Source: Hyphomonas atlantica corrig.
GTDB lineage: Bacteria > Pseudomonadota > Alphaproteobacteria > Caulobacterales > Hyphomonadaceae
Assembly: GCF_000682715.1 (NCBI RefSeq)
Contig: NZ_AWFH01000023.1
Span: 124,001-188,000 of the forward strand
Reading direction: 5' to 3'
DNA length: 64,000 bases
Below the pieces are notes generated by a model. The model made no database searches, was not told the DNA's origin, and saw nothing but the letters and a program-made list of their open reading frames with translations. Made by a program: the position numbers and the translations under genes. Shown here in pieces: positions 1 through 64,000 of the stretch. Positions within the stretch are counted from its first letter, which is position 1, and the number at the start of each line of letters is the position of its first letter.

Positions 1-276
1 AATTCGGTCCTCGACATCATTCAGAGCTGTCACCATGACGACAGGAATATGGGCGGTCGCGGGATCTGCCTTCAGGCGGCGACAGACTTCATATCCGTCC
101 ATGCCAGGCATCATCACATCAAGCAGGATGATGTCCGGCTCGTGCTTCTCCACAGCATGTAGCGCTGCGATGCCGTTTTCGGCGAGAATGACGGTGTAGT
201 ATTGGGCTTCGAGCTTTGCCTGCAGCAAGCGCCGGTTCGCCTCGATGTCGTCTACGACGAGGACGCGCGCGGTCAC
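1..276 (-). CDS. pleD: PleD response regulator/diguanylate cyclase, N-terminal part only
   Basis: The 92 visible codons form a complete first receiver domain. It has the acidic pair at residues 9-10, the phospho-acceptor aspartate at residue 53 in LLDVMMPGMDG, and the VMVTAL switch strand. The residue 53 position matches Caulobacter PleD. The gene runs off the left edge, so the second receiver and the GGDEF domain are not seen. Translation starts at a GTG that overlaps the divK stop (GTGA), so the two genes are translationally coupled. In Caulobacter PleD makes cyclic di-GMP at the differentiating pole. The PleD call rests on the receiver sequence and its position after divK; a different output domain is possible. 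Confidence 0.88.
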   Translation of the reverse strand, partial: MTARVLVVDDIEANRRLLQAKLEAQYYTVILAENGIAALHAVEKHEPDIILLDVMMPGMDGYEVCRRLKADPATAHIPVVMVTALNDVEDRI

Positions 277-662
277 GCTGCCTCCTTGGGCATGAGTGCC
301 TCAACCGCCTTGATGAAAGTTGCAATCTGGATCGGTTTGGACAGATATCCTTCGCATCCGGCTTCCCGAACACGTTTCTCGTCCGCGCGCATCGCAAAGG
401 CGGTTACCGCAAGGACGGGAATGTGGGCGACCTTGTCGTCATCTTTCAGCCAACGCGTAATATCCAGACCGGAAACTTCGGGCAGCTGAATATCCATGAT
501 GATAAGGTCAGGCTGTTCGCGGCGTGCGATCTCGACCGCCTTTGCTCCATCACGACACTGGAAAGTCTCGAATCCGTAGGCATCCAACAAGTCGCAAAAG
601 AGGCGCATGTTGAGTTCATTGTCCTCAACCACCAGTACTTTCCTGGTTTGCGACTGCGCCAT
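273..662 (-). CDS. divK: DivK single-domain response regulator
   Basis: This is a 129-residue stand-alone receiver with no output domain. Visible features are the acidic pocket near residues 13-14 (VVEDNELNM), phospho-acceptor D57 in IIMDIQLPE, the switch threonine in AVTAF near 87, and the conserved lysine in LSKPI near 109. The sequence is very close to Caulobacter DivK along its whole length. DivK is the essential regulator phosphorylated by PleC/DivJ that feeds into the CckA-CtrA pathway. The start at 662 is preferred over 692 because the first 10 residues of the longer form have no counterpart in DivK. It heads a two-gene unit with pleD. Confidence 0.95.
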   Translation of the reverse strand: MAQSQTRKVLVVEDNELNMRLFCDLLDAYGFETFQCRDGAKAVEIARREQPDLIIMDIQLPEVSGLDITRWLKDDDKVAHIPVLAVTAFAMRADEKRVREAGCEGYLSKPIQIATFIKAVEALMPKEAA

Positions 663-680
663 GACACCTCTGATGCCTGT

Positions 681-727
681 GATTCGGGCCAATTTTATGA
701 ACTCTTCTGCCAGCTACACCCAGAATC
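681..727. promoter_or_regulatory. Two GANTC (CcrM methylation) sites in the divK upstream region
   Basis: GATTC at 681-685 and GAATC at 723-727 match the CcrM target GANTC. The second abuts the candidate CtrA box. Pairs of GANTC sites in cell-cycle promoters are typical of GcrA/CcrM control in this order. That role here is inferred. Confidence 0.4.
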
Positions 728-728
728 G

Positions 729-743
729 TTAACACTGGTTTAC
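729..743. promoter_or_regulatory. Candidate CtrA box upstream of divK
   Basis: The sequence reads TTAA-N7-TTAC, one base from the CtrA consensus TTAA-N7-TTAA. On the divK strand the second half is a perfect TTAAC. It lies 67 bases before the divK start. divK is a known CtrA target in Caulobacter. It is also upstream of dinB on the other strand, so its target is inferred. Confidence 0.45.
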
Positions 744-776
744 AGATTAGCCGTGCATTGATTGCTTGAAACGATA

Positions 777-791
777 GAACATGGCAAGAAC
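777..791. promoter_or_regulatory. LexA (SOS) box of dinB
   Basis: GAAC-N7-GAAC is an exact match to the alphaproteobacterial LexA direct repeat (GTTC-N7-GTTC on the other strand). It ends 8 bases before the dinB start codon, where bound repressor would block transcription initiation or elongation. Its placement before an SOS polymerase gene makes chance unlikely. Confidence 0.85.
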
Positions 792-799
792 AAACCACC

Positions 800-2071
800 A
801 TGACGACGCTCTGCCGCAATTGCTTTCATATGTTTGAAGAAGACGCGCCGGCCTGCCCGTCCTGCGGTCATGAGCGACTGGTGCGAAATAGTCGGCTGGC
901 CGAGTTGGGGATCGCTCATCTGGATTGTGACGCCTTCTTTGCAGCAATTGAAAAGCGCGACGATCCGAGCCTGAAGAACAAGCCTGTGATTGTGGGCGGT
1001 GGAAAACGCGGCGTGGTGGCTACGTGCTGCTACATTGCGCGGCTGTATGGTGTTCGCTCCGCCATGCCGATGTTTCAGGCGCTGAAAGCCTGCCCGGATG
1101 CGGTGGTCATCAAGCCTAATAGCGAAAAATACCGGATCGCGGGCCTGCAGGTGCGGGAAAAGATGCAGGCACTGACTCCGATGATACAGCCCGTATCCGT
1201 GGATGAAGCATATCTTGATCTCACGGGCACGAACACACTCCACAAGGCGCCCCCTGCGGTGTCTTTGGCCCGTCTTGCTGCCGAAATTGAGCGAGATGTC
1301 GGGATCACGGTCTCAATCGGCCTATCGGTCAATAAATTCCTCGCCAAGACGGCAAGCGAGCTCGACAAACCCAAGGGCTTTGCTGTCATCGCCGCAGAAG
1401 AAGCCGAAGCACTGCTCGCACCAAAGCCTATCGGGTTCATTCATGGCATAGGCCCGAAACTCGCGAAGAAGCTTTCACTGGATGGCTACGACACGATTGA
1501 AGACCTGCAACGAACAGAGCTTCGCCAGCTGATCGGGAAGTATGGTGAAACCGGCATGTGGCTGAAGAACCGTGCCCACGGCATCGACAATCGGCCTGTG
1601 CGAAACGATGAAGAACGTAAATCCGTCAGTTCTGAGACAACCTTCCACAAAGACATGTCTGATCCTGCATGGCTGGAGGATCAGCTCTGGCGGCTTTGCG
1701 TCAAGACGGCGGATCGCGCAAAGGCAACCGGTCTTGTGGGCAACGTCATCACGCTCAAGCTCAAGACAGCCGACTTCCGCACACTCACCCGTCGGCTCTC
1801 CCTGGCAGAGCCCACACAATTGGCGCAAACGCTGTTTCGAAGTGCCAGGATCTTGCTGGCGAAAGAAGCCAACGGCCGAACCCGGTTCCGCCTGATAGGC
1901 ATCGGTATTTCGGACCTTTCCGAACATCGCGCAGATTCCGTTGACCTGCTTGACCCGCTCGTTGCGAAACGGGCGGCGGCCGAGCGCGCTTCAGACCTCG
2001 CGCGGGAGAAATTTGGTGCCGATGCCGTAATGACGGGACGATCAGCACGAGCCAAAAAAGCCGCTTCCTGA
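800..2071 (+). CDS. dinB: DNA polymerase IV with N-terminal zinc ribbon
   Basis: This 423-residue Y-family translesion polymerase has catalytic motifs LDCDAFFAAIE (near residue 41) and SVDEAYLDL (near 134). These are followed by helix-hairpin-helix thumb residues (IHGIGPKLAKKL) and a C-terminal little-finger domain. Residues 5-22 add a four-cysteine zinc ribbon (C5, C8, C19, C22) that E. coli DinB lacks; I recall related alphaproteobacterial proteins with it. The ATG at 800 is chosen because the ribbon begins immediately and a LexA box lies just upstream. There is almost no room for a ribosome binding site, so a short or leaderless mRNA is possible. The role is SOS-induced, error-prone bypass of DNA lesions. 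Confidence 0.93.
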   Translation: MTTLCRNCFHMFEEDAPACPSCGHERLVRNSRLAELGIAHLDCDAFFAAIEKRDDPSLKNKPVIVGGGKRGVVATCCYIARLYGVRSAMPMFQALKACPDAVVIKPNSEKYRIAGLQVREKMQALTPMIQPVSVDEAYLDLTGTNTLHKAPPAVSLARLAAEIERDVGITVSIGLSVNKFLAKTASELDKPKGFAVIAAEEAEALLAPKPIGFIHGIGPKLAKKLSLDGYDTIEDLQRTELRQLIGKYGETGMWLKNRAHGIDNRPVRNDEERKSVSSETTFHKDMSDPAWLEDQLWRLCVKTADRAKATGLVGNVITLKLKTADFRTLTRRLSLAEPTQLAQTLFRSARILLAKEANGRTRFRLIGIGISDLSEHRADSVDLLDPLVAKRAAAERASDLAREKFGADAVMTGRSARAKKAAS

Positions 2072-2139
2072 AACGGGTTTGCGCGCAACCGGATAGCGGT
2101 CTAGGGAAAGCCAGATCGAATTTCCAAGGAGCGAATCCC

Positions 2140-2601
2140 ATGTCGACCCCCGAATCCCGCCTCGATGAACTTGGTATTGAACTCCCAGAGCCCATGAAGC
2201 CGGTGGCGACGTATGTGCCTTATGTCATCAGCGGCAACATGCTGTTCGTCTCAGGTCAGGTGAGCGCCTCATCCGACGGCCTTATCAAGGGCCGCCTGGG
2301 AGAAGACATGGAGCTGTCAGCCGGCCAACAGGCCGCACGCTTCTGCGGCATCAATCTCATTGCGCAATGCAAAGCTGCCGTCGGAGATCTGTCACGCATC
2401 AAACGCGTGGTGAAACTTGGCGGGTTCGTAAATGTGAAGCCGGGCTTCACCGACATTCCACAAGTCATCAATGGATGCTCAGACCTGATGGTGGATGTAT
2501 TCGGAGACGCGGGCCGCCATGCGCGGTCGGCAGTATCCTGCCCCGAACTGCCTCTGGGTGTGGCAGTCGAAATCGACGGCATATTCGAAATCGCAGACTA
2601 G
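2140..2601 (+). CDS. RidA (YjgF/YER057c/UK114) family protein
   Basis: The 153-residue protein ends in the family signature RSAVSCPELPLGVAVEIDG, whose arginine in RidA binds the substrate carboxylate. The N-terminal extension and the NLIAQCKAAVGDLSRIKRVVKL stretch fit the longer RidA subfamily rather than archetypal RidA. RidA deaminates reactive enamine/imine intermediates made by PLP enzymes, but for this subfamily the substrate is unknown. AAGGAG sits just before the ATG. The stop codon is directly followed by the ATG of the next gene, so the two are probably co-transcribed. Confidence 0.85.
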   Translation: MSTPESRLDELGIELPEPMKPVATYVPYVISGNMLFVSGQVSASSDGLIKGRLGEDMELSAGQQAARFCGINLIAQCKAAVGDLSRIKRVVKLGGFVNVKPGFTDIPQVINGCSDLMVDVFGDAGRHARSAVSCPELPLGVAVEIDGIFEIAD

Positions 2602-3330
2602 ATGGCGAAACGCTTCGTCCTGGCTGATTATCTCTACGCGCATCGCGGCCTGTGGACAGGTCACGAGGCGCCGGAGAACACGCATGCTGCGTTTGATGCA
2701 GCGGCGAAGCATGGCTTGGGCATGGAATTCGACATCCGGCCCGCATCGGGTGGCGATCCGGTCATCCATCATGATGAAACGCTTGAGCGTATGGCATCGC
2801 GGCCGGACCGGGTCGAAGAACAGTCGATCGACGTCTTGCGCAACGTACAAATTGCCGGTGCGCACAACCTGCACAGCTTTGAGAGCCTGCTGGCAAGCTG
2901 GCACCATGATCTGCCCTTGCTGACCGAAATGAAGATTGATGGGCAAACAGACCCTCAAGAATTCGGTCGCAAAACAGGAAAGATGTTACAAACTTATCCG
3001 GGGCTAGCCGCTGCAATGAGCTTTTCGGAACCGGCCGTTCGCGCTCTGCCGAAGGACGTTATGCGCGGACAGTTAATCGGCCCGTCCCACAAGATCGGCA
3101 GAGAGCGGTTTAATGAAATTCTTGAGCGGGCTCTGGCTGATCATATCGACTATGTCGCCATCAACATCACCGATGTCGACGGCATCCGTGCTCATGTTCC
3201 AGACGACTATCCGATTGTTTGCTGGACAGTTCGCACGCTCGACGAGGTGCGCATCGCAGTTCATGAAAATGTCGCCATCATCTTCGAACATCTCGATCCG
3301 GCACTGGTTTCTGCTTACGCCTTGCCCTAG
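2602..3330 (+). CDS. Glycerophosphodiester phosphodiesterase family protein
   Basis: This 242-residue cytoplasmic-type GDPD has no signal peptide. The catalytic signature is intact: AHRG near residue 13, PENT near 25, the metal-binding MEFDIRP near 42, and HHDETLERM near 56. A C-terminal VCWTVRTLDEV segment is also typical of the TIM barrel. The family hydrolyses glycerophosphodiesters to sn-glycerol-3-phosphate and an alcohol. It begins with no gap after the RidA gene and is followed 9 bases later by the acyltransferase gene, suggesting one operon. The exact substrate cannot be told from sequence. Confidence 0.88.
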   Translation: MAKRFVLADYLYAHRGLWTGHEAPENTHAAFDAAAKHGLGMEFDIRPASGGDPVIHHDETLERMASRPDRVEEQSIDVLRNVQIAGAHNLHSFESLLASWHHDLPLLTEMKIDGQTDPQEFGRKTGKMLQTYPGLAAAMSFSEPAVRALPKDVMRGQLIGPSHKIGRERFNEILERALADHIDYVAINITDVDGIRAHVPDDYPIVCWTVRTLDEVRIAVHENVAIIFEHLDPALVSAYALP

Positions 3331-3339
3331 ATTCCGATC

Positions 3340-4503
3340 ATGGATGACACCGCGCTGAAATTGAGTTTTGCCTCAGCCATGGCGGAGGTCGATCCGGATG
3401 AATGGAATGCGGTCGCCAATCCGCCTGGGCTTCGGTTCGATCCTTTTCTGAAGTGGGACTTTCTCGACGCGCTCGAAACTTCCGGCGCAGCGACGCCGAA
3501 CACCGGCTGGATGCCGCGCCACGTCCTGATCCGCGACGCGGCGGGCCGGCTGAAGGCTGCCATGCCGCTGTATGGGAAAAGCCACTCTCGGGGCGAGTTC
3601 GTCTTTGATCACTCCTGGGCCGACGCGTTCGAAAATGCGGGCGGCGCTTACTATCCGAAATTGCTCTCGGCCGTGCCCTTCACGCCCGTCACCGGACGGC
3701 GCTTGCTTGTTCGCCCCGGACCGGACGAAACGCGTTTGCAAACGGCGCTGCTCTCGGGCGCAATCCAGTTGGCAGAGCAGAATGGCCTTTCTTCGCTGCA
3801 CATAAATTTCGCGACGCCCGAAGAATCCGACCTGCTCTCCGATTCCGGACTTCTGCTGCGCACGGACCAACAATTCCATTGGCAGAATCGTGGCTACGGC
3901 TCGTTCGATGACTTTCTTGGAGACTTGTCATCAGCCAAGCGCAAGAATCTGCGCAAGGAACGGAAGAAAGCTCAAGAAGGGCTCGACTTCCTGCATCTCC
4001 GCGGCGACGAAATCACCGAAGATCATCTGGATGCGTTCTACGTTTTCTACATGGATACTGGCGCACGCAAATGGGGCTCGCCCTACCTCACCCGCAAGAC
4101 GTTCACCCTGCTGCGGGAACGCATGGCAGATGACCTGCTCTTCATATATGCCTTGTCCGAAGGCGAACCGATAGCCGCGGCAATGAATTTGATCGGGTCA
4201 GATACGCTCTATGGTCGGTATTGGGGATGCACCGAACACAGACCAATGCTGCATTTCGAGACCTGCTACTATCAAGCTATCGACTACGCCATCGAACATG
4301 ATCTGACCTTTGTGGAGGCAGGCGCGCAAGGGGGGCACAAGCTGGCGCGAGGCTACGCTCCTGTCCCAACCTATTCCACGCACTGGATCGCCCATCCCGG
4401 CCTGCGCAACGCCATCGCGGACTATCTCGAGCGCGAACGCGCAGCCGTGGAATCCGACATGGACTATCTGTCGGAGCGAACACCCTTTAAGAAGGGCGAA
4501 TGA
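3340..4503 (+). CDS. DUF482/FemAB-like GNAT-fold acyltransferase
   Basis: The 387-residue protein matches the DUF482 (peptidoglycan biosynthesis/recognition) family. Visible family features are the FLKWDFLDALETSG segment near residue 37, the SSAKRKNLRKERKKA basic helix near 195, and the C-terminal block containing FVEAGAQGGHKLARGY near 325. That block is the family hallmark. The fold is the tandem GNAT/FemAB type that transfers acyl or aminoacyl groups, but no member has a firmly known substrate that I can cite. Three of the five genes around it handle small metabolites or nucleotides, which does not narrow its role. Confidence 0.8.
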   Translation: MDDTALKLSFASAMAEVDPDEWNAVANPPGLRFDPFLKWDFLDALETSGAATPNTGWMPRHVLIRDAAGRLKAAMPLYGKSHSRGEFVFDHSWADAFENAGGAYYPKLLSAVPFTPVTGRRLLVRPGPDETRLQTALLSGAIQLAEQNGLSSLHINFATPEESDLLSDSGLLLRTDQQFHWQNRGYGSFDDFLGDLSSAKRKNLRKERKKAQEGLDFLHLRGDEITEDHLDAFYVFYMDTGARKWGSPYLTRKTFTLLRERMADDLLFIYALSEGEPIAAAMNLIGSDTLYGRYWGCTEHRPMLHFETCYYQAIDYAIEHDLTFVEAGAQGGHKLARGYAPVPTYSTHWIAHPGLRNAIADYLERERAAVESDMDYLSERTPFKKGE

Positions 4504-4542
4504 GCTCGTCCAACGAATTCAAGACATATCGAAAGCATCTTC

Positions 4543-4977
4543 ATGACTCTTCACGCCGCCTATGACCCCGACAATATCTTCGCAAAAATCCTGCGCGGAG
4601 AGATGCCCGCCGTCAAAGTCTATGAAGACGAAGCCGCACTGGCGTTCATGGACGTTTTCCCGCAAAGCGAAGGCCACACCTTGGTCGTGCCGAAAGGTGT
4701 GGAAGCGCGCAATTTGCTCGATATGCCGACAGAAAAGCTCGGCGCATACATGCAGGCCGTTCAGAAAGTCGCAAAAGCCGTCGAGGCGGCCCTCACCCCG
4801 GACGGCCTCGTGGTGACCCAGTTTAATGGCGCACCGGCCGGCCAGACCGTCTTCCACCTGCACTTCCACATCATCCCGCGCTGGGAAGAGGTGGCGCTCG
4901 GTCGGCACAGCTCAGGCGAGATGGCAGACATGGAGGCGCTCGGCGCGCTGGCCGAACGCATCAAGGAAAAGCTGTAA
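4543..4977 (+). CDS. HIT family nucleotide hydrolase/transferase
   Basis: This 144-residue histidine-triad protein has the motif FHLHFHIIPRW with triad histidines H105, H107 and H109. The N-terminal FAKILRGEMP and ALAFMDVFPQSEGHTLVVPK blocks are typical of the HinT branch. HinT-like proteins hydrolyse nucleoside phosphoramidates such as acyl- or aminoacyl-AMP by-products. It is the last gene of the plus-strand run and ends 4 bases from the converging gatB stop. The specific substrate is not visible in the sequence. Confidence 0.9.
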   Translation: MTLHAAYDPDNIFAKILRGEMPAVKVYEDEAALAFMDVFPQSEGHTLVVPKGVEARNLLDMPTEKLGAYMQAVQKVAKAVEAALTPDGLVVTQFNGAPAGQTVFHLHFHIIPRWEEVALGRHSSGEMADMEALGALAERIKEKL

Positions 4978-4981
4978 GGTC

Positions 4982-6493
4982 TTACAGCCCCAGCTTTGCC
5001 TTCAGGATATCGTTGACTGCCTTCGGATTGGCCTTGCCGCCGGAGGCTTTCATCACTTGGCCAACGAACCAGCCCATTGTCTTCGGCTTTTCCTTGACCT
5101 GAGCGACCTGCTCAGGATTGGCGGCGATGATCTCATCAACAACGGCTTCGATGGCGCCGGTATCGGTCACCTGTTTCAACCCATGCTTCTCGACAATCTC
5201 GGCAGCTTCACCTTCGCCCTCGATCATCCGGGCAAAGACATCCTTGGCAATCTTGCCGCTGATCGTGTCGTTCGCGATCAGCTCGATCAGGCCGCCCAGG
5301 CTCGCTGCGGACACCGGGCTGTCAGCCAGGTCGATATCCTGTTTGTTCAGATAGCCGAACAATTCCTGCGTCACCCAGTTGGCGGCTAGCTTCGGATCGC
5401 GGCCCTTGGCAACTTCCTCAAAGAAGTCGGCTTTCTCAGCATCGGCGCTGAGCACACCCGCATCGTAGCGAGACAGGCTGTAATCCGCCTCAAAGCGCGC
5501 CCGCTTCTCGTCCGGCAGTTCCGGCAGGGACGCACGGATTTCTTCAATCCAGGCCTGCTCAACCTCCAGCGGCAGCAGGTCCGGGTCCGGGAAATAGCGG
5601 TAGTCGTGCGCATCTTCTTTCGAGCGCATGGAACGCGTTTCGACCTTTACTGGGTCGAACAACCGCGTTTCCTGATCGATCTTGCCGCCATCTTCCAGAA
5701 TTTCGATCTGGCGACGGGCTTCATATTCGATGGCCTGCTGGATGAAACGGAACGAGTTCATGTTCTTCAATTCGCAGCGTGTGCCGAGATGGTTGAAATC
5801 GCCGGTTTCGCGGAACTTCTCATACTGGCCAGGACGGCAGACAGACACGTTCACATCGGCGCGCAGATTGCCCTTTTCCATGTCGCCATCACAGGTGCCA
5901 AGCGCGATCACGATGGCCCGCAGCTTTTTGACATAAGCAGCCGCCTCAGCCGGCGAGCGCACATCCGGCATGGAAACGATTTCCATCAGCGCAACGCCAG
6001 AACGGTTGAGATCCACATAGGTGGAGTTCGGGTCCATGTCATGGATTGACTTACCGGCGTCCTGTTCCAGATGCAGTCGCTCGATACGGCATGGGAATGA
6101 ATAGGCGTCGCCACCATGCGCCGGTTCGACATCCACATCAATTTCGCCTTCGCCAACAATCGGATGGGCGAACTGGCTGATCTGATAGCCTTGCGGCAGG
6201 TCGGGATAGAAATAGTTCTTCCGGTCGAAACGCGAATAAGTGTTGATCTGCGCTTTCAGGCCAAGGCCCGTGCGGATCGCCTGCTCAACGCAGAATTTAT
6301 TGATCACCGGCAGCATGCCCGGCATGGCCGCATCCACGAGCGACACATTGCAGTTCGGGTCCGCGCCGAAGGCTGTAGCAGCGCCGGAAAAGAGTTTCGC
6401 GTTGGAGGAAACCTGAGCGTGGACTTCCAGGCCCATAACCAGTTCCCAATCGCCGGTTTCGCCCTTGATGACATATGGTGTGCGCGCGGACAT
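4982..6493 (-). CDS. gatB: Aspartyl/glutamyl-tRNA amidotransferase subunit B
   Basis: The 503-residue protein carries the GatB signatures MGLEVHAQ near residue 20, [13 protein letters not shown] near 100, and a C-terminal YqeY/GatB tail ending [15 protein letters not shown]. GatCAB converts misacylated Glu-tRNA(Gln) and Asp-tRNA(Asn) to the correct amidated forms. GatB binds tRNA and activates the side chain with ATP. The start at 6493 (MSARTPYV) is preferred over 6592, because the longer form adds 33 unrelated residues and AGGGAA precedes the shorter start. gatA and gatC lie further along the same strand, separated by other genes. Confidence 0.97.
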
Positions 6494-6645
6494 AGCATTC
6501 CCTGCTGGCAGTAAGATTTCGCGCTGTTCTAGCCGCCGGACCGCCGCACTGTCGAGCCGTGAATACCACCGCAATGGCTCCAGCCCTTCCAATTTCCGGG
6601 ATATCGACGAATAATCCCCAGTGTGGAGGAAAACGGAGCGTCAAA

Positions 6646-7029
6646 ATGGTCTTCAAAATGATCATGGATGCCTCGAGCGAAGAGGAAAAGCCCGTCGTTC
6701 GTGGCTTCCTGAAACACCTGATCCTGGGATTCGCCGTCGGCGTGGCTGTCGGATCAGCTCTGTTCATCCTGTTGCTGATGTCGCTTCAGGGCATGGATCT
6801 GGACATGCCTTTGCTCTGGATCTTCGCGATGATGCTGCAATGCGGCCCAGTGGGCGGGCTGGTTGGCATCGGCATCTACCTGTCCAAAGTGACGGAACGG
6901 GATTCTGACAAGGACGATGATGACGACTCCGGGCCAGGCGGAAACGCGGCGGAGCCAATCCAGTCTGAACAGATCGTGGTGCGCCCCGGTGCTCAACCCG
7001 CGCGTGGGCTGAAGCCGTCCAAGGCCTGA
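6646..7029 (+). CDS. Small two-helix membrane protein, unknown function
   Basis: I do not recognise this 127-residue protein. It has two predicted transmembrane helices (about residues 25-46 and 54-79). A short acidic N-terminus precedes them, and a hydrophilic tail with a run of aspartates (about 88-97) follows. The start at 6646 is chosen for a GGAG 7 bases upstream; a start at 6559 would overlap the gatB promoter region. It is divergent from gatB and convergent with the next small membrane gene, ending exactly one base before it. Glycines in both helices suggest helix packing or oligomerisation. Confidence 0.7.
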   Translation: MVFKMIMDASSEEEKPVVRGFLKHLILGFAVGVAVGSALFILLLMSLQGMDLDMPLLWIFAMMLQCGPVGGLVGIGIYLSKVTERDSDKDDDDDSGPGGNAAEPIQSEQIVVRPGAQPARGLKPSKA

Positions 7030-7500
7030 TCAGTCCAGCTTGCCGGCTTCCTTGGCGCGGCGCACCCGCTCCGCGCGCGCAGCCATGCGGTCCTTGATGG
7101 GGGCTGCCTGAGAAACCCGTGTCGGCCCGGCATCTTCACTTTCAGCGGCCGCGTCAGGCTGAACCTCTTCCTCGAGCTTGCCCGCTTCGACGAGCTTCTT
7201 GCGCCGCGCGGCGACGCGCGCCTCGCGTGCCTGTTGCGCGGCGCTCTTGCCAGAAAACAGGCCGGACAGTTTGGACTTCCCCGCGCCGCCCGGCTTTGGA
7301 TGATCTTCCAAGCGTTGTTTACGCCGATCAATGATGCGGGAAATGCGGAATGAAACATAACCCGCCACAAGAAACGCCACGAGCAGCATGGACCGCATCT
7401 CAGGCGCAAACAGGCTGTAGCCATACTGCGCCAACATCGCCGCCATCAGAGCAATGCTGAAAGCCAGCAAGACAACAAACAGGATCAGGAAACGGGTCAT
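7030..7500 (-). CDS. Small membrane protein with basic cytoplasmic tail
   Basis: Not recognised. The 156 residues contain two transmembrane helices (about 4-25 and 36-54). A long charged tail rich in Arg, Lys, Ala and Glu follows and probably forms helical or coiled-coil structure in the cytoplasm. The start at 7500 places MTRFLILF directly at the first helix and 10 bases after the gatA stop, so it is likely co-transcribed with gatA. The position suggests only shared expression with gatA, not a role in tRNA amidation. Confidence 0.75.
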   Translation of the reverse strand: MTRFLILFVVLLAFSIALMAAMLAQYGYSLFAPEMRSMLLVAFLVAGYVSFRISRIIDRRKQRLEDHPKPGGAGKSKLSGLFSGKSAAQQAREARVAARRKKLVEAGKLEEEVQPDAAAESEDAGPTRVSQAAPIKDRMAARAERVRRAKEAGKLD

Positions 7501-7510
7501 GCCCCGAAAC

Positions 7511-8983
7511 CTACCACCACTTGTCAGCCTTGGCCACGAAGCCGGCTGCGCGTTCCAGTTCACCGCCGACGCGGAAGCAGGCCGCCTCGTCCAGTGCCTT
7601 GCCGATTACCTGCAGACCAAGCGGCAGACCGCTGTCAGACAATCCTGCAGGTACGGAAATGCCAGGTAGACCTGCCAGGTTTGCCGTGACTGTGAACACG
7701 TCATTCAAGTACATCTCTACCGGATCGCCACTCTTTTCGCCGAACGCGAAGGCAGGGCTTGGGCAGGTTGGCGTCAGGATCGCGTCACAGCTATCAAACG
7801 CATCAACAAAATCGTTCAAAATCTTTGTGCGGACTTTCTGTGCGCGCAGGTAATACGCATCATAGTACCCAGACGAAAGCACATAAGTGCCAATCATCAG
7901 GCGGCGCTGGACTTCCGCCCCGAAACCACCGGCGCGTGTGCCCTCATACGTCGCCGTGAGATTATCACCATCCACCCGCGCACCGTAACGCATGCCGTCA
8001 TAGCGCGCGAGGTTCGATGAAGCTTCCGCAGGCGCTACGATATAGTAGGCGGGCAGAGCGTATTTCGTGTGCGGCAGGGAGATATCGACAATCTCCGCAC
8101 CCGCCACTTTCAGCCACTCAATGCCCTGTTCCCACAGCTTGTCGATCTCGGCAGACATGCCGTCCATTCGGTATTCTTTCGGAATGCCAATCCGCATGCC
8201 TTTGACGCCTTTGGACACATCGCTGCGCCAGTCAGGGGTCTCTACGTTCAGGGATGTGGAATCCTTCATGTCGTGGCTACACATTGCTTCCAGAAGGATG
8301 GCGCTGTCTTCCACGGTCTTGGAGATTGGCCCGGCCTGATCGAGCGAAGAGGCAAAAGCCACCATGCCATAGCGACTGGCGCGGCCATAGGTCGGTTTAA
8401 TGCCAACCGTTCCCGTGAACGCAGCCGGCTGGCGGATGGATCCGCCCGTATCAGATGCCGTCGCTGCCAGGCAAAGGTCGCCAGCGACCGCCGCAGCTGA
8501 ACCACCGGATGATCCGCCCGGCGTCAGATCGCGATTGTCGCCCTTCCGGCGCCAAGGGTTCACAACCGGTCCGAAGCGCGACGTCTCGTTGGAAGAGCCC
8601 ATAGCGAACTCGTCCATGTTGAGCTTGCCCAGCATCACAGCGCCCTCATCCCAGAGGTTTTGCGTGACGGTGGATTCGTAAGTCGGCGTGAACTCACCCA
8701 GAATACTGCTGCACGCCGTCGTGCGCACACCCTTGGTGCAATACAGATCCTTGATGCCAAGCGGCGCGCCTTCCAGCTTTCCGCCCTCACCTTTGGCCAG
8801 CTTTGCGTCAGAAGCGTCGGCCATGGCCAGCGCCTTTTCCGGCGTCTCAACCACATAGGCGTTCAGCGTTCTCGCGCCCTCAATGGCGTCAACGAATTGC
8901 TGGGTAATCTCGCGCGAGGAAAACTCCTTGGCCTTCAGGCCGTCGAGCGCTGCTGCGAGGGTAAGCTTGGTCAGTTCGGTCAT
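7511..8983 (-). CDS. gatA: Glutamyl-tRNA(Gln) amidotransferase subunit A
   Basis: This 490-residue amidase-signature enzyme has the catalytic lysine in [10 protein letters not shown] near residue 77 and the Ser/cis-Ser pair in the glycine- and serine-rich [11 protein letters not shown] loop near 155. It releases ammonia from glutamine and channels it to GatB. The start at 8983 (MTELTKLTL) matches the usual GatA N-terminus and has AGGATTT upstream. The in-frame extension to 9031 has no family counterpart. A small membrane protein gene follows closely. Confidence 0.97.
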
Positions 8984-9120
8984 CGGAAATCCTGAGAAGA
9001 TATCTGCCCGCCTGCTATGACGGCTTGGCACAAAAGTTCAAGTGTTCGTGAGCCTTCTTGTCAGTTGCCCGGATCCGGCGCACCGTGCCATCAGTCGCTC
9101 AAGCCATCTGGAGACCTCCC

Positions 9121-9582
9121 ATGCGCGCCATCCTGATCAGCTTTGCCCTGCCCACCATTTTGGCAGCTTGCGCCACGAATGAGACGAACGACACGCGGCT
9201 ACGTGGTGCCGAGCGCTACGCCGACGACCCGAGACTGGGCGAAGAAGTCGACCGCATATGCTTTGCGTCATCTATCGATGGCTTCAGTGAGACAACACGC
9301 GACACGGTCGTGCTCAGAAATGGCAGGAAACATTATCTGGTAGAAGTGTTTACCTCGTGCGCCCCACTCGATCATGCAATGCGCATCGGTCTGGACTCGA
9401 CAGGGGGATGCTTGCGCAAGAGCGACGCGCTGATCGTATCGGACTCGATGTCGGATATTGGAGAGACGTCTTCCTTCTCACGGCAGCGTTGTCTGGTGAA
9501 TGGTATTTACGAATGGAATCCCGACGCTGAGGCAGACGCGCCTGTAGATGACGAATCTTCGGAGGAAGACACCGAATCCTGA
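9121..9582 (+). CDS. Putative lipoprotein resembling DUF6491 proteins
   Basis: The 153-residue protein starts with a lipoprotein signal peptide ending in the lipobox LAAC near residue 17. The body has four further cysteines (in DRICFAS, FTSCAP, GGCLRK and RQRCLV) and an IGLDSTGGCL block. These resemble DUF6491, a periplasmic or outer-membrane lipoprotein family of unknown function, but I could not verify this by search. The acidic tail is probably disordered. The start at 9121 is chosen because it begins the signal peptide and GGAG lies upstream. Confidence 0.7.
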   Translation: MRAILISFALPTILAACATNETNDTRLRGAERYADDPRLGEEVDRICFASSIDGFSETTRDTVVLRNGRKHYLVEVFTSCAPLDHAMRIGLDSTGGCLRKSDALIVSDSMSDIGETSSFSRQRCLVNGIYEWNPDAEADAPVDDESSEEDTES

Positions 9583-9615
9583 TGGCGCGATGCACGGCTC
9601 ATGATAGAATGAGTC

Positions 9616-9999
9616 ATGCAGAAAACCGGATATGCCTCGCCCGTCGAGGTGCGCAACTCCCCTTTTCACGGTCGCGGCCTGTTCGCGGCCGTTTCCTTTG
9701 AGACGGGAGAGTTGATCGCCGTCTACCCCCTACTCATCCTGAGCGTTGAAGACACAGCTGCGATCAAGAATACTCTCATCCACCATTACGTTTTTCATGT
9801 TGATGAGGATGCCGAAGGGCGCGCCCGTACGGCGGTGGCGTTCGGCCCAATCTCCATGTGCAATCACAGCGCCAATGCCAACGCTGATTTCTGTGTGGAT
9901 GCTGTTGCGCAGACCGTCACACTGTCAGCGCGGTCAGCCATTCCGCAGAACGAGGAAATCCTGATAAACTATGAGGAATATGCGGACGAGATTGTCTGA
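9616..9999 (+). CDS. SET domain protein
   Basis: This 127-residue protein is almost entirely a SET domain. It has the GRGLFA loop near residue 20, the MCNHSANANADF core (SET motif NHxxxAN) near 80, and the closing INYEE near 119. These motifs bind S-adenosylmethionine and form the pseudoknot active site of lysine methyltransferases. No partner domain is present, and there is no obvious cysteine-rich post-SET region. In bacteria such minimal SET proteins are scattered and their targets are mostly unknown. It ends 3 bases from the converging gatC stop. Confidence 0.85.
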   Translation: MQKTGYASPVEVRNSPFHGRGLFAAVSFETGELIAVYPLLILSVEDTAAIKNTLIHHYVFHVDEDAEGRARTAVAFGPISMCNHSANANADFCVDAVAQTVTLSARSAIPQNEEILINYEEYADEIV

Positions 10000-10002
10000 C
10001 GA

Positions 10003-10290
10003 CTATTCAACCGCTTTTGGAACGACGAAAAATCCATCTTCGCTTCGTGGGGCGTTCGCCAGAACCTGATCCTGAATGTTACCATCAGTGACAACGTCTT
10101 CGCGCATGGGCAGCGTCGTCTCGACCACGGATGTCATCGGCTCAACACCGTCCACATCGACTTCGTTCAGCTGGTCGATCCAGTTCAGGATGCCGTTCAG
10201 CTCGCCGACCAGTTCCTCGGCATGGGCGTCGGTTACGGCAATGCGCGACAGGCGGGCAACCTTGCGAACATCATCCTTGGTAACAGACAT
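10003..10290 (-). CDS. gatC: Aspartyl/glutamyl-tRNA amidotransferase subunit C
   Basis: This 95-residue GatC begins [18 protein letters not shown] and contains the [22 protein letters not shown] block typical of the subunit, which clamps GatA and GatB together. The start at 10290 is chosen because it matches other GatC N-termini. It lies on the same strand as gatA but about 1 kb away. Two plus-strand genes (a lipoprotein and a SET protein) lie between, so gatC needs its own promoter, in the space it shares with divergent ruvX. Confidence 0.95.
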
Positions 10291-10370
10291 GGGTGAACTC
10301 CAACTCTTCAAATCGAGCCGCTCGAATACGCCATAGGCAACACGGCATCAAGGCGCTATGTGGGCTGTTC

Positions 10371-10829
10371 ATGCCCATCACTGCTCCAGACCAATTTCCG
10401 AAGACAGGCGCCCTGATCGGAATCGACCCCGGCACGAAGACGCTGGGTATCGCGTCTGCGGATGGGTTGCGTATGCTTGCCAGCCCTGTCGAAACCATTC
10501 CGCGTGGCAAGAAGCTCGCTCCGGTTCTGGACCGGCTATTCCATCTTTATGACGATCGGGCTGCCGTCGGGATCGTCATGGGACTGCCCCTCAATATGGA
10601 TGGCTCAGAAGGTCCGAGGGCCCAATCCGTACGCGCGCTTGCCTGGCACATCATGAAGCGCCGTGATGTGCCGATCCTGTTTCAGGATGAGCGCCTGTCG
10701 ACGGTCGAAGCCGAGAACGCCATGATCGAAGCAGAGCTTTCGCGAAAACGGCGCGCCGAGCGCATCGACGCTTCTGCCGCCGCCGTCATCCTGAACGACG
10801 CGCTGCAGAAACTGGCTCAAGATAAATGA
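10371..10829 (+). CDS. ruvX: Pre-16S rRNA nuclease/Holliday junction resolvase-like protein (YqgF)
   Basis: The 152-residue RNase H-fold protein has the three acidic-site blocks of the family: [13 protein letters not shown] near residue 17, [13 protein letters not shown] near 70, and the C-terminal [12 protein letters not shown] near 132. [12 protein letters not shown] precedes the last. The E. coli homologue YqgF finishes the 5' end of 16S rRNA. The ATG at 10371 is preferred because the upstream in-frame residues overlap the gatC promoter side and are not family-like. Its stop overlaps the start of the next gene by 4 bases (ATGA). Confidence 0.93.
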
Positions 10830-11740
10830 CGGGCTTTCTCTACGCTCTCTTGCCGGTCATCGCGATCGTATCGCTCGGCCACATCCTGTCGGTCCGCCGC
10901 TGGATACCAGTCGACAGCTGGAGAGCCATCGAACGCCTGTCCTACGTGGTCCTGTTCCCGGCTCTGATCGTGCGGACATTGGCAAACGCCCCCTTTGAAG
11001 AAGCGCCGTGGGGCCTGGCTGGCGCATTGATCCTCGCGCAGTTTGCCTTGGCAGGTGTGGGCTGGTGCGGTCGCTTCCTGCCCAATATGCCCGGGCCAGC
11101 AGTCGGTTCTGTCATACAGTCCAACGTCCGCTGGAACACGATGATCGGCCTCTCCATCGGCAGTCTTCTGTTTGGCGAGGAAGGCCTCGCCCTGGTCACG
11201 ATCGCAGCCGCCGTAATGATCCCGGCGGCAAACATATTGTCGGTCTATGCGCTGATTGCCCACGCAGAGTCGCATGACACGCCTAAGCCGAACCCGTTCA
11301 AGGCTTTATTCAAGAACCCCATCGTGCTCGCCTGCATTGTCGGGCTTGCGCTGGCCGGGGCGAATACGAGTCTGCCCCGCCTGATCGACGACAGCATGCG
11401 TATCCTGGGCGATGCGGCGCTCGCGCTGGGCCTGTTGTCGGCTGGCGCAGGTGTGGATTTGTCTGCCTTGAAGCGGGCCGGAGTTCGCACGCTCGGCTGG
11501 TCACTGATGCGCTTGTTGGGACTACCAGCTTTCGCCGTGGCCTTCTGCTTCATGCTCGGCGTAACCGGCGTTCCGCTGATTATCGCCCTGATCTGCGCGG
11601 CGACACCCACGGCGACAAGTTCCTACATCTTGGCGAAGGAACTCGGCGGAGATGCAACACTCGCCGCCAATCTGATTGCGGTGGAGACGGTGCTTGCAAT
11701 GGTGACAATCCCTGCCCTCTATCTGCTTCTGACTCTCTGA
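10826..11740 (+). CDS. AEC (auxin efflux carrier) family transporter
   Basis: The 304-residue membrane protein consists of about ten hydrophobic helices arranged as two repeats. It opens [14 protein letters not shown] and has the mid-protein loop [21 protein letters not shown] typical of AEC permeases, followed by [11 protein letters not shown]. Bacterial members include malonate and other organic-acid carriers, but many are unassigned and the substrate cannot be inferred here. Translation is coupled to ruvX through an ATGA overlap. Confidence 0.88.
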
Positions 11741-11796
11741 CCCTCTTGCCCCGACTCGGAAACGGTCCTAAACCGCCGAAAATCGAAAGGGCCTCC

Positions 11797-12744
11797 ATGA
11801 GCAAGGCGGCAATCCACTACTCCTTCGACCACGAGCATCTGCTGGGCATTGATGGCCTTCACCCGCTCGATCTGACGCATATTCTTGATCTGGCAAACGA
11901 CTATGCCGAGGCGACGCGTTCCGGCAAGCGGGCCGATCCTGTCCTGTCCGGCAAGACGGTCGTGAACCTGTTCTTCGAGAACTCGACCCGTACGATGAGC
12001 AGTTTCGAGATCGCCGCTCGCCGCCTCGGTGCGGATGTCGTGTCGATGCCGGTCGCGCAGTCCTCTGTGAAAAAGGGCGAAACGCTGATCGACACCGCAA
12101 TGACGCTGAACGCAATGAAGCCTGATGTGCTTGTCGTGCGTCATTCGGCATCTGGTGGCGCCAAATTGCTGTCCCGTAAAGTTGATTGCGCCGTGATCAA
12201 TGCAGGCGACGGTACGCATGAACACCCGACACAGGGCCTTCTCGACACACTGACCATCCGGCGCAACAAGGGACGTGTTGAAGGCCTCAAAGTCGTGATT
12301 TGTGGCGACATTGTCCATTCGCGTGTCGCCCGATCGACGACGCTGGCGCTGCACCTGCTTGGCGCGGAAGTTCACCTTTGCGCCCCGCGCACCCTGATGC
12401 CCTCCGGCACGGAAACATGGGGCGCTGCGTCCGCGACGTCTGATTTCGACGCAGCGCTTGAGGGAGCTGATGTCGTGATGATGCTGCGCCTGCAGCTCGA
12501 ACGCATGGATGGCGCGTATCTGCCAAGTCGACGTGAGTACTTTCGCTATTTCGGCCTGACCGCCGAACGTCTCGCGCTGGCTAGGGAAGATGCCATTGTG
12601 ATGCATCCCGGCCCGATGAATCGCGGGATCGAGATCGAGAGCGCCATTGCTGACGGAGAACGCTCAGTGATTACCGAGCAAGTGGAAATGGGCGTCGCGG
12701 TGCGCGAAGCTGTGCTGCATCTTCTTGCCGGAGGTCGCTCATGA
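11797..12744 (+). CDS. pyrB: Aspartate carbamoyltransferase catalytic subunit
   Basis: This 315-residue enzyme of pyrimidine synthesis joins carbamoyl phosphate to aspartate. The carbamoyl-phosphate motif [10 protein letters not shown] lies near residue 65, [10 protein letters not shown] near 143, and HPGPMNRG near 270. The start at 11797 gives the normal N-terminus; the 17 residues before it are not family-like. Its stop overlaps the pyrC' start (ATGA), matching the coupled pair that forms a PyrB-PyrC' complex in other proteobacteria. No regulatory pyrI gene is nearby. Confidence 0.96.
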
Positions 12745-14021
12745 GCCTGTCCATCTACAATGCCCGCCTGCTCGACCCGGCATCAGGCCTTGATGAAACT
12801 GGCGCAATCCTTATCGAAGATGGCGCGATCAAATCCGTCACGCCCGGCGCGGCATCAGCACATGAAGGTGCGAAGAGCGCGCTGGATGCTGGCGGGCTCT
12901 GTCTGGCACCTGGCCTGATCGACCTACGGGTAAAGACAGGCGAGCCTGGCGACGAACAGAAAGAAACACTGGCAACCGCCTCTCGCGCAGCAGTTGCAGG
13001 CGGTGTGACCAGCCTTGTCGTCATGCCTGACACAAAGCCGGTTGTGGATGACGTGGCCTTGGTCCGTTTCATTTCCGATCGCGCGAAGGCCAGCGCGCAG
13101 GCGCGCATCTATCCTGCGGGCGCATTGACGACCGGCCTGAAGGGCGACGCCATGGCCGAGATCGGGCTGATGGCAGACGCTGGCGCGGTACTCTTCACAA
13201 ATGGCGACACACCCGTCAGCAATCCGTCGATCATGAAGCGGGCGATGACGTATGCGGCCAGCAGAGGCGCCATTGTCATGTCCCGGCCTGACGACACGGC
13301 ACTGAAAGGCTCAGGCGTCATGAACGCCGGAGCATTCGCGGCGCGCAAAGGGCTCGCCGGAATCGCTAAAGAAGCTGAGTGGATCGGCGCCGCCCGTGAT
13401 CTGATGCTTGCAGAAGCCACGGGCTGCACGCTGATCCTTGATCAGGTGTCGACGCTGAGAACGCTGGAAATGATCGCAGATTCTCGTGACCGCGGCGCAA
13501 GCGTGTTCTCAACAATCGCCGCCCATTCCCTGTTCTTCAATGAACTCGATGTCGGCGATTATCTCACCTATTGCAAAGTGAACCCGCCTTTCCGGGACGA
13601 AGATACGCGACAATCCATGATCACCGCGCTCAAGGCAGGCTGGATCGATGCTGTCGTATCTGCGCACGACCCACAACCTCCGGAAGAAAAACGCCTGCCA
13701 TTTGGCGAAGCAAGCTTTGGAGCGGCGGGGCTCGAAACCACTCTGTCTGCCTTGTTGAGCTTTCACCATGATGGCCCGCTCAGCCTGCTCGAAGTGCTGG
13801 CACCAATTACCTCGAAACCTGCGGACATGATCGGTCTGCCTCAAGGGCGACTTTCTGAAGGTACACCTGCAGATCTGATCCTTTTCGACCCAAACAAGCC
13901 CTGGCTATGCGAGCGGGAAAACTTGCGCTCCCGGTCGACCAATTCTCCTTTTGATGGGCGACGCCTTCAAGGGATCGTGCTGAAGACATTTGTCGGCGGC
14001 GAACAGGTATTCGAACGCTAG
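12741..14021 (+). CDS. Dihydroorotase-like protein PyrC' lacking metal ligands
   Basis: The 426-residue protein has the amidohydrolase fold of class I dihydroorotase, including LAPGLIDLR near 55, MPDTKP near 94, KVNPPFR near 280 and [10 protein letters not shown] near 327. The metal-binding HxH after the PGLID segment is replaced by R63-V-K65. The later DHAP-type aspartate/histidine motif reads SAHDP. It is therefore probably catalytically dead. In Pseudomonas and relatives such a PyrC' is a structural partner of PyrB, while a separate active PyrC does the chemistry. An active pyrC should exist elsewhere in the genome. Confidence 0.88.
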
Positions 14022-14088
14022 AAGCCGCCTGCTTGCAGTGGCGAGAGTTCGCACTTAAGAATTTCAATTAGGAATTGAGGTTATCGAT

Positions 14089-14709
14089 ATGACAGCCGAG
14101 CTGGCTTTCCCCCTCGCGGCAATTTGCGGCTACCTCGCCGGATCAATTCCCTTTGGCCTTTTGATTACGCGCGCAGCTGGCCTCGGAGACATCCGCTCGA
14201 TCGGCTCCGGCAATATCGGCGCGACGAATGTGTTGCGGACTGGCCGGAAGGATCTCGCCTTGGCGACGCTTCTCCTGGACAGCCTGAAGGCGGGTCTCGT
14301 GGCGCTCGCTTTTGGAATGCTGGCCGGCCGGGAAGTCGGCTTTGTGGCGGGCGCATTCGCCTTTGTCGGGCATTGCTACCCAATCTGGTTGGGTTTCAAG
14401 GGTGGCAAGGGAGTCGCGACCTATGCGGGTCTGTTGCCATTCGTCTCCTTGCCCGGATTTTATGTCGCTGCACCCGTCTGGCTCGGACTATTCGCATTGA
14501 CGCGCATATCGTCGCTCGCGGCCCTAAGCGCAGCGACACTAGTGACTCCGGGCGCATGGTTGCTTGGCGAACGGAACATGTTCGTCATCGGGGGGCTGGC
14601 CCTCTTGTCAGTCTTTGTGTTCTGGACACACCGCGCCAATCTCGGCCGCCTTCTCAAGGGAGAAGAACCGAAATTTGGTGCCAAGAAAAAACCTGACTCC
14701 GAGACATGA
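14089..14709 (+). CDS. plsY: Glycerol-3-phosphate acyltransferase PlsY
   Basis: This 206-residue inner-membrane protein has several transmembrane segments. It carries the three PlsY motifs: GSGNIGATNVLR near residue 42, the GHCYPIWLGFKGGKGVAT region near 93-110, and the late NLGRLLKGEE near 185. PlsY transfers acyl groups from acyl phosphate (made by PlsX) to glycerol-3-phosphate, the first step of phospholipid synthesis. TGAGG precedes the ATG. The dprA start overlaps the plsY stop by 4 bases. Confidence 0.96.
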   Translation: MTAELAFPLAAICGYLAGSIPFGLLITRAAGLGDIRSIGSGNIGATNVLRTGRKDLALATLLLDSLKAGLVALAFGMLAGREVGFVAGAFAFVGHCYPIWLGFKGGKGVATYAGLLPFVSLPGFYVAAPVWLGLFALTRISSLAALSAATLVTPGAWLLGERNMFVIGGLALLSVFVFWTHRANLGRLLKGEEPKFGAKKKPDSET

Positions 14710-15812
14710 CGCCAGCGCGGCCTCTCAGTGATGTTGAACGCATCGACTGGGTGAGGCTCGCCCGCACACCGAACATTGGTCCGGTCACATTTTTCCAGTT
14801 GCTGCGAAAATTCAAATCCGCCAGCGCCGCTCTGGATGCTCTGCCTGAACTGACACGAAAGAGTCGCCGCGGGAAAGAACTCGTTCCTCCCGCAGCGGAA
14901 GAGATTGCCAAAGAACTCGATCTGACCCGTAAATATGGCGCGCAAATCCTTGCCAGTTGCGACCCGGAATATCCGCCTCTGCTGAAAGCGCTGGATCCGC
15001 CGCCTCCTGTCCTGACCGCATTAGGTAAAGTGGATCTCGCCGCGGAGCCCACAGTGGCAATAGTCGGCGCGAGAAACGCCTCCGCAGCGGGGCGCAAACT
15101 CGCACGGGACATTTCCGCCGCGCTGGGAAAGGCTGGTTTCGTCACCGTTTCCGGGCTGGCCCTCGGCATAGACGGAGAGGCCCATGCTGCAAGTCTGGCA
15201 ACGAGGACCGTTGCCGTGCTCGGCGGCGCGGTGGACCATGTGTATCCGCCCCAACACGAGCGCCTCTACGCCGAGATCGCTGCGAAGGGCTTAATCTTGT
15301 CAGAAAGCCCGTTCGGGTATCGGGCCAAGGCGCAGGATTTCCCACGCCGCAATCGCATCATCACGGGATTGTCACGTGGCGTCGTCGTGGTGGAGGCAGC
15401 TGAACGATCAGGATCTCTGATTTCAGCACGTATGGCTGGCGAACAAGGCCGCGAGGTCATGGCCATGCCCGGCTCCCCGCTTGACCCGCGGTCATCTGGA
15501 ACAAATCGGCTGATCCGGCAGGGCGCCACACTTGTTCGCCATGCCGACGACATTCTCGAAGTGCTTGAAAGCCTACCCTTTTCAAACGTTGCGACAAATG
15601 GCGACTTGTTTGAAGGCGCCCCTGAACCGGACCTGCCTCAAGATCTTCTCACGCGTATTGAGCACGCGCTGTCGCCGCATCCAATGCCGATCGACGAGAT
15701 CGCCCGTGCGGCGGGTGCAACGCCGGCCCAATGCGCTGCAGCGCTCATGGAGCTGGAATTGTCGGGTTCCGCCACAACCCTGCCTGGCGGGTTGGCTTGC
15801 CGCGCGATTTAG
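14706..15812 (+). CDS. dprA: DNA-processing protein DprA
   Basis: The 368-residue protein has an N-terminal helical region, then the Rossmann-like DNA-binding core. That core contains VGARNASAAGRK near residue 118, SGLALGIDGEAH near 153, and FPRRNRIITGLS near 215. The C-terminal 60 residues look like the DprA winged helix. DprA protects incoming single strands and loads RecA during natural transformation. The pyrB-pyrC'-plsY-dprA order is common in this group, but topA, often next, is absent here. Confidence 0.95.
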   Translation: MTPARPLSDVERIDWVRLARTPNIGPVTFFQLLRKFKSASAALDALPELTRKSRRGKELVPPAAEEIAKELDLTRKYGAQILASCDPEYPPLLKALDPPPPVLTALGKVDLAAEPTVAIVGARNASAAGRKLARDISAALGKAGFVTVSGLALGIDGEAHAASLATRTVAVLGGAVDHVYPPQHERLYAEIAAKGLILSESPFGYRAKAQDFPRRNRIITGLSRGVVVVEAAERSGSLISARMAGEQGREVMAMPGSPLDPRSSGTNRLIRQGATLVRHADDILEVLESLPFSNVATNGDLFEGAPEPDLPQDLLTRIEHALSPHPMPIDEIARAAGATPAQCAAALMELELSGSATTLPGGLACRAI

Positions 15813-15852
15813 AACGACATGTGTTGCTGATGCATCGGCAGGTTCATGAAAA

Positions 15853-15872
15853 ATCAGACGGAATGGTCTGAT
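15853..15872. other. Small inverted repeat between dprA and lptD
   Basis: The 7-base arms ATCAGAC and GTCTGAT flank a 6-base loop. No T-run follows on either strand, so it is not a convincing intrinsic terminator. It could be a weak hairpin or a protein site ahead of lptD. Confidence 0.3.
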
Positions 15873-15919
15873 GGCTGGACGATTCACGCCTTCCTCTCTA
15901 AGCCTCCAATTGGAGTTGA

Positions 15920-18169
15920 GTGGCGAAAAAGCGTGATCCACGCGCAATCCGGCACATAGAAGCAGTTGTAAGGGTACGCGTTTTGGCAAAATGGCATCAT
16001 GTTGCGGCTGCGCTTGGTATGGCAGTCTCCCTTCCCTGGTACGCCATCGCCCAGGACACCGCTGCCGCGCCGCAGCCGACAGATGCGGATGAGCGCGTCG
16101 TTCTGGAAGCTGATTATGTTTACGAAATCCGCGATGAAAACCAGTTGGTCGCCGAGGGCAATGTCGAGGCGCTATACCAAGGACGCATCCTGCGCGCAGA
16201 CAAGCTGGTCTACGATCGCTCCACCGAAAAAGTACGCGCCACCGGCAACGTCATCATTATTGATGAGACCGGAGCTCAACAATTTGCCGATGAAGTGGAA
16301 GTCGATTCGACCCTCTCGGACGGCTATGCGATCGGCTTTTCCGCACGTCTGGAAGGAGACGCGACCGTGGCGGCAAACTCCGCCATTCGCCAGTCCGACG
16401 GCGTGAATGCGCTGGATCAGGTCGTCTACACAGCATGTCCGGTCTGTGAGGAAGACAAGACACCAACCTGGGCAGTGCGAGCTCGCCGCGCAGTGCTTGA
16501 TCAGGAAAGCCAGATGATATCTTACCGGGACGCCGTGATTGAGGTCGCGGGCATTCCAGTATTCTACTTTCCTTTTCTGGCGCATCCGGATCCGAGTTCT
16601 GAACGTCGGTCAGGGTTGCTGATTCCGTCGGCAGGAAATTCTTCAAAACTGGGATGGTTCTATCAGCAGCCGTATTATTGGGCAGTTTCTGATTCGACCG
16701 ACATCACCATTGCACCGATGGTCACGCAAAACGTGAACCCTCTACTCGAGCTTGATCTGCGCAAACGCTTCTATTCGGGCTCCATCAACTTCAATACCAG
16801 CTTCACCAACGAGCAGGATTTTGACAGCGACGGCGAATTGTTCGGAGAAGAGAAACTGCGCGGCCATATATATGGAAGCGGCTTGTTTGCCATCAACAAT
16901 GAATGGAAATGGGGGTTTGGAGTCGAGCATCAGAGCGACGATCTCTACGACCGACGTTACGACATCGACGGACAGGACGAGAAACGCGGCCTGTATTCCA
17001 GCCAGCCACGTCGCCTGTTGTCACAAATATTCGCGATGGGTCAGGGGGAAAGCTATTATTCAGATGTGGCGCTCCTGAAATTCCAGGGCCTCAGGTCGAG
17101 CGATGACGATGGCGAATTGCCGACAGCGCTGCCGGTTTTCTTCAGTGAGAAGTACTGGGATCTCGGAAAGATGGGCTATGCCAGCGTCAACGCATCCAGC
17201 GCCATATTGAGCCGTGATTTGGGAGCAGACAGCCACCGGGTAAGCTTTGGTGCAGACTGGTCTGATCTGAACGTGCTGCCAGGCGGGTTCACATTTGAAC
17301 AGTTTGCGGAGGTCAGAGCTGACTATTACCGGCTTGATGAGGATGTGTCAGGAGAGGAAGACGCCTCTCGCATTGTCGGGAATGTTGGTGGCAAATTGGC
17401 CTATCCGATGATTCGACCGGGCGAGATGGTTGATATCATGATTGAACCAGCCGTCATGGCGGCTTGGGGACCGTCCAACGTGAATGATGACGTCATCCCG
17501 ATTGAAGACAGCCTTCTGTTTGAATCAGATGCATCTTCGCTATTTGATCCGAACGGATTTGGCGCATACGACCTGTATGAAGGCGACGGGAAATTATCTG
17601 CGGGAATCACAGCCAGAACCCTCTGGAAAAACGGCATGGACTTCAGCACAACGGTTGGCAAACGTTGGCGATCACGGCCCGATGACTCCTTTGACGGTAT
17701 CAGCAATCTGGACGGAACCTCGTCCGACTGGATTATCGCGGCGACAGCGAATTTCGGGCCCCAACTGAAGATCGATACGCGAGCCCGGCTGGATGAGGAT
17801 GGCTTCAGCCTCAACCGAATAGACACAAAAATAACGAGTAATTTCAAACGCTTCCGAGGTGTCGCCCAATACTATAAGGTGGACGAGCGAATAGCGACCA
17901 CGGGCAGAGCGGATGAAGGCATATATGTGCGTGGCGAACTCCGCGTTACCGACCAGTATTCGATTATTGCCGGACAGTTACGTGACATCGAAGACAATTT
18001 GAACGCCCGTCAGGAATACGGAATAGCATTCGAAGATGATTGCTCTCGTTTCGAACTCGTCTACCAGCGCACTGAACTCATTGATCGAACGCTCGGGCCG
18101 GAAGAGAGCATTCAGTTCCGCTTCTTCCTGAAATCAATCGGCAATTTTGGTTCAAGTGAGTTCGATTGA
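15920..18169 (+). CDS. lptD: LPS-assembly outer-membrane protein LptD
   Basis: This 749-residue outer-membrane protein has a hydrophobic signal segment around residues 22-45, ending at AIAQ. An OstA/LptA-like jellyroll follows (residues 55-150, with VAEGNVEALYQGRILRAD and ATGNVIIID). The C-terminal LptD beta-barrel begins near HPDPSSERRSGLLIPS. With LptE it inserts lipopolysaccharide into the outer leaflet. The start is a GTG with GGAG 4 bases upstream, chosen because it precedes the signal peptide. It leads the conserved lptD-surA-pdxA-rsmA operon. Confidence 0.93.
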   Translation: MAKKRDPRAIRHIEAVVRVRVLAKWHHVAAALGMAVSLPWYAIAQDTAAAPQPTDADERVVLEADYVYEIRDENQLVAEGNVEALYQGRILRADKLVYDRSTEKVRATGNVIIIDETGAQQFADEVEVDSTLSDGYAIGFSARLEGDATVAANSAIRQSDGVNALDQVVYTACPVCEEDKTPTWAVRARRAVLDQESQMISYRDAVIEVAGIPVFYFPFLAHPDPSSERRSGLLIPSAGNSSKLGWFYQQPYYWAVSDSTDITIAPMVTQNVNPLLELDLRKRFYSGSINFNTSFTNEQDFDSDGELFGEEKLRGHIYGSGLFAINNEWKWGFGVEHQSDDLYDRRYDIDGQDEKRGLYSSQPRRLLSQIFAMGQGESYYSDVALLKFQGLRSSDDDGELPTALPVFFSEKYWDLGKMGYASVNASSAILSRDLGADSHRVSFGADWSDLNVLPGGFTFEQFAEVRADYYRLDEDVSGEEDASRIVGNVGGKLAYPMIRPGEMVDIMIEPAVMAAWGPSNVNDDVIPIEDSLLFESDASSLFDPNGFGAYDLYEGDGKLSAGITARTLWKNGMDFSTTVGKRWRSRPDDSFDGISNLDGTSSDWIIAATANFGPQLKIDTRARLDEDGFSLNRIDTKITSNFKRFRGVAQYYKVDERIATTGRADEGIYVRGELRVTDQYSIIAGQLRDIEDNLNARQEYGIAFEDDCSRFELVYQRTELIDRTLGPEESIQFRFFLKSIGNFGSSEFD

Positions 18170-18329
18170 TTCGACGGGACCGAGTGCTTTGAGCAAAGCG
18201 GCACACACTAATTTTTCGTAAGAATTCAGGGAACACTGCCCTGATGCGTTGCGCCGATACGTGGGACTTGTATGTTCCGCGCTGTATAATTGCCACGGGG
18301 CCCGGCTGGGCACTCAATGGAGGCCATTT

Positions 18330-19574
18330 ATGGTTCGTCAGATAATCGCCGCCGTCATGATCGCGGCACTTCCCGTGGGAGGCACATCCTTCGCCCAGGA
18401 AGCCGATGCGCCAGAACGCCTTGCGCTCGAAGGCGTCGCAGCTATCGTGAACGACCAGCCAATTTCCTATTCCGACGTTCGCCAGCGCGCCCGCCTTCTT
18501 TTGCTCAGCCTTGGCGGCCAGCAGCCAACGCAGGAGCAAATTCAGCAAATCACTGGTCAGGCACTGGAACAGCTCATCGACGAACGCCTGCAGCTTGAAA
18601 AGGCAGCGGAGTTCGAAATGGAAATCTCACCTGATGAGATTAACGGCGCTGTCGATGACATGGCCCGCCAGTCCGGCGCGACCGGAGATCAATTGAAAGA
18701 GCAACTTCTCGCAGCCGGTGTAAATCCGGCCAGCTTGGAAGAGCAGATGCGCGCAGAAATCGCATGGAGCCGCGTAATGGGGGGACTCTATGGCTCCCGC
18801 ATCCGAATTTCCGACAATCAGGTGGATGAACAACTGAACCGCGTACGGAACTCACTGCAACAAACGCAATTCCGCATCTCCGAAATCTTCCTGTATGCGC
18901 CAGATGCCGAGACCAAGGCGCAAGCGACCGAGGCGGCCAATTCCATCATCGGACAATTGAATCAGGGCGCTGATTTCCGCATCGCGGCGCAGCGTATTTC
19001 GTCTGCCCCGACAGCCGCCACGGGCGGAGACATGGGCTGGATCACGACGAGCGATTTGGACCCCATTCTGGCGGAAGCCGTGGAAGGCTCAGCCGGACCA
19101 GGAATTATCGGCCCGATCCAGAGCGAAAACGGTGTCTACATCCTCAACGTCGTGAACAAGCGCGAGCCTGCAAAGCTGACCACGAAAGTGGACCTGAAGC
19201 GTCTACAAGCGACAGATGGCGACGAAGCCACGCTAAAGGAAGCGATGGCCGCAATCGAGACCTGTGAGGATGTTCAGAGCGTCGCAAACTCGAAATCCAA
19301 CCTGCGCCATGCTGATTTGACCGATATCGACATTGAAGAACTTGGCAGCGAAGGCAAAAGCCTCGTCATGTCTGTGGAGGTTGGTCAACCGACAGAAATC
19401 TTCGCTGCCGGCAACGGTCTTGCCCTCATGTATGTATGCCGCCGCGAAGACGGCGCGGAAGCGTTGCCATCCCGTGACGATCTGAAAGGTCGCCTGAAGG
19501 ATCAGGAACTCGGGATGATTTCCGAACGAGAGCTGCGTGACCTGCGCCGCGAAGCGACGATAATCTATCGCTAG
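18330..19574 (+). CDS. surA: Periplasmic SurA-like peptidyl-prolyl isomerase
   Basis: The 414-residue protein has a signal peptide (about residues 1-24, cut after SFAQ). The SurA N-terminal chaperone domain follows (VAAIVNDQPISYSDVRQRA near 36). Near 185-285 is one parvulin rotamase domain, with FRISEIFL and GGDMGWITTSDL. SurA escorts outer-membrane proteins, including LptD, to the BAM complex, which explains the gene order. The start at 18330 has GGAGG upstream and begins the signal peptide; the upstream extension does not. About 160 bases separate it from lptD, so it may have its own promoter. Confidence 0.93.
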   Translation: MVRQIIAAVMIAALPVGGTSFAQEADAPERLALEGVAAIVNDQPISYSDVRQRARLLLLSLGGQQPTQEQIQQITGQALEQLIDERLQLEKAAEFEMEISPDEINGAVDDMARQSGATGDQLKEQLLAAGVNPASLEEQMRAEIAWSRVMGGLYGSRIRISDNQVDEQLNRVRNSLQQTQFRISEIFLYAPDAETKAQATEAANSIIGQLNQGADFRIAAQRISSAPTAATGGDMGWITTSDLDPILAEAVEGSAGPGIIGPIQSENGVYILNVVNKREPAKLTTKVDLKRLQATDGDEATLKEAMAAIETCEDVQSVANSKSNLRHADLTDIDIEELGSEGKSLVMSVEVGQPTEIFAAGNGLALMYVCRREDGAEALPSRDDLKGRLKDQELGMISERELRDLRREATIIYR

Positions 19575-19613
19575 ACCTTGCGCACCGCGCGGTTTGGGTG
19601 AACACCGCCTGCA

Positions 19614-20621
19614 ATGACTGACGCGAACCGTCCTCCCTTGGTAATCACGATGGGTGACCCTGCGGGTGTGGGGCCGTCGATTACCGTTTCTGCCTGGAAT
19701 GCGCTGCAAGGCGAAGCCGACTGCGCGTTCTTCGTAATCGGCGCGCCGGATCTGTATCAGGGCGAGGTACCCACCCAAACGATTTCCGATCCATCCGAAG
19801 CCTCCGGCGTATTCGGATCAGCGCTCCCTGTTCTACCGCTTGATGCATTCCCTCTCCCGGTTCGCGGGCAGCCAGACAGCCGCTCAGCCCCAGCGATAAT
19901 CGCCTCGATTGAGCAAGCCGCCGCTTTTTGCCTATCCGGAGCCGCGGACGCTGTTGTCACCAATCCTATCAACAAGGCCCTGCTCTATGCCGCGGGGTTC
20001 ACACACCCCGGTCATACGGAGTTCGTCGCTGCTCTGTGCAACACCGCTACGGGCGGAGCAGCTCAGCCGGTCATGTTGCTGACAGGGGGCGGATTGCGTG
20101 TCGCCCTTGCGACCATTCATATCGCGCTGAAAGATGTGTTCACTACACTGAATATGGAAGACCTCGTAAAGCTCGGCAAGATCGTCGACACGGCCATGCG
20201 CCAAGATTTCGGCCTTACGTCCCCACGCCTCGCTTTCACCGGATTAAACCCCCATGCCGGCGAGAACGGCACGATAGGCCGAGAAGAAATAGATATCATC
20301 AATCCGGCAGCGGACCAATTACGCTCAGCCGGTATAGATATGTCAGACGCACGGTCAGCTGATACGGTATTTGCCGAAGCCCGAGACGGTCGCTTCGATG
20401 CCATCATCTCCATGACGCATGATCAGGGCTTGATACCGGTGAAGACGTTGGACATGTGGGGAGGCGTGAACACGACGCTTGGCCTACCCATCGTACGCAC
20501 CAGCCCGGACCACGGCACGGGATACGAAGCTGCCGCGAACGGCACCGCCCGTCCTGACAGCTTGATCGCGGCAATCCGCCAAGCGCGTTTGATTGCCGGC
20601 CATAGAAAGGAAACGGCATGA
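19614..20621 (+). CDS. pdxA: 4-hydroxythreonine-4-phosphate dehydrogenase
   Basis: This 335-residue PdxA catalyses the NAD-dependent oxidation that precedes PdxJ in vitamin B6 synthesis. Recognisable blocks are the opening VITMGDPAGVGPSI, VTNPINKALLYAAGFTHPGHTEF near 120 (metal histidine), GLNPHAGENGTIGREE near 205, and SMTHDQGLIPVKTLD near 265 (metal histidine). Its last bases overlap the rsmA start (ATGA), as in many proteobacteria. Confidence 0.96.
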   Translation: MTDANRPPLVITMGDPAGVGPSITVSAWNALQGEADCAFFVIGAPDLYQGEVPTQTISDPSEASGVFGSALPVLPLDAFPLPVRGQPDSRSAPAIIASIEQAAAFCLSGAADAVVTNPINKALLYAAGFTHPGHTEFVAALCNTATGGAAQPVMLLTGGGLRVALATIHIALKDVFTTLNMEDLVKLGKIVDTAMRQDFGLTSPRLAFTGLNPHAGENGTIGREEIDIINPAADQLRSAGIDMSDARSADTVFAEARDGRFDAIISMTHDQGLIPVKTLDMWGGVNTTLGLPIVRTSPDHGTGYEAAANGTARPDSLIAAIRQARLIAGHRKETA

Positions 20622-21463
20622 GCCGTGACGAAACGCCCCCCGGCCTGACGCAGGCCACCGCCCGCAAGGCACTTGGACAGCATTTCCTGTTCGACCCGGA
20701 TATCTTGAAGCGTACGGCACTGGCGGCTGGTCCGGTTGAAGGCCGCACAGTAATCGAAGTTGGCCCCGGCCCGGGTGGCCTGACCCGCGCCCTACTGGAC
20801 AATGGCGCAGGCAAGGTCATTGCAGTCGAGGCAGACGAGCGGTTTGCGGACGCGCTTAAAACGTGGCCCGAAGCCGAAACGGGTCGATTGCACGTCATTC
20901 TGAAGGATGCGCGGAAGGTTCGCTGGGAACAGGCAATTGCTGAACTCGGCGGTGAGACACCCGCCATGATCATCGCCAACCTGCCTTACAATGTTGGCAC
21001 GCCTCTTCTGGTAAACTGGCTGAAGGCGGGACCGTGGCGAGGCGAGATGGCGCTAATGTTCCAGAAAGAAGTGGCAGAGCGGGTGTGCGCCAAACCGAAT
21101 ACGGACCATTACGGACGGCTTGCCGTGCTCGCGCACGCCGTCTGCGATCCGCATATCGCCTTCACACTGCCGCCAGGTGCATTCCGGCCACCCCCGAAAG
21201 TCGACAGCGCTGTCGCAGTCTTGCATCCACTACCGCAGGAAAAAGTCTTTCCTCATCTGGCCAAGCTGGAAGAAGTTGCTGGCGCCGCCTTCGGCCAACG
21301 CCGCAAGATGCTCCGGGCCGGATTGAAACCCCTCGCCAAGCGGCATGGTCTGAAAGCAGCTGAGTGGCTGGAAGGGTTGGACATCGACCCCACAGCAAGA
21401 GCTGAAACGCTAAGCCAGGAAGAGTTCAGGCGCATGGCCTCTTCACTCGTCAAGCCCGCATAA
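20618..21463 (+). CDS. rsmA: 16S rRNA (adenine1518/1519-N6)-dimethyltransferase
   Basis: The 281-residue KsgA/RsmA enzyme has KALGQHFLFDPDI near residue 18, the SAM-binding VIEVGPGPGGLTRAL near 44, and the target-adenine motif IANLPYNVGTPLL near 114. A C-terminal helical domain follows, with PPGAFRPPPKVDSAV near 185. It dimethylates two adjacent adenines in helix 45 of 16S rRNA during late small-subunit assembly. It is the last gene of the lptD operon and is followed directly by a strong terminator. Confidence 0.97.
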   Translation: MSRDETPPGLTQATARKALGQHFLFDPDILKRTALAAGPVEGRTVIEVGPGPGGLTRALLDNGAGKVIAVEADERFADALKTWPEAETGRLHVILKDARKVRWEQAIAELGGETPAMIIANLPYNVGTPLLVNWLKAGPWRGEMALMFQKEVAERVCAKPNTDHYGRLAVLAHAVCDPHIAFTLPPGAFRPPPKVDSAVAVLHPLPQEKVFPHLAKLEEVAGAAFGQRRKMLRAGLKPLAKRHGLKAAEWLEGLDIDPTARAETLSQEEFRRMASSLVKPA

Positions 21464-21465
21464 AA

Positions 21466-21491
21466 AAACGCCCCGGCTGCCCGGGGCGTTT
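21466..21491. terminator. Bidirectional intrinsic terminator between rsmA and katG
   Basis: A perfect 11-base inverted repeat (arms AAACGCCCCGG and CCGGGGCGTTT, 4-base loop) begins 2 bases after the rsmA stop. It has A-runs on one side and T-runs on the other. It sits between converging rsmA and katG and should stop both. Confidence 0.9.
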
Positions 21492-21510
21492 CTGATTTCA
21501 GGATTCCGCA

Positions 21511-23893
<2,383 letters not shown>

Positions 23894-23923
23894 AAGGCCC
23901 CGACACTTTCGCGCCGGGGCCTT
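23894..23923 (-). terminator. Intrinsic terminator of hppA
   Basis: The 9-base arms AAGGCCCCG and CGGGGCCTT flank a 12-base loop. On the minus strand they are followed by TTTGTTTT, starting about 20 bases past the hppA stop. Confidence 0.85.
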
Positions 23924-23943
23924 CCATAAAAAATTCATGTGGC

Positions 23944-26097
23944 TCAGTGGCCAGCAAGCACCGCAAGCATGAGCAGGGCCACAATATTGGTGATCTTGAT
24001 CATGGGATTCACGGCTGGGCCAGCCGTGTCCTTGTAAGGGTCACCCACCGTATCGCCTGTCACGGCAGCCTTGTGGGCTTCGGAGCCCTTGCCGCCATGA
24101 TTGCCGTCTTCGATATACTTTTTGGCATTGTCCCAGGCACCGCCGCCGGACGTCATCGAAATGGCGACAAACAGGCCCGTCACGATGACACCGAGCAACA
24201 TGGCCCCGACAGCTGCGAGCGCAGCGCCCTTGCCGGCAATCAGGAAGATCGCACCAAAGAGCACAATCGGCGACAGGACTGGCAACAGCGACGGCACGAT
24301 CATTTCCTTGATCGCAGCCTTGGTCAGCAAGTCCACGGCCCGGCTGTAGTCAGGCTTCACTTCGCCTTTCATGATACCTGGCATTTCCCGGAACTGGCGA
24401 CGCACTTCCTCAACCACCGACTGCGCCGCACGGCCAACAGCCATCATCGACAGGCCACCAAACAGGAATGGCAGCAGACCGCCAAACAGGAGGCCAACCA
24501 CGACATACGGATTCGCAATCGAGAAGTCGGCAACCGTGTTGTAGAAGAAGTCCCCTTCCTGCGCGCGGGCCGAGAAGTATTTCAGATCTTCTGCATAAGC
24601 CGCAAACAGAACCAGCGCACCGAGGCCCGCCGATCCGATAGCATATCCCTTGGTGACAGCTTTGGTCGTATTGCCAACCGCATCAAGCGCATCAGTCGTA
24701 TCGCGGATCTCAGACGGCAGTTCCGCCATCTCAGCGATGCCGCCTGCATTGTCCGTAACAGGGCCGAACGCGTCCAGCGCCACGATGATACCGGCAAGCG
24801 CCAGCATGGTCGTCGTCGCAATGGCGATCCCATAGAGGCCAGCGAGATTGAAGGTCAGAATGATGCCCGCAATAATCACGATGGCTGGCAGAGCCGTTGA
24901 TTCAAGCGAGACGGCCAAGCCCTGGATCACGTTTGTGCCATGACCAGATTCAGAAGCCATCGCGATGGAGCGAACCGGACGGTACTTGGTTTCGGTATAA
25001 TAAGCCGTGATCACAACGATCAGGCCTGTAACGACCAGACCAACCACACCGCATCCAAACAGCATCCAACCAGACACGTCGTTTGCAAGACCAAGACGCG
25101 TACCGGCATCTTCCAGCACACCAAAACCGTTCGGCAGTACGGTTGCCACGGCCACAGCCAAGCCACCTATCGATAGGATTCCCGTCACGATGAGGCCCTT
25201 GTAAAGCGCTCCCATGACATCTGTCTTGCCCGGCCCGAGATTAACGAAATACGTGCCAATGATCGACGTGACGATACACACGGCGGCAATTGCCAACGGC
25301 AGCATCATGATTTCGACGATGTACGGAGCGCCTGAGAAATAGATCGCGCCGAGAACCATGGTCGCTACCAGCGTTACGGCGTACGTCTCGAACAGGTCAG
25401 CGGCCATACCGGCACAATCGCCAACATTGTCACCGACATTGTCTGCAATCGTCGCGGCGTTGCGGGGGTCATCCTCCGGAATGCCGGCCTCGACCTTGCC
25501 GACCATATCTCCGCCGACATCCGCACCCTTGGTGAAAATACCGCCGCCAAGGCGCGCAAAGATCGAGATCAGGGACGCACCAAAGCCGAGCGCCACTAGC
25601 GAGTCGATCACGAGGCGTTTTTCACTCTCAACTGCGAGATTGAGGCCCGTGACCATTGTAAGCAGGCCGTAATAAACCACGATGCCCAACAGCGCGAGGC
25701 CAACAACGAGCATGCCGGTAATGGCGCCCGACTTGAAGGCGAGCTTCAGACCGGCATTCAGACCGGACTTCGCCGCTTCAGTTGTGCGCACATTCGCCTG
25801 CACCGACACTTTCATGCCAATAAAGCCGGCCGCACCGGACAAGGCTGCGCCGATAATGAAGCCGAGCGGCACCTGCCAATTGCGGAACAGGATGACCAGC
25901 AGAACGACGACCACAACACCGACAATGCCGATGGTCCGGTACTGACGGCCAAGATAGGCGTTAGCGCCTTCCTGAATGGCCTGAGCGATTTCGCGCATAC
26001 GCGCATCACCTGACGGGGCCTTCATGATCGAGTTGATCTGGAGCCAGCCATATAGGACCGACAAAAGACCCGCCGCGAGAGCGAGATAATACCACAT
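23944..26097 (-). CDS. hppA: K+-independent proton-translocating membrane pyrophosphatase
   Basis: This 717-residue protein has about sixteen transmembrane helices. The pyrophosphate-binding loops are intact: [20 protein letters not shown] near residue 185, then [20 protein letters not shown]. The site that decides cation dependence reads [10 protein letters not shown], with lysine where K+-dependent enzymes have alanine. That marks it as the K+-independent type. It couples pyrophosphate hydrolysis to proton export or vacuole-like acidification and conserves energy under stress. It is monocistronic, with its own terminator. Confidence 0.96.
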
Positions 26098-26161
26098 GGA
26101 TTACGTTTCCTTCCCTTAAAACAGAACTTCAACGCCAGGTTTTCCTGATCATGCACTGTTT

Positions 26162-26167
26162 ATTATA
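26162..26167 (-). promoter_or_regulatory. Possible -10 element of hppA
   Basis: TATAAT on the minus strand lies 65 bases upstream of the hppA start, in an AT-rich patch. No good -35 box is evident at the standard spacing, so this is tentative. The rest of the 144-base gap between thiL and hppA shows nothing recognisable. Confidence 0.3.
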
Positions 26168-26241
26168 GGACGCCAGCCTGCCTTTCCTTTGGGGAATAGG
26201 CAATATCCCTCCCTTCAGGCGCGAGTCAGGCCGGGCCCAGT

Positions 26242-27177
26242 TCAGCCATGCTCGAAGCCGAGAGTTTCAGGGAGGTTAACGGCCTCTCCGCGCCAGGTAA
26301 TGGAGAGTCCTGTTTTTTGGGAAGTTTCCCCAATACGCGCAACAGAAACACCCGCATCATCAGCATCGGCCAATATGGTTTCGCGTCGCGTTTTTTCGCT
26401 GGTGAAGAGGATCTGGTAGTCGTCACCCCACGTCGCCAGACGTAGCATCGTGTCGATATCTGTCGCTTTCCCGGCGAACCGTATCTCCTCCAGCGCCAGT
26501 TTCATGCCGACGCCTGACGCCTCGCCGAGCGCCGATGCATCCCCCAACAGTCCGTCCGACACATCCATCGCTGCGCTCGCATGGTTCGCAATCAGGTGGG
26601 CCGCGCTAACAGGCTGCAGTCTCGGCACGCGATAGACCGCGACATGAGGCGAATCGCACTCGCCGCGTTGTAGTGCCTCGAACCCCAGACAGGCTGCGCC
26701 CATCTCTCCCGTCACCCAGATATCCTGATCATGCGCCGCCCCGCTCCGCCTGACCGGATGCTCGCAAAGGCACCGCCCCGTCAGCGTGAGCGAGAGGAAC
26801 AAGCCGGCCCGGCTACGCACGGTATCACCTCCGACAAGCCGAGCGCCGAATGTCTCAAGATCATCGCCAAGAGCCGACGCAAACGCGGCGATCTCCGATT
26901 CCGGCCTTGAGTTCGGCCAGCCCAGAGTGAGCAAGACATCTTCGGGCAGCGCACCTTTCGAGAGAACGTCCGACACATTCGTACGCACCAGCTTGCGCGC
27001 AATCGTATCGATGGGATCATCCGGCAAAAAATGCACGCCTTCGACCAATGCGTCCGTTGTCGCAATCAGTCGCCCATCGCCGCCAGACAGCTCCGCCACG
27101 TCATCTCGCAAACCCGCTGCCCCTGGCGCTGTGGCCAGAGGTGCAAAATAGCGGGAGATCCAGTCGCGTTCACTCAC
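26242..27177 (-). CDS. thiL: Thiamine-monophosphate kinase
   Basis: The 311-residue ThiL makes thiamine pyrophosphate from thiamine monophosphate. It belongs to the PurM/ThiL ATP-binding fold. Visible motifs are the magnesium-binding GLRDDVAEL near residue 22, TTDALVEGVHF near 40, and a central GDTVRSRAGLFLSLT near 115. AMDVSDGLLGD occurs near 202. The start is a GTG lying inside the last codons of the upstream amidohydrolase gene (8-base overlap), so the pair is translationally coupled. Confidence 0.95.
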   Translation of the reverse strand: MSERDWISRYFAPLATAPGAAGLRDDVAELSGGDGRLIATTDALVEGVHFLPDDPIDTIARKLVRTNVSDVLSKGALPEDVLLTLGWPNSRPESEIAAFASALGDDLETFGARLVGGDTVRSRAGLFLSLTLTGRCLCEHPVRRSGAAHDQDIWVTGEMGAACLGFEALQRGECDSPHVAVYRVPRLQPVSAAHLIANHASAAMDVSDGLLGDASALGEASGVGMKLALEEIRFAGKATDIDTMLRLATWGDDYQILFTSEKTRRETILADADDAGVSVARIGETSQKTGLSITWRGEAVNLPETLGFEHG

Positions 27178-28933
27178 CCTGCAGGGAGCCCTTATTCTTC
27201 AGGGGCCGCGGCTCACCGTCCAGCACCACGCCCCACACCGGAATGTGCTCCCACTCCGCGCCAGGCATGTCCAGCGGGTTGGCACCAAGAATGGTGAAAT
27301 CTGCACGTTTGCCCGTTGCGATGGAGCCAATCTCAGCCTCAAGCCCCAAGGCCATCGCCGCGTCCAGCGTGATCGCCTCCATGGCCTCATAGCGGCTCAG
27401 CGCCATGCCGGCTTCATAAGTGCTGCCTTCCCGCGTTGCACGGGTGACGTGGACGCCTGCAGCGCGCAGCGGATGGGGCGGAGCAAGCGGCGCGTCGCTG
27501 TGCACGGCCACCGGCACTCCCGCTTCGGTCAGCGCACCCAGCGGCGAGATCCATTTTGCCCGTACGTCGCCCAATGGCCCCGCATATTCATTTGCCATGT
27601 AAAATACGTAGTGGCTGGCCGCAGACAGGCGCGCGCCGAGTTGACCGGCCAGTTCAACCTGCTCCTCCGAAAAGAGGCCACCATGTTCAATCACGAAGCT
27701 GTTGGCCGGACCATCATCGCCTTCACGAAGCATAGCCAGAGCCTCCAATGTTGCTCCCTGCGCGGCATCCCCGTTGGAATGAATGTTCACGCCGAGGTCG
27801 GCATCCCAATAGGGCTGAATGGCGGGAACGATCCCGTCGGGGCCCGCCACCCAGAGCCCCTCTGACCCTTCCGATTGCCCTGAGAGGTACCCCGGCGGAG
27901 AAAGCCGCATCGTCTGGCTGTAGAAGGCGCCATCGGTGAAGAACTTTACGCGCGGCAGAATAGGTGCCGCCGTATCCGTATTCCCGCTCGCCATATCCAG
28001 CACGGCCTGAACCTTGCCGTCTCCGAAAGCCCGCTCGAGCGCACGATGCTCCGGGATCAGATAGAGGTGATAGCCAGCCTGCTGCGGGCTGCCCCAATTG
28101 GCGCGAATGTTCGCCGCCTCCATTTCCCAGCCGAACATGCCGTAGCCGAGCTCCGCAGTTGTCGTGACACCAGCCTGGCGCAGCATGGATGAGAATCCGT
28201 TGAAGCCCGCCGTGACATTTTCAGGCGTCAGGATCACGCCAGCGAACGCTTGCACCACCAGCATGGCCGCATCTTCATAAATCCGACCGGTCAGCGCGCC
28301 ATCCGCATCGAGGTCTACCCCGTGAAACTGCTCAGCCATATCAGGCGTGAACCCGGCAGCATTAATCGCCGCGCTGTTCAAATAGAAATCATGTGACGAA
28401 TAGTGCCAGACGATCAGCGGCTGGTCCGGTGCAATCGCGTCGAGATCTGCCCGGTGCAGATCCCCATGCACCAGATTATGATAGCCATAGGCAACAATCG
28501 GCTCACTCGGCCCAGCCGCCTCCACCAGTTCGGACAGCGCCTGCAGAAACGCGGCGCGATTGGGCAGTCCAGCCTTCATGCCGTGTGGTGTGGCCATCGG
28601 CCAGGGCGGCGTGATGGGCAGATTGTATTGCAATGAGCCAAGCACGACGTGGATGTGCGGATCAATCAGGCCCGGCACGATGGTCTTGTCTTCGAAGACC
28701 GGGTTCACTCGCGCTGATGGCAAGTCTCGCCTCAGCTCTTCCAGAGAGCCTACAGCAACGATCCTGTCAGCCGACACCGCGACCGCTTCAGCCGTCTTGT
28801 CCTCGCCCGTCATCGTGACCACGGCCTGCGCCGGATAGATCACGATGTCATAGCCTGCCGCCAAATCCTGCTTCGGTGCTGGCGCAGCACACGCGACAGC
28901 TGCAATGCTTGCAGCCAATGCCCATTTTTTCAT
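27170..28933 (-). CDS. Exported amidohydrolase (YtcJ-like), probable lipoprotein
   Basis: This 587-residue metal-dependent hydrolase of the amidohydrolase superfamily has an N-terminal signal peptide with lipobox AVAC near residue 15. Metal ligands are visible in VPGLIDPHIHVVLG (HxH, near 86) and in later histidines such as NIHSNGDAAQG and VIEHGG. VHSDAPLAPPHP and KRADFTILGANPL close the barrel, as in YtcJ/LAF3 proteins. The substrate is unknown. The start at 28933 begins the signal peptide. Overlap with thiL suggests co-expression, but a thiamine-related role would be speculation. Confidence 0.85.
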   Translation of the reverse strand: MKKWALAASIAAVACAAPAPKQDLAAGYDIVIYPAQAVVTMTGEDKTAEAVAVSADRIVAVGSLEELRRDLPSARVNPVFEDKTIVPGLIDPHIHVVLGSLQYNLPITPPWPMATPHGMKAGLPNRAAFLQALSELVEAAGPSEPIVAYGYHNLVHGDLHRADLDAIAPDQPLIVWHYSSHDFYLNSAAINAAGFTPDMAEQFHGVDLDADGALTGRIYEDAAMLVVQAFAGVILTPENVTAGFNGFSSMLRQAGVTTTAELGYGMFGWEMEAANIRANWGSPQQAGYHLYLIPEHRALERAFGDGKVQAVLDMASGNTDTAAPILPRVKFFTDGAFYSQTMRLSPPGYLSGQSEGSEGLWVAGPDGIVPAIQPYWDADLGVNIHSNGDAAQGATLEALAMLREGDDGPANSFVIEHGGLFSEEQVELAGQLGARLSAASHYVFYMANEYAGPLGDVRAKWISPLGALTEAGVPVAVHSDAPLAPPHPLRAAGVHVTRATREGSTYEAGMALSRYEAMEAITLDAAMALGLEAEIGSIATGKRADFTILGANPLDMPGAEWEHIPVWGVVLDGEPRPLKNKGSLQGE

Positions 28934-28997
28934 GAGGCCCGTCTCCCTTGTATTTTTGGGAGAGCGTGAAGCGCCTTGCACGGCAATGCAAGCCGGA

Positions 28998-29957
28998 TCA
29001 GATACCTTCGCGGCCGATTGCGTAAAAGCGTTCCCGGCGTTGCGCGCGCAGCTCTGACGGACTGAGACCGTCCAGTTCCTTCAGCGCTTCTTCCAGCGCC
29101 TTGGACGCCGCAGCCATTGCCCGCTTCGGATCACGATGCGCACCGCCGACTGGCTCCTTGACCACACCGTCAATGACTTTGGTCTTTAGCAAATCCGGCG
29201 CGGTGATCTTCATCGCATCGGCGGCTTCCTTCGCCTTGGCAGCGTCCCGGTACAGGATTGATGCGCAGCCCTCTGGCGAGATTACGGAATAGATCGCGTG
29301 TTCCATCATCAGCACCTTGTTGGCCGCGGCAATGCCAATCGCACCGCCGGACATGCCTTCGCCGATGATCAGCGTCACGAACGGCACACCAAGCGAAAGC
29401 CCGCGCTGGGTTCCGCGTGCGATCGCTTCGGCCTGGCCGCGCTCTTCGCCACCCTTGCCGGGATATGCCCCTTGCGTATCAGGGAAGCTGAGTACCGGCA
29501 GGTCAAATTTCTCGGCCATATCCATCAGGCGCACAGCCTTGCGGTAGCCTTCTGGGTGAGCCATGCCGAAATTGTGCTTCAGGCGCTTCTCGATGGTTCG
29601 GCCCTTTTCATGGCCCATGATCACAACCGGGCGCCCTTTGAAGCGGGCAAGGCCACCAACGATCGCTTCGTCATTTCCGAAAACGCGATCGCCCGCGAGT
29701 TCTTCGAAATCCTCGAAAATGTTCTCGATGAAGTCGGACAGATGCGGCCGATCCGGATGGCGCGCTACCAGCGTTTTCCGCCAGGCACTGAGATCGGAAT
29801 ACATATCCTTCAGCTGCTTGTTCGACTTCGCCTTGAGCTTCTTCAGCTCGTCGGTGATCGAGGGCCCTTCCTTGCTTGAAGCAAGCGCTTCCAGCTCGGA
29901 AATCTTCGCGTCCAGCTCCGCAATGGGCTTTTCGAAATCAAGATATGTCGTGGTCAT
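28998..29957 (-). CDS. accA: Acetyl-CoA carboxylase carboxyltransferase subunit alpha
   Basis: This 319-residue AccA opens with TYLDFEKPIAELDAKI. It contains the carboxyltransferase core GHEKGRTIEKRLKHNFGM near 120, then PEGYRKAVRLMDMAEKF, PGKGGEERGQAEAIA near 170, and GEGMSGGAIGIA near 200. With AccD it moves the carboxyl group from biotin to acetyl-CoA, the committed step of fatty-acid synthesis. accD is not in the window, as is normal. No clear Shine-Dalgarno is seen before the ATG. Confidence 0.97.
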   Translation of the reverse strand: MTTTYLDFEKPIAELDAKISELEALASSKEGPSITDELKKLKAKSNKQLKDMYSDLSAWRKTLVARHPDRPHLSDFIENIFEDFEELAGDRVFGNDEAIVGGLARFKGRPVVIMGHEKGRTIEKRLKHNFGMAHPEGYRKAVRLMDMAEKFDLPVLSFPDTQGAYPGKGGEERGQAEAIARGTQRGLSLGVPFVTLIIGEGMSGGAIGIAAANKVLMMEHAIYSVISPEGCASILYRDAAKAKEAADAMKITAPDLLKTKVIDGVVKEPVGGAHRDPKRAMAAASKALEEALKELDGLSPSELRAQRRERFYAIGREGI

Positions 29958-30004
29958 GGGTACAAGTTAGCAATGGAGCACTGACTCGCCTAGCCGCGAA
30001 TTCA

Positions 30005-30928
30005 CTAAAGGGCGCCCTGAAGCTTGATGACGGCAGGCGTGATCAGAACGCCCAATAGGACCGGAAAAACAAATAAAATCAAAGGCAAAGTCAATTTCGC
30101 GGGCAAAGCCATCGCTTTTTCTTCCGCCATCAGGATCCGGCGTTTACGCATATCTGCCGAGAAAACACGCAAGGTTTGCCCGAGACTCGTTCCCATTTCC
30201 TCGGCCTGACGCAGCATTGTGGCCAGAGAACTCGCCTCTTCAATGCACATCCGGTCCGCAAAGGCGCGCCACGCATTCTTGCGCGCCTTGCCTGCCCGCA
30301 GCTCCAGAGACAGCGTCTTCATATGCATCGCGATGATGGGATGACGCAGTTCCAGCTCCTCCCCAACGCGCTGAACAGACGCATCAAGGCTGAGACCAGC
30401 TTCCACACAAGCGACCATCAGGTCCATCATGTCCGGAAAGCCCGCAGAGCATTGCTGTTGCCTCGCAGCCGCCTTGCGGGAGACGATGGCATCAGGCGCC
30501 AGAATGCCCGCAATCAACAAGCCAATGCTGACGAACAGGAGGGTTTGTTTCGACACATCGCCCAGATAGGGCAAGGCGAGCAGAAGCAGGATTTGCGGCA
30601 CCACCACACAAGCGATCCGCGCGATATAATACCGACCCACGGAGGTCGGGCTGGTATATCCCGCCAGCAACAGTTTGGCGCGCACCTGGCTGACCGCCTC
30701 CTCGTTCGATGGGGTTGCCTTGTTCGCCAGGCCGATCACCGCACGCCCAATGCGGCTTTCATTGCGAACTTCGGCGCGGGCGGGCTTCTGGTCCTTGCGC
30801 TCAAGCCGGCGCTCAAGGTCTTCCTTGGCTTTCCAGCTGCGCCCAAAGGCCAGCAGCGCCGGCATGGCGAGGACACCGGCAAAGGCCAGCATGAGGATCG
30901 GCAAGAGTGTGGAGGCTGTCAGTGGCAT
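30005..30928 (-). CDS. tadC: Tad pilus inner-membrane platform protein TadC
   Basis: The 307-residue protein has a type II secretion F domain. Three to four transmembrane segments are seen (about 8-28, 105-150 and the C-terminal 275-300). The cytoplasmic F-domain includes PDMMDLMVACVEAGLSLDAS near 165 and LRQAEEMGTSLGQTLRVFS near 236. TadB and TadC together form the inner-membrane base that the CpaF ATPase drives. It is the last gene of the cluster seen here. Confidence 0.92.
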   Translation of the reverse strand: MPLTASTLLPILMLAFAGVLAMPALLAFGRSWKAKEDLERRLERKDQKPARAEVRNESRIGRAVIGLANKATPSNEEAVSQVRAKLLLAGYTSPTSVGRYYIARIACVVVPQILLLLALPYLGDVSKQTLLFVSIGLLIAGILAPDAIVSRKAAARQQQCSAGFPDMMDLMVACVEAGLSLDASVQRVGEELELRHPIIAMHMKTLSLELRAGKARKNAWRAFADRMCIEEASSLATMLRQAEEMGTSLGQTLRVFSADMRKRRILMAEEKAMALPAKLTLPLILFVFPVLLGVLITPAVIKLQGAL

Positions 30929-30941
30929 TGCTCCGTATCCC

Positions 30942-31925
30942 CTACATCTTGAAATTGATCATCTTGCGCATGACGAAATTGCCAATCGCCAGCCAGATGA
31001 AGAAAGCAGGAAACAGAACCCGCACGAGCGGGTCATCGATAACTTCGCCATAAAATTCCGGCCGCAGCATGTGGATACCCGCCATGACAATGAACGGCGC
31101 TGACGTCAGGATCATGGCAGAGGCCCGCCCCTCCGACGACGCCGCCTTCACCTTCAGGCGCATGGTCTGGCGTTCACGGATGGTTGTGACATTGGCTTTC
31201 AACAATTCGCAGAGATTGCCCCCCGTCTTTTCCTGTAGACGGACCGTCGCCACGAACAGCTCCACATCCGGATCGCCTGCCCGCACGGCCATGCGCTGCA
31301 CAGCGTTTGTCAGAGACATACCGTAGGAGACCTCATCCGCCGCCATGCCAAATTCTGTGCCGATGGGGTCCGGCATTTCCCGCGCGACCAGCGCCACGGC
31401 CGTGGCAACCGGGTGTCCCGCCTCAAGGCTTCGGCAGACGATCTGCAATGCGTCTGGCAATTGCTGGGACATCTTCTTCATACGACCGCCCGCCACGATC
31501 TTGAGGCCGATGATGGGCGCCAGCAGGAAGATGCCCGCCGCAATGCCGAGCGCAGGCCCGGCTCCGCCGACGAAACGCCAATAGGCAAGCGCGGCAACCA
31601 GTCCTGCCCCGGCAGACATGCCGAACCATTTGAGCGGCTGGAATTTCAGGCCTGACCGGACCACCAGCTGGTTGAACCATTGTAGTGGCATGGAAAGATT
31701 TCCATCCCGGTCCAGCCCCCGCGCCTTGCGCAGCTCGATCATCGCTTCACTGGTCGTTTCAAACCGCTCCTTGAACTGAAGGCGCTTGTTCACAATCCGG
31801 CGGGTCTGCGCCTCCGTCACCAGGCCCATAACGGACTGGATCGCCAGAAAAGCCGCCCCTATCGCCATGATGACCGGGATCAGGATTGTCAGGCTCAGCT
31901 GAGAGATGTCTGGCAACCAGGACAT
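30942..31925 (-). CDS. tadB: Tad pilus inner-membrane platform protein TadB
   Basis: This 327-residue paralogue of TadC has the F domain with QLPDALQIVCRSLEAGHPV near 160 and LQEKTGGNLCELLKA near 232. Hydrophobic helices lie at about 12-32, 105-140 and 270-320. It begins 15 bases after cpaF and is followed 13 bases later by tadC. The gene order cpaF-tadB-tadC is the standard Tad motor and platform module. Confidence 0.93.
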   Translation of the reverse strand: MSWLPDISQLSLTILIPVIMAIGAAFLAIQSVMGLVTEAQTRRIVNKRLQFKERFETTSEAMIELRKARGLDRDGNLSMPLQWFNQLVVRSGLKFQPLKWFGMSAGAGLVAALAYWRFVGGAGPALGIAAGIFLLAPIIGLKIVAGGRMKKMSQQLPDALQIVCRSLEAGHPVATAVALVAREMPDPIGTEFGMAADEVSYGMSLTNAVQRMAVRAGDPDVELFVATVRLQEKTGGNLCELLKANVTTIRERQTMRLKVKAASSEGRASAMILTSAPFIVMAGIHMLRPEFYGEVIDDPLVRVLFPAFFIWLAIGNFVMRKMINFKM

Positions 31926-31940
31926 GCGGCGCGCAGCCTC

Positions 31941-33332
31941 CTAGAACCGCATCGACGGGTCGAACATGCCCTCCGGCATGTGAACGCCGCGGCGCTCCAT
32001 TTCATCCAGGAATTTCGGGCGCAGGCCAGTGGCGGCGAAGTGCCCTTGCACCTTGCCCTCATCTGTCGTGCCAGTGCGCTCGAAACGGAAAATTTCCTGC
32101 AATTGCACGACCGCGCCTTCCATGCCGGTCACTTCCGATATCGACACTACTTTCCGCGAACCATCTGACAAGCGCGTGGCCTGAACGATGAAGTTCACGG
32201 CCGAGGCAATCTGACCACGGATGGCTGTTTCCGATATCTTCATGCCGCCCATCATCACCATCTGCTCCAGACGGGTCAGCGCGTCACGCGGGTTGTTGGC
32301 GTGGATTGTCGCCATGGAGCCTTCATGACCCGTATTCATGGCCTGCAGCATGTCGAAGGCCTCTTCAGAGCGCACCTCGCCCAGGATCACCCGGTCCGGA
32401 CGCATGCGCAGCGCATTCTTGACGAGTTCACGCTGGCGAATCTCTCCTTTGCCTTCAATATTTGGCGGCCGGGTTTCCATGCGCGCCACGTGCGGCTGCT
32501 GAAGTTGCAGCTCAGCGGCATCCTCAATCGTGATCAGACGCTCGTCCGGGCTGATCGCAGCGGACAGCGCATTGAGCAGCGTCGTTTTTCCCGAGCCCGT
32601 ACCGCCTGAAATGACGGTCGACGCGCGACACTTCACAGCGCCCAGAATGAAGTCTGCAACAGGCTGGGGGATCGCCCCAAAGCCAACCAGCTTTTCCATG
32701 GTCAGCGGCGACTTCGAGAATTTCCGGATGGATACAAGTGGCCCGTCAATGGCAATGGGCAACACGGCAGCGTTCACCCGGCTGCCGTCCAGCAGACGCG
32801 CATCGACGAGGGGCTGGCTTTCGTCCACGCGACGCCCCACAGCCGCCACGATGCGCTGAACGATGCGAAGCAAATGGTCATTGTCAGCAAACCTGACAGG
32901 CGCCAGTTGAAGCTTTCCGTGGCGCTCAACATAGACTTGGTTGCAGCCATTGATCAGGATATCCGCGATGGAGTCGTCCTTCAGCAAAGGCTCGATGGGC
33001 CCGAGACCGGTCATTTCGTCCATCACCGCGTCTGCGAAACTTGCTTCCTCAGCGGCGGACAGCGCCATTTCTTCCTTCTTGATAATTTCCGACACGATAC
33101 CGCGCACGCGGCGGCGCATCGTTTCATCATCCATCTTGTCGAGCGCAGACAGGTCGAGTTCGTCGATCAGTTTGGCATGGATGCGCAGCTTTGCATCGAG
33201 CTGGTCAAATGCCTTTGCATCAGCCGCCGCCATTTGCGGCGCAGGCTTTGGCGTGCTTGCCTCGGGCGTGACCTGAGGCGCCTGCTCCATGTCAGGCTTC
33301 TTGACGGCATTGGAAAATCCGAAGCGGCTCAT
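31941..33332 (-). CDS. cpaF: Tad pilus assembly ATPase CpaF (TadA)
   Basis: The 463-residue secretion ATPase has Walker [15 protein letters not shown] near residue 260. The aspartate box [30 protein letters not shown] lies near 330 (given in part), followed by the [12 protein letters not shown] histidine box. N-terminal residues 1-100 are a variable proline-rich linker and helical domain. The start at 33332 overlaps the cpaE stop (ATGA) and is preferred over 33494, which would add 54 residues read from inside cpaE. It powers pilin polymerisation and, in Caulobacter, retraction. Confidence 0.95.
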
Positions 33333-34552
33333 GACGCTTTCCTCCGCGCAGGCATTTGCGGCACGTGGGCGGCGAGCACACCGTCCGGCATAAGGCGGTC
33401 GACCAGCGCAGAGATGTCCGCCACCAAAGCGCTCTTGGGCTTCACATCGGCAATGGGCTTGCCGAGATTGACGGCTGTTCTGGCAGCGTCCCAATCGGAT
33501 GTGATTGTTGCATCAATACTCCGCTCAATCGCCTTCTCCGCCTTGTCGACGGCGAACTCGGCGCGGAACCGCTTCTTGGGGAACATGCGGTTCAGCACCA
33601 GCTTGGTCTTGCGGTCAGGGCTGCGCAGCATGTCGACCTCGCGGGCCATGTCAGCCGCCGCGTGGAGGCTGGGAACGGTCAGCTCACTGATGATGATTGC
33701 CTCATCAACTGCGCCGAGAATAGGCTTCGTCCACGGCATCATGTGTCGTGGCATGTCCACAAGCACGAATGGGAATTCTGCACAGGCAACATCCAGCAGT
33801 CGCAGGATGGCTGCTTCGGTGGCCAGCGCATCTGCGTCCGGGTTGCGCGGCGCGGAAATGGTCGAAACGCCATCCTCATGCTGCCAGCACCAGGCCGCGA
33901 GCAAGCGCGCATCAAGTCGCTCTGGCGCAGCGGAAAGTGCCGCCAGATCCAGCTTTGGCACCGCTTCCAGAAATGAACTGACCATACCGTCAGCAACGTT
34001 CAGATCGACGAGGCAGACCTTGCCGGGTCCGACTTTCTCACAAATCGCAAATGCGCTTTCGATTGCCAACGTCGAAACTCCGGCCCCACCAACCGCCCCA
34101 CGAAACGCCCAGCAGACTGCAGATGCCGGTTCTTCAGGCTTTGTCTCAATCGCTTCAGCCGCTGCGCGAATGCGATCAATTGAGTCCAGCACATCGCCCG
34201 CGCCCGCATCAGAAGGCAAAATGTCGGACGCCTCAATCTTCATCAACGCCCGTACGATATGGACTGGAAGACTGTCGGAGACCATCAGAACCGCGCTGTC
34301 CGGTTTGTCGACAGCCAGCCCCAGAACAATCTGCTCCGCACCAGGCACGCCATGCTCCAGAAGGATCAAGGCGCCGCCGAATGTCTCCACGATTTGAGCC
34401 GGGTCCATCGGGGACAGGTCAACGACATTCCGACAGATGGATTTCAGCTGCTCCAGGCGTTCTGTGCTGGCCAGTGCCGCAATCGCAGGAATTGGCATTG
34501 CAGCAGGTGCCCGACCGGTTTCGCTCTCATGTTTGCGTTCAGATCCCGACAT
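33329..34552 (-). CDS. cpaE: Pilus assembly protein CpaE with degenerate Walker A
   Basis: The 407-residue protein has a receiver-like N-terminal domain (about 40-130) and a MinD/ParA-like domain starting near 145. The P-loop region reads VGGAGVST: both Walker A lysine positions, including the signature one, are valine (V154 and V159). Many CpaE proteins keep at least one lysine, so nucleotide hydrolysis is doubtful here. In Caulobacter CpaE localises the pilus machine to the cell pole. It overlaps neighbours on both sides by 1-4 bases. Confidence 0.88.
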   Translation of the reverse strand: MSGSERKHESETGRAPAAMPIPAIAALASTERLEQLKSICRNVVDLSPMDPAQIVETFGGALILLEHGVPGAEQIVLGLAVDKPDSAVLMVSDSLPVHIVRALMKIEASDILPSDAGAGDVLDSIDRIRAAAEAIETKPEEPASAVCWAFRGAVGGAGVSTLAIESAFAICEKVGPGKVCLVDLNVADGMVSSFLEAVPKLDLAALSAAPERLDARLLAAWCWQHEDGVSTISAPRNPDADALATEAAILRLLDVACAEFPFVLVDMPRHMMPWTKPILGAVDEAIIISELTVPSLHAAADMAREVDMLRSPDRKTKLVLNRMFPKKRFRAEFAVDKAEKAIERSIDATITSDWDAARTAVNLGKPIADVKPKSALVADISALVDRLMPDGVLAAHVPQMPARRKAS

Positions 34553-34818
34553 CAGCTTCCCCCTGACGCACTGACAGAAGAGTCTCTGAGTTCCCGCGTC
34601 TTGCCTTCGTTCAAGGCCTTCACCGCATTCGCGGCGCGCAGCCCCGAATTGGATTCCACGGTCTTGGAATTGCTCAGCTCAACATCGCGGATCGAATGGG
34701 TCGCGATATTTGCGGCATTCGCTCCACCAAGCAAATAGGTGTCCTGATGGTCATGGCTTGCACAGCCAACCACGCCCGCGGCTGCGAGAAGAACGCACAC
34801 AATCCTGACTCTGGTCAT
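34552..34818 (-). CDS. Small lipoprotein in the cpaD position of the Tad operon
   Basis: This 88-residue protein starts with a signal peptide and lipobox VVGCAS (cysteine near residue 19). A short polar region follows, with NAANIATHSIRDVELSNS near 34 and an RAANAVKALNEG helix. It occupies the slot where CpaD, a lipoprotein of about 200 residues, lies between cpaC and cpaE. It is less than half that length and I cannot align it to CpaD with confidence. It may be a shortened CpaD or an unrelated pilotin for the CpaC secretin. It overlaps cpaE by one base. Confidence 0.75.
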   Translation of the reverse strand: MTRVRIVCVLLAAAGVVGCASHDHQDTYLLGGANAANIATHSIRDVELSNSKTVESNSGLRAANAVKALNEGKTRELRDSSVSASGGS

Positions 34819-34819
34819 A

Positions 34820-36118
34820 TCAGTAACCCTCTTCGGTCGCGGGGACGATGGCCGTCTGGTTCAGCAGGAACAGCTCTTCTTCTGTAGGCTCCGCAAATGC
34901 ATCGAGCGGATTGCGTAGCAAGGCAGGATGCGGCGCGGGCTGTACCAGGCGCGGCGTGATGATGATTACCAACTCGCTTTCCTGACGCTGGTAGCGCTTC
35001 GACGAGAATAGCGAGCCGAGCACGGGAATGTTTCCCAACCACGGCGTCTGGCGCACATCATTGGAATAGTCATTTTGCAACAGGCCTGCGATGGCGAAGG
35101 CCTGGCCATCATGCAGCTCCACCGTCGTGTCGGCGCGGCGCACGGAGATGCCAGGAATTTCAACATCCGCCGCGCGGATGCCATTGTTTCGGTCCAGCTG
35201 GGACACTTCCGGCCGCACGCGCAAATTCACCAGCCCGTCGCCCAGCACAGTAGGCATGAAGTCCAGGCTGACGCCGAACTTCTTGAACTCAACCGTGATC
35301 TGACCGTCTTCCGCCGCAACCGGGATCGGAAACTCACCCCCTGCAAGGAAGCTCGCCGTATCGCCGGACAGTGCCACAAGGTTCGGCTCTGCCAGCGTAC
35401 GCACGATACCCTTCTCTTCAAGGGCGCGAAGCTCGATGTCGATATTCTCGCCGCCGACATTCGTGAACAGCGCCACCGTCTTGGAGGCTAGCCCCGAAAC
35501 GGTCGATGGTTCTGTCACGGCGACGGCATCCCGACCGTCCATCGTATTGCCAAAACCAATTTCCTTCACGGCGCTGCGGCTGGCTTCAAGGAAGCGCACT
35601 TCCAGCAGGACCTGCTGGCTCTGACCCACTGACAGGCCATTTGCCACGCCGCCCGGCACATAGCGCTCAGCCACCTGAACGGCCATGTCTGCGGCGGCGG
35701 CGGTTGTCAGCTTGCCATCAAGAAAGATGCCGTCATGCACAGGATACACGTCGATCCGCTCCCCCGGCAAAAGATTGCCAAGGTCAGTGCGCAGCTCATC
35801 CAGGCTGAGCTCGACCTCGACATCAATGAGTTCTGAAATTTCGCCAGCTGCGTTGTAGATCAGCACAGTCGTCGCGCCGGGAATCTTGCCGCGCAAAAAG
35901 AAAGAGCGATTTGACGTCGCCATTGCCTCGGCAATGTCAGGATCCGCCACGACAAGCGTCGAAAACGCTTCGTCAGCCTCAATCACTGTGGATCGGCCCT
36001 TTTGAAGCACAAGGATTTGCGCGTCGGCCGCGCTCGTACGTTCAGTCCACGCATCTGCCGGGGCGACGGCCACGATTGCAATCATCAGCAGGAGGATGGC
36101 GTAGGTGATCTTGCTCAT
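34820..36118 (-). CDS. cpaC: Tad pilus outer-membrane secretin CpaC (RcpA)
   Basis: The 432-residue protein has a signal peptide (1-23, cut after ADA). An N-terminal pilus/BON-like domain follows (VLQKGRSTVIEADEAF and PGATTVLIYN). The C-terminal secretin core contains VRTLAEPNLVALSGDTASFLAGGEFPIPV (in part, near 245) and GISVRRADTTVELHDGQAFAIAGLL. It forms the gated channel for the pilus fibre. Start and stop overlap or abut both neighbours, consistent with one polycistronic message. Confidence 0.95.
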   Translation of the reverse strand: MSKITYAILLLMIAIVAVAPADAWTERTSAADAQILVLQKGRSTVIEADEAFSTLVVADPDIAEAMATSNRSFFLRGKIPGATTVLIYNAAGEISELIDVEVELSLDELRTDLGNLLPGERIDVYPVHDGIFLDGKLTTAAAADMAVQVAERYVPGGVANGLSVGQSQQVLLEVRFLEASRSAVKEIGFGNTMDGRDAVAVTEPSTVSGLASKTVALFTNVGGENIDIELRALEEKGIVRTLAEPNLVALSGDTASFLAGGEFPIPVAAEDGQITVEFKKFGVSLDFMPTVLGDGLVNLRVRPEVSQLDRNNGIRAADVEIPGISVRRADTTVELHDGQAFAIAGLLQNDYSNDVRQTPWLGNIPVLGSLFSSKRYQRQESELVIIITPRLVQPAPHPALLRNPLDAFAEPTEEELFLLNQTAIVPATEEGY

Positions 36119-37005
36119 CAGCTCGGCTCCTCAGTCAGCAGTATTGGTTTCGATACAGGCGCGGTTACCAGTGTCTCTTTGTCACCATTGATTACGCGCA
36201 CATTTGCTGTTGTTGCAGGGCGGGGAGCTGCGCGGCGAACGACCGCCTTGCGCGGTGCCGGATCGGCTTTCACTTCGGTAATGACTTCGGCCTTCTCTGC
36301 ACGCCCTATGAGCGCCAGACCAAGGCTGCCCTGAACGCCGGCTGCACCAAGGCGCAACGCACCATCCTGCGTTACTTCCAGCGTCACCGTGCTCGACGGG
36401 CGCGCCCCTTCCAGGCCCGGCTCGAAGGTCTGGTCAATCGCCAGGACCTTGACATTTTTCAGGATAGGACGGGCAATCAGGCGGCTGTTGACACGTACCG
36501 CTTCGCCGCCCAGCGTGGCCGCTGACTGGCCGGGCTCTGCCTCGATAAACTCATTGACGTCGACGCGGTCCCCCGGCAGCACAAAGCCGGACACGCCAGT
36601 ATCACTCCGTACCGTGATAGAGACAGCACGCATGCCCGGCTCAATGGCGGCTGCGAGCGTCACCGTATTTGCCTCTGCGTCCAGCTTCTCAAGCAGGATC
36701 GGCTCGCCGGGCAAGATCAGGCCGCGCGCATAAAGCGCCGTTTCCAGATCGGATTTGCGGCCAAGAGTGCCTTCCGGAATGGACGTGGCTGGCCAGTTGA
36801 GCGTTTTCACATTGCTGGCGCTGACCTGCTCACCTGGCTCGATGGCTGCGGACGCGACCAGCACGGACGCCATTTCGATTGTGGGTGCACTGACCTGCGC
36901 AGCCACGTCATTGGATTCATTTGTCATGTAGTAGCGGCCAAGGAACACAGCCGCGATCCCCAATACCGCGGACAGGCCAAGACTTATTATCGGTGCCAGC
37001 TTCAT
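36118..37005 (-). CDS. cpaB: Flp pilus assembly protein CpaB (RcpC)
   Basis: This 295-residue protein has one N-terminal membrane anchor (about 5-25). Tandem SAF/beta-clip domains follow, with VLVASAAIEPGEQVSASNV near 47 and DTGVSGFVLPGDRVDVNEF near 125. The C-terminal tail is proline- and arginine-rich. CpaB sits in the periplasm and is needed for pilus assembly. The start at 37005 is chosen over 37047 because GAGGG lies 8 bases upstream and the anchor follows at once. It is the first gene of the cluster in this window: pilA and cpaA are not upstream. Confidence 0.9.
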   Translation of the reverse strand: MKLAPIISLGLSAVLGIAAVFLGRYYMTNESNDVAAQVSAPTIEMASVLVASAAIEPGEQVSASNVKTLNWPATSIPEGTLGRKSDLETALYARGLILPGEPILLEKLDAEANTVTLAAAIEPGMRAVSITVRSDTGVSGFVLPGDRVDVNEFIEAEPGQSAATLGGEAVRVNSRLIARPILKNVKVLAIDQTFEPGLEGARPSSTVTLEVTQDGALRLGAAGVQGSLGLALIGRAEKAEVITEVKADPAPRKAVVRRAAPRPATTANVRVINGDKETLVTAPVSKPILLTEEPS

Positions 37006-37047
37006 TCTGAATGCCCTCACGCGCGCATTTTGCGCCCTCATCAGCAT

Positions 37048-37194
37048 TCATGATTAATCGCTAGGCGATAAGGTCTCTTGAAGACCTGTTGAAAAATCTT
37101 AACCGGGATCAGAAGAGCGCATTAACCATGCGACAATGATTTCCGCCGCGAACGGATTAACGCTTTGCCCGTGTATGTTAAGGCTTGATCCGAC
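37048..37194. promoter_or_regulatory. Upstream region of the cpa operon with repeated TTAA(C) half-sites
   Basis: TTAA occurs at 37099, 37122, 37157 and 37178, two of them as TTAACC and one as TTAACG. No pair has the exact 7-base CtrA spacing, so binding is uncertain. CtrA controls pilus genes in Caulobacter, which makes the cluster worth testing. No terminator for the dehydratase gene is evident. Confidence 0.3.
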
Positions 37195-38181
37195 TTATGC
37201 TGTCAGAATCTCGGCAAACATCTGCGGATCGACATTCCCGCCCGTAACCATCACGCCAACACGCTTGCCTTTCACATCCTCCGGGAGATGATGCAAGGCG
37301 GCCGCCAGCGCTGCAGCGCCACCCGGCTCAGCCACGATCTTCAGGCAACGAAACGCAGATTGCATGGCGCTGCGCACATCTGCGTCGCTGGCGCGCAAGC
37401 CCCCGCTCAACAAGCGCGAACCCAGGGCAAACGTCAGATCTCCCGGCGCGGGCGTCAGGATCGCATCACAGAATGATCGCGTGCCCGGCGCGTTAGAGAC
37501 AATCTTCTTTGCTTCAAGTGAGCGCGCCCAATCATCATGGTTTTCCGGTTCTGCTGTCCAGATGCGCGTACTTGGCGACATCTGCTCGAAAGCCAGCGCG
37601 ATACCCGTAATCAGTCCGCCGCCCCCGGCACAGCAGATCAAATGGTCCAGCGGCGCATCCCGCTCCGCCATCTGGCTGGCAAATTCCAGCCCGGCGGTTC
37701 CCTGCCCGGCGATTATGTCGGCATCATCGAAACTCGGCACGACAATAGCGCCGCGTGCTTCCGCAATCTGGGCAGCTATCTCCTCACGGCTTTCCGTATC
37801 CCGATCATAGAAATGGATCTCGGCACCATCAGCCTCGACACCATCCACCTTGATGCGCGGCGCATCGGACGGCATCACGATCAAGGCGGGCATATCCAGA
37901 AGCCGCGCAGCCCTCGCGACACCCTGCGCATGATTGCCGGATGAAAATGCGACAACGCCTGCGGCGCGCCGGGCTTGAGGAATTTGCGCAAGGCGGTTCA
38001 TCGCTCCGCGGATCTTGAAGCTGCCTGTCACCTGAAGGCACTCAGCCTTGATGAACAGTTCCGCGCCCGACATGTCATCAAGCGCCTTGTGCGTCAGAAC
38101 CGGTGTCTCGCGCACCACATGTTGCACGCGCTCATGCGCGGCAAGCACGTCATCAAAAGTCGGGAGAGTTTGCGTGGTCAT
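37195..38181 (-). CDS. Threonine/serine dehydratase, short PLP form
   Basis: This 328-residue fold-type II PLP enzyme has the cofactor lysine in TGSFKIRGAMNR near residue 55. SSGNHAQGVA lies near 80 and the phosphate-binding CCAGGGGLITG near 184. It lacks the C-terminal ACT regulatory domain of biosynthetic IlvA, so it is the catabolic type or a serine racemase/dehydratase. The two cannot be told apart by eye. It likely deaminates threonine or serine to the 2-oxo acid. It stands alone between galU and the cpa operon. Confidence 0.88.
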   Translation of the reverse strand: MTTQTLPTFDDVLAAHERVQHVVRETPVLTHKALDDMSGAELFIKAECLQVTGSFKIRGAMNRLAQIPQARRAAGVVAFSSGNHAQGVARAARLLDMPALIVMPSDAPRIKVDGVEADGAEIHFYDRDTESREEIAAQIAEARGAIVVPSFDDADIIAGQGTAGLEFASQMAERDAPLDHLICCAGGGGLITGIALAFEQMSPSTRIWTAEPENHDDWARSLEAKKIVSNAPGTRSFCDAILTPAPGDLTFALGSRLLSGGLRASDADVRSAMQSAFRCLKIVAEPGGAAALAAALHHLPEDVKGKRVGVMVTGGNVDPQMFAEILTA

Positions 38182-38227
38182 GGCGCAGGCCTAGACCGAA
38201 CCGGCCCGGCCTGCAATCCAGTGGGGC

Positions 38228-39109
38228 TTACGACAATTTGTCGAGCATCGCCTTGGCAACCGCCTTGGCTTCATCGCCGATTTCATCATTGTCGAGCGCG
38301 TATCCCAGCACGGCTTCGAAATATCCAATCTTGGACCCGCAATCGTAATCCTGCCCTTCAAACTCGTAAGCATAGAAGGACTGGGTTTCCATCAGGCGAT
38401 CCATGGCATCTGTCAGCTGGATCTCACCGCCTGCGCCCTTGCCCTGATTTTCAAGCAGCTCGAAGATTTCCGGCTGCAGGATATACCGACCCGTAATTTT
38501 GAGATTGGAGGGCGCATCGGCAACTGGCGGCTTTTCCACCATGCCGGTCATCTCGATCAGGCGACCATCGCGGCCACCTTCCTTCGGTGCGATCACGCCA
38601 TAGGACGACACACGCTCCATTGGCACCTGGTCCACAGCGATAACATTGCCGCCGACCTTGTCATAGGCCGACACCATCTGCGCGAGGCAGGATGGGCTAC
38701 CCTTCACCAGGACATCCGGCAAGAGCACGGCAAACGGCTCATCGCCGACGATATCTTTCGCACACCATACCGCATGCCCCAGACCGAGCGGCGACTGCTG
38801 GCGAACAAAGCTGGCTGAGCCCGCCGGCAAAGTCGTCTCATTTACCTGCTGCAGGATCGCGTCCTTGCCTTTGGCTTTCAGAGCTTCTTCGAGTTCGTAG
38901 GCGATGTCGAAATAGTCCTCGATCGCGCCTTTGTTCCGGCCGGTAACGAAGACAATGTGCTCAATCCCCGCTTCCAGAGCCTCATCGACGACGTACTGGA
39001 TGGCAGGACGGTCAACAACCGGCAGCATTTCTTTCGGGGTGGCCTTGGTCGCCGGCAAGACCCGGGTGCCGAAACCGGCCACTGGAAGAACAGCTTTTCT
39101 TACGCGCAT
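38228..39109 (-). CDS. galU: UTP-glucose-1-phosphate uridylyltransferase
   Basis: The 293-residue nucleotidyltransferase begins RVRKAVLPVAGFGTRVLPAT, with the nucleotide-binding G-x-G-T-R loop and KEMLPVVDRPAIQYVV near 27. Later blocks VVDEALEAGI, GLGHAVWCAK near 110 and the C-terminal GYFEAVLGYA are GalU-like. It makes UDP-glucose for polysaccharides and LPS. The start at 39109 has AAGGAGC upstream, and the extension to 39163 is not conserved in type. Confidence 0.95.
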   Translation of the reverse strand: MRVRKAVLPVAGFGTRVLPATKATPKEMLPVVDRPAIQYVVDEALEAGIEHIVFVTGRNKGAIEDYFDIAYELEEALKAKGKDAILQQVNETTLPAGSASFVRQQSPLGLGHAVWCAKDIVGDEPFAVLLPDVLVKGSPSCLAQMVSAYDKVGGNVIAVDQVPMERVSSYGVIAPKEGGRDGRLIEMTGMVEKPPVADAPSNLKITGRYILQPEIFELLENQGKGAGGEIQLTDAMDRLMETQSFYAYEFEGQDYDCGSKIGYFEAVLGYALDNDEIGDEAKAVAKAMLDKLS

Positions 39110-39224
39110 GAAACAAGAAGCTCCTTGATGCTCAACACAAGGGCCCACAGCCCCTTTTGACAAGGGTGTAGCCGTGCTGAGCCTTAGATGTCGTTAATCT
39201 GGCACAAGAAAGTGCCGCTAAATC

Positions 39225-39485
39225 CTAGTTCAGACCGAGATTGAACAGGCTTAACGCGGCAACACTACAAGCAAGTGACAAAACGAGGATCATGGTCAGC
39301 GAGCTCTTCACTGACGGCGCGCGGTGCACCTGCAATTCCGATTCGAGCAATGATTGCAGGCGACGGGCCGGTGACGGCGTTGCGACGTAATCCTCGCCAC
39401 CACGCGAAACCTGTCCACGCGACTGAGACGATACGCGACGCTCTACTTTTTCGGTCTCTTCCGGTTTTTCCTTCGGTAGGGCCAT
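39225..39485 (-). CDS. Small tail-anchored-like membrane protein
   Basis: I do not recognise this 86-residue protein. The first 60 residues are charged and polar with many Glu, Arg and Ser. The last 25 form one transmembrane helix (SLTMILVLSLACSVAALSLF) with almost nothing beyond it. That suggests a C-terminal anchor with the N-terminus in the cytoplasm. GGAG lies before the ATG. Neighbours galU and the next small gene give no functional hint. Confidence 0.6.
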   Translation of the reverse strand: MALPKEKPEETEKVERRVSSQSRGQVSRGGEDYVATPSPARRLQSLLESELQVHRAPSVKSSLTMILVLSLACSVAALSLFNLGLN

Positions 39486-39557
39486 CTGAATACTCCACGC
39501 CTTTAGGTAGAGTGTAACAGGCGAGACCTAACCGTTACCTAACAGAAAGCAATTGAG

Positions 39558-39800
39558 TTAATGCCAATCCGCGATCGGTCCGCAAAAAACACCGCCATTC
39601 GGCACTTCGAATCCCCGGTCGCACCGCAATGTGCTCTCAGATTCGGCATCGGGCAGCACGACAAACGTGGTCATGCGTGACTGACTTGTTTCGCTCGTAG
39701 AGGTAACAGACTGAACGCCATCATTGCGCGTCGTCGCTGATGCGGAAAAGCTGCCTGAAATCGCGATTGCGACACCGGTGGACAAGATCTCTTTGAGCAT
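39558..39800 (-). CDS. Small exported hypothetical protein
   Basis: The 80-residue protein has a likely signal peptide (residues 1-22, ending SASA). A Ser/Thr-rich stretch and a two-cysteine C-terminus (LRCDRGFEV and GVFCGPIADW) follow; the cysteines could form a disulfide. AAGGATG precedes the ATG. No family is recognised. It lies between a small membrane gene and an SDR gene on the same strand, with gaps of 70-90 bases. Confidence 0.5.
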   Translation of the reverse strand: MLKEILSTGVAIAISGSFSASATTRNDGVQSVTSTSETSQSRMTTFVVLPDAESESTLRCDRGFEVPNGGVFCGPIADWH

Positions 39801-39886
39801 GGCGCGACGTCATCCTTAACGATGCAGAAACCAGTCTTCCAACGCGGAAGACGCGCGCTATACCCCCTGTTGAGAAAAACGCAAGC

Positions 39887-40654
39887 TTAAAGCGGGCTAA
39901 GAGAATGCCCACCATCCACAACGAGGGTGGATCCGGTCATGTAACTACCCTCTTCCGACGCGAGAAGAAGCAGCGGCGCGTTCAACTCCTCGTAGTTTCC
40001 AAACCGCCGCATCGGCACTCGTTTTGCCATGCGCTGGCCCGCTTCGGAGTCGAGGAACTCGTCGTTGATCGCGGTTTTGAAATAGCCCGGCGCGATGGCG
40101 TTCACGCGAATTCCGTGCCGCGCCGCTTCCAGCGCCATCGTGCGGGTCAAATGGTCCACCGCGGCTTTGGATGCAGAATATGCCGAGATCATGTTCGATG
40201 GGCGCAGTGCGGTAATGGATGCGATATTGATGATCGATCCTTTGACCTCTGCCTGCATCATCGCTTTTGTCGCGTATTTCGCCACGCGCCAGACACCGGT
40301 CAGGTTGGTCTCGATCACCGTGTCCCAGTCCTTTTCCGGCATATCCCAATACCACCCCTCACGTGACATGCCTGAATTATTCACGATCACGTCGCACGGG
40401 CGGCCCAACGCCTCGCGAATCTCCGCAAACGCGCCCGTCACGCTATCTTCGGAGGTGACATCCATTTCGACCGGAAGGGCTTTCCCGCCTCGCTGCTGAA
40501 TCTCTCCGGCAACCTCTTCCAGCTTATCAAGACGACGCGCCGCCAACACGACATACGCACCTGCATCCGCCAATACACCGGCAAAATGACGGCCCAATCC
40601 GCTCGACGCACCTGTTACCAATGCGGTCTTATTAGCTAAACTCAACAATCTCAT
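39887..40654 (-). CDS. Short-chain dehydrogenase/reductase
   Basis: This 255-residue classical SDR has the nucleotide loop TGASSGLGRH near residue 14 and NNSG near 92. The catalytic serine is in NIASITALRPS near 143, and YSASKAAVDH near 157 supplies the tyrosine and lysine. DGGHSLSPL closes the fold. The arginines after the first strand (AARRLDK) favour NADPH. The start at 40654 (MRLLSLANK) is chosen to fit the usual distance to the first strand. It is divergent from the NADPH-producing transhydrogenase operon. The substrate is unknown. Confidence 0.9.
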   Translation of the reverse strand: MRLLSLANKTALVTGASSGLGRHFAGVLADAGAYVVLAARRLDKLEEVAGEIQQRGGKALPVEMDVTSEDSVTGAFAEIREALGRPCDVIVNNSGMSREGWYWDMPEKDWDTVIETNLTGVWRVAKYATKAMMQAEVKGSIINIASITALRPSNMISAYSASKAAVDHLTRTMALEAARHGIRVNAIAPGYFKTAINDEFLDSEAGQRMAKRVPMRRFGNYEELNAPLLLLASEEGSYMTGSTLVVDGGHSLSPL

Positions 40655-40675
40655 GCCCTCCGATGCAAAATTTCG

Positions 40676-40692
40676 TATTGCGCGCCGCAATA
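40676..40692. promoter_or_regulatory. Perfect palindrome between SDR gene and pntAA
   Basis: TATTGCG and CGCAATA are perfect 7-base inverted arms around CGC. The site lies 22 bases before both starts of the divergent SDR and pntAA genes. It is a good candidate operator for a dimeric regulator, although which protein would bind it is unknown. Confidence 0.5.
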
Positions 40693-40713
40693 TTTTTCCT
40701 CTATCCCAGCGTT

Positions 40714-41835
40714 ATGAAAATATCTGTGCTGAGGGAACGACGAGCTGGTGAGACCCGTGTGGCGGCTACACCAGAAACCGTCAAGAAGCTGGTGGCCTCT
40801 GGCCACTCTGTCACAATCGAGTCCGGAGCGGGCACTGTCGCAGGGTTCCCTGACGACAGCTTCACCGATGCGGGCGCCACCATTGCAGCCGATGCGTCGG
40901 CTGCGGCCAAGGGTGCGGACATTGTCTTCAAGGTGCGCGCACCTGAAGCCGATGAAGTCGGTGCCCTGCCGGAAGGTGTCGCCCTGATCGCCCTGATGGA
41001 CCCCACCAATCTGGACGCTGCGCCGCTGAACGGGAAAAAGATTGCGGCGCTGTCCATGGAATTCACCCCGCGCATTACCCGCGCACAAAGCATGGACGCC
41101 CTGTCGTCCCAGTCGAACCTCGCGGGCTATCGTGCTGTCATTGAAGGCGCGCAGACCTATGGCCGCGCCATGCCGATGATGATGACCGCTGCGGGCACGA
41201 TTGCCCCGGCCAAGGTATTCGTCATGGGCGCTGGGGTTGCCGGCCTCCAGGCCATCGCCACCGCTCGCCGTCTCGGTGCAGTCGTGACTGCCACGGATGT
41301 GCGCCCTGCTGCCAAAGAACAAGTAGCCTCGCTTGGCGCGAAATTCATCGCGGTCGAGGATGAGGAATTCAAGGCGGCTGAAACTGCGGGCGGTTACGCC
41401 AAGCAGATGTCACCAGAATACCAAGCAAAGCAGGCCGAACTCACGGCCAGCCACATTGCCAAACAGGACATCGTCATCACGACCGCCCTGATTCCGGGCC
41501 GCGCCGCGCCGGTCCTGGTGACTGAAGACATGGTGAAAACGATGAAGCCGGGTGCGGTCATCGTGGACATGGCGGTCAGCCAGGGTGGCAACTGCCCGCT
41601 GTCCAAGCCGGATGAAGTTGTTGACGTGAATGGCGTGAAAGTGGCCGGGTTCTCCAACCTGCCCGCTCGCCTCCCGGCAGATGCCTCGTCCCTGTACGCC
41701 AAGAACCTTGTCGCCTTCCTGCCGCTGGTCACAGCCGAGGATGGCAGCCTCAATCTCGACACCGAAGACGAAATCGTCACCGCCATGCTGCTAACGCGCA
41801 ATGGTGCGACGGTGAACGAAAGGATCCAATCATGA
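40714..41835 (+). CDS. pntAA: NAD(P) transhydrogenase subunit alpha 1 (soluble NAD-binding part)
   Basis: This 373-residue protein equals domain I of transhydrogenase. It begins [20 protein letters not shown] and has [31 protein letters not shown] (in part) near 165-185, the NAD-binding Rossmann loop. The start at 40714 matches known proteins; the upstream 17 residues would overlap the palindrome. It passes hydride from NADH to NADP+, driven by the proton gradient. Its stop overlaps the next start by 4 bases. Confidence 0.97.
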
Positions 41836-42197
41836 AGCGCGCACTCCTGACGCTTTCAGCGGCCAGCTTCGCGCTGCCCGCCTTCGCAGATGCCGGTGGC
41901 ATCGACTCCACAGTCTTCCTCGCCGCGATCTTCGCCCTGGCATGCTTTGTCGGCTATTATGTTGTCTGGTCGGTGACGCCGGCCCTGCACACGCCTTTGA
42001 TGGCTGTGACGAACGCCATTTCATCCGTAATCATTGTCGGCGCGCTCGTCGCGGCTGCCACGGTCGGCCTCAGCTCCGACAATTGGGTTTCCAAGACCCT
42101 CGGCACGGTCGCCGTGATCCTCGCCAGCGTGAACATCTTCGGCGGCTTCCTCGTCACCCAGCGCATGCTGGCCATGTACAAGAAGAAGGGGGACTAA
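41832..42197 (+). CDS. pntAB: NAD(P) transhydrogenase subunit alpha 2 (membrane part)
   Basis: The 121-residue protein has a signal-like start, then three transmembrane helices including [19 protein letters not shown] and [15 protein letters not shown]. The ending [19 protein letters not shown] is the hallmark of the alpha-2 subunit. Together with PntB it forms the proton channel. The split into three genes is usual in alphaproteobacteria. It is translationally coupled to pntAA. Confidence 0.95.
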
Positions 42198-42200
42198 GAC

Positions 42201-43619
42201 ATGGACTCCTTCCAAACCACTTGGGCGCCGCTGCTCTATCTCGTTGCCGGCATCCTCTTCATCCTGGCCCTGCGCGGCCTTTCCAGCCCAGCCACCAGCC
42301 GCGCGGGCAACCGCAATGGCATGATCGGCATGGCCATCGCTGTGGCGACCACGCTGGCCCTCGTCTGGAACCAGCTTGATCTTGAAACCTGGGGCCTGAT
42401 CCTCGGCGGCGTCGCCATCGGCGGCACGATCGGCGCAATCATCGCCCGCAAGATCCCGATGACGGACATGCCGCAGCTGGTCGCTGCCTTCCACAGTCTC
42501 GTCGGCCTCGCCGCCGTGCTCGTGGCGGCTGCGGCGCTGTACTCGCCCATCAGCTTCGGCATTGCGGGCCTCGAAGGCATCAAGGCCGCATCGCTCATCG
42601 AACTCGGTCTCGGCTCCGCCATTGGTGCCCTGACCTTTACCGGCTCGCTGATCGCGTTTGCGAAGCTGAACGGCAACATGTCCGGCGCGCCCATCATGCT
42701 ACCGGCCCGTCACCTGCTGAACATCCTGATCGGTGTCGGCATCGTGGCGCTGCTGGTCGTTCTGATCCAGACGCATGGCCAGGCCCAATGGGCCTTCTGG
42801 GGGCTTACGGTCCTCGCGCTGATCCTCGGCATCACGCTGATCATCCCGATTGGCGGCGCGGACATGCCGGTCGTCGTGTCCATGCTGAACTCCTATTCGG
42901 GTTGGGCTGCAGCGGCGCTGGGCTTCACGCTCGGCAATTTCGCCCTGATCATCACCGGCGCACTCGTCGGCTCGTCCGGGGCGATCCTGTCCTACATCAT
43001 GTGTAAGGGCATGAACCGCAGCTTTATCTCGGTCATCCTCGGCGGCTTTGGCGGCGACGATGCGGCCGCGGGTGCGGCCGGTGCAGATGCCGACCGTCCG
43101 TTCAAGCGCGGCTCGGCCGAAGATGCGGCCTTCATCATGAAGAACGCCTCCAAGGTCATCATCGTGCCCGGCTACGGCATGGCGGTGGCACAAGCCCAGC
43201 ACGCGCTGAAGGAGATGGCCGACAAGCTGAAGGAAGAAGGCGTCGAAGTGAAATACGCCATCCACCCCGTTGCGGGCCGGATGCCGGGTCACATGAACGT
43301 CCTGCTGGCCGAGGCGCAGGTGCCTTATGACGAAGTCTTCGAACTGGAAGACATCAATTCGGACTTCCGCAATTCCGAAGTCGCGTTCGTCATCGGTGCG
43401 AATGATGTGACCAACCCGGCCGCAAAGACCGACACGACCAGCCCGATCTACGGCATGCCGGTCCTGGACGTCGAAAACGCCGGCACAGTCCTCTTCATCA
43501 AGCGCTCCATGGGCTCCGGCTATGCCGGCATCCAGAACGAGCTTTTCTTCCGTGACAACACAATGATGCTGCTCGCAGACGCGAAGAAAATGGTCGAGGA
43601 TATCGTGAAGAACCTCTAG
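42201..43619 (+). CDS. pntB: NAD(P) transhydrogenase subunit beta
   Basis: The 472-residue subunit has eight or nine N-terminal transmembrane helices, including PVVVSMLNSYSGWAAAALGF near 225. A cytoplasmic NADP-binding domain follows (VIIVPGYGMAVAQAQHAL near 318, then VKYAIHPVAGRMPGHMNVLL). The closing FFRDNTMMLLADAKKMVED is typical. The stop codon overlaps that of converging folK by 4 bases, leaving no room for a separate terminator. Confidence 0.97.
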   Translation: MDSFQTTWAPLLYLVAGILFILALRGLSSPATSRAGNRNGMIGMAIAVATTLALVWNQLDLETWGLILGGVAIGGTIGAIIARKIPMTDMPQLVAAFHSLVGLAAVLVAAAALYSPISFGIAGLEGIKAASLIELGLGSAIGALTFTGSLIAFAKLNGNMSGAPIMLPARHLLNILIGVGIVALLVVLIQTHGQAQWAFWGLTVLALILGITLIIPIGGADMPVVVSMLNSYSGWAAAALGFTLGNFALIITGALVGSSGAILSYIMCKGMNRSFISVILGGFGGDDAAAGAAGADADRPFKRGSAEDAAFIMKNASKVIIVPGYGMAVAQAQHALKEMADKLKEEGVEVKYAIHPVAGRMPGHMNVLLAEAQVPYDEVFELEDINSDFRNSEVAFVIGANDVTNPAAKTDTTSPIYGMPVLDVENAGTVLFIKRSMGSGYAGIQNELFFRDNTMMLLADAKKMVEDIVKNL

Positions 43620-44140
43620 CGGGCTCTGAGCTCAGCGAAGCGGCGCGTCGCTGAATCGTCCCGCTCGCAAATCTGATCGGCCGCTCTCTGTTTGAGGGCG
43701 GCCGTTCTGCATTCCACGGTCTCGCCATCCAGCCCCCAATCCGGCGCAATCTCCGCCAGTGGCTCCATCACGAAACGGCGCTCCTGCATGCGTGGATGAG
43801 GAATGGCAAGGGTCTCGGTATCCATCTCCACACCGGGCATCAGCAGCACATCCAAATCCATTTCGCGCGGGCCCCAGCGCTCACGCGCCTGACGCCCCAG
43901 CTCCGCCTCAACGGCCTTGCAGGCATGGAGCAACTGCATCGGTCCGAGATCGGTTTCAATGAGCAGGCAGAGATTGAGAAAGTCCGGTTGGTCTTCAACG
44001 CCCCAGGGCGCGCTGGCATAGAGGCCGGAGATTGCGGTCACCTCAATGCCCGGCATCTGCTCCAGCAGCGCCACAGCGCGTGACAGCGCCGCCTCCCGGT
44101 CACCCAGATTGGTGCCGAGACCAAGCGCCGCCTCAGCCAT
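43616..44140 (-). CDS. folK: 2-amino-4-hydroxy-6-hydroxymethyldihydropteridine pyrophosphokinase
   Basis: This 174-residue HPPK has the opening LGLGTNLGDREAAL, the W-G-P-R-E-M-D-L-D-V-L-L segment that binds magnesium-ATP near 95, and PHPRMQERRFVMEPL near 122. It pyrophosphorylates the pterin before FolP joins it to p-aminobenzoate. The start at 44140 is inside the last codons of folB (8-base overlap). The folP-folB-folK order covers three consecutive steps of folate synthesis. Confidence 0.94.
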   Translation of the reverse strand: MAEAALGLGTNLGDREAALSRAVALLEQMPGIEVTAISGLYASAPWGVEDQPDFLNLCLLIETDLGPMQLLHACKAVEAELGRQARERWGPREMDLDVLLMPGVEMDTETLAIPHPRMQERRFVMEPLAEIAPDWGLDGETVECRTAALKQRAADQICERDDSATRRFAELRAR

Positions 44141-44498
44141 TGCGGGCCCGCGTGATGGACACGCCGACATGGTCCACCAGATGCCGGATCGGCGCGGAGG
44201 GCTTGCGCACGGTCACGGTGACCTCTTCCACAATGTCCCACTTCTGCAGGATGGCATCCGCGATGCGCTCGGCGAAGGTTTCGATCAGATTGAACACGGT
44301 CTTGCCGGACAATTCCTCCGCCAGATCACAGACCTCGCCATAATGGACCGTCTCTTCCATCAGGTCGGTCGAAGTGGCGGGCTGCCCAAGGCGGCAGTCG
44401 ATGTCGATGAAGAATTTCTGCCCGAGGGATTTCTCCGCCTTGTGGACGCCGTGGAAGCCGTGGAGGCAGAGATTGGTAACGAAGATACGGTCGGTCAC
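44133..44498 (-). CDS. folB: Dihydroneopterin aldolase
   Basis: The 121-residue FolB begins RIFVTNLCLHGFHGVHKAEKS and contains VHYGEVCDLAEEL near 70 and FNLIETFAERIADAIL near 87, including the conserved tyrosine and glutamate. It cleaves or epimerises dihydroneopterin. The start overlaps the folP stop by 4 bases and the stop overlaps folK, so the three genes are one transcription unit. Confidence 0.94.
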   Translation of the reverse strand: MTDRIFVTNLCLHGFHGVHKAEKSLGQKFFIDIDCRLGQPATSTDLMEETVHYGEVCDLAEELSGKTVFNLIETFAERIADAILQKWDIVEEVTVTVRKPSAPIRHLVDHVGVSITRARNG

Positions 44499-45331
44499 TT
44501 GGCACTCCTGATGGCCTGATACATGTCGAGCGCCTCGCGGTGGGCCGCCACATCATGCACTCGAAGAATTGTCGCGCCCCGGTAGACGCTATCGAGGCCC
44601 GCCGCAAGCGTGCCGACAAGCCGCTCTCCGACAGGATTGCCTGTCAGGCGGCCGATAAAGGATTTGCGCGAGACCCCCACCAGCACCGGACAGCCGGTCT
44701 CCACCATCACACCCAGATGGGCGAGAACCTCGAAATTCTGCTCGTATGTCTTGGAAAAGCCGACACCGGGATCCAGCAGGATGTGCGCGCGCGGAATGCC
44801 TGCGCGATCAGCGCTCTCGAAAGCGCGTCCGATAAAGTCGGCCATATCCTGGCGTAGATCGATGTCGGCATTTATCGCGCCGCGATTATAAGTGATGCAC
44901 ACAAGGCTCTCGGTCTCTGCCACGGCGTCGGCCATTTGCGCATCACGGGTCATGCCCCAGACATCATTGGCCAGCACCGCGCCAGCCTCGGCCGCGCGTC
45001 GGACGATCTCTGCCTTGTAGGTATCGATCGAGACCGGCAACGCCTCCTCTGAGGCAAGTCGGGCGATCGGCTCGGCAACACGCGCCCATTCATCCTCCAG
45101 GCTAACTGCTTCGCCGCCCGGCCGGGTTGACTCGCCGCCAATGTCCAGAATGTCCGCACCCTCGATCCGCATTTGCTCGGCATGGGAGAGGGCGCGCGCA
45201 AGGGAGTCGTGCACGCCGCCATCTGAAAAGGAATCGGGCGTCACATTGAGGATGCCCATGATCAGCGGGTCGCCCGTTCTAAGACGTGCCAGCAACCGGT
45301 CCCGAACCGCAATTCGCGTGTCCCTGTCCAT
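44495..45331 (-). CDS. folP: Dihydropteroate synthase
   Basis: This 278-residue TIM-barrel enzyme has LIMGILNVTPDSFSDGG near residue 22, DIGGESTRPGG near 57, and a later LLDPGVGFSKTYEQNF near 170. GVSRKSFIGRLTG occurs near 215. It is the target of sulfonamides. The start at 45331 is chosen because AAAGGA lies upstream; the longer form to 45400 is not family-like. It leads the fol operon. Confidence 0.95.
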   Translation of the reverse strand: MDRDTRIAVRDRLLARLRTGDPLIMGILNVTPDSFSDGGVHDSLARALSHAEQMRIEGADILDIGGESTRPGGEAVSLEDEWARVAEPIARLASEEALPVSIDTYKAEIVRRAAEAGAVLANDVWGMTRDAQMADAVAETESLVCITYNRGAINADIDLRQDMADFIGRAFESADRAGIPRAHILLDPGVGFSKTYEQNFEVLAHLGVMVETGCPVLVGVSRKSFIGRLTGNPVGERLVGTLAAGLDSVYRGATILRVHDVAAHREALDMYQAIRSAK

Positions 45332-45688
45332 CAGCGCATCCTTTCTGGGCCGAAGGCTTAGCCGGTGCGCTTTCGTCAAACAATGATCCAGCTGTCGCAA
45401 TCCCCCGCACTTTCAGGGTTTTTGGGTAAGATAACAATGTGCCCTGCCGCCCCAATCCGGCGCGTGCGCCCCGGAGCTATCATGAGCTTGGTCGGCTTTT
45501 CTGGCGATTGCGCCGATCATTAAAAGGTCCGGAGCCCCACAAGACGAAATCTGGCTCGTCTTCAAGGCTCCCGGCGGATGGACAGCGCTCCCGCGTGCAC
45601 ACGGGGCCACCCAATTCCATCCAACATACCAAAACGGCCCCAGCCAACGGAGCTTCGCTCCATCCGCCAAGGACCGATCAGGCAGAAA
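45332..45688. other. Non-coding stretch between fol operon and hydrophilic protein gene
   Basis: About 360 bases without a convincing gene. Reading frames here have no start signals or recognisable product. The part next to 45331 should hold the folP promoter (minus strand), but no clear -10/-35 is seen. Confidence 0.5.
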
Positions 45689-45713
45689 CCGGACGGGCAA
45701 TTACCCGGTCCGG
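45689..45713 (-). terminator. Probable terminator of the hydrophilic protein gene
   Basis: CCGGAC and GTCCGG arms, with three further GC pairs inside and one bulged base, are followed on the minus strand by TTTC. It starts 15 bases past the stop codon at 45728. CTTTTC also follows on the plus strand, so it may work both ways. Confidence 0.55.
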
Positions 45714-45727
45714 CTTTTCATGCTGCA

Positions 45728-46129
45728 CTATTGCTTGGTTTCGACGCCAGGATCATTCTGTGAATAAGCGTCTTCCAGCTCCTGCGTATCCGGCGCGGGC
45801 GTCTTGGCGCCAGCCTTGGTCGCCTCTGCGCCGGTGTCCGCATTCAGCGTCCCCGGGGCATTGGGGTGGCGACCATCGCGCGGCATCAGGACCGGATTGT
45901 TGCCTTCGTCGAGACGTTGGGCACGCTCTGCTGCCGTGCCGGGTGCGTCCGGGCGATCTTTCTGTCCGTCATCTCTCAGGAAGCCATGTTCGCCGTCTCG
46001 GGGCTGGTCAGCGGTTTCGCGAAAGCCTGCCTGGTTGGTGTCATCGCGTCCGGGCGTCTCGCCCTCTCCGCGCTGTTGGCTCAAATCGTTTCGGCGCTGG
46101 GGATCAATATCTGTCTCGTACTTGCTCAT
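45728..46129 (-). CDS. Highly hydrophilic, probably disordered protein
   Basis: I do not recognise this 133-residue protein. It has almost no hydrophobic residues, no signal peptide and no transmembrane segment. It is rich in Asp, Glu, Arg, Gln, Asn, Gly and Pro, with repeated PRDGxH and xAPGT motifs, as expected of an intrinsically disordered or hydrophilin-like protein. AAAGGAG before the ATG at 46129 is an excellent ribosome binding site and supports it over the long plus-strand reading frame that overlaps it. A role in desiccation or stress tolerance would be guesswork. Confidence 0.7.
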   Translation of the reverse strand: MSKYETDIDPQRRNDLSQQRGEGETPGRDDTNQAGFRETADQPRDGEHGFLRDDGQKDRPDAPGTAAERAQRLDEGNNPVLMPRDGRHPNAPGTLNADTGAEATKAGAKTPAPDTQELEDAYSQNDPGVETKQ

Positions 46130-46308
46130 GATGGTCTCCTTTCAGAGAACCAACGGGCCGAACAGCATGGATGTTCCGACGGTTCTAACGGTCGGGTTGT
46201 TAAATGGTCGTAATTGGAAAAAAGTCTTCGCTGGGGCGTCAGGCATTCCGATCCGGAAATCGATCCTCGATCGGTTTTTTGCCGCCACGCGTCAACGGAA
46301 GGAAAGAA

Positions 46309-46384
46309 TGGTGTGCCCTACAGGGGTCGAACCTGTGACCTACTGATTAAAAGTCAGTTGCTCTACCGACTGAGCTAAGGGCAC
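46309..46384 (-). tRNA. tRNA-Lys (anticodon UUU)
   Basis: The 76-base cloverleaf starts at 46384 with GTGCCCT pairing to AGGGCAC. It has a D arm (AGCTCAGTCGGTAGAGC), the anticodon loop CTTTTAA with TTT, and a T arm with GGTTCGACCC. The discriminator A and CCA end are encoded in the DNA. It stands alone and reads opposite to the following lipoprotein gene. Confidence 0.97.
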
Positions 46385-46482
46385 GCCGGAACGCGCGATT
46401 TAGGCGACCAGAACGGTCGGGTCAACCGCCTCTTGCACCCTATGGCTTGAAGTCGCCACAATTTTCGCATCACCCTCGCCAG

Positions 46483-47190
46483 ATGAGACGTATATGGCCC
46501 CTAATTCCTGTGATTCTTCTGGTTGGCGCCTGCGCCAGCCAACCTGCACCTGTTCAGCAGAAGACCGATTCGGATGGCAATCTGACGGAAAATGTCGGAG
46601 ACGCTGCCGGCAGCGCCTACACCCAGACACGTGACGGCCTTGGCGATGCGGCCCTGTCTCCGCTGGAAGATCTGAATCTGCGCCGCCAGCCTATTCCGGA
46701 AATCCTGAAAGGCGTCGAAAGCCCCTACAAGCTGCCGCAGGAAATGACCTGCGAACAGATCACGGCGCAGATTGCGGCACTCGACGCGGTGCTTGGCCCT
46801 GACTGGGATACGCCTGTTCCTGACGAGCGGCTGCGCACCGAGAAACTTGCTGATTCTGCGTCAGACGCCACGCTGGGCGCGATTGCGTCAGAGGCGCGTG
46901 GTCTGATCCCGTTCCGCGGCATCGTGCGCAAGGCCACCGGCGCGGAAAGCTATGAGAAGAAATACAACACCGCCTTCAAGATCGGCGCTCAGCAGCGCGC
47001 CTACCTGAAAGGAATGGGACTGGCCAAGGATTGCCCCCTGCCCGCCCGGCCGGACTTTACTGCAAAGCGGGACCCCACAGCGGTTACCTATAAGGGGGAT
47101 ACCCCCACTGCTCCGAACGAGCCCGCCGCCTATGATGCCTACCAGCAGAAGCAGCTGGACAATCTTACGCCCGTTCATCCTTCGGACTAG
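46483..47190 (+). CDS. Putative lipoprotein, unknown function
   Basis: This 235-residue protein has an N-terminal signal peptide with lipobox VGAC near residue 18. A Gln/Asp-rich linker leads to an amphipathic region whose [19 protein letters not shown] helix (near 87) carries one cysteine. A Gly/Ala-rich segment with [22 protein letters not shown] near 127 resembles a small helical hairpin. A second conserved-looking cysteine is in [10 protein letters not shown] do not recognise the family. The ATG at 46483 is preferred to the upstream TTG. It overlaps converging tgt by 26 bases. Confidence 0.75.
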
Positions 47191-48307
47191 ATTTCGTCGA
47201 CGCCCAGGCTGTCTGCAAACGCGTGCGCAGCGCCTCAAACCGCCCTTCGGCGATGGAGGCGCGGATTTCCTGCATCAACGCCTGAAAGAACGCGGTATTG
47301 TGCCAGCTTAGCAGCATCGGCCCGAGATACTCGCCGGCCTTGAACAGGTGGTGATAGTAAGCGCGGGAATAGTCCTGGCTCGCCGGGCAGTTCACAGCCT
47401 CATCCAGCGGAGACACGTCTTCGGCAAAACGCGCATTCTTCACGTTCACCGGCCCATCCCAGGTCCAGGCCTGACCATGACGCCCTGACCGGGTCGGCAA
47501 CACGCAGTCAAACATGTCGATCCCGCGCGCAACGCTCTCGACCAGGTCAATCGGCTTTCCGACGCCCATCACATAACGCGGTAGATGATCCGGCAGATGC
47601 GGGACCGTCATGTCGATCGTGGCGCACATCTGATCATGCCCCTCTCCTACGGCAAGACCGCCAAGCGCGAGACCACCAAAACCTTGCGAGACGACCCCCT
47701 TGGCGGATTTCTCCCGGAGGTCTGCATAGTTCGACCCCTGAATAATTCCAAAAAGGGTCTGCGCGTCGCGGTCACCGAAGGCATCCAACGAACGCTGGCC
47801 CCAGTCCAGCGACAAATCGAGACTGCGCTCGGCCTCTTCATGGGTACAGGGATAATCTGTGCATTCATCCAGCTGCATGGAGATATCGGCACCAAGCAGG
47901 TCCGCCTGAATCTCGATGCTGCGCGCGGGCGTCAGCCGATGAGTGGAGCCATCAATATGGCTCTGGAAGGTCACCCCATCCGGATCCATCTTGCGCAGCT
48001 GCGCCAGCGACCAGACCTGAAAGCCGCCACTATCGGTCAGCATCGGACCATTCCAGTGCGCAAAAGCATGCAAGCCACCAAGACGCTGCACGCGCTCAGC
48101 GCCCGGTCGCAGCATCAGGTGATAGGTGTTGCCGAGGATGATATCCGCCCCGGCATCCTTCACCTGATCCATGTAGAGCGCCTTCACCGTGCCGGCTGTG
48201 CCGACAGGCATGAAGGCCGGCGTGCGAATGTCGCCGCGCGGTGTTTTCAGAACGCCAGTCCGGGCCTTGCCCTCAGTGGCGGAGATTTCGAAAGGAAAAA
48301 CTGCCAT
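47165..48307 (-). CDS. tgt: Queuine tRNA-ribosyltransferase with incomplete zinc site
   Basis: The 380-residue TGT has the active-site D92 in [11 protein letters not shown], the nucleophile D267 in [13 protein letters not shown], and [14 protein letters not shown] near 215. It exchanges guanine 34 for preQ1 in tRNAs with GUN anticodons. In standard enzymes zinc is held by C-x-C-x-x-C plus a histidine. Here the stretch reads V305-N-C307-P-A-S310 with H336 kept, so only C307 and H336 remain. The rest of the fold looks intact. No other queuosine gene is adjacent. Confidence 0.93.
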
Positions 48308-48349
48308 ATCGGCGCTATAGGCGCTCTGGTGCGGCCTGCCTAGACGCGC

Positions 48350-49342
48350 CTACAGCCGATAGATGCGTCGGGCGGTTTCGCTGAACAGGGCGCGCTGCTC
48401 CACTTCCGAATATTTTGCGGCAATCTTCTTCAGCCCGTTCCACAAGACTGAATAGCTGAGCGACCAGCGGTCGACCGGGAAATTGCTCTCGAACATGCAT
48501 CGCGCCGCGCCGAAGCAATCGATCATGTGATCATAATAGCGCGCCTGCGCCTCCACGAACTCGTCCGAGGTCGGCGGCGTCTCCCGCTCGTGCCAACCCC
48601 AGCCATTGTCGGGCATGGCGAGACCGCCCAGCTTGGCGACCACGTTCGGGCAATGCGCAAGGTCGGCCATATCGTCCTGCCATTGTTCGAAAATTTCCTC
48701 GCGCTTGTCGGCATAGGGTCCGATTCCGATGGGCGTGCCGAAATGGTCGAGCACCATCGTCGTGTTCGGAACCGCCTTCACAAGATCGAGGTAATCGCGG
48801 TTTTGGTGGTGATAGTGCCAGGTGTCATAGGACAGGCCATGCTCCCCCAGCAGCTGAACTCCGCGGCGGAAATCATCATCCGCATAAAGGCGTTCCGGCG
48901 CCCGGCCGGGAATGCGCAACGTCGCGCCGCTCGTGTCGCGCGAGCCAGCGTGGCGAATACCGCGGAAGAGCCCCTTGGCGGCCTCCATGTGGGCCTGCAG
49001 CACCTCTTCCAGATGCGAACTGCGCAGGTCAGCATGGCCAACTATGCCCGCGATATAGGGTCCGCCTTTCGTCTTCATCTGCTCCGCCGCCGCAACGATG
49101 AATTCTGTTTCACCGACGGGTTTCAGATGGTCTGGCCCGTCTTCGCGGTACGCCGCGCCGCATTCCATGAAAACGGTCTGCACAATCTTATGCCCACTGG
49201 TCAGGTCGCTCAGGAATTCCGGCACGTTGTAGTGCATATCGGCCTGGGGCCAGAGATGATGATGCGGATCGACGATTTCGCGGTCAGGGTCGATGATGTC
49301 TTCCTGAACCTGTGCCAGCCAGTCGCTATTGTTGAATACCAT
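48350..49342 (-). CDS. COG3618-type TIM-barrel amidohydrolase
   Basis: This 330-residue protein is of the amidohydrolase 2 family, with IVDPHHHLW near residue 24 (HxH metal site), VLDHFGTPIGIG near 200, and the late FESNFPVDRWSLSY near 290. Relatives include sugar-lactone and 2-pyrone-4,6-dicarboxylate lactonases. Whether it opens an aldonolactone from the sugar pathways here cannot be told. The start at 49342 is chosen because the extension to 49417 runs through the mipZ terminator-distal spacer and lacks family character. It lies 42 bases beyond tgt on the same strand. Confidence 0.8.
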   Translation of the reverse strand: MVFNNSDWLAQVQEDIIDPDREIVDPHHHLWPQADMHYNVPEFLSDLTSGHKIVQTVFMECGAAYREDGPDHLKPVGETEFIVAAAEQMKTKGGPYIAGIVGHADLRSSHLEEVLQAHMEAAKGLFRGIRHAGSRDTSGATLRIPGRAPERLYADDDFRRGVQLLGEHGLSYDTWHYHHQNRDYLDLVKAVPNTTMVLDHFGTPIGIGPYADKREEIFEQWQDDMADLAHCPNVVAKLGGLAMPDNGWGWHERETPPTSDEFVEAQARYYDHMIDCFGAARCMFESNFPVDRWSLSYSVLWNGLKKIAAKYSEVEQRALFSETARRIYRL

Positions 49343-49389
49343 CTGCGTCCTCCTGTTTTTGCAGGAGTGTGCGGCCCAGAAACGTGAAA

Positions 49390-49409
49390 GGCCAGCCCGA
49401 AGGCTGGCC
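49390..49409 (-). terminator. Intrinsic terminator of mipZ
   Basis: GGCCAGCC and GGCTGGCC form a perfect 8-base stem with a CGAA (TTCG on the minus strand) tetraloop, 27 bases after the mipZ stop. On the minus strand TTTCACGTTTC follows. Confidence 0.85.
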
Positions 49410-49436
49410 AATCGCAAAATCTGTTGTGTCCGGAGA

Positions 49437-50324
49437 TCAGAACTCGATTTCTGCCCCGACCAGTTCCGGCAATTGCAGGATGATCAGCAGGTCGCGCATT
49501 TCCTGACGCGCTGCGACATGGCTCATCGTGAAGGATACGTTGGAGCCCTTCTCTGTCAGGTCCAGCAGGGTCAGGCCGGCCGGGAAGAGTTCGCGGTAGA
49601 TCACACGCTCTGACAGGCCGGGCGCGAGGCGGAAACCGATCCGCTTCGAAAGATTCGTCAGCGCCTCACCGACGCGTTCCTTGTTGCGTGCAGCCAGCGG
49701 TGACATGCGGTTGCGCATCACGATCCAGTCAATCGGACGACGCGAGGTCTGCGCCTTCTTCTTGCGGCAGGACCAGACCATTTCGGAGTAGAAACTCGGA
49801 CGCAGAACTTCCAGCGTCTGCGGGTTCACATCGCCCAGCAGGTCAAAATCCACAAAGCTGTCATTCAGCGGCGTGATCAGCGTGTCTGCATTCACATGCG
49901 CCAGTCGGGACAGATAGGTGTCGCCTCCCGGACCATCGATGATGATGAAGTCACACGCCTTTTTCAGGCGCGCTACACTGCTGAGGAAGCGTTGGGTTTC
50001 TTCGGACTCCGCCTTGTCGAGATCGCGCTCTGTCGAGGCATCCACACGCACGATTTCCGGCATTGGAAGCTTCGCACCGGTGGACTGCATCCAGCGCAGG
50101 CGGTTTTCGAGATAACGCGTCAGGCTGCGCTGGCGCACGTCGAGGTCGATGACGCCGACTTTCTTGCCCATCCGCATCAAAGCGACCGACAAATGCATTG
50201 ACACCGTGGACTTGCCTGCACCGCCCTTTTCATTGCCCACGACAATGACACGGGCCTCGCGCTGCTGCGCTGACAGGTCCGGGCCGCTTACCGTTTCGAG
50301 CGGTGCGAATCCATCAGCGGGCAT
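49437..50324 (-). CDS. mipZ: MipZ division-site positioning ATPase
   Basis: The 295-residue ParA/MinD-family protein has the deviant Walker A NEKGGAGKSTVSMHL near residue 32, a DLDVRQRSLTRYLENR block near 60 that is characteristic of MipZ, and IIIDGPGGDTYLSR near 125. In Caulobacter MipZ dimers spread from the poles on ParB and inhibit FtsZ, restricting division to midcell. AAGGAG lies before the ATG. The gene just upstream on the same strand is probably co-transcribed. Confidence 0.95.
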   Translation of the reverse strand: MPADGFAPLETVSGPDLSAQQREARVIVVGNEKGGAGKSTVSMHLSVALMRMGKKVGVIDLDVRQRSLTRYLENRLRWMQSTGAKLPMPEIVRVDASTERDLDKAESEETQRFLSSVARLKKACDFIIIDGPGGDTYLSRLAHVNADTLITPLNDSFVDFDLLGDVNPQTLEVLRPSFYSEMVWSCRKKKAQTSRRPIDWIVMRNRMSPLAARNKERVGEALTNLSKRIGFRLAPGLSERVIYRELFPAGLTLLDLTEKGSNVSFTMSHVAARQEMRDLLIILQLPELVGAEIEF

Positions 50325-50364
50325 TACGGGCGACTCCTTCAGGGGTATTTCAGCAATTCAGGGT

Positions 50365-50811
50365 TCAGGCGACGTGGGACATCTCGGCGCTGGCCGGCTT
50401 GCCTCTGCTGATCACATCCATGAACAGGTCGGCATCTTCCAGCGGCGCTTCGCCGTAATGTGCAGCCATCGGCTCGCCATCGAAGAGAACATCGTCAGAC
50501 ATGATCGGACCGAACGCAGCCTGCATCGGCAGCTCAGCGCTGACGGGGGCGTGCGCCGCAATGTCGGTCAACAGGCCACGGAGGCTGGAGAGTGTGGTGG
50601 AAACACGGCCCAAATCACGGGAATACAGCTCGGCAGATTCGGTGACCGGGCTGCCATCGCGGTCAAACATCCACTCGTCGACCGACGGGTTCAGATACTC
50701 TGTAATCGGCTCTGGCATGGCCGTTACAGCTTCCCTGGACTTGCCTGCAGCCAGTCGGAGACCGATAGAAAGCGCGAAGGTTTTAAGCGGAGCGAGAATG
50801 CGATGTGTCAT
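50365..50811 (-). CDS. Hypothetical protein upstream of mipZ
   Basis: Not recognised. The 148 residues have no signal peptide or transmembrane helix. A basic N-terminus (residues 1-28) precedes a predicted helical region with LYSRDLGRVSTTLSSLRGLL near 62 and an acidic C-terminal half (EAPLEDADLFMDV). Only 40 bases separate it from mipZ, so it is very likely co-expressed. GGAGG lies 12 bases before its ATG, a rather long spacing. Confidence 0.65.
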   Translation of the reverse strand: MTHRILAPLKTFALSIGLRLAAGKSREAVTAMPEPITEYLNPSVDEWMFDRDGSPVTESAELYSRDLGRVSTTLSSLRGLLTDIAAHAPVSAELPMQAAFGPIMSDDVLFDGEPMAAHYGEAPLEDADLFMDVISRGKPASAEMSHVA

Positions 50812-50903
50812 GAGTTAGAAATTCCTCCGAATGGGTTAACAACGCGTTTACGAAATCCTCTGGCAGAGTGTTTTAAACAATCCTCAGACGGGAAGTTTTC
50901 ATA

Positions 50904-51782
50904 GTGAATTCGACGACAGGTAAGTTAACGGCAGCCGTTCGCTCGCGCGCCGAATTGCAACAACAGGTTCGGGCATGGCGCCAAGCCGGTGAAACTATTG
51001 GATTTGTTCCGACGATGGGCGCCCTGCATGGCGGACATCTTTCTCTTGTGGAAAAAGCCGGCCGACATGCCACGAAAACCATCGCCAGCATCTTCGTGAA
51101 CCCCACACAGTTCGCACCGGGCGAGGATTTCGACACTTATCCCCGGGACGAATCGGCAGATCGGGCAAAACTCGATTCGGCTGGCTGCGACCTGGTCTAT
51201 CTGCCTACAGTCGAGGAAATGTATCCGGAGGGCACGCGCACCAATGTGCGTGTCGAGCAAATGTCGGATCTGCTGGATGGCATTTACCGCCCCCACTTCT
51301 TCTATGGTGTGGCCACGGTCGTGGCGCGCCTGTTCCTGCATGTTCAGCCGGATGTCGCCGTGTTCGGCGAAAAGGATTACCAGCAACTCCAGATCATCCG
51401 CCGCATGGTGAAGGACCTTGGCTTTCCCATTGAGGTTCTTGGCGGGGAAACGACGCGCGACGCCGATGGCCTGGCCCAGTCGTCGCGCAATCTCTACCTG
51501 TCGCCGGAAGAGCGCCGCGCAGCCGGAGCGATGCAGGCCGCGCTTCACCGCGCAGCCATGCGCCTGTCCATCGGCGCGATGCCGTCTGACGTGCTTCAGG
51601 AGGCCCGCGACCTGATCATGGCGTCAGGCTTTCGTGAGATGAACTATGTCAGCCTGGTCGATCCCGCTTCATTGGAAGACCTGCCAGACGCGCCCCTGCC
51701 CCACGGAACGGTTGCTCGCCTGCTCGGCGCAGCCTGGCTCGGCAAGACGCGTCTGATCGACAATATCAGTGTGACGCGGTGA
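50904..51782 (+). CDS. panC: Pantoate-beta-alanine ligase
   Basis: This 292-residue PanC has the nucleotidyltransferase HxGH motif in TMGALHGGHLSLVEKA near residue 40. IFVNPTQFAPGEDFDTYPR lies near 68, and GEKDYQQLQIIRRMV near 155 holds the KMSKS-like element. It makes pantothenate from pantoate and beta-alanine. The start is a GTG at 50904, the first in-frame start for a full-length N-terminus. It is divergent from the mipZ unit and overlaps converging hisC by 17 bases. Confidence 0.95.
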   Translation: MNSTTGKLTAAVRSRAELQQQVRAWRQAGETIGFVPTMGALHGGHLSLVEKAGRHATKTIASIFVNPTQFAPGEDFDTYPRDESADRAKLDSAGCDLVYLPTVEEMYPEGTRTNVRVEQMSDLLDGIYRPHFFYGVATVVARLFLHVQPDVAVFGEKDYQQLQIIRRMVKDLGFPIEVLGGETTRDADGLAQSSRNLYLSPEERRAAGAMQAALHRAAMRLSIGAMPSDVLQEARDLIMASGFREMNYVSLVDPASLEDLPDAPLPHGTVARLLGAAWLGKTRLIDNISVTR

Positions 51783-52857
51783 AATCCGACAAGGCGGCCA
51801 GAACGGCCTGATTGTCCTCAGCTGAGCCAACCGTAATGCGCAGACGTGACGGCAGACCGTAGCCGCCGACCGCACGCACCAGAATGCTGCGCGCCTTGAG
51901 GAAATCATTGGCCCCACTCGCGCGCTCGGCCGTGCCGAAATCCGGCAGGATGAAATTCGCATCACTTTGCGGCGTGGGAAGCCCCATTGCATTCAGCGCC
52001 TCCGTCATGCGGGTGCGCCATTCAGAATTGTGATCCCGGCTTTTTGTCAGGAAGTCAGCGTCGCGAATGCTCGCCATGCCGGCAGCGACGGCGAGGCCGT
52101 TCACATTGAAGGGGCCGCGGATACGCTGGTAAGTCGCCGCGATTTCTTCCGGCATGTAGGCCCAGCCCAAACGCAGCGCGGCAAGGCCGTGGATCTTTGA
52201 GAAAGTGCGCATCATCACGGTGTTGGCCTTGCGGTCCACGAGGTCGCGAATCTGCGCCTCATAATCCGGTCCGACATATTCGGCGTAGGCCCCATCGACC
52301 ACGAACAGCACGTGCGGCGGGAGCGCGTCTTGCAACTGCTTCAACGCCTCGACGGGCATCATGGTGCCCGTTGGGTTGTTCGGGTTCGCGAGGAACAGGA
52401 TCTTTGTCCGCTCAGACACCGCGCCGAGAATGGCATTCACGCCTGCGGTCAAATCTGTCTCTGGCACCGTCACAGGCGTTGCGCCATGCGAAAGCGCAGA
52501 AACGCGGTACATGGAAAAGGCGTGCTCGGTGAACAGGATTTCGTCGCCCGGCCCGGCATAGCTTTGCGTCAGAAGGTGGATGATCTCATCGGACCCCGCG
52601 GAGACCACCACACGGCTCGCATCTGCGATTCCTGCTGCCTCTGCGATCGTTTCCCGCAAGGCGCGGTATTCAGGATCGGGATAGACATGCACATCGCCTG
52701 CTACGGCTTTCATGGCCTCGATAGCCTTGGGGCTCGGCCCGAACGGGTTCTCGTTCGAAGCAAGCATGATCACGGGGCCTGTGGCGCCGGCGAGTTTGCC
52801 ACCGGGCACATAGGGCTTGGTCTGGGCGATATGCGGGAGAGGCTTGATCTGGGTCAT
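51766..52857 (-). CDS. hisC: Histidinol-phosphate aminotransferase
   Basis: The 363-residue class I/II aminotransferase has LASNENPFGPSPKA near residue 32, the PLP-site NPNNPTGTMMP near 157, VDGAYAEY near 187, and the Schiff-base lysine in TFSKIHGLAALRLGW near 217. It transaminates histidinol phosphate and, in some alphaproteobacteria, aromatic amino acids. The gene is not part of a his cluster; its neighbours are panC and a LacI regulator. Confidence 0.93.
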   Translation of the reverse strand: MTQIKPLPHIAQTKPYVPGGKLAGATGPVIMLASNENPFGPSPKAIEAMKAVAGDVHVYPDPEYRALRETIAEAAGIADASRVVVSAGSDEIIHLLTQSYAGPGDEILFTEHAFSMYRVSALSHGATPVTVPETDLTAGVNAILGAVSERTKILFLANPNNPTGTMMPVEALKQLQDALPPHVLFVVDGAYAEYVGPDYEAQIRDLVDRKANTVMMRTFSKIHGLAALRLGWAYMPEEIAATYQRIRGPFNVNGLAVAAGMASIRDADFLTKSRDHNSEWRTRMTEALNAMGLPTPQSDANFILPDFGTAERASGANDFLKARSILVRAVGGYGLPSRLRITVGSAEDNQAVLAALSDFTASH

Positions 52858-52909
52858 CGCCGCGCGACTTACACGAAAGCGGCAGTCTGGGGAACTCGCG
52901 ATTTGCGCG

Positions 52910-53953
52910 TCAGTCCTTTGGCGCTGCGGTCGATTCGCGTAACATCAGTCGATAATCGAGCAGCTTGTGTCGCGGAGTGTCGCCGTTTGGAGACGCCTCT
53001 TCCAGCAACATGCTGACAGCCTCTGCGGCGAGTTCACGGCTTGGCTGGTAGATCGTCGTCAGCGACGGGCTGATCGTGGTGGCCAGCGGCGTGTCGTCGA
53101 ACCCAACCACGGAAAGCTGTCGCGGAACGTTGATCTGCTTGCGATAAGCAACGGCAAGGACGCCAGCCGCCATGTCGTCATTGCTGGCGAAGATCGCCGT
53201 GGGTCGACGGTCCTGCCCGAGCATTTTCTCAGCGGCGAGCACACCGGAATCGAAGGTGAAGTCGCCATCCTGGATCAGGTCGGGCACCTTGATGATTCCC
53301 GCCTCAGCGAGCGCCTGGCAATATCCGGCAAAACGCCGACGCGCCTGGGCGTGTGTGTCTGCGCCCTTGATGAAGCCGATGCGGCGATGGCCGAGCTTGA
53401 TGAGGTAGTTCGTCATCTCACGCGCGGCGGCGGCGTCATCTATGGCGACGTCCTGCCCATGCTCGACATCTTCAGCGGGCGCGATGCGGACGAAGGGAAT
53501 GCCCCGGTCCTGTAATTCCGAGATCAGCTTGTCGTCATCCGAAAGTGGCGGCGTGAGAATGGCGCCGGCCAGCTTGGTTTCTGCGCGCAAGGCAAGAAGC
53601 GAAGCATGATTGTCGCTGCAATCTTCCGTGATGAGGCTGTAGCCATAGGCCTGGCAGCGCTGGAGCGCGCCGAGCTGAACTTCGCCGATATAGTTGCGGG
53701 AGGGGTTTGCGTAGAACAGGCAGATGATCTGGCTGTGGCGCGCGCGTAAATTCCGGGCATTGTGATTGGTGCGATAGTTGAGCGTCTTGACCGCTTCGAG
53801 TACTTTGACGCGTGTTTCTTCGCGAACATTGGTTTCGCCGTTGAGCACCCGGCTGACCGTCTTGAAAGACACCCCGGCCTCGCGCGCCACGTCGATGATT
53901 GTGGCGGGCCGGACATTGCCGGTGGCCCGTTGTGTTTTCAGTCCGTCAGTCAT
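52910..53953 (-). CDS. LacI-family transcriptional regulator 1 (xylose locus)
   Basis: This 347-residue repressor has an N-terminal helix-turn-helix (TIIDVAREAGVSFKTVSRVL near 18-37) and a hinge helix around NHNARNLR. A periplasmic-binding-like sensor follows, with IFASNDDMAAGVLAVAYRK near 255. The start at 53953 is set by AAGGAG 5 bases upstream. It lies directly downstream of xylA in the same direction. Its recognition-helix residues (F-K) differ from those of the second LacI gene (Q-M), so the two probably bind different sites. Confidence 0.9.
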   Translation of the reverse strand: MTDGLKTQRATGNVRPATIIDVAREAGVSFKTVSRVLNGETNVREETRVKVLEAVKTLNYRTNHNARNLRARHSQIICLFYANPSRNYIGEVQLGALQRCQAYGYSLITEDCSDNHASLLALRAETKLAGAILTPPLSDDDKLISELQDRGIPFVRIAPAEDVEHGQDVAIDDAAAAREMTNYLIKLGHRRIGFIKGADTHAQARRRFAGYCQALAEAGIIKVPDLIQDGDFTFDSGVLAAEKMLGQDRRPTAIFASNDDMAAGVLAVAYRKQINVPRQLSVVGFDDTPLATTISPSLTTIYQPSRELAAEAVSMLLEEASPNGDTPRHKLLDYRLMLRESTAAPKD

Positions 53954-54078
53954 TGCGGCTCCTTGGGTGGAGCCTTCAGGAGCCAAACGGTCTCACTGCC
54001 TGCGACAGCCGCAGGCCGATCCGACCACTCATGAAGGCATGGTGGCCAAATCTAGCGTTTTTGTCCCTGCAGTGACAA

Positions 54079-54113
54079 GGCCTTGCCAATCGGGGCACCC
54101 CGCTGGCAAGGCC
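54079..54113 (-). terminator. Long hairpin downstream of xylA
   Basis: GGCCTTGCCA and TGGCAAGGCC are perfect 10-base arms, with CGGGG/CCCCG nested inside, starting 15 bases after the xylA stop. There is no strong T-run, so it may stabilise the xylBA message or partly terminate it before the LacI gene. Confidence 0.6.
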
Positions 54114-54127
54114 CGGTACTGTCCTGA

Positions 54128-55474
54128 CTATTTCAGGCTGCGGTTCACCAGGTTTTCGAGCATTTCCTGGCGGCCGCTCGTATGAGACGGGTTGAGGCCC
54201 GATTCGGCTGCCTTGTTGGCAATGCTTTCGAGGCTGGCGCCTTCCGACAGCATGAGCTTGCCGAGGTCGGAATTCTCCCAACCGGCATAGCGCTCGGATT
54301 TGAGCTTGGCGAGTTCGCCCTTCTCCAGAATGTCCGCCGCGGAGAGCAGCGCCCGCGCAAGCGCGTCCACGCCGCCGACATGTGCGTGGAACAGGTCTTC
54401 CACTTCGCTCGACTGGCGACGTACCTTGGCGTCGAAGTTGAAGCCACCTGTGTCGAGGCCACCCGACGGCAGCAATTCGATCAGTGCCAGCGTGATGTCA
54501 CGAACGTCCAGATTGAACTGGTCCGTATCCCAGCCATTCTGGTAGTTGCCGCAATTGATGTCGATCGAGCCCATGATGCCGAGTGACACCGCTGTCGCGA
54601 TTTCGTGCGCGAAGCTGTGGCCTGCGAGTGTGGCGTGGTTTGGCTCGATGTTCACATGGACCTCGTTCTCAAGACCGAACCGCTTGAGGAATCCGTACAC
54701 GGTTGCCGAGTCGAAATCATACTGATGGTACATTGGCTCGTGCGGTTTCGGCTCGATCAGGATCTTGCCCTGGAAACCGATCTTGTGCTTGTGGTCCACA
54801 ACCATCGCCAGGAAGCGGCCGAAATTGCTCAGCTCACGGTCGAGGTCTGTGTTCAGGAGCGTGTCATAACCTTCACGGCCACCCCAGAGCACATAGTTCT
54901 CACCGCCAAGCGCTTCAGTCACTTCCAGACAGTCACGCACCTGACGCACGGCGCAGGCCGCGACTTCCGGGTTTGGATTGGTCAGGCCGCCGGCCCCGAA
55001 GCGAGGATTGCTGAACAGGTTTGCGGTGCCCCAGAGCAGCTTGACGCCGGTGGCTTCCTGATAGGCCGCAAGGCGATCGGCCTGGCGCTTGAAATTGTTC
55101 GACAGCTCGTTCGGCGTCGCTGACTCTTCCGTGACGTCGACATCGTGGAAGCAGTAGTAAGGCAGGCCCAGCTTGCTGAAGAATTCAAAGGCTGCGGCCA
55201 TCTTCGCATCGGCTGCGGCGCGGTCATTCGCGGCGCCATGCCAGGGGCGATTGAACGTGCCGCCGCCGAAGACATCAAAGCCGTCCCAGCAGAAGGTGTG
55301 CCAGTAGCAAACCGCCATGCGCAGATGGTCTTCCATCCGCTTGCCCATGACCATCTGGTCCTTGTTGTAATAGCGGTAGGCCAGCGGATTGTCGCTGTCT
55401 GGTCCTTCAAACTTGATCGGGTCAATGCCCTTGAATACGGGGTCACCGTCCACTTTGATCTGTCCGTCAGCCAT
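54128..55474 (-). CDS. xylA: Xylose isomerase
   Basis: This 448-residue class II (long) xylose isomerase has the catalytic histidine in [12 protein letters not shown] near residue 110. Metal ligands are visible in [19 protein letters not shown] near 240 and in [19 protein letters not shown] near 275. Near 340, [16 protein letters not shown] precedes the [10 protein letters not shown] tail. It converts D-xylose to D-xylulose. AAGGAGAT, overlapping the xylB stop region, precedes the ATG, so xylB and xylA are coupled. Confidence 0.97.
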
Positions 55475-55487
55475 TGGTCATATCTCC

Positions 55488-56933
55488 TTAGAAGGTATCT
55501 TTCAGGGTACGGTACAAAGTACCGAATTTCTCATATTTCGGGGCGAGCTTGTGGATGTCTGCTTCCTTCGGCTCGACGATTTGCAGCACTTCGGGCGCTT
55601 CAAACATTTCTTCGATCGATCCGCCCAGCACCGAATAACGGGCCAGTCTCGCCGCGCCGTAGGCCGGTCCGGTCGCCGCGCCATCGCGGTAAACCATCGG
55701 ACGATCCAGAACGGCTGACAGGATGCGTCCCCAATAGGTGGACTGCGCCCCGCCGCCGATGACGGAAATGGAATGCACATCAACGCCGGACTCGACCAAT
55801 GCCCGGAAGCCATCTGCCATGCCGAAGGCAACGCCCTCCAGCACGGCCTGCCCGATCTGTGCGGACCCGGAATCATGGGTAAGACCAAACAGGACACCCG
55901 ACGCGTGAGGATTATTGTGAGGTGTGCGTTCGCCAGACAGATAGGGGAGGAAGAATTCAGGCCCGGTCAGGCCCGCCTCTGTCTGCGCAAGGCGCACAAG
56001 TTCACCCGCATCGGATGTCCCGGTCAGTTTGACGGCCCAGTCGAGACAGCTTGCGGCGCTCAACATGACCGACATGAGGTGCCAACGCTCCGGCAGGGCA
56101 TGACAGAAGGCATGCGCCGCAGACTGAGGGTTGGAACGGAATGTGTTGCCTGCAACGAAGATGACACCGGATGTGCCGAGCGAGAGCAGCGCCTCACCCT
56201 CGTCAATCACGCCGACGCCCGCCGCACCGGCGGCATTGTCCCCGCCCCCGGCGACGACCGGGACGCGATCCATGCCCCATGCCTCAGCCGCCTCCTGGCG
56301 CAGGATGCCAGTCACTTCGTGGCCTTCATAGAGTTTTGGCATCTGGTCGACGGTCAGGCCGCACGCGGCGAGCAATTCTTCAGACCATGTCCGCTCCGCC
56401 ACATCCATCCAGAGTGTTCCGGACGAATCCGACATGTCGGATGCAAGCTCTCCTGTCATCCGCAAGCGGACGTAATCTTTCGGCAGCAGGACTTTTGCGA
56501 CTTTTTCGAAGGCCTCAGGCTCATGACGGCGAACCCATTCGAGCTTCGGCGCAGTGAACCCCGGCATGACGAGATTGCCACCCTTCTCGACAAAGGCAGG
56601 CGTGTTTTCTTGCAATTCGCGGCACTCATCAAAGCTGCGCCCATCATTCCAGAGAATGGCCGGACGGATTGGCGCAAGGGATTTGTCGAGCAACGTCGCG
56701 CCATGCATCTGACCTGACAGGCCGATGGCTTTCACCTTGTGGCGACGGTTCACGTCCAGCTTGGCAACGGCCATGTTCGTGGCCGTCCACCAGTCGGACG
56801 GGTTTTGCTCAGACCATAGAGGCTTCGGACGCGAGATCGGCAGGTCTGCCTGGCTGACTTCGATCTGCCGGCCCGCCTCATCGATCAACGCCGCCTTGAC
56901 GCTGGATGTGCCAATATCAATCCCTAGAAACAC
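55488..56933 (-). CDS. xylB: Xylulokinase
   Basis: This 481-residue FGGY sugar kinase has FLGIDIGTSSVKAALID near residue 2 (phosphate 1 loop) and LSGQMHGATLLDK near 75, typical of xylulokinase. GGGDNAAGAAGVGVIDEGEALLSLGTSG (given in part) lies near 230. IGGGAQSTYWGRIL near 395 is the adenosine-binding motif. It phosphorylates D-xylulose to D-xylulose-5-phosphate. The start is a GTG with GGGAGG upstream. It leads the xylBA unit, and an operator-like near-palindrome lies 49 bases before it. Confidence 0.95.
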   Translation of the reverse strand: MFLGIDIGTSSVKAALIDEAGRQIEVSQADLPISRPKPLWSEQNPSDWWTATNMAVAKLDVNRRHKVKAIGLSGQMHGATLLDKSLAPIRPAILWNDGRSFDECRELQENTPAFVEKGGNLVMPGFTAPKLEWVRRHEPEAFEKVAKVLLPKDYVRLRMTGELASDMSDSSGTLWMDVAERTWSEELLAACGLTVDQMPKLYEGHEVTGILRQEAAEAWGMDRVPVVAGGGDNAAGAAGVGVIDEGEALLSLGTSGVIFVAGNTFRSNPQSAAHAFCHALPERWHLMSVMLSAASCLDWAVKLTGTSDAGELVRLAQTEAGLTGPEFFLPYLSGERTPHNNPHASGVLFGLTHDSGSAQIGQAVLEGVAFGMADGFRALVESGVDVHSISVIGGGAQSTYWGRILSAVLDRPMVYRDGAATGPAYGAARLARYSVLGGSIEEMFEAPEVLQIVEPKEADIHKLAPKYEKFGTLYRTLKDTF

Positions 56934-56981
56934 GTTTCCAAAGTCCTCCCTGGCAGTCGATCTGAACGCGACCGCTCGTAA

Positions 56982-56997
56982 ATGATAACGCTATCAT
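56982..56997. promoter_or_regulatory. LacI-type operator upstream of xylB
   Basis: ATGATAACGCTATCAT is a near-palindrome with a central CG, typical of LacI-family sites. The same 16 bases recur exactly at 60403-60418. It lies between divergent xylB and the epimerase gene, 49 bases before the xylB start. Confidence 0.85.
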
Positions 56998-57091
56998 TCC
57001 ATATCTGCCACCTCAAGAGCGCAAGATCAATTCGGAAAAACTCGCAATTCTGTCGCATCCCACTCCAATAGAGCAGCCGATGCGCCTTTTC

Positions 57092-57107
57092 ATGTTAGCG
57101 TTCTCAT
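57092..57107. promoter_or_regulatory. Second operator-like site before the aldose epimerase
   Basis: ATGTTAGCGTTCTCAT matches the reverse complement of the 56982 operator at 14 of 16 positions. It lies 40 bases upstream of the epimerase start. Two sites in one divergent region would allow repressor looping. Confidence 0.6.
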
Positions 57108-57146
57108 GCTTTTTAGCGGCAAACAGAACAATATGGGAGACCCGCA

Positions 57147-58034
57147 GTGGCTGATTCCCCTGCGCTGGCGCAGCTTTTACTTGAAAATGGACCCCTGACT
57201 TTGACGCTCCTGCCCGGCCTTGGCGGCAGTGTGGGTGCGCTGAGGCACAATGGAGAGGACGTGTTGCGCCCCCTGTCCCCGGATGCAGAGCGAAGCCCGC
57301 TTGAGACCGCTGGCTTCCCCCTCTTCCCGTTTTCAGGCCGAATCTCGGATGGGCACTTCACATGGCAGGACCGCCGTGTGGCGCTGCAGCCGAACTTCCT
57401 GCCCGAGACGCACGCCATTCATGGCCAAGCCTGGCTGAGCGCGTGGCGGGTGGCAGACAGTGATGAGGCGCGCGCGCGCCTCGTGTTCGAGTATGAGCGC
57501 GGCGACTGGCCCTGGCGCTATCGTGCCGAACAGGACTTTCAACTGCTGGAAGACGGGCTGGAACTGACCCTGTCCCTCACCAACAAGTCAGACGAGTTGA
57601 TGCCCGCAGGATTCGGCTGGCATCCCTATTTTCCGCGCCAGGACGCGCGCGTGAAGGTGGCCGTGGATCGCATCTGGAAAGCAGAGACCGGCATGATCCC
57701 GGATCAGCTGACCCGGCCAACCCCGGCAGAAGACCTGACGGACTGGCGCGTGGTCGACCAGCTTGATCTCGACAATGCCTACACAGTAGCGACACCGAGC
57801 GCGGAAATGGAGTGGCCAGGCCGCCGCCTGCGCGTTGATATGGCATCTGACCCCGCGCTGGGTCATGTCGTCGTTTACGCGCCGCCGGGGCAGGATTTCT
57901 TCTGCGTTGAGCCGGTCAGCCATGCGCCCGACGCGGTGAACAGCCGGCATTCGGCAGACGTCACCGGCCTGAGAACCCTGTCTCCAGGCGAGACACTTTC
58001 TGCAAAAATATCGCTTAAAATCAGAGCTGTCTGA
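57147..58034 (+). CDS. Aldose 1-epimerase family protein
   Basis: This 295-residue mutarotase-like protein has FPLFPFSGRISDGHF near residue 55 (substrate arginine) and HAIHGQAWLSAW near 90 (catalytic histidine). GFGWHPYFPR near 150 holds the second histidine, and FFCVEPVSHAPDAVN near 250 the catalytic glutamate. It would speed anomer exchange of xylose or a related sugar. The start is a GTG with GGGAG 8 bases upstream. It is divergent from xylB, with two operator-like sites between. Confidence 0.88.
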   Translation: MADSPALAQLLLENGPLTLTLLPGLGGSVGALRHNGEDVLRPLSPDAERSPLETAGFPLFPFSGRISDGHFTWQDRRVALQPNFLPETHAIHGQAWLSAWRVADSDEARARLVFEYERGDWPWRYRAEQDFQLLEDGLELTLSLTNKSDELMPAGFGWHPYFPRQDARVKVAVDRIWKAETGMIPDQLTRPTPAEDLTDWRVVDQLDLDNAYTVATPSAEMEWPGRRLRVDMASDPALGHVVVYAPPGQDFFCVEPVSHAPDAVNSRHSADVTGLRTLSPGETLSAKISLKIRAV

Positions 58035-58039
58035 CTGCG

Positions 58040-59092
58040 CTAGCTGACGCGCTTGACGGAATCGCGTTCGATGATTGCGACATCCAGAACCGGGTGCAGG
58101 TCCTTGCCTGCCTGATCCTCGTCCCCAATGAATGAGGCGAGCAGGTCCACTGACTGATAGCCCATTTCGGCAATCGGCTGGCGCACGGTTGTGAGCTGTG
58201 GCCAGATCGCGCTGGCAATCGGTGTGTCATCGTAGCCGACAACGGAAATGTCTTCGGGCACACGTTTGCCATGCCGGAAAGCGGAAGCGATCACACCTGC
58301 CGCCATGTCATCATTGCTCGCAAAGATGGCCGTTGGTGCGTCTGCCATATCGAGCATCCGGTCGGCCGCTTCCATGCCACTGCGATAGGTAAAGCGACCC
58401 CGGCGCACGAGGTCCGGGTCGATCTCAAGCCCGGCCTCCGCCATCGCCATCTGGAACCCGCTATAGCGGCGATGGGACGAGATCTGGTCTTCCGCACCGA
58501 TCACGAATCCGATGCGCTTGTGGCCTCGCTCAATCAGGTATTCTGTCATCTGCTTTGCAGCGGCCTCGTCATCGATCGACAGGCTGGTGCCGGACCCGGA
58601 CCGTGTGCGCGGCGCGATCAGGACACAGGGAATGCCAACTTCATCCAGCTTGGACAAGAGCAGGTCATCTTCGCTGAGCGGGGGTACGACGAGGATGCCG
58701 TCCAGCCCGGCGCCGCTGACCCGGCCGACGAGTTCGTCGACATCTTCAGGCTCTTTGTAGGAGGAGAAATCTTCCAGCACCAAATGGTGCCCCGCCTCGC
58801 GGCAGCGGTTCATTGCGCCGATCAGCAATTCGCTGAGATATGAATTGCTGGGATTGTTGAAGATCATGCCGATGAATAGCGAGTTGCCGCCTGCCAGACT
58901 GCGCGCGAGCAAATTGGGCCGGTATTTGAGCTCGCGAATTGCCTCTTCGACGCGTGCACGGGTGGCCTCCCGCACAACATCGCGCCGGTTCAGGACGCGC
59001 GACACGGTCATCTGGGACACTCCGGCGAGTTCCGCCACTTCCTTGATGGTTGCGTGTTGCCGGCGTCCCGACTTTGAAATTTTTTCGGCCAT
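58040..59092 (-). CDS. LacI-family transcriptional regulator 2 (xylanase side)
   Basis: The 350-residue repressor has a helix-turn-helix (TIKEVAELAGVSQMTVSRVL near 15-34) and a hinge (PNLLARSLAGG near 59). The sugar-binding sensor follows, with IFASNDDMAAGVIASAFRH near 255. It is clearly a paralogue of the first LacI gene in this locus. It sits 137 bases downstream of the xylanase gene on the same strand. It is the better-placed candidate for the operators flanking the xylanase and epimerase, but that is inference. Confidence 0.9.
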   Translation of the reverse strand: MAEKISKSGRRQHATIKEVAELAGVSQMTVSRVLNRRDVVREATRARVEEAIRELKYRPNLLARSLAGGNSLFIGMIFNNPSNSYLSELLIGAMNRCREAGHHLVLEDFSSYKEPEDVDELVGRVSGAGLDGILVVPPLSEDDLLLSKLDEVGIPCVLIAPRTRSGSGTSLSIDDEAAAKQMTEYLIERGHKRIGFVIGAEDQISSHRRYSGFQMAMAEAGLEIDPDLVRRGRFTYRSGMEAADRMLDMADAPTAIFASNDDMAAGVIASAFRHGKRVPEDISVVGYDDTPIASAIWPQLTTVRQPIAEMGYQSVDLLASFIGDEDQAGKDLHPVLDVAIIERDSVKRVS

Positions 59093-59112
59093 TCTTTTTA
59101 TTCTCTTCCCTC

Positions 59113-59132
59113 AGCGGGTCGCACTACCCGCT
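59113..59132. other. Inverted repeat just upstream of LacI gene 2
   Basis: AGCGGGT and ACCCGCT form 7-base arms around a 6-base loop, 20 bases before the start of the second LacI gene. It does not resemble the shared operators. It could be a weak terminator for the xylanase gene or an mRNA hairpin near the start codon. No T-run follows on the minus strand. Confidence 0.35.
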
Positions 59133-59229
59133 GTTCCTCAATTATCGCGCATATTCTCAACTATGAACATCAAACGGTTTCTGTAATTTTTACAAGACGA
59201 TTCAGGCAGATGGCGAGTCGTGTCGCACC

Positions 59230-60354
59230 CTAGGCCCGAACAGGTGCCGCACGCAGCGCCGCTGCAACGGCATCGTGCATGAGTTTCGGGCGATAGTCGG
59301 AATCATACAGGGTTGGACGCTTCGCGATCCCGTCTTCGCGGGGCTTGAAGCCCTGAAGCCAGCTGTGATTGTCAGCGATGCCCCAGACGAGAAGATCCTT
59401 TGTCTGCTCATAGCTGAACATCATGTCGAGATAGTCGCGCGTAAAGGCCGCGATTTCCCGATCCCTCTGGGCAATTCCGGGCACCATCATGGAATCATTC
59501 ACGTCGAATTCAGTGAGATAGATATCGAGCCCCATGCCGATCGCCTCTTCCACGAAGGCCCGCCAGATCTTCTGCTGGGTGGCGGTGAACGCCGATGGCG
59601 GGGCATCATTGGAATGGCTTTGGATGCCGAGCGCATCAATTGGCGCGCCATTGCGCTTCAGCCGTTCGAGGATACGCAGCACGCCGGAACGATGTTTTTC
59701 ATGGCTCGGTTCCCAGCTCATGTAATCATTGTAGGCCAGCGTGGCATTCGGCGCCGAGGCGCGGGCGGAATGGAAGGCGAAGTCCAGGACATTCGCGCCC
59801 ATCGCACGCGTGAAGGAGGTTTCGCGAATATCCCCCGTTTCCGGGTCGATGGTCTCGTTCACCACATCCCAGGAATAGATGAAGTCTGAATGGCGAGAGG
59901 CGACGCGTTCGATATAGCCGCCCAGCAGCGCTTCGGCCTCAGCGGCGCTGGCGAATTGCTTTTGATTGACCCAATCCGGCAACCAGTCGGGATGTTGCCA
60001 GATCAGCGTGTGCCCCCGCATGCCCAGCCCGTTTGCCTTGGCGAAATTCACAAGTGTATCGCCGGGCACCCAATTCATCGCATCGGGGGTTGGCTGGATG
60101 GTATACATCTTGTGCTCATTCTCGGCCACGATCACCGCGCAATCGCGCAGGACGATGTCGAGGTATTCAGCCTGATTGACTTCGCGGGCATCCATGGACG
60201 TGCCGAAGCGAATGCCTTTTGCCGCCGCGAGGTCTTTCAGCGGGGGTGTTTCCCCTGAACGGGCAGATGTCACGCTTTCCGGTGTCGCGCACGCGGCGGT
60301 GCCGGCTGCGGATGCCAGCATGGCGAGCGTGTGGCGTCTGGTGAGTCGAGTCAT
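59230..60354 (-). CDS. GH10 endo-1,4-beta-xylanase
   Basis: This 374-residue glycoside hydrolase family 10 enzyme has acid/base E167 in WDVVNETID and nucleophile E282 in YLTEFDVND. RGHTLIWQHPDWLP lies near 113 and GIADNHSWLQG near 325. The N-terminus has a twin-arginine sequence (TRRHTLAMLA), and a possible lipobox (TAAC) overlaps the end of the signal, so export is likely by Tat or as a lipoprotein. GGGAGGAAAC precedes the ATG. It cuts internal xylan bonds. An exact copy of the LacI-type operator lies 49 bases before it. Confidence 0.94.
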   Translation of the reverse strand: MTRLTRRHTLAMLASAAGTAACATPESVTSARSGETPPLKDLAAAKGIRFGTSMDAREVNQAEYLDIVLRDCAVIVAENEHKMYTIQPTPDAMNWVPGDTLVNFAKANGLGMRGHTLIWQHPDWLPDWVNQKQFASAAEAEALLGGYIERVASRHSDFIYSWDVVNETIDPETGDIRETSFTRAMGANVLDFAFHSARASAPNATLAYNDYMSWEPSHEKHRSGVLRILERLKRNGAPIDALGIQSHSNDAPPSAFTATQQKIWRAFVEEAIGMGLDIYLTEFDVNDSMMVPGIAQRDREIAAFTRDYLDMMFSYEQTKDLLVWGIADNHSWLQGFKPREDGIAKRPTLYDSDYRPKLMHDAVAAALRAAPVRA

Positions 60355-60402
60355 GTTTCCTCCCTTGGGCTCATCGACCTTTTCGGCCTTGGCATCGTAA
60401 TT

Positions 60403-60418
60403 ATGATAACGCTATCAT
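60403..60418. promoter_or_regulatory. LacI-type operator between xylanase and GH43 genes
   Basis: The 16-base core is identical to that at 56982-56997, and the flanking bases extend the symmetry (T...A). It lies in the divergent promoter region, 49 bases before the xylanase start and 56 before the GH43 start, so one site could control both. Confidence 0.88.
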
Positions 60419-60473
60419 AGCCAGATCAGAAACCGGGTCCAGACCGGACACGAGCATTAGGGAGCCCAAACAG

Positions 60474-62213
60474 ATGACCGACCGCCCCATTTCACGCCCT
60501 GCCGCCGCCAGCGCGCTTGCCATAGCTTTGGCAATGCTGACGGCCTGCGGCGCGCCGGATGCGCCCACCCAGCAGACCGTCACCGAAACATCTGATGCGA
60601 GCTTTTCCTATTTCACCTACTCCGGTAGCGATCCGGTGTTTGATGCGCCGCTTGAGGAGAATCAGGCCCGCAATCCGATCCTCGCCGGATATTATCCAGA
60701 CCCGAGCATCGTTAAGGTGGACACGGAGTATTACCTTGTAAACTCCTCCTTCACGCATTTCCCGGGCATCCCGATTTTCCGCAGCCAGGATCTGGTGAAC
60801 TGGACGCAGATTGGAAATGTGATTGATCGGCCAGACATGCTGGACTTTTCCGGGCTGACCGTATCCCGAGGTGTATTCGCCCCGACGATCGAGTTTCACG
60901 ATGGCTTGTTCTACGTGATCAATACATGTGTGGATTGCGGCGGCAATTTCATCGTCACCGCAAGTGATCCGGCCGGCCCCTGGTCTGATCCGCAATGGCT
61001 GCCCCATGTCGGCGGGATCGACCCGTCGATCTTCTTTGATGAGGATGGCAAAGTCTACATTCTGAACAATGATGCGCCGGAAGGTGAACCGCTCTATGAA
61101 GGCCACCGCGCGATCTGGATTCGTGAAGTCGACGCGGAAACCTTCGAGCCGATTGGCGAGGCCGTGGTCGCGGTAAATGGCGGCGTGGACCTCTCACAAC
61201 AGCCCGTCTGGATCGAAGGACCGCACCTCTACAAGGTGGACGGCACCTATTATCTCAGCGCGGCGGAGGGCGGCACCGGACCACAGCATTCCCAGGTCGT
61301 CCTGACGGCTGACTCTCCTATGGGCCCCTTTACACCGCATCCGGACAATCCTGTTCTCACGCAGCGCGACCTGCCTGAAGATCGCCCGAACCCGATCACA
61401 TCTGTCGGACATGTGGACTTCACGCAGGATGATGACGGAAACTGGTGGGCTGTCTTTCTGGGGACGCGCCCCTATCAAGGAAATGAATACAATACCGGGC
61501 GGGAAACCTTCCTGATGCCGGTTACCTGGGAGAATGGCGCGCCACGCATTACCGAGCCCGGCGAAGTGATGTCTTATGTGGTAGAGCGCCCCGCCTTGCC
61601 CGCTCAATCGCCCGGCCCGCTGCCCCTGACCGGAAACTTCACCTACACGGATGAGTTTGATGAAGCGGCACTGCCGATGCACTGGCTGATGGTGCGCACG
61701 CCCTCTGAGCAATGGTATCGACTGGGCGGAGGAAATCTTTTCCTGTCGCCGGACGCGGAACCGATTGGCACGGCCGGACAACCGAACTTTCTGGGACGAC
61801 GCCAGCAGCACACCAATGCCGAGGCGGTGACCGAAGTCTCCTTCACCGCCCGCGCCCCCGGCGCGGAGGCTGGTATCGCGGCTTTTCAGAATGATGCGGC
61901 CTATTACACGCTCGGCGCAAGTGTGGACGCAGATGGCACGCCTGTGGTGCGGCTGCGCAAGCGATTTGGGGACGACATGCCAGAGACGGGCGAAGTCGTG
62001 GCAGAAGTCCCCGCTGCCTCAGGCAATGGCGAGCCGCTGAAGCTCAAGATCGTGGCGCGGGGGCCGGAACTCGATTTCTACCAATCCGGCGCGGAAGGCA
62101 ATTGGCAATCCGTTGCGCTGGAGCAGGATGGGACCATCCTCAGCACGGACAAGGCGGGCGGCTTCGTCGGCACGCTGTTCGGCGTCTACGCCCAAAACGG
62201 ATCGTCCGACTAA
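60474..62213 (+). CDS. GH43-family lipoprotein, probable beta-xylosidase/arabinofuranosidase
   Basis: This 579-residue secreted enzyme has lipobox LTAC with lipidated C25. The five-bladed propeller carries D76 in YYPDPS (base), D183 in GGIDPS (pKa modulator) and E248 in WIEGPH (acid). After about residue 390 a beta-sandwich domain (DEFDEAALPMHWLMVRTP near 395) resembles the C-terminal domain of GH43 xylosidases. It would trim xylo-oligosaccharides, or arabinose side chains, at the cell surface. GGGAG precedes the ATG. It is divergent from the xylanase gene and shares its operator. Confidence 0.9.
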   Translation: MTDRPISRPAAASALAIALAMLTACGAPDAPTQQTVTETSDASFSYFTYSGSDPVFDAPLEENQARNPILAGYYPDPSIVKVDTEYYLVNSSFTHFPGIPIFRSQDLVNWTQIGNVIDRPDMLDFSGLTVSRGVFAPTIEFHDGLFYVINTCVDCGGNFIVTASDPAGPWSDPQWLPHVGGIDPSIFFDEDGKVYILNNDAPEGEPLYEGHRAIWIREVDAETFEPIGEAVVAVNGGVDLSQQPVWIEGPHLYKVDGTYYLSAAEGGTGPQHSQVVLTADSPMGPFTPHPDNPVLTQRDLPEDRPNPITSVGHVDFTQDDDGNWWAVFLGTRPYQGNEYNTGRETFLMPVTWENGAPRITEPGEVMSYVVERPALPAQSPGPLPLTGNFTYTDEFDEAALPMHWLMVRTPSEQWYRLGGGNLFLSPDAEPIGTAGQPNFLGRRQQHTNAEAVTEVSFTARAPGAEAGIAAFQNDAAYYTLGASVDADGTPVVRLRKRFGDDMPETGEVVAEVPAASGNGEPLKLKIVARGPELDFYQSGAEGNWQSVALEQDGTILSTDKAGGFVGTLFGVYAQNGSSD

Positions 62214-62218
62214 CCAAA

Positions 62219-62246
62219 AAAGGCGGCCCGGAACGGGGCCGCCTTT
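62219..62246. terminator. Bidirectional intrinsic terminator between GH43 and GH3 genes
   Basis: AAAGGCGGCCC and GGGCCGCCTTT are perfect 11-base arms around a 6-base loop, beginning 5 bases after the GH43 stop. An A-run precedes and TTTATAT follows, so it should stop both converging genes. Confidence 0.9.
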
Positions 62247-62268
62247 ATATTCCCTTGTGGGAAAGCGC

Positions 62269-64000
62269 CTATTGCTCAGCGCACTCCACATCTCCGGTCG
62301 ATGGCTCAAGCCGGACATCCGCAATCGCGACCGTGCCTGCCTCAACCGTTCCAATCACAGCCGGAATATCGACGTGTTCAAGATTGGTCAGACCCATGCA
62401 GGCCGTTGGCGCACGATACTCTGCCCACTCGTCTCCGGTAACCGTGAAGACCTCAACCGTCTCGCACTGTCCACTCTGATCGCAGGAGCCGCTGATCGCC
62501 AGCTTGTGCTCGCCGCCATCCGGCACTTTGGCCGCGAAGACGATATCCAGACCAGCTTCGCCCGCATCGCTCAGATCGACAGCGTTCGCGAAGGAGCCGA
62601 TATAGAGCGCGCCTGATGGCTCGGACCATGACATGACCAGCGCATCTTCCTGAATCTCATAGTCTGTCCGTGAGACAGAGAGACCGGCCAGTTCCGTTGC
62701 ACCGGCTGGAAGCGTCGTATACGACCCTTCAAAAGCAAGCAGCGCGCTCCAGCGATCACCGGGGCGACCGCGCTTGAACAGCGTCCGTGGATCTGCATTG
62801 CCTTGCAGGTCTTCCGACAGGCCAGGGTCTTCGCTCAACTCGCCGAGATTGGTCGCGGTGTCGCCATAGCTGAGGCCGTAGCCATAGGCGAACAATGGCT
62901 CATACGGCGCATCTTCAGAGTTCAGCAGGCCCGGCTGTGCGGAGGCTGGCCACGAGAAAGACAAACGCCCTGTGAAGTCATGCTCCGGCTCCGTCTGGAA
63001 CAGGACGTCTGCAATACCGCCCCCTTCAGAGCCCGGCAGCCAGGCCGCAACGAATGCGTCGGAATCATTGATCTCTGGATTCACCCAGAGCGGACGCCCG
63101 GACAGGAAGACCGATACAACCGGCACGCCCTTGTCCTTGAAGGTTTCCAGCGTCTCGGTGTCGAAGCCATTCGGCACAAAATCCATCGTACGGATGTCGC
63201 CGATGCCTTCAGCATACGGGTTTTCGCCATAGACGGCGATCACGACATCGGCGTCCACATCCGTTTCCCCGGAAGGGTCGAAGACAAGCGTGCCGCCACC
63301 TGGCAGCAGCGCCTTCTCGATGCCCTCGAGAATGGATTCACCATTCGGGAAATAGCTGTTCTCATATCCGCCGCCCTGCCAGGACAGAGTCCAACCGCCA
63401 GCGGCCTTCGTGATGCTGTCTGCGCCATCGCCGATAACCAGAACGGTCTGGTCTGTAGACAGCGGCAGGAGATTGTCATTGTTCTTCAAGAGGACAAGCG
63501 ATTCCCGCACAGCGCGGCGAGCTACTTCACGCGCTTCATCCGTGGCGAGCAGGCTTTCATCATTTGCGCCCGGACGCGCGCTTGGTGCCGGCTTGTCAAA
63601 GATGCCATAGGCGAGCTTCACACGCAGGATGCGGCGCACGGCGTCATCAAGGCGTTCCATCGGGATGTTGCCATCCTTCACGTGCTGCAGCGTGCTGTCA
63701 TACAGGCCACGCCAGCTGTCCGGAGCCATATACATGTCGAGACCGGCATTCAGAGATTGCGGGCAGTCCGTATTCGTACAACCTGGCACCTGGCCATGAC
63801 CATTCCAGTCACCCACAACGAATCCGGTGAAGCCCATACGGTCTTTCAGAACCTCGGTCAGCATGGCGTGACTGCCATGCATCTTCACGCCCTGCCAGCT
63901 TGAAAAGGACGACATGACGGTCTGCACACCGGCTTCGAGCGCGGTGAAATATCCTTGTGCGTGAATGTCGATGATCTGCTGTTCGGTCGCCTGCGTTTCA
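62269..64000 (-). CDS. GH3 exo-beta-glucosidase/xylosidase-like enzyme, 5' end missing
   Basis: At least 576 codons are visible and the frame continues open to the window edge, so the start, signal peptide and first part of the barrel are missing. The nucleophile motif is GFVVGDWNGHGQVPGC, and the block before it reads FSSWQGVKMHGSHAML. The second GH3 domain follows (LLKNNDNLLPL and VIGDGADS, then the G-S-E-G-G-G-I-A-D-V-L-F loop), plus a C-terminal domain of about 150 residues. It resembles the exo-1,3/1,4-beta-glucanase (ExoP-like) branch. Given its place in a xylan locus, xylosidase activity is also possible. Confidence 0.9.
   Translation of the reverse strand, partial: ETQATEQQIIDIHAQGYFTALEAGVQTVMSSFSSWQGVKMHGSHAMLTEVLKDRMGFTGFVVGDWNGHGQVPGCTNTDCPQSLNAGLDMYMAPDSWRGLYDSTLQHVKDGNIPMERLDDAVRRILRVKLAYGIFDKPAPSARPGANDESLLATDEAREVARRAVRESLVLLKNNDNLLPLSTDQTVLVIGDGADSITKAAGGWTLSWQGGGYENSYFPNGESILEGIEKALLPGGGTLVFDPSGETDVDADVVIAVYGENPYAEGIGDIRTMDFVPNGFDTETLETFKDKGVPVVSVFLSGRPLWVNPEINDSDAFVAAWLPGSEGGGIADVLFQTEPEHDFTGRLSFSWPASAQPGLLNSEDAPYEPLFAYGYGLSYGDTATNLGELSEDPGLSEDLQGNADPRTLFKRGRPGDRWSALLAFEGSYTTLPAGATELAGLSVSRTDYEIQEDALVMSWSEPSGALYIGSFANAVDLSDAGEAGLDIVFAAKVPDGGEHKLAISGSCDQSGQCETVEVFTVTGDEWAEYRAPTACMGLTNLEHVDIPAVIGTVEAGTVAIADVRLEPSTGDVECAEQ

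Follow-up and report, generated by a model that had tools for sequence, protein, structure and literature searches.

A tRNA-guanosine(34) preQ1 transglycosylase of Hyphomonas atlantica without two of the four zinc ligands, and the spread of this state in Alphaproteobacteria

The window, by which we mean the whole 64,000-nucleotide stretch of Hyphomonas atlantica DNA analysed here, carries on its minus strand a tgt gene encoding a zinc-site-less variant of the queuosine enzyme tRNA-guanosine(34) preQ1 transglycosylase (Tgt, or TGT for such enzymes in general; Table 1). The product belongs to the equivalog family TIGR00430, which it matched at 458.9 bits (cut-off 306.75), and since it was the only Tgt match in a search of the genome, there is no zinc-type back-up copy. 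In place of the C-x-C-x-x-C ... H quartet of zinc-binding TGTs, hereafter CCCH with Cys1 and Cys3 as its first and third cysteines, the window protein reads V-C-S-H. In a phmmer alignment with the Zymomonas mobilis (Zm) enzyme the zinc-site stretch is ungapped, residues 305, 307, 310 and 336 pairing with C318, C320, C323 and H349, and the alignment is anchored on both sides by the flanking motifs PLD...YSRAY.HHL and W-H-N. The initial annotation had described a Tgt without two of four zinc ligands, with the codons GTG, TGC and AGC at 305, 307 and 310 and with H336, D92 and D267 retained; the bases of the minus strand and the alignment bear out each of these points. A convergent open reading frame overlaps the 3' end of tgt by 26 bases and had no NCBIfam match at E 0.001.

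Table 1. Coordinates of the tgt gene, its diagnostic residues, the neighbouring reading frame, and the Tgt-QPTR loci of other genomes
Feature	Position	Strand	Remarks
tgt, tRNA-guanosine(34) preQ1 transglycosylase, zinc-site-less variant	47165..48307	(-)	380 aa, ATG start
V305, replacing zinc ligand Cys1 (Zm C318), GTG	47393..47395	(-)	bases and alignment
C307, sole retained cysteine (Zm C320), TGC	47387..47389	(-)	bases and alignment
S310, replacing zinc ligand Cys3 (Zm C323), AGC	47378..47380	(-)	bases and alignment
H336, fourth zinc ligand, retained (Zm H349), CAC	47300..47302	(-)	bases and alignment
Former zinc module, residues 299-345	47273..47413	(-)	omitted from trees
D92 (Zm D102, general acid/base), retained	48032..48034	(-)	alignment
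D267 (Zm D280, nucleophile), retained	47507..47509	(-)	alignment
GGLAVG pocket, residues 216-221	47645..47662	(-)	pocket row; rule as reported in PMC11570991
Convergent open reading frame	46447-47190	(+)	247 aa
Tgt-QPTR locus L166	G442:C47:62569-64505		
Tgt-QPTR locus L167	G446:C25:40846-42782		
Tgt-QPTR locus L187	G468:C10:51625-53543		

The probability that sequencing error, contamination or misalignment accounts for the lost ligands is, in our judgement, negligible. Relatives that were sequenced independently carry the same residues with synonymous differences in the site codons (TGT/TGC, AGC/AGT), which excludes a sequencing error, and the ungapped alignment with its flanking anchor words excludes a misalignment; both had been raised as possible sources of the apparent loss, as had close relatives with all cysteines. 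Among the loci encoding a relative, Cys1 and Cys3 are absent from all of the best 80 of 280 (Hyphomonas, Henriciella, Ponticaulis and their kin).

The family of the window was covered by a search of 105 genomes, 100 of them with a Tgt. Of these, 33 were read at the zinc site, which is VCSH in 27, ICSH in 3 and CCCH in 3, a reading that covers 30 of the 97 genomes with a window-like Tgt; alignment of related Hyphomonadaceae proteins, which had been proposed as a check, thus finds Cys1 and Cys3 missing in 30/33. Across the class Alphaproteobacteria, 360 of 387 genomes searched gave a Tgt match. Among 175 genomes in which the site was read, 124 have CCCH, 47 lack Cys1 and Cys3 and 4 show another partial loss, and as the sample comprises the top of the similarity list plus about one genome per family below it, 47/175 is not an unbiased rate. 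By family (129 labels minus 5 NCBI-named ones, which came from the search for related loci), 24 of 124 are zinc-less throughout, 4 have no more than a partial loss, and the window's own contains both states. CCCH was found in all 57 Pseudomonadota read from outside the class and also in named E. coli, Xanthomonas and Paenibacillus; among named Alphaproteobacteria it is present in Paracoccus, Sphingomonas and Magnetococcus and replaced in Sinorhizobium meliloti (SCTN) and in Shinella and Methylobacterium (both SCAN). Because CCCH occurs outside the class as well as in part of it, we regard it as ancestral and the zinc-less state as a loss. What could have been an oddity of one gene is instead a trait of a large alphaproteobacterial clade and of scattered further lineages.

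The phylogenetic distribution was followed on a tree of 150 representatives, obtained from 172 by dropping 22 of the 31 non-alphaproteobacterial ones and built without residues 299-345. The window protein falls into a clade (SH-aLRT 91-94) of 36-39 rows, 27 of them zinc-less, which includes the S. meliloti, Shinella and Methylobacterium rows, while the remaining zinc-less rows are scattered over the tree. Parsimony gives 16 changes for any ligand loss and 15 for loss of Cys1 and Cys3, figures that do not count loss events, given the many low-support branches of a single-protein tree and possible transfer. The CCCH rows nested within the zinc-less clade may represent transfers, regains or tree error.

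The two cysteines are lost together. In an alignment of 347 rows, in which the query was added to 346 distinct proteins and the window protein is therefore counted twice, 192 rows retain both Cys1 and Cys3, 152 have neither and only 3 lack just one of them; the losses are tied to each other beyond chance, and the resulting state has been long maintained. The quartets comprise CCCH (191 rows), VCSH (56), SCSH (33), SCAN (15), ICSH (10), VSSH (8) and others, with Cys1 usually replaced by Ser, Val, Ile or Leu and Cys3 by Ser, Ala or Thr. Within the 152 zinc-less rows C307 is retained in 132 and H336 in 121, some lineages having lost the histidine too or all four ligands, as in six rows that read SVAV (twice), SWTI (twice), SWAI and HHLA. 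Five of these six ligand-free proteins (L200, L213, L334, L341 and L343) have Glu in place of Trp335, and three of the five have Trp at 307, a possible swap of the tryptophan inside the former zinc pocket.

Residue 310 tracks residue 336. Serine at 310 accompanies histidine at 336 in 119 rows and non-Ser accompanies non-His in 28, with off-diagonal counts of 3 and 2, the pairings being Ser310 with His336 and Ala or Thr310 with Asn336. As a lead, this covariation suggests a direct contact between the two side chains where the zinc was. An 82-protein zinc-less tree from which the columns of the module were excluded has 4 independent pairs, on supported branches, whose members differ in the histidine; residue 310 changes in concert in a mean of 3.8 of these, which at p 0.125 is not significant after tree correction. 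A wider comparison of columns, limited to rows with GGLAVG or GGLSVG pockets (36 of the 38 zinc-less and 71 of the 99 CCCH rows), found that positions 277, 335, 339, 183, 312, 23 and 184 differ between the two sets, but none was significant as a compensating column on independent pairs, only 3 of which lie on well-supported branches. W335 had seemed a candidate, being present in 143/152 zinc-less against 64/191 CCCH rows in raw counts, and was rejected for want of support from the independent pairs.

Outside the zinc site, the functional residues have been kept. All 152 zinc-less rows retain D92, S93, D147, Q190, G216, G217, D267, R273, R276, Y317, H320 and N337; F82 is found in 147 of them, and residue 313 is Tyr in 136 and Phe in 13 more. 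D92 and D267 are invariant in all 347 rows, and D147, Q190 and G217 are identical in the 152 zinc-less and the 191 CCCH rows, so that the window protein conserves both the catalytic Asp pair and the base-recognition residues (D156, Q203 and G230 in Z. mobilis). By the alignment offset, F82, Y313, Y317 and H320 correspond to F92, W326, Y330 and H333 of the Z. mobilis enzyme, residues described as making up an aromatic hot spot in its dimer (PMC5395182), and three of these four positions are in the former zinc module, flanked by the ligand positions. The gene is under purifying selection, with a dN/dS of 0.03-0.10 against 12 relatives that is to be taken as rough, as dS (0.97-1.9) is partly saturated.

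Conservation extends to the pathway. The window Tgt has the GGLAVG pocket that is linked to preQ1-using TGTs in a published account (PMC11570991), and it departs from queuine-salvaging TGTs, for which a GG[LS][AS]G-type pocket and absence of queA and queG are expected, as searches of its genome found queA, queG, queC and queF. A queA match is present in each of the 97 genomes of the family whose Tgt is window-like, and a queG match in 95 of them; class-wide, queA was found in 23/27 zinc-less and 52/53 CCCH genomes tested. The four zinc-less genomes without queA are G553, G083, G117 and G071, the last two of which have another type of pocket. G553 (1.5 Mb, Tgt locus L336) and G083 (1.2 Mb, L253) are small genomes that combine a zinc-less Tgt of preserved preQ1-type pocket with a QPTR transporter, and would match what has been published on Bartonella henselae and Pelagibacter. 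All three genomes of genus g266, which belongs to the window's family (G419, G420 and G421), gave no match to Tgt, QueA or QueG, and the queuosine pathway seems to have been lost in that genus.

A structure predicted by AlphaFold2 from 25 family sequences (mean pLDDT 83.0, pTM 0.86) shows, as a model, that the TGT fold is compatible with the zinc-less sequence. The former zinc module is predicted at a pLDDT of 86-94 by ten-residue block over residues 301-350, with helices at 308-311, 315-323 and 328-353, and the model superposes on Z. mobilis TGT with a Z of 49.5 and an rmsd of 1.8 Å over 365 residues. As zinc TGTs were part of its training, AlphaFold2 would produce this module whether or not a metal is bound, so that the model is silent on this point. 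Among 55 solved structures listed by sequence, none is closer than Z. mobilis TGT (PDB 1pud, 1ozm, 4dxx and others), which shares with the window protein the fold (56-60% identity in structural alignments), both catalytic aspartates, the GGLAVG pocket and the F, Y and H residues of the dimer, and differs from it in having C318, C320, C323 and H349 against V, C, S and H.

Taken together, we consider it very probable that the window encodes an active, probably metal-free Tgt in which packing and hydrogen bonds hold the former zinc module; activity, absence of metal and the kind of contact that took its place are what we infer from the comparisons above. The enzyme would be the sole working Tgt of the cell and would, as a step of de novo queuosine synthesis, insert preQ1 in place of guanine-34 in GUN tRNAs. 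Its structural zinc site would have been lost in an alphaproteobacterial ancestor when Cys1 and Cys3 were replaced jointly. The C-terminal module, which in other TGTs is stapled by zinc and forms part of the dimer interface, would still fold in the metal-free state through the packing of side chains and probably through hydrogen bonds, the contact between 310 and 336 being a candidate. The initial annotation had left it between a zinc-free enzyme stabilised otherwise and an impaired one. The sequences favour the former, while selection, residue conservation and co-occurrence with queA oppose the latter. It is true that in studied TGTs the zinc site and the barrel reportedly form a scaffold for tRNA binding (PMC6165067), and that queA is missing from some reduced genomes with a zinc-less Tgt, namely G553 and G083, as might be expected if loss of the site marked a dying gene. 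A decaying gene would hardly be expected, however, to show the low dN/dS, to retain its active-site, tRNA-contact and dimer residues, to be accompanied by queA throughout the 97 family genomes, or to persist in the zinc-less state through whole families, and we have rejected impairment as highly improbable.

Whether the enzyme still binds zinc or another metal, through C307, H336 and a new third or fourth ligand, is a separate matter. Both residues are present in the window protein and common among zinc-less rows, and they could weakly hold a metal; in addition, His277 is commoner in the zinc-less rows of the tree (28/38) than in the others (27/112). We nevertheless regard a surviving metal site as unlikely. 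S. meliloti keeps C307 only, Henriciella (VSSH) keeps H336 only and six rows have no ligand at all; the 24 columns that shifted most contain no new cysteine characteristic of the zinc-less set, and of the 3 independent pairs about 0.6 show His277 changing along with the loss of zinc. For the metal-free enzyme, a more specific and more tentative proposal, to which we give somewhat less than even odds, is that zinc is a removable staple, lost both in a large alphaproteobacterial clade and, again, in further lineages of the class, and that the candidate 310-336 contact (Ser-His or Ala/Thr-Asn) replaces the metal and would free this step of queuosine synthesis from zinc supply.

Experimental work on Alphaproteobacteria provides some points of comparison. 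The Tgt of S. meliloti strain Ak57 (L139, CP090106.1) is 57.5% identical to that of the window and likewise lacks Cys1 and Cys3, but has lost the histidine as well (S-C-T-N); its gene lies downstream of queA, which overlaps the tgt 5' end, and in strain 1021 the order is given as queA SMc01207, tgt SMc01206 (PMC3568095). According to the same source, tgt, queC and queF mutants of strain 1021 lose HeLa and nitrogen-fixation/symbiosis phenotypes, preQ1 rescues the queC and queF mutants and not those in tgt or queA, and the queA mutant has little symbiotic phenotype. The tgt mutants thus resemble other early Q-pathway mutants, the Tgt residues being known from Ak57 and the phenotypes from 1021. 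In B. henselae, a member of the Hyphomicrobiales, TGT has the same GGLAVG pocket as the window protein and is reported to give partial restoration of Q in an E. coli queDF tgt strain supplied with preQ1 (PMC11570991). The Tgt of G553, a genome that would fit Bartonella by its size, its grouping with Sinorhizobium and Shinella, its QPTR and its missing queA, reads S-C-A-N. Beyond TGTs, loss of zinc cysteines from housekeeping proteins has been described for ribosomal protein S4 (PMC3087516) and for paralogues of PyrC and HemB (PMC2770081); the PyrC and HemB2 variants are paralogues for which regulation by Zur is predicted, whereas the window Tgt is the only copy.

The zinc residues of TGT have been called highly conserved in a review (PMC4425180). 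If a large group of active TGTs needs no zinc, the metal would be a structural convenience that stands outside the mechanism, and the natural series of proteins keeping four, two, one or no ligands could be used to test how a protein substitutes for a metal staple. The family name would then be a poor ground for predicting a zinc enzyme or zinc dependence. Curated databases may annotate a zinc site only in sequences that contain the cysteines, and the zinc ligands of the E. coli enzyme were reportedly subjected to mutagenesis in the 1990s. We found no description of a zinc-less TGT in the open-access literature, to which our search was confined, and prior mention, as in subscription journals, is possible. 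Dimer contacts are located on the former zinc module, and TGT is under study as a target against shigellosis (PMC5395182).

Within the family, CCCH Tgts were found only in G442 and G446, both of the window's genus, and in G468; they are different Tgts, about 40% identical to the window protein. In all three genomes the CCCH Tgt has a GGSLG pocket, its gene directly adjoins a QPTR gene (Table 1), and queA and queG are absent. We believe that a two-gene cassette for queuine salvage has probably taken over in these genomes from both the zinc-less Tgt and the whole de novo pathway, as judged from gene content and pocket type. Two observations concern the labelling of records. The genes coaD, queA and tgt are present on CP090106.1, a 3.7 Mb sequence whose title is S. 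meliloti pSymB; as queA and tgt are given as genes of the main chromosome in strain 1021, the pSymB label may be wrong. Tgts 85-86% identical to that of the window also occur on contigs titled Candidatus Sulfopaludibacter or Acidobacteria (L082, L083, L085 and L087), bins that are probably mislabelled or contaminated.
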